Of a DNA stretch of 18,135 nt, positions 1-18,135 are shown one piece after another. Made by a program: the position numbers and the translations under genes. Numbering within the stretch: the first letter of the stretch is position 1; every line of letters begins with the position of its first letter. Under the pieces are notes generated by a model. That model made no database searches. It had not been told where the DNA came from and saw nothing but the letters and a program-made list of their open reading frames with translations. This DNA is from Willaertia magna (Eukaryota > Heterolobosea > Eutetramitea > Acrasida > Naegleriidae), in the NCBI GenBank assembly GCA_902984215.1, contig CADWAF010000238.1, positions 1-18,135 on the forward strand, written 5' to 3'.

Positions 1-886
1 GTTCAATAAATTAACTTTTAAATACCATCTATTTTCTATTTGGACTACTTGTGGAAAAGAGAATTGTTGTAAACTTGATGGCAATTGTACATTATAAACA
101 CTTTTGTTTGATTCTTTGATAATAATTTCCCAAAGTTTTCTTTTCAAATTATCTGAAACTGGATCATCTTCTGTTTGTAATTCTATTACATTCATTTCCT
201 TTAAAATAATATTTTCGATACTAAAATAAGGATAATAAAATCCAAAATCCACTAATTTATTGTCTAAATTATTTGTTAATTTTGTTTGTAATTTTATATT
301 GTTATATATGTTGTTATTAATCATCTCTTTGTTGTTTGTGAGACAATTTAATTTATTAAGATAGTTTATTAATGAGCCTGGAATTTGACCACATTGAGGA
401 TTTACCCCTAAATATCTTGGCATGTCAACAGTGTATATTTTGTCACATAATTGTGTTAAATCAATAAGGGCATTTGTCGTGGTAACTTTTAAATCTATTA
501 ATATATTTGATAATATAAAGGAGTACAAAGTATTATCTAAACCCATTCTTTCCTCTCTATTTATTAGCAATGAATCTTCAGTAACGTAAGTATTAGTAAG
601 AAGAAGATTGGTTGGTTCATCAATTTCAGGAAAAGAATTGCAATAAATAGGTAGCTTAAAAGTAAACACAGAACTAAGGCATAGCATTTGAGGTTGATAG
701 GACGAATCACAAGATTTTAAAACACATTCTTCTTGATTTGAAAGATTAAAAGCTACATCGCAAAATGCAGAGGTGTTGAGCAGTTTTTGAAAAAAAGAGG
801 CTTCCCCTGGTTTTCTTGCCGAAAAAAACCTTAGCTGGACGGAAACGATTATTTTTTTGTTGCTGGAAGTGCCTGTACGTTTCCAT
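1..886 (-). CDS. Partial gene, possible divergent BTB/POZ-domain protein (C-terminus outside window)
   Basis: The minus strand is open without a stop from position 915 to the left edge, so the C-terminal end is missing. The first in-frame ATG is only at 687, yet the translation upstream of it looks coding. The better start is an ATG at 886 in another frame: it follows a long A-run, as other starts here do. Joining it to the main frame needs a small intron; GTACAG at 878 with acceptors at 830 (49 nt) or 815 (64 nt) restores the frame, but this donor is weaker than the GTAAGT donors elsewhere. The N-terminal part resembles a BTB/POZ fold: SAFCDVAFNL (like SDVTF), then LCLSSVFTFKL (like LaarSpvF), then a leucine-rich helix with NALIDLTQLCDKIY (like nvleLLelAdkY). 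BTB domains mediate dimerisation and often recruit Cul3 ligases. The rest is Asn/Leu-rich and unrecognised. Coding status is fairly sure, the BTB call is tentative, and the exact 5' end is unsure. Confidence 0.6.
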
Positions 887-977
887 TTTTTTTTTAATCC
901 GGGGCCGTAAAATCATAAAGACGAAAAAAGGACTAAAAAATTGTAAAAATTTTAAACTCTTTAATTATATTTTAAGG

Positions 978-3900
978 TTAATTGATATCATAAACAAATC
1001 TAACAGCTAATAACACCTTTCCTAATGGATCAACTAATTTACATTTCACACGAGTTTTAGATAATAAACTCCAAATAACAGGTCTTTCAGGTAAAGTAAT
1101 AACATATCTTTCTTCTTTTGGTTCTAAATCTGCAACTTTACTGACATATTCATGACGACTTGAAACAGTATCAATCTTTTCATAAAAAGAGCATTGTGAT
1201 AAATATTCATTAACATAAAATCTAATTTGTAATTTGTAAGTCCAACGTTTCTTCAATTTAATTAAAATTGGTGTTGATTTAACTTCAATTGGTTTTTGTT
1301 CATTATTAACATAAACATAAGCAGCTTCTAATACAATACCAGGTTCATTATGTTTTACGTGAACTGCTAAACCATTAGTACGCAACTCAGTCCAAGTTTC
1401 AGCTGCAGTGTCATCCAATAAGAAAGTAATAGGGAAAGTACTATTTGCACTTGGTTGGAATTGGAATTGATCATCAACATTAATTTTAGTTTGTTGATGT
1501 AAGAACTTGGCCTTTGCAGTTTGAAGTGCAGAAATAATTTCAGTTTTCTTTTCATCTTCATATAAATAATCGCCTGATTTTGGACAGTGTAAAACAAATA
1601 AGTTATCATCATAAGGACTGACAGAAACACCACTAATTTCTTCCAATGGGATCTTTCTCTTAATTTTGAATTCTTGTTCATCAATATTGTAAACATTCTT
1701 ATCTGTTACAATAATTAAACGATTTTGTTTCTTAAAGTTCTTATTGTATTTAACAATTTCACCAGAGTATAATAGTTGAGTGTCACCATTTCTAGCGAAA
1801 ATACGTTTTAATTTGTTTGTACCTTCAAGTCTTAAGTAATCTCCTAAATATTCTCTCATTAATGTTTGTCTATTTCTACCTTTTCTACCTGTATAAATAG
1901 AATCATTCTTATCTTGAATACCTCTTTCGTCCATACCATCATAAACTCTTAATGTAGATGTTGTTAAACGTTGTGACTTTCTATCTGGTAAATATTTATC
2001 AGAGTTATTGTTAAAACGAACTAAACAACCAATATTTGTTGGTGTTAATGTTGGACCAGTACATGTTGGATCATGTTTAAATTCAATTGTTTTAACTCCC
2101 TTACTTTCAACGGCTGGCTTATAAATAATCTTATCATCAATATTTACACGTAATTCAGGTAAATGTACATTATATTTACGTTTCTCTTTGTAAGCATCAC
2201 ATACAGCAGTAATTAATTCAGTCTTCTTTTTACATGAAGCAAACAAATCATGATCATCTGGTAAGTGAAGTACAAAGAATGTATCACGCATAGTTGATAC
2301 ACTAACTTGTGAAATTTTATCAATTGGAATAGCTCTATTAAATGAAAACTTTTCTGGGTCAACATTATAAATATAATTTGGTGTAACAACAACTTTTCTT
2401 TGTTGAGTTCTAAATCTCTTATTAACCTTAATCATAACATTAGAGAATAAGATATTACCATCAAATGCTGGATCATGTTTCTTAATTTGTTCCATATATT
2501 TTGGATTATCTTTAATTTGTAAATAATCACCTTGGAACCAAACCAATAATGAATCCTTTCTTCTTGGTTTTAAGCCATTATAGACATCATGAATTTCAGT
2601 TTCTTCAATTTCAATATTTGCTTCTTCTTCTTCAGAAGGTGTAATAACTTCTTCATCAACAACAACGTGAATTTCAGCACCAGTATCTTTAACAACTAAA
2701 GTAGTTGATGGATATAAAGGAGTTTCTTTTTCTTCAACAACCCAAGAGATTGGAATATCTTTAGTACCTTTCTTTGCGTGTTGTATCATTGTTTTTGGAA
2801 CAACATGTACTGGTAATGTTTGTTTAATCTTTTGTTGATAGGAATCAGCAATTGCCTCAATAATTTCAGTTTTCTTTGATCCTTCTAAGAATAAATCTTG
2901 ATCTATTTGGTCAATTACAAAGAAATTATCATGGTACGGTGAAACAGTGACTCCCTTAATAGTGTCTAATGGAACTCTACGATTAATTAAATAACCATTT
3001 GGATCTAAATTATAAACTGCTGCATCTGTTACCAATACAATTCTCTCTTGTTTCTTAAAACGTTTGTTATATTTTGAAACAATACCAGAAAATAAAACAT
3101 GAGCATCTCCATGATCCTTACAAATTTGTCCAAAGATTTCGGATTTTTCTAAACGTAAATAATCGTGAAATCCATCTTTTCTGTAGAACGAAACCTTTCT
3201 ACGTATTTTCTTTCCTTTGTAGATATCACTACTTCCAAAGGTATGAACAACCATGAATTGATTGTCACAATCATCTGTTAAGTGTTCAATATTTGCAACT
3301 TTTTTCTTTTGGAAGCCTTGTTTTGGAGAAGCCTTAAATTGAACAAGTAAATTACGCTTATTTTGCTTATTTCTTTCCTCAAAGTTAAAATCTTTACAAA
3401 TTTCAATTTTAAAGTTTGGATTCTTTTCTAAATTTTCTAAAAATTCATGCTTATTATCAAAGTCAATCAATTCATCACCAAAGTCATCCACTTCACTAAC
3501 TTTGAAACATACTAAATTATCTTCAAATGGTGAAGCTAAAACTTTCATAATATTCTTCATTGGAATCTTTCTTAATTGTTGGAAGTCATTGGAAACTGAA
3601 GTAGTATCTACCAAATAGATACTTCCTTTATCTGAGACTGTAATTAAGACTCTCTTTTTACATTTACCAAAATCAGTAATTCTTAAACCTTCTTGCTTGT
3701 AAATAATCATTTCAGTTTCTTCTTTCTTTTCTTCAGTTTCAACCATTACTTTAGCTAATTTCTTTTCCAATTGATCTGCCTTCTTCTTTTTATAATTTCT
3801 GAATGCCTTTTGAATAATCTTTGCCATTTCACCTCTTCTCTTTTGAATTCTTTCATCCAATTGGAAAACCTGAACTGGACTAAGGAAAACCTTTGAACTA

Positions 3901-6900
3901 CCTAAAACGAAATCATTAATACCATTATCAGTTAAAATAGTTTGACAAGCATCTTTAGATGACATTCCTTGTTTTGGATTAGGCCATGTTTCAGAAGATA
4001 ACATTTTATATCTTTCAACAAAGGTATCATATGGAATCTTGATTTGATACAATCCCATATCTCCACGAATAGAAATATTTTCTAAAATACCCAAGTATCT
4101 GATTTGATGATTAATAACGTCCTTTTCTAAGTAATCTGGACGTTTTTCATAGTTTGGAATAATACAACGAATGTGGTGATGTTTAAAATTACAACTTCTT
4201 AATTTTGCCATTAATTTAGTAATGTCTACTAAGAATTTTTGAGAAGTTGTTTGTTGAAGTTTATCTGATTTTGGTAGACTTTCATTCTTTGGGAATAGAG
4301 CATTTACTAAAGGATCTCTAGAAGTTTGTAAGGCAACCAAAAGATCACTAAATAATGTATCACGATTTTGATTAACCCAATCTTCTGCTGAATATTTAAC
4401 TCTAGCAGCAAAATGTTCTAATTCAAACTCTAAAATGTCACCTAACTTTGGAACACCAAAGTAAGGATGTTTGCCTAAGTGTGTTTTTAATTTTTCGACG
4501 TAATTCTTGTCATTACCATTAGGGAATAAAGATTCTTCATCTAGTAATGAAAGTACACTCATTGGTTTACCAGCAACTAATTGAACAGAAGAATCTGAGT
4601 CAAATGCCTTATTTCTTTGTTGTACACTACCAATAGTTTCAGCTGCTATTTCTTTTGTAAGTTCATCCTTTTCCTTCTTCAAAGAGTGTTGAATATTTTG
4701 TTGAATCTTTTCATTTACAAAGTTAATACAAAGTTGTTGATAACTATTTTTGTAATATTTAGAGGTATCTATCTTTGAATTATTGTTAGAAATTTTCTTG
4801 TGATCATAAATTTCAAAACCAAAAATATCTAAAATACCAATATTGAAAAATTGTTCTTCTGTACTCTTCTTTTTGCCTAATACAGAGGAAACTGATAAGT
4901 TAGGTATTCTAATAGAGCGATTAATTCTTTTCACTAACCACAAGAATAACCTTTCATAAATATTCTTTGCTAATGTGTCTCTGTTAAATGCAGCTTGATT
5001 CTTATTTTGAGGTTGTAAAACACTATTTGGTCCAGTCTTCATAGTTCTGTAAACTAATGAATTTCTTAACACTTCTGAATCAATTTGTAAAGTGTTAGCT
5101 GCTAATTTTAATGTACTTTCATTAACTACATCAGACGCAGCAACACCAGAAGGAATATTACGTTTTTTACGTTCTTCTTCATCAGTAACTTCACGAAATT
5201 CGATGTTACCTAATTGAAGAATACCTGCAACAATTTTAAATACAGCAAATTGTTCTCCAATAGACATTCCAATGGATGTCATTGCAGTTTTAGTATTTTC
5301 AAATTCCTGTTGTTCATCAATACCTTGAATAGTATAAGTATCTCCCTTTAGGTAATTGTAATCTTCTGCTGCTCCCAAATTTAATTGTTTTCTAATGTAT
5401 TCATCTGTTAAAAGTTGATAGAAGATATGGAAAGATCTTTCACCACTTCTTCTAGAAATCATTCTAGTTTTTTCCAAAACAATTGTAATAATTTCAGCAC
5501 CTTGTAATTGTCCTTTAAAATTAAAGAATAAATTAATAAATTTACCAAATCTACTAGAATTATTATTTCTAATAGTTTTTGCATTACCAAAAGCTTCTAA
5601 TAATGGATTAGTTTGTAAAATAGCATCACGAATTCTATCAGTTTCTTTTCCAGCAACAGAAATAGCTGACAAATATTCCATAATAATTTTTGCGGCTTCT
5701 GTCTTTCCAGCACCAGATTCACCAGAGATAATAATTGCTTGTCCATTTCCAGTATGGTTTTCAGACATACTGAAATCATCCAATACAAAACTATCCATTG
5801 CTTCATTAGATTCATTTTGTGATGAATCATTATTTTCTAATGCATTTTCAGTATTTTCTGAATTATTATTTTCTTTACTCAATTGTGAAATCTCAAGCAA
5901 TGTACGGTATGAATCTTCAGCTACATTATAAATATGAGGTGATAATTCAAATGGAATATGTGAATGGAATAAATGTTTAGTTTCATTATTATATAATCCT
6001 TTAATGTTCTTATAAGGATTAATAGAAATCAACATTGGACCAATTGATGTATAAATTTCATTTTGATAATAACGATTTGCTAAAATGTTTGTAATGTGCG
6101 ATTCTGACAATGGTGCATTCTCATTTTGATTTTTATTCTGTTCTTGTTTTAAAGTTGGTAAAATTGATAAATCATCTAATAATTCTAAATCTTCTAAACG
6201 ACGAACTCTAAAATCTTGTTGATAATCCTCAGCAACTGGTTTTTCATAATATTTTACACTCTTGATAACAGATGCTCTTTTAGATCTTCTATTATCTGTT
6301 TTATTTGATGTTGGTATAACTTGATGTTTTTCTTCAATAAATTGTTCATTTGCAATTAAATTTTTATCTTTTGGAACAATCATTGGTTTAATTACTGTAT
6401 TTTCATGAATCACAGTTGATTTACGTTGAATACCTGATACTTTTGATGCTTTTCTAAAAGGTAGTGGAACTGTAGGTTTCTTATTCTCAACAGCAGTATT
6501 ACTACTATTGGTTGTTGTATTATTTGGTGACAATGTTGTTGAATTATTTGTTGAATTTAATTTTGTTGGTACAGGAGGTTTAACAGAAGTTTTTTCATTA
6601 TTATTACTTTCTGTAGAAGAAGATATTGTTGTTACATTAATAATTGGAGGTTTTGTTGTTTCAACATTTGGTTGTTGATTAATAACAAGGCTTTCCTTTC
6701 TAGGAGATGTTATAGCCTTCTTTTCAGGTAATGGAGGAGCTGTAACACTATTACTTCTTGGAGAAGTAGTTGTTGTAGTAGTATTAGTAGTTCTTGGGGA
6801 TATTCTAGGAGATGTTCTTGGAGAGGTTACATTACCACTACTATTAGAACTATGGACAGAATTACTTCTAGGTGAGGTTATGGTGCTACTAGTTGCTGTT

Positions 6901-7343
6901 GTATTATCATTACTTCTAGGTGATATTCTTGGAGATGTTTTATTTTCAATAACGGAAGTAGAACGAGGAGAAGTTCTTGGAGGTAAAATTGGCGCTTGTT
7001 TTTTTTCTTCTTCTACTGTTGTTGTGGTAGATGATGATGTAGAAGGAAGGTTATTGATTTCAATTTTCGTTCCTTTAGGCATCATAACAGCCTGTTTTCT
7101 TGTTCTTCCTCCGATAGATGATGATGAAGCGGAAGTGTTGTTATCATTATTATTAAACTTTTTCAAACGATCCGTGAAAGAGGCTTCAATAGAAGAAGAA
7201 GAAGTGTTGTTATTGTCAACACTTGGTGATTTATCTTTTGCAGAATCAACTTTATTACTATTAATCTTTTCTTCGATAGAAACTGGTTGATTCTGTTGTT
7301 TTTCTTTCTGTTTCTTTTGTAATTCTGCAAGAAATGGATTCAT
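978..7343 (-). CDS. Class I-like myosin with SPR-repeat head extension, four TH1-like repeats and a RhoGDI-like C-terminus
   Basis: Uninterrupted 2121-residue ATP-driven actin motor. Residues 1-375 are a Ser/Thr/Asn-rich extension with nine Ser-Pro-Arg copies (125-215) and SH3-ligand-like proline motifs (PPLPEKK, VKPPVPTK, TVPLPFRK). The motor spans about 376-1165: P-loop GESGAGKT 541-548, switch I NNNSSRFGKF 593-602, switch II DIFGFE 839-844. An acidic Asn-rich insert lies at about 491-534, just before the P-loop. One IQ-like motif (IQKAFRNYKKK, 1177-1187) would bind a light chain. The tail has four TH1-like, PH-related repeats: about 1210-1330 (degenerate), 1370-1530, 1585-1745 and 1818-1960. 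Each later copy shows the basic K.NK.FK.Q.R segment, suggesting acidic-lipid binding, as in myosin I tails. About 1983-2121 resembles the RhoGDI beta-sandwich (EPGIVLEA, then YKLQIRFYVNE, then ITLPERP). Ordinary myosin I is 1000-1200 residues, so this is about twice that. Start chosen at the first ATG; a divergent promoter is shared with the BORCS8-like gene. Confidence 0.93.
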   Translation of the reverse strand: MNPFLAELQKKQKEKQQNQPVSIEEKINSNKVDSAKDKSPSVDNNNTSSSSIEASFTDRLKKFNNNDNNTSASSSSIGGRTRKQAVMMPKGTKIEINNLPSTSSSTTTTVEEEKKQAPILPPRTSPRSTSVIENKTSPRISPRSNDNTTATSSTITSPRSNSVHSSNSSGNVTSPRTSPRISPRTTNTTTTTTSPRSNSVTAPPLPEKKAITSPRKESLVINQQPNVETTKPPIINVTTISSSTESNNNEKTSVKPPVPTKLNSTNNSTTLSPNNTTTNSSNTAVENKKPTVPLPFRKASKVSGIQRKSTVIHENTVIKPMIVPKDKNLIANEQFIEEKHQVIPTSNKTDNRRSKRASVIKSVKYYEKPVAEDYQQDFRVRRLEDLELLDDLSILPTLKQEQNKNQNENAPLSESHITNILANRYYQNEIYTSIGPMLISINPYKNIKGLYNNETKHLFHSHIPFELSPHIYNVAEDSYRTLLEISQLSKENNNSENTENALENNDSSQNESNEAMDSFVLDDFSMSENHTGNGQAIIISGESGAGKTEAAKIIMEYLSAISVAGKETDRIRDAILQTNPLLEAFGNAKTIRNNNSSRFGKFINLFFNFKGQLQGAEIITIVLEKTRMISRRSGERSFHIFYQLLTDEYIRKQLNLGAAEDYNYLKGDTYTIQGIDEQQEFENTKTAMTSIGMSIGEQFAVFKIVAGILQLGNIEFREVTDEEERKKRNIPSGVAASDVVNESTLKLAANTLQIDSEVLRNSLVYRTMKTGPNSVLQPQNKNQAAFNRDTLAKNIYERLFLWLVKRINRSIRIPNLSVSSVLGKKKSTEEQFFNIGILDIFGFEIYDHKKISNNNSKIDTSKYYKNSYQQLCINFVNEKIQQNIQHSLKKEKDELTKEIAAETIGSVQQRNKAFDSDSSVQLVAGKPMSVLSLLDEESLFPNGNDKNYVEKLKTHLGKHPYFGVPKLGDILEFELEHFAARVKYSAEDWVNQNRDTLFSDLLVALQTSRDPLVNALFPKNESLPKSDKLQQTTSQKFLVDITKLMAKLRSCNFKHHHIRCIIPNYEKRPDYLEKDVINHQIRYLGILENISIRGDMGLYQIKIPYDTFVERYKMLSSETWPNPKQGMSSKDACQTILTDNGINDFVLGSSKVFLSPVQVFQLDERIQKRRGEMAKIIQKAFRNYKKKKADQLEKKLAKVMVETEEKKEETEMIIYKQEGLRITDFGKCKKRVLITVSDKGSIYLVDTTSVSNDFQQLRKIPMKNIMKVLASPFEDNLVCFKVSEVDDFGDELIDFDNKHEFLENLEKNPNFKIEICKDFNFEERNKQNKRNLLVQFKASPKQGFQKKKVANIEHLTDDCDNQFMVVHTFGSSDIYKGKKIRRKVSFYRKDGFHDYLRLEKSEIFGQICKDHGDAHVLFSGIVSKYNKRFKKQERIVLVTDAAVYNLDPNGYLINRRVPLDTIKGVTVSPYHDNFFVIDQIDQDLFLEGSKKTEIIEAIADSYQQKIKQTLPVHVVPKTMIQHAKKGTKDIPISWVVEEKETPLYPSTTLVVKDTGAEIHVVVDEEVITPSEEEEANIEIEETEIHDVYNGLKPRRKDSLLVWFQGDYLQIKDNPKYMEQIKKHDPAFDGNILFSNVMIKVNKRFRTQQRKVVVTPNYIYNVDPEKFSFNRAIPIDKISQVSVSTMRDTFFVLHLPDDHDLFASCKKKTELITAVCDAYKEKRKYNVHLPELRVNIDDKIIYKPAVESKGVKTIEFKHDPTCTGPTLTPTNIGCLVRFNNNSDKYLPDRKSQRLTTSTLRVYDGMDERGIQDKNDSIYTGRKGRNRQTLMREYLGDYLRLEGTNKLKRIFARNGDTQLLYSGEIVKYNKNFKKQNRLIIVTDKNVYNIDEQEFKIKRKIPLEEISGVSVSPYDDNLFVLHCPKSGDYLYEDEKKTEIISALQTAKAKFLHQQTKINVDDQFQFQPSANSTFPITFLLDDTAAETWTELRTNGLAVHVKHNEPGIVLEAAYVYVNNEQKPIEVKSTPILIKLKKRWTYKLQIRFYVNEYLSQCSFYEKIDTVSSRHEYVSKVADLEPKEERYVITLPERPVIWSLLSKTRVKCKLVDPLGKVLLAVRFVYDIN
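6699..6974 (-). repeat. Coding array of nine Ser-Pro-Arg motifs in the myosin head extension
   Basis: Nine SPR tripeptides, seven in the form TSPR and two as ISPR, lie within 91 residues of the myosin N-terminal extension. Some are back to back (TSPRTSPRISPR). At the DNA level the repeat is a degenerate unit of the type (t/g)cttggagaag or tctaggagatg on the plus strand. Each unit is a minimal proline-directed kinase site (Ser-Pro) next to a basic residue. Confidence 0.85.
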
Positions 7344-7961
7344 ATTATAAGATGATAGAAAGATGTTTTTACTAAAACTTTGGATACAATCTTAATCTCA
7401 ATATCAAAAATAAATTATTGTCAATTTGATGGCGTCACTTGTTATTGGTAATGTTCGCTTTTTCTTTATGTTTTTTATTAGTGAAATGTCAATGACTATC
7501 CAATACATGAAAATGTCATCTAATCCATTGTCATTAAAAATTGTAGTTAAACAAACCTTAACAGTCAAAGATGACAAGTAGATTACGAATTGAAGGAAAA
7601 TTTGCTTTTTAATGAGAAATGCAAATTTACAGAAATGAAAACTTTTCCCTCTTAATTGTAGTAATAAATGTAAACTTTCATTAATAATACCTTTTAACAG
7701 ATTTTATCGTGTTATTCGAGCGCTAAAAAAATGTAAAGATTTTTTAGCCTTACTTGCTTTTTTCATTTCTTCTTTTTTGTTCTTCCTCTGCTAGTGACTA
7801 CTAAAAAGAAGTAAACAATGCTAAGGCGAAATGTTGGAAAGAATAAAGTGTATTGTTTATGAAACAAACACTAGAAACATTTAAACGAGGGATAAAGAGA
7901 TCTGAAAGAGTTGACGAATTTCCTTCTAATTGTCATCCATCCTTGAATTTCATTCAAAAAA
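7344..7961. other. Divergent intergenic region between the myosin and BORCS8-like genes
   Basis: 618 bp without a convincing gene. It must hold the promoters and 5' untranslated regions of both flanking genes, which point away from each other. It contains a TGACG half-site (minus strand, within 7433-7440, plus-strand context ggcgtcac). I see no TATA box I would defend, no repeats and no RNA gene. The short minus-strand open frame overlapping its right end is antisense to the BORCS8-like exon 1 and is not supported. Confidence 0.6.
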
Positions 7962-9166
7962 ATGTCTTCTTTCTTTTCTACAATCTTTTCTAATGTTTCT
8001 TCTTCTCCGGTAGGGAATAATAAACAAATCTCTACTTCAACACTACTAACTGATAATAATCCATTAACGCTTACCATTAGCGATCCAAATTATCAATTAA
8101 CAGATTTTGAAAAGGCTATTTTCCTTTCCGATTCAAAAAATAGATATATTTCTACAGAAACTAAAGAAAGCGCAAAGGATTTAACTTTGCAATTTTCTTC
8201 TTATTTACACCACTTTGCAAATGAACCAAGTATTGGATTATATAGAGTTTCAGAACATGTAAAGAAAAAGGTACCTAAAATAGTGGAAGAGAAGGTAAGT
8301 TATTTTTTACAATTCATTTTTTTAACATTTTACAAAATTTTTTAAAGAGAAAACAAGTTAAATTAAATAAAAATATACAACAAGTAATAATTGATAATTG
8401 TTTTGCTATTGATCATTGTAAACAATCAAATGAAAAAGCAAAACAATTATTACAAAATTCAATTGTAAATTTACAAAATTTTTTAAAGAAAGATTTAAAT
8501 AATTTGAAAGAAAATAAAATTGAAAATAAAATAAATGAAAAGATTAATGAAGATATTGCAATAGATCCAACCGTAAATAATTTACAACAAGAAAAAATAG
8601 AAAATTATTCTCCAATGAATGACCAAGGAAATGATTTTATTCCAACCATTGTCACAAATAATAATAACTATAATAATAAGAACAATGTTGAAGATAATTA
8701 TTTAAGTACTGGTGAAGAAGAGGAAAGTAAAACTGAATTAAGTAATTTAGAAAAGTTTGAAAAGGAAATTCAAGAGAAAGATGAAGCAATGAATAAAATT
8801 TTACAAAATGAAGAAGAACAAAATTTAGAGAATTTATCTGTTTCAACAACTTTACAAAACATGTCTCACCGTATTTCAAATTTAACTAAAGAAGAGGGAA
8901 ATGAAGAGATGGAAGGTAATGAAGAAAAGAAAACTTTTTCTTATCAATCAATTGACGATGATGAAGAGGAAGTAGTTGTTCCTCCTTGGAAAGTTGAGAT
9001 TTTACAAAAATTTACACAAAAATTTATTCATTTACGAGATAATGGAACTTTAAATAGTCTGAATACTCCTAGTTCACCAAGCTCAGCAAGAAAGAGAATA
9101 GAAATTATAAAGAAAGAAAACTTTAATGAGATTAAACAGAAATTTGAAAATAGCGACAAGCAATAA
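7962..9166 (+). CDS. BORCS8-like protein (BORC complex subunit, MEF2BNB family), two exons
   Basis: Exons 7962-8294 and 8348-9166 join in phase 0 to give 383 residues; without splicing the frame stops at 8345. The ATG follows an A6 run. Residues about 68-165 match the BORCS8 family: the signature FANEPSIGLYRVSEHV (85-100) corresponds closely to the family's ANEPS-x-x-LYR-x-x-EHV block, followed by a helical stretch ending in KQLLQNS. In animals BORCS8 is a small (about 120-residue) subunit of BORC, which sits on lysosomes and recruits the GTPase Arl8 to couple them to kinesin. Here the core is flanked by a Ser/Thr-rich N-terminus of about 65 residues and by a long acidic, Glu/Asn-rich C-terminal extension (about 170-383) ending in a Ser/Pro patch and basic helix. 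The core assignment rests on motif recognition; the function of the extensions is unknown. Confidence 0.75.
8295..8347 (+). other. Spliceosomal intron of the BORCS8-like gene (53 nt)
   Basis: Canonical GTAAGT donor at 8295 and an AG ending at 8347 after a T-rich stretch. Removing 53 nt joins codon 111 to an open frame that continues to 9166. The exon 2 frame has no ATG near its beginning, so exon 2 is a continuation and not a separate gene. An alternative AG at 8349 would break the frame. Confidence 0.85.
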
Positions 9167-9249
9167 AGAAAAATTTTGCACTTAACGTATATTTTAGGAA
9201 AGGTTGACGTAACAATCATTAAAGTGTAGACAACAAGAAAATTTGAAAG

Positions 9250-9254
9250 AAAAA
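9250..9254 (-). terminator. Pol III terminator (T5) of tRNA-Leu
   Basis: Five A on the plus strand, read as TTTTT on the minus strand, five bases after the tRNA discriminator base. This is the usual RNA polymerase III stop signal. Confidence 0.75.
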
Positions 9255-9259
9255 GTTAC

Positions 9260-9342
9260 TGGTCAGGGTGGGATTTGAACCCACGAACCCATGCGGGATT
9301 AGATCTTAAGTCTAACGCGTTTGACCACTCCGCCACCTGACC
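9260..9342 (-). tRNA. tRNA-Leu (anticodon UAA)
   Basis: Minus-strand tRNA of 83 nt including discriminator A. The seven-base acceptor stem is perfect (GGTCAGG with CCTGACC). The anticodon arm is TTAGA-CTTAAGA-TCTAA, giving anticodon TAA, which reads UUA, a heavily used leucine codon in this AT-rich window. The long variable arm is that of a class II tRNA, as expected for leucine. The internal promoter is seen as a TGGCGGAGTGG-type A box and GGTTCAAATCC B box. There is no intron and no encoded CCA. Confidence 0.95.
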
Positions 9343-9344
9343 GG

Positions 9345-9411
9345 CTCGGAAAAGTTGGTTTCATCAAACTAGTAATATCTTTTGCTAGGTCTGAGCAATT
9401 CCGAGATTTTT
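9345..9411 (+). other. Inverted repeat with inner hairpins followed by T5, between the two tRNA genes
   Basis: CTCGGAA (9345-9351) can pair with TTCCGAG (9399-9405), enclosing two small candidate hairpins: GTTT-CATC-AAAC, and CTAG paired with CTAG across 12 nt. A TTTTT run follows at 9407-9411. It could be a short Pol III transcript or chance; no known RNA family or snoRNA box set was recognised. Confidence 0.2.
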
Positions 9412-9537
9412 AACAAGTAGTCATTTAAACAAAAACACACAAGAAATCACAATGACAACAATGAAATAATCCATCTCCATATCTTTGAGAAAAAGTTGCT
9501 ATCACCAAAGTACTTGACATTTCATGAAAATTCAGGT

Positions 9538-9542
9538 AAAAA
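9538..9542 (-). terminator. Pol III terminator (T5) of tRNA-Ser
   Basis: AAAAA on the plus strand reads TTTTT on the minus strand, four bases after the tRNA-Ser discriminator base. Confidence 0.75.
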
Positions 9543-9546
9543 CATT

Positions 9547-9627
9547 CGCGACGAGCAGGATTCGAACCTGCGCGGGTTTCCCCAATGGATTTCAAGTCCA
9601 TCGCCTTAACCGCTCGGCCATCGTCGC
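9547..9627 (-). tRNA. tRNA-Ser (anticodon UGA)
   Basis: Minus-strand tRNA of 81 nt including discriminator G, the expected serine identity base. The acceptor stem GCGACGA with TCGTCGC is perfect. The anticodon arm ATGGA-CTTGAAA-TCCAT gives TGA, reading UCA. The long variable arm, with a GGG/CCC pairing, is that of a class II tRNA. The A box (TGGCCGAGCGG) and B box (GGTTCGAATCC) are canonical. It lies 204 nt from the tRNA-Leu gene in the same orientation but has its own terminator, so the two are separate transcription units. Confidence 0.95.
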
Positions 9628-9779
9628 ACTGATTATATGAAATTGGTGGAAGAATACAGGATTTGGAAGCTTAGTGGGTGTTGTGGAAAAAACTGGGGCT
9701 TCACTCATCCAAATAGCCTATCGCAAAGCTGTCAGCAACAAATAAACAGAATCGTTTTGGGGTTAATAAGCAATAAAAA

Positions 9780-10675
9780 ATGATTAATTTTCGCACCAGA
9801 CAGCCTGGGTTGTGTAAAATTGCGAAAGCAGAAAAAACTATTGTCAACGACAGCGAGTATGTAAATAAACAAAAGAAAGGATTATTAATTCATAGCTTAA
9901 CTGAATTTTTACCCTTTTCTACAGATCATTTAACTGACCTCTTAATTCCTTTTGTTTCCCAAACTCGCGCTGACTTTGTTCCTTTTTTAACTCAATTGGA
10001 TATGATAAATTGTGAATCTTTTACTGATATTAACACTTATACCTGTGAAGAATATAAAAATATGTTTAAAAATTACAATATTTTATTTATTGGCAGCTTA
10101 GTAAACATTGAAAATCAAGAAATAACTAAAGAGTTATTGCACTTGATTGAATTAAAGAAAATTTCTATTGTTTTTTTAGCTTTTTGTCCTTTAGTGCTAC
10201 AATTAAATTATTTAAACAACATCAATGAAAGAGTTGAATCTAATTACTTGTGCAATTAAATAATAGTTTATTAAAAAAATTAGTTTTTCATTGCAAAAGA
10301 AATACTTTAGAAGAATTTTATTTTAAATACTTCAAACTCGATTACAATAACGAAAATGTTGCCTTGGAAATTAAATATTGCAATTATTATGACTCTAAAG
10401 AATTTATTTTAAATAATTGGATGCATTTAATAAAAGTTAATGATGGCGAAAAATATAGTTTATTATTAAATAAGAATTATAAGGTATTGTTAAGCCATTT
10501 AGATGAGAAAAATAATTTATATTTTTCACCTTTGGTTGTTGATTTGTTTTATTATTTTGTAAAGTATTTATTATTTGATTGTGATAATCGTGAGCGTGAA
10601 GAGAATGAATTTAAAGAAAAATTATTGTTCCTTAACAAAACTTGCATTAGTTTTACCTGGAACCCATGTAACTAA
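9780..10675 (+). CDS. Unrecognised protein gene with its reading frame broken once (or very short intron)
   Basis: The first part, 9780-10259, starts at an ATG after an A-rich run and encodes 159 residues. The second open part, 10244-10675, lies in another frame and has no ATG until 10421, so it looks like a continuation. The switch must fall inside the 16-base overlap 10244-10259. Splicing gtgcaattaaataatag (10250-10266) would restore the frame, but 17 nt is far below the other introns here; a one-base deletion or an assembly error fits as well. Together the parts give about 300 residues rich in Leu, Asn, Tyr and Lys, with a hydrophobic stretch around ISIVFLAFCPLVLQL, perhaps a buried strand-helix and not clearly a membrane segment. 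I recognise no family. Its 3' end overlaps the opposite-strand ADF-like gene by 54 bases. It may be a decaying gene. Confidence 0.5.
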
Positions 10676-10933
10676 CATCATTTTACTTCTTTTACCTTCA
10701 TAGCATGGCATATCAAATTCTAAATGATAAAAGATAAATCTAGAATGATTTTCTGGTAAATGTTTGATTAATTCTTCAAATGAATCAAGATCAGATAATT
10801 CATTGTCAATACTAATAACATTATTTTCCATCTTCATTACAACAAAAGCTTTATCAGAATAGTTGCCTTTAGACATTTTCAAATCATTATAGATTTCAAA
10901 ACAATCTTCGTTAATCTTTGCTTTTAACATCAT
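10622..10933 (-). CDS. ADF/cofilin-like protein, truncated before the C-terminal helix
   Basis: Encodes 103 residues matching the ADF-homology domain from its beginning: INEDCFEIYNDLKM corresponds to the family's V-x-DEC...F-x-x-LK opening helix, LPENHSRFIFYHLEFD to the LP...cRy-x-x-yd-x-x strand, and SKMMLVTWVPGKT to the K-x-x-L-x-F-I-x-W-x-P strand. ADF/cofilins bind and sever actin filaments and are normally about 135-145 residues. Here translation stops at VKEQ, right where the long actin-binding helix (K-x-KM-x-YASSK in relatives) should begin. A possible donor (AG before GTAAAA, last exon base 10657) exists, but I find no exon carrying the missing helix to the left, where the opposite strand is coding. 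It could be a truncated gene, an unusual short ADF-H protein, or contain an assembly error. Two adjacent ATGs start it. Confidence 0.7.
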   Translation of the reverse strand: MMLKAKINEDCFEIYNDLKMSKGNYSDKAFVVMKMENNVISIDNELSDLDSFEELIKHLPENHSRFIFYHLEFDMPCYEGKRSKMMLVTWVPGKTNASFVKEQ

Positions 10934-11315
10934 CTTGTTGCTACAGTTAATTGTTTGGTTGAACTGTTTTTTTGTTGAAAGGAAAGTAACAAACTGATTT
11001 TAAATTTATAGCATTTGGTATTTTGAACTTGTTGTAAATTATTGTCTGATTGATGATTATTTTGAAAGATTGGTGGTCAAAAACCAATAAAAAGCAATCC
11101 AGTCGGATATTTTTTGAAAGACAGGTATGGCAGTTGACTTGGAACTTCAAGGACATTTCCAACTTAACTTTACAATTTAAAATTCAGTAATGTATAAATC
11201 AAAATTTTGTTTTTTGTACTTTATTTTAAATTATTTACATTAAATAACTATTTTAATAAAGAATTAGGAGTATATTAATTAAATATTATTTGTGTTAAAT
11301 ATCTTGATGATAACT
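10934..11315. other. Intergenic region upstream of the ADF-like gene
   Basis: 382 bp between two minus-strand genes, so it holds the 3' end of the papain-like gene and the promoter of the ADF-like gene. It has CCAAT-type elements in an inverted arrangement: TTGGT and ACCAA pair around 11072-11089. No supported coding frame or RNA gene was seen. Confidence 0.5.
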
Positions 11316-12985
11316 CTACTTTAAACTCATAAAAGATCTTGTCTTTAGGAAAGGATCGCCGAATGGACAAGAATATGTTTCATGACACATTGAATTTGAG
11401 TTCCAAGTTGACCAATGTAAAGCCTCAGTATTACGAAATGTTTGTCTATCTTCTAACGTTGCAACTGTTTTTAATGATAATAATGATTGATGTTTTAACC
11501 ATTTTGCTCTATCAAATGCTTTTAATAATTCATAAATTTCTTTATAATTTTCATTAAAATTATTGTCTTGAAATATACAAATATGTGCAAATAAATCAAT
11601 TTGAAAATGATTTGTAAAAGTAATACAATAATTCTCTAATTTAATATTAGATTCATCATTTTCATAATCATTGTAACTGTCATTATTATTGTTATTCGTG
11701 TTAGACAAATATTGATTTAATGAAAGTGTTGTTTTAATTGTAGAAGAAGATGTCATCATCATTAAATCATTATTATTATGTCTTAATGGATCTATATCAC
11801 CAGCACTCTTCCTCGTATTTAGCTTTTTATCGTCACCATTATTATTATTATCCTCTTTTAAGCTATTTGGTCTTTTATGCAAACATAAAGCAAGAGATTT
11901 CATTAATTTCGTTATATCTGTGGTTGGATCTATATTTAATGCTGAAAATATTGTTTTTAATGGAAGAATTGAATTATTTAAGAATTGAAAACGTTTACAA
12001 AATGTTTCATTAAGTTTTAACGTTAGTTCTGGTCTACCCTTCACTTTTGATTGATGTAAAAAGTTTTGTAAACATTCTGAAAACATTGGTTTAATTTGTA
12101 AACAATCTAAAATATAATCAACTATAATTATTATTAAAATTAAATTACTTTGTATAAAAAAATACTTACCAAAATCTTGACAATTTCCAGCTTCCTCTTC
12201 AATAAATAATTGTTCTTTATTTATTTCTTGTTGTTGAGTTACTTGTGGTTGTGTAGATGTTGTTGATTCACCAACTTCATATGAAGATAAATCTAATCTT
12301 TGAAATAAATTTGAATCTCTTTTTCTTCCTGATTTTCTTTTATAATTTACTTTTGTATTCCATCTATGAATACTATTAGCTAATTTATCAATTACATTTG
12401 TAACATTTGCTACACCGCTAATTTCTAGTAAATCTATGGAAAGAAATGCACTTTTACTTATAATTGGTCTAGGTATACACAATCCACTGTTTACAACAAG
12501 TATTGTCATTACAATGGTAGTAAATAGTCAACAAAACGGTTACAATAATTGTAAAAATAATAAACTTACCAATCAGTATAGTCAATCATCCATGGACCTA
12601 TCGTTAAACATGAATGATAAATACCATGGTGAGGTAATTGATCAATTTTATCTAATAAAGGTGAAATTATTTGTCTAACATTTTTACTTGTTTCACTTTT
12701 CATATTATCAACTAAAACAAATTTAATTTTCATTTTAATATCAGTATCTAATATAGATACATTACTTAATACAGATTGAAAATTTAAATAATTATGTTTA
12801 AATTGTTCAATATTAGATAATTGTAATGCCATTAATTCTCTTTTCTTTATATCTGGTATTTTCTGACATAAAACTTTACTATTATTAATTTTCTTTAAAA
12901 TAGTATAATAATCTTGATTACCAACATGTTCTGGGGTTGGCATTTGTAATTCTTCTGCAATTGTTTTACTTCCACTTACACCCAT
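11316..12985 (-). CDS. N-myristoylation-signal protein with putative permuted papain-like (LRAT/NlpC-P60-type) domain, three exons
   Basis: Exons 12985-12570, 12486-12170 and 12121-11316 join to 512 residues (phases 2 and 1). The start MGVSGSK fits the N-myristoyltransferase consensus (Gly2, Ser6, Lys7), predicting a lipid anchor. Splicing creates two conserved-looking blocks: GIYHSCLTIGPWMIDYTDCG (121-140) leading into LCIPRP, and NCQDFVDY (240-247). A His about 117 residues before an Asn-Cys-Gln-x-Phe motif is the order seen in permuted papain-like folds such as LRAT/HRASLS and NlpC/P60 proteins, making His124 and Cys241 candidate catalytic residues. Substrates could be acyl groups or peptides; nothing decides this. 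Downstream is an Asn-rich linker, then a C-terminal conserved-looking region (ITFTNHFQIDLFAH...ELLKAFDRAKWLKHQ) and a final Trp/Cys-rich tail. The fold call is from motif order only. The stop is TAG. Confidence 0.65.
12122..12169 (-). other. 48-nt intron of the papain-like gene, in frame and without stops
   Basis: GTAAGT donor at 12169 and TATAG acceptor ending at 12122. Its length is a multiple of three and it contains no stop in frame, so retention would only insert residues. Splicing is preferred because it yields NCQDFVDY, a family-like motif, where retention gives a hydrophobic Ile-rich insert. Confidence 0.8.
12487..12569 (-). other. 83-nt intron of the papain-like gene
   Basis: GTAAGT donor at 12569 and AACAG acceptor ending at 12487. 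Splicing fuses TG to T to make a Cys codon and joins the two open frames, giving IDYTDCGLCIPRP. Without it the first frame ends at 12566. Confidence 0.88.
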
Positions 12986-13611
12986 CTTGTTTTTGTACTT
13001 TCTATTTTATTACGCACTATACATTCAACTATATTCTACTTACTGTTTGTTATTGATTTTCAATGAAATTATGAAATCAAAGTGATGTGGTTGTCAACTG
13101 ATGCCAAGTTGGATTTCTAAGTTTTATATTTTTATTTAAATTTGTTAAACAACTCAATACCACATTCACTTTTTAAAGCTTTGGAAGAAAAAAACCCCAA
13201 TTTACTTATTTAAATGACTCGGATCAAAAAAATACATATTGAGTAATTTAAAATTACTTTATGTGGGTTGTTATTGCTTGTAATGTTGATTGAACTCATT
13301 AACAGATTAAATAGCGAACTAATTTGTTGGTTCATTTCGTATCATTAATGAAAGCGATTCTTAAAAGCCTCTATGTCAGTGTTTGGTAATCAAGAATATC
13401 TTCTTTTATGAAAAAATATGCTTTGCATTGCGCACGTTTCATTTCGAACAAGGATTTGAATAATAACAGGTTAAGATAATATCTAATACTAGTTTATTTC
13501 CACCTTCTTATCAGACAAATTGAACCTTATTATAAATACCACCATTTTTTGCATTTTTTTTGGTTGTGCCCCTTCCCGCCAAAAAACGGTTCAAAATTTA
13601 AATTTAAAAAA
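12986..13611. other. Divergent intergenic region between the papain-like gene and MCM4
   Basis: 626 bp with no convincing gene. It carries promoters and 5' ends for both genes. The only element I would name is the E2F-like site close to the MCM4 start. The open frame can be extended upstream of the MCM4 ATG to 13549, but only from a TTG codon, and that stretch is not conserved-looking. Confidence 0.6.
13573..13584. promoter_or_regulatory. E2F/DP-like site upstream of MCM4
   Basis: TTCCCGCCAAAA reads TTTTGGCGGGAA on the other strand, matching the E2F consensus TTTSSCGS with extended flanks. It lies 28 bases before the MCM4 ATG. MCM genes are classical E2F targets in animals and plants. A GC-rich core is unusual in this AT-rich intergenic sequence. 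Confidence 0.6.
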
Positions 13612-15621
13612 ATGATTTCTTCGGACGAGGTAGAACCAGTTGTTAGCGCTCCACAAATTGATACCGAGTATTGTAGAACATCATTTTCAAACTATTTATT
13701 AGAAAATGTATTAAATAATGCGCAAAAGAGACAATGTTTATTTGTTCATCCTACACTGCAAATAGATGGAAAAGAATTAAAACAATTTGATCCTACTTTT
13801 TATGATAATTATTTAATACCATTCCCGGAGACAACAATATCTTTAATGGATGTTGTTTTAAATGAAGAATTTATTAGAATTTATGGAGAAACAGAAATTA
13901 CTTTCTCTGTGTCAATAATAAACCTAGAAAATGTAAAAGCAATGAGAGATTTAAATCCAACTGATATAGATAAATTAGTTTGCATTCAAGGAATGGTTAC
14001 TAGATTATCAGAAATTATTCCTGACATGAGAGGTGCTTTCTTTAAATGTTCCAGTTGTTCTAGTACAAAATATGTTCCTTTAGGTGGTGGTAGAGTTAAA
14101 GAACCACCTAAATGCACAAATGACCAATGTACACAATCTTGTTGGACAATGATACATAATAGATGTGCTTTTTATGATAAACAAGTAATTAAATTACAAG
14201 AAACTCCTGAAAGTATTCCAGAAGGAGAAACACCTCATACAGTTAATTTATGTGTTTTTGATACACTTGTAGATAGTGTAAAACCTGGCGATAGAGTGAA
14301 AGTGACGGCGATTTATAGAGCTATACCTATACGTGTTAGTTCCAAACAAAGAAAAGTAAAAAATATTTATAAAACTTATTTAGATGCTATTGGTTTTGAG
14401 AAATTAGGTATAGGTATTGTAAGTACGGAAATGATGGCTACAAATAGTGAAAAAGGAATAAGTTTAACTCAACAAGAAGAGGAAGAAGAGTTATTGATTA
14501 AGCAAATGAATATAACGAAGGAAGATGAGTCACAGATAAAAAATTTAGCTGCAGATCCAAATCTTTATCAAAAATTACAAGATAGTATTGCTCCAGGTGT
14601 TTTTGAAATGACAAGTGTCAAGAAAGGAATTTTATGTTTGCTCTTTGGAGGAGCCAACAAAAAATTAGTAAATGGTCAACTCAGAGGAGAGATACATATC
14701 TTATTATGTGGTGATCCTGGTGTCAGTAAATCTCAATTGCTAATGCAAGTACATAAAATCGCTCCAAGAGGTATTTATACATCTGGTAAGGGAAGTTCAG
14801 CTGTAGGTTTAACTGCATACGTAACAAAAGACCCAGACTCTGGTGAAATGGTTTTAGAAAGTGGTGCTTTAGTTCTTTCTGATCTTGGTGTTTGTTGTAT
14901 TGATGAATTTGACAAAATGTCAGATCAAACTCGTTCTGTTTTGCATGAAGTAATGGAACAATGTACTGTTTCAGTTGCTAAGGCAGGTATTATTTGTACA
15001 TTAAATGCCAGAACGTCTATATTGGCAGCAGCCAATCCTAAAGAATCAAGATATAATCCAAACTTATCTATAGTAGAGAATATTCAATTGCCACCTACTT
15101 TATTATCTCGTTTTGATTTAATTTTCTTATTACATGACATTCCAGAAAAAGAGCAAGATGAAAAACTAGCAAAACATATTATAGCTTTACATTTTGATGT
15201 TCCCTTAGATGTCACTGCTGAAACCATTCCAAAAGATTTATTAGCTAAATACATTGCTTATGCCAGACATAAAATTCATCCAAAAATATCAGAAGAAGTT
15301 AAAAGTTATTTAGTTGAGGGATATTTAGGTTTAAGAAGATTTGGTTCTCACAAAAAGAATATTACAGCAACTACAAGACAATTAGAATCCTTAATACGTT
15401 TATCTGAAAGTTTAGCTAGAATGAAACTCAAAGAAAAAATAGATAAAACCGATGTTGAAGAGGCTTTAAGATTAGTTAGAGAATCTATTTTCAAAGCTGC
15501 CTTCGATCCTAAAACAGGTACAATTGATATTGATTTATTACAGACTGGAAAATCTCATGCTGAAAGAGAAGAAGAAACTGAAGGGGTTGACGACAATGAC
15601 ACAATAGAAGTAGACCTATAA
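13612..15621 (+). CDS. MCM4: MCM4, replicative helicase subunit (short form)
   Basis: Encodes 669 residues, one of the six MCM2-7 AAA+ subunits that unwind DNA in the CMG helicase. It is MCM4 and not a paralogue because of RDLNPTDIDKLVCIQGMV, the block around IHNRCAFYDKQVIKLQETPE, and NARTSILAAANP with ENIQLPPTLLSRFDLIF. The zinc-finger cysteines are 146, 149, 168 and 173 (C-x2-C...C-x4-C, as in yeast Mcm4). Walker A GDPGVSKS is 367-374, Walker B IDEFDK has Asp431/Glu432, the arginine finger is Arg500 (SRFD) and the sensor 2 Arg is 589. The family is usually 850-930 residues. Missing here are most of the disordered N-terminal extension, the main DDK (Cdc7-Dbf4) target, and the C-terminal winged helix: after IDIDLLQTG the protein ends in a short acidic tail. 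The start is the ATG after an A6 run; upstream codons extend only to a TTG. AATAAA begins one base after the stop. Confidence 0.96.
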   Translation: MISSDEVEPVVSAPQIDTEYCRTSFSNYLLENVLNNAQKRQCLFVHPTLQIDGKELKQFDPTFYDNYLIPFPETTISLMDVVLNEEFIRIYGETEITFSVSIINLENVKAMRDLNPTDIDKLVCIQGMVTRLSEIIPDMRGAFFKCSSCSSTKYVPLGGGRVKEPPKCTNDQCTQSCWTMIHNRCAFYDKQVIKLQETPESIPEGETPHTVNLCVFDTLVDSVKPGDRVKVTAIYRAIPIRVSSKQRKVKNIYKTYLDAIGFEKLGIGIVSTEMMATNSEKGISLTQQEEEEELLIKQMNITKEDESQIKNLAADPNLYQKLQDSIAPGVFEMTSVKKGILCLLFGGANKKLVNGQLRGEIHILLCGDPGVSKSQLLMQVHKIAPRGIYTSGKGSSAVGLTAYVTKDPDSGEMVLESGALVLSDLGVCCIDEFDKMSDQTRSVLHEVMEQCTVSVAKAGIICTLNARTSILAAANPKESRYNPNLSIVENIQLPPTLLSRFDLIFLLHDIPEKEQDEKLAKHIIALHFDVPLDVTAETIPKDLLAKYIAYARHKIHPKISEEVKSYLVEGYLGLRRFGSHKKNITATTRQLESLIRLSESLARMKLKEKIDKTDVEEALRLVRESIFKAAFDPKTGTIDIDLLQTGKSHAEREEETEGVDDNDTIEVDL

Positions 15622-15846
15622 AATAAAACATTACAATAATATTATGTCACAATTCATTAAAGAAAAAAATGCCAAAACGAACACATTTGTTATTGAATTT
15701 CACACATTAGTGGCCCATTCAACTTTTTTAATTAATTTTGAATTGCTGGTTGCGAATGAAAAATTTTTCGACATTTAACTGATTTACAAGAAAATTACAG
15801 GAAAGTAATTACGACAAGTAAAAAGTACAAAATTTTGCTTAAGAAA

Positions 15847-15855
15847 CCGCCAAAA
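15847..15855. promoter_or_regulatory. E2F-like CCGCCAAAA site upstream of the coiled-coil gene
   Basis: The same 9-mer CCGCCAAAA that forms the core of the MCM4 site occurs 15 bases before the coiled-coil gene's ATG; the reverse complement TTTTGGCGG fits TTTSSCGS. Its left flank (AAA) differs from the MCM4 copy (TTC). Confidence 0.45.
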
Positions 15856-15869
15856 CTAAATACAAAAAA

Positions 15870-18074
15870 ATGAGTTCAAACAATGGCAATCCCTATGCTG
15901 CAAAACAACTCAATGAAAGAATAAACAGCCTTAAAAACTTGATGAATCAATTTTCTCAAAATCAATCCCATTCACCACCTAATAACAATACAAATACAGT
16001 AAATGGTCCAATGTATTCTTTTACCTCACCAACAATAGCAAGGAAAAGTGTGTCTCCGGTTAAGAAGTCAATGTATGGCAGTAAACATCTTCAAGATAGT
16101 TTAGACCAACAACCTACTATGGAATATAAAACCCCAATTAACACTCACCAAAGTAATGGATGGATGACTGGAAGTATGACAACTCCAATCATGGATTTAC
16201 CAGTTGATGATGATGAGGTTAAAGTATTAAGAGAAAATAACCAAAGATTATCTATTAAGATAACACAACTTCAAGATAATATCCATAATTATGCTGTAAA
16301 GTTACAATATTCTAATGAACAAACTAGAGAATTAGAACAAAAATTGAGGGTTAGTAGAAATGAATTAGATATGGAAATTGAAAAGAGAAGATCAACTGAA
16401 AGGGAGTATCAAGATGAAATTAGAAATATACAACATAATTTGGAAGAAGTGCAAGCTCAGTTAGAATTAAGCGAACATAAAGAGAAAATTGCTTCGGAAA
16501 GTAGAGAAGCACTCGAAAACATTAATAGAGATTTAGATAAATCTAACAAGGAAAAAACACAACATATAATTGATTTATCAAGAGAGCTTAGTCAAAAGAA
16601 AACTGAATTAGAGGCATCATTAAATCAAATTTATGAACTAAGAGCTAAAATGAAGCAATACGATTTAGATTTAGAAGAGGAGAAAATAAGGTGGTCAAAG
16701 GCAGCAGATCAACACAAGAACGAGGTAAGAGATATTAAGGAAAAATATGAAGATAGAATTAAAAAACTTACAAAACACATAGAAAAGGAAAAGAATAGAA
16801 CTGAACAAATGTTAGAACACTTTAAAGGACAAGTTACCATTCTAGAAGATCAAGCAATTAATTTTAAAAAACAAATGGGTGAATTACAACAAACAAATAA
16901 TTTACTGCAAGTACAATTACAAAATGCTGCTCAAAGAGAGAAATTCTATAAAACTAAGGTGGACTCTGTACAAGATTCTGTTGGAGAGCAAAAAACTCAA
17001 TTTGCTTTAATGCAACAAACCTATGTCCATACTCTTAAGGAAAAGGAGGATTTAGCTCTCTCAGAAAAGAAACTTAAAGAAGAAATGAACGATGTAGAAA
17101 AGAAACATGAGTTGAAAGTAGAAAAATTAAATAATGAAATAACAAGATTAGAAAAATCCATACAACAACAACAACAAAAGATTCATCAATTAACAATCCA
17201 TAATACTACATTGGAAAAGAAAATAAATCAATTAGAAAATGAAAACTTTATTTTAAGAACTGAATCACAAAAAGAACTAGGAATAAAACAAGAGGAGATT
17301 AACAAATGGACAAGACTCCATGAATCAAATGAAAAAGAAAAACAAACAAAGATTGACAGACTTCAACGTGATTTAAATGAGAAACAAGAATATATTGAAA
17401 AGCTTAAGGCTGAGTTTACAAATCAATCTCAACATTATCAACAACAATTGGAAATGATAAGGGATGAAATAAATGATAAAGTAACAGATAATAGTGAAGC
17501 TATTGAGAAACAAGATTTGTTTTTAAAACAATTGGCTTATATGAATGAAAGAGTAAAACTATTAGAAGGTGAAAATGAATTACTCCACAGAAGAATTCAA
17601 CAATACGAAGCTGGATCAAATAATGAAAGAAGTGATTTTATTGATAAATATCATGATAACCTCAAGGAGGCATTAAGATTACAAAGAGAACAATTACTAC
17701 AATTAAAAGAAAAGGAACAAGATTTATTAAAAGAACAAGAGGAAAAAGAACATAGTTTGTTGTTTGAGGATGATTTAGAAGAAGCTAAAAATGAAGTAAA
17801 TGAAATTAAGGAAACAAATACTTCAGTGGATGAAGGTTACGCTTTTAAAGATGAAGAATTGATATCTGACGAAGATGAAAACGATAGCAATGAGGAAGAA
17901 GATGAAGAAGATGAAACTGAAAAGTTGGAAGAGCTTATTCAACCAAGAAAGTTCCACAATGTAATTGTAAGAAATGATGACTACTTTAGCCCAACCCTTT
18001 CTACCTTAAGAAGAACAGTTGACCTTTCAGATAATGACAATAGTTTTACCAACTCTGTAGAAAATGATCAATAA
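15870..18074 (+). CDS. Long coiled-coil protein with CDK-type sites and acidic C-terminus, family not recognised
   Basis: Encodes 734 residues, starting at an ATG after an A6 run. Residues 1-110 are disordered, Ser/Asn/Pro-rich, with proline-directed sites: Ser53, Ser62 (SPVKK, a full CDK consensus), Thr88 and Thr105. Residues about 113-655 form nearly continuous heptad-type coiled coil, rich in Glu, Lys, Gln and Leu, with a QQQQQK run near 430. Residues about 660-705 are very acidic. The tail has further Ser-Pro and Thr-x-Ser residues. There is no membrane segment, motor or catalytic motif. Such proteins are often centrosome, basal body, Golgi or cytoskeletal scaffolds, but coiled coils give misleading similarity, so no name is given. 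It lies 248 bp behind MCM4 in the same direction and shares its E2F-like 9-mer, which with the CDK site suggests cell-cycle control (inference). The stop TAA is inside an AATAAA. Confidence 0.9.
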   Translation: MSSNNGNPYAAKQLNERINSLKNLMNQFSQNQSHSPPNNNTNTVNGPMYSFTSPTIARKSVSPVKKSMYGSKHLQDSLDQQPTMEYKTPINTHQSNGWMTGSMTTPIMDLPVDDDEVKVLRENNQRLSIKITQLQDNIHNYAVKLQYSNEQTRELEQKLRVSRNELDMEIEKRRSTEREYQDEIRNIQHNLEEVQAQLELSEHKEKIASESREALENINRDLDKSNKEKTQHIIDLSRELSQKKTELEASLNQIYELRAKMKQYDLDLEEEKIRWSKAADQHKNEVRDIKEKYEDRIKKLTKHIEKEKNRTEQMLEHFKGQVTILEDQAINFKKQMGELQQTNNLLQVQLQNAAQREKFYKTKVDSVQDSVGEQKTQFALMQQTYVHTLKEKEDLALSEKKLKEEMNDVEKKHELKVEKLNNEITRLEKSIQQQQQKIHQLTIHNTTLEKKINQLENENFILRTESQKELGIKQEEINKWTRLHESNEKEKQTKIDRLQRDLNEKQEYIEKLKAEFTNQSQHYQQQLEMIRDEINDKVTDNSEAIEKQDLFLKQLAYMNERVKLLEGENELLHRRIQQYEAGSNNERSDFIDKYHDNLKEALRLQREQLLQLKEKEQDLLKEQEEKEHSLLFEDDLEEAKNEVNEIKETNTSVDEGYAFKDEELISDEDENDSNEEEDEEDETEKLEELIQPRKFHNVIVRNDDYFSPTLSTLRRTVDLSDNDNSFTNSVENDQ

Positions 18075-18135
18075 ATTGTTTCCCATCAATGCAATGAAAT
18101 AGAATTGTTAAAATTAGTTAAATCTTTAAAATTAA

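Follow-up and report, generated by a model that had tools for sequence, protein, structure and literature searches.

The last 124 residues of a Willaertia magna myosin are predicted with good confidence, and very probably correctly, to adopt the RhoGDI fold. By its domain order we class the myosin as an unusual one of class I type rather than as a member of the RhoGDI family. In the relatives compared, no other part of the myosin is as well conserved as the RhoGDI-fold domain, and this type of myosin end is conserved across the Heterolobosea sampled.

Domain order of the myosin and fold of its tip

In the window, by which we mean the whole 18,135-nucleotide stretch analysed, the minus-strand frame 978-7391 is open throughout, and an ATG at 7343 gives a myosin of 2121 residues. 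The protein corresponds to P0002 (hypothetical protein ABK040_010980), being 100% identical to it over the searched region and equal in length. Its features are listed below; coordinates of the four TH1 stretches come from a profile search of the genome contigs.

978..7343, minus strand: myosin coding frame with stop, uninterrupted, 2121 residues
3882..5753, minus strand: best-scoring stretch of Myosin_head (PF00063), residues 531-1154, profile 82-678, E 5.2e-177
3291..3764, minus strand: first and weakest TH1, profile 25-177, E 2.4e-11
2697..3203, minus strand: second TH1, E 1.5e-28
2064..2564, minus strand: third TH1, E 3.6e-35
1341..1877, minus strand: fourth TH1, residues 1823-2001, full profile 1-185
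1353..1397, minus strand: TH1 end, residues 1983-1997, by Pfam and structure match
981..1352, minus strand: predicted RhoGDI-fold domain, residues 1998-2121, equivalent to RhoGDI1 65-199, from predicted models and from Pfam Rho_GDI in relatives

A myosin motor followed by TH1 is the domain order of class I myosins. One TH1 is usual in that class, and TH1 domains probably hold the motor on the membrane. The tandem of four found here is a membrane-binding array unusual in its own right; by its Pfam description, TH1 binds actin and lipids. A Pfam scan of the whole myosin counted two Myosin_head stretches, the second presumably lying just N-terminal of the best one, and four Myosin_TH1 stretches (combined E 2.3e-105), the best of which, residues 1823-2001, contains a PH_3 match. 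The N-terminus is long, of low complexity and rich in S, T and N. Four tandem TH1 domains were present in all five myosins examined (the window protein, P0003, P0007, P0011 and P0013). The Naegleria fowleri protein P0003 also has two WW stretches (best 460-490) N-terminal of its best motor stretch; the families listed for the window protein include no WW domain.

Elsewhere in the window, a frame resembling BORCS8 (BLOC-1-related complex subunit 8, E 2.8e-14) lies at 7962-8345 on the plus strand, divergent to the myosin, and is followed on the minus strand by tRNA-Leu (TAA, 9260-9342) and tRNA-Ser (TGA, 9546-9628). Three further plus-strand frames comprise a weak match to the FAM91 C-terminus (9780-10259, E 9.3e-4, below cut-off), an MCM helicase subunit with OB, P-loop and lid domains (13549-15621), and a long frame (15870-18074) that, judged by eye, resembles a coiled coil in composition and has no convincing Pfam family (best E 0.004, below cut-off).

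A Foldseek search with the predicted model of the domain returned RhoGDI at every rank from 1 to 31, and the models reproduce the immunoglobulin-like fold of RhoGDI, with 124 domain residues matched to 135 in RhoGDI1 (65-199). A C2 domain, an arrestin or another unrelated sandwich as best match is ruled out by those ranks, in agreement with the sequence-only reading, which had proposed a comparison with RhoGDI, PDE6D and UNC119. The next-best structural matches include other carriers of hydrophobic ligands. UNC119 stood at rank 35 (E 4.8e-5) and was absent among the 50 VIA entries listed, PDE6-delta did not come first among the structures of this fold group, and a viral structure library gave weak matches only. 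The same reading had placed the RhoGDI-like domain at 978..1397; its fold and its fusion to the myosin are supported for residues 1998-2121, whereas 1353..1397 proved to be the end of the TH1. The match between the fourth TH1 and the tail structure of myosin-1c extends as far as residue 1999, and the RhoGDI-fold domain abuts this TH1 without a linker. An SH3 domain or an additional TH1 at residues 1998-2121 is supported neither by the Pfam scans nor by structure matching. The model of TH1 plus domain has a pTM of 0.53, so that no fixed packing of the two is confidently predicted.

The sequence signals for kinship with RhoGDI are fainter. Of the nine Pfam families listed for the whole protein (E <= 1), none scores best within the final 120 residues, and the window's own C-terminal piece, scanned alone, matched no Pfam family up to E 10. 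Among the 13 C-terminal pieces of the family described below, Rho_GDI (PF02115) matched four up to E 10, while the other seven families listed matched one member each. A re-scan of 10 of the 13 pieces gave three Rho_GDI matches (E 1.1e-4, 5.7e-4 and 2e-3), which cover approximately residues 40-164 of the piece and positions 55-191 of the 193 in the profile; the best reached 22.4 bits, and none attained the curated Pfam cut-off of 26.5 bits. By hhalign, the domain aligned with human and yeast RhoGDI (sequences not taken from a database) at probability 74 and E 2.8e-5, and with six database RhoGDIs at probability 71 and E 3.6e-5; the two alignments keep the structural register as far as about piece residues 138 and 145, respectively. 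Conversely, a domain profile scored at most 11.5 bits on RhoGDIs, with 48 of 120 real sequences ranking ahead of the best of 240 decoys. Neither the domain sequence nor its profile reached RhoGDI in searches of PDB chain sequences. An identity of about 18% to RhoGDI is alone insufficient to show homology. However, these weak signals agree with the strong fold signal, and taken together they make common descent with RhoGDI likely. That an unrelated Ig-like beta-sandwich should resemble RhoGDI by chance seems extremely improbable.

Distribution in Heterolobosea and conservation of the tip

A protein search retained 13 proteins of 251 candidates at E <= 1e-3, all annotated with Myosin_head and TH1 and all with the RhoGDI-fold end. 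They comprise two from Willaertia (one being the window's own), one each named as Naegleria fowleri, N. gruberi, N. lovaniensis and Acrasis kona, and seven others (one in EukProt). Willaertia and Acrasis are placed in Heterolobosea by the NCBI taxonomy, and Naegleria is assigned there in PMC9928731. The same fusion, which the sequence-only reading had suggested looking for in other heteroloboseans, is therefore found in Naegleria spp. and Acrasis kona. An error of assembly or frame is unlikely, since the 12 other full-length proteins, of which P0013 is transcript-derived judging by its record name, share this C-terminal end with nine short ones.

Those nine were the proteins at E <= 1e-3 in a profile search limited to short proteins, all of them close relatives (48-64% identity). 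Six are annotated with TH1; of the remaining three, P0018 starts TH1-like by eye, and two are 97-residue pieces. No clear free-standing form of the domain was seen in this search. In the W. magna genome itself, the domain occurs at two places at E <= 1e-3 (contigs C64 and C71). The second copy, G000:C71:43220-43753 (L002), is 64% identical in the domain region. The other Willaertia protein (P0011), P0008 and P0010 have in common eight inserted residues in one loop of the RhoGDI-fold domain. Two other TH1 myosins were found in this genome, L009 and L008, with one TH1 each; L009 carries an SH3 after it. L008 (C756) is a fragment whose frame ends just past the TH1, about where a RhoGDI fold would start, unless another exon follows.

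Mean pairwise identity over gap-free columns is 0.731 in the domain, 0.521 in the motor and 0.531 in the last TH1, and the domain exceeds the motor in all 78 pairs; the value for the domain is partly inflated, because the relatives were gathered with words from residues 1920-2121, yet residues 1951-2000, within the same collecting stretch, reach just 0.48. In the domain, 51 of 124 positions are invariant. Charged residues account for 19 of these 51, compared with 16 of 39 invariants in the last TH1 and 23 of 94 in the motor. Such strong conservation of the tip suggests an important cargo or partner, and it speaks for one specific partner more than for lipid in bulk.

Altered GTPase contacts and candidate roles

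The N-terminal switch-binding arm of RhoGDI is absent, as the sequence-only reading had supposed, since the Rho_GDI matches start at profile position 55 or 56 of 193 and the preceding residues match TH1, in structure as well. In PMC8622166, this arm is described as touching the GTPase switch regions, human GDI1 without its 58 N-terminal residues no longer binds Rac1, and GDI1 residues E109, D140, E163 and E164 face the polybasic Rac tail. Mapping RhoGDI1 positions onto the 13 domain sequences by block alignment, we found K, T or R at the E109 position and R at the E163 position in 13 of 13; at the E164 position five of the 13 have the acidic residue D, and the others have P, K, R or T. D140 lies where the alignment could be off by one residue, and its counterpart may be the invariant E2065 (13/13). 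Most of the acidic cluster is thus lost, and charged residues at the predicted pocket mouth are largely altered. A moderate basic shift accompanies these changes, with a domain pI of 9.2-9.9 in all 13 as against 7.1-9.1 in six RhoGDI C-terminal halves. In the block alignment the pattern of strands is retained along with most hydrophobic residues of the core, but two positions are not aliphatic. One is that of Ile122, a pocket-lining residue of RhoGDI, which is replaced by Y, H, F, P or K; the other is that of Ile177 (C, A or T in the domain family), said in PMC8253491 to matter for the lipid environment in RhoGDI1. The same source has Arg186 of Cdc42 capping the lipid and bonding RhoGDI Tyr110, Gln130, Asp140 and Tyr144; Tyr110 corresponds to Tyr2036 and Gln130 to Glu2055, each in 13 of 13.

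We lean, tentatively, towards regarding the domain as an arm-less member of the lipid-tail carrier group (RhoGDI, PDE6-delta, UNC119) that serves, at the end of the tail, as a site for cargo or for a partner. As to mechanism, lipid-tail binding is our first choice, itself a provisional one. The TH1 domains would keep the motor on the membrane, and the tip domain might take up the prenyl or acyl tail of a specific membrane protein, possibly a small GTPase, while also contacting the protein surface of that partner; the motor would then be recruited by the partner or pull on it. Lacking the switch-clamping arm and most of the acidic grip, the domain would not be expected to inhibit GDP release and may act more like PDE6-delta, by passive uptake, or like a docking domain. 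PDE6-delta has the same sandwich fold and, according to PMC5758567, likewise lacks an N-terminal regulatory arm; it is proposed there to bind lipid tails once they are detached. An arm-less lipid or adaptor domain related to PDE-delta and UNC119 had been the second suggestion of the earlier reading; it offers a better mechanism than Rho delivery.

The RhoGDI fold might also be a mere scaffold whose conserved surface docks, without any lipid, on a specific protein such as an adaptor, a light chain, an actin regulator or a membrane receptor, much as the SH3 tail of other class I myosins does. We consider this somewhat unlikely. The SH3 of L009 and the non-aliphatic residues at the Ile122 and Ile177 positions speak for it, as does the polar or charged nature of 25 of the 51 invariant domain residues; that share, however, does not exceed the one in the last TH1 (22 of 39), and both the preserved strand pattern with most of its core hydrophobics and the hydrophobic-ligand carriers among the next-best structural matches argue against a scaffold alone. 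Autoinhibition, in which the domain would fold onto the motor or TH1 until released by membrane or phosphorylation, would fit its high conservation and its position directly against TH1, but it is very unlikely given the pTM of the joint model, and no result here ties the domain to the motor.

The sequence-only reading had favoured carriage or extraction of Rho/Rac by the motor. In its fullest form, the domain, with TH1 replacing the arm, would bind prenylated Rho/Rac in cis and deliver or extract it. RhoGDI is indeed the nearest fold as well as the sequence family that matched the largest number of members, Tyr110 is kept in 13 of 13 with Glu at Gln130 and possibly at Asp140, and PMC7285305 reports a Rho-family protein from W. 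magna omics data. Nevertheless, the lost arm, the Rac1 result for truncated GDI1 and the mostly changed acidic residues render such handling less probable than had been thought, and we judge it quite unlikely. Moreover, PMC9928731 reports one RhoGDI gene in the Naegleria core genome, so the usual work of RhoGDI need not fall to the myosin. Searches of the W. magna genome for a RhoGDI, with the Pfam family and with the human protein, gave no match, but this carries no weight, since the family search also stayed silent in the control genomes and the protein search was run without a control.

Relation to known systems and significance

The domain resembles RhoGDI (ARHGDIA/B/G, Rdi1; PF02115) in its Ig-like fold over RhoGDI1 65-199, its strand order, the YKLxIxFxVN strand, the P...Y and LPE-like blocks and Tyr110. 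It differs from RhoGDI in having no N-terminal switch-binding arm, in the loss of most of the acidic grip, in scoring under the Pfam cut-off and in being part of a myosin. Compared with class I myosins such as myosin-1c or those of the SH3-tailed type, the window myosin has four TH1 domains, and its tail finishes in a RhoGDI-fold tip at the place where others stop or have an SH3. Among the titles and passages covered by our literature search, none describes a myosin with a RhoGDI-like domain, as the earlier reading had surmised, and no paper in the collection searched contains 'myosin', 'RhoGDI' and 'TH1 domain' together. The terms 'GDI' and 'dissociation inhibitor' are absent from the main text of two surveys of myosin classes (PMC3942036, PMC5583752) and of a 2025 preprint on Naegleria myosin 2 (PMC12139777). 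The parts are thus of known kinds, while their combination is undescribed as far as the literature was searched.

Myosin tails define cargo, and annotation by Pfam cut-offs would miss this domain. A bolder and rather unlikely reading is that the tip of the tail pulls the prenyl or acyl anchor of one specific signalling GTPase from the membrane or keeps it there, perhaps in all Heterolobosea; if true, GTPase placement and actin transport would be united in one molecule. Even if the domain serves docking only, its conservation above that of the motor marks a partner open to direct isolation. Should the domain bind lipidated proteins, it would bring together GTPase lipid-tail shuttling and membrane-bound motors, two systems studied apart, in amoebae only distantly related to animals and to Dictyostelium.
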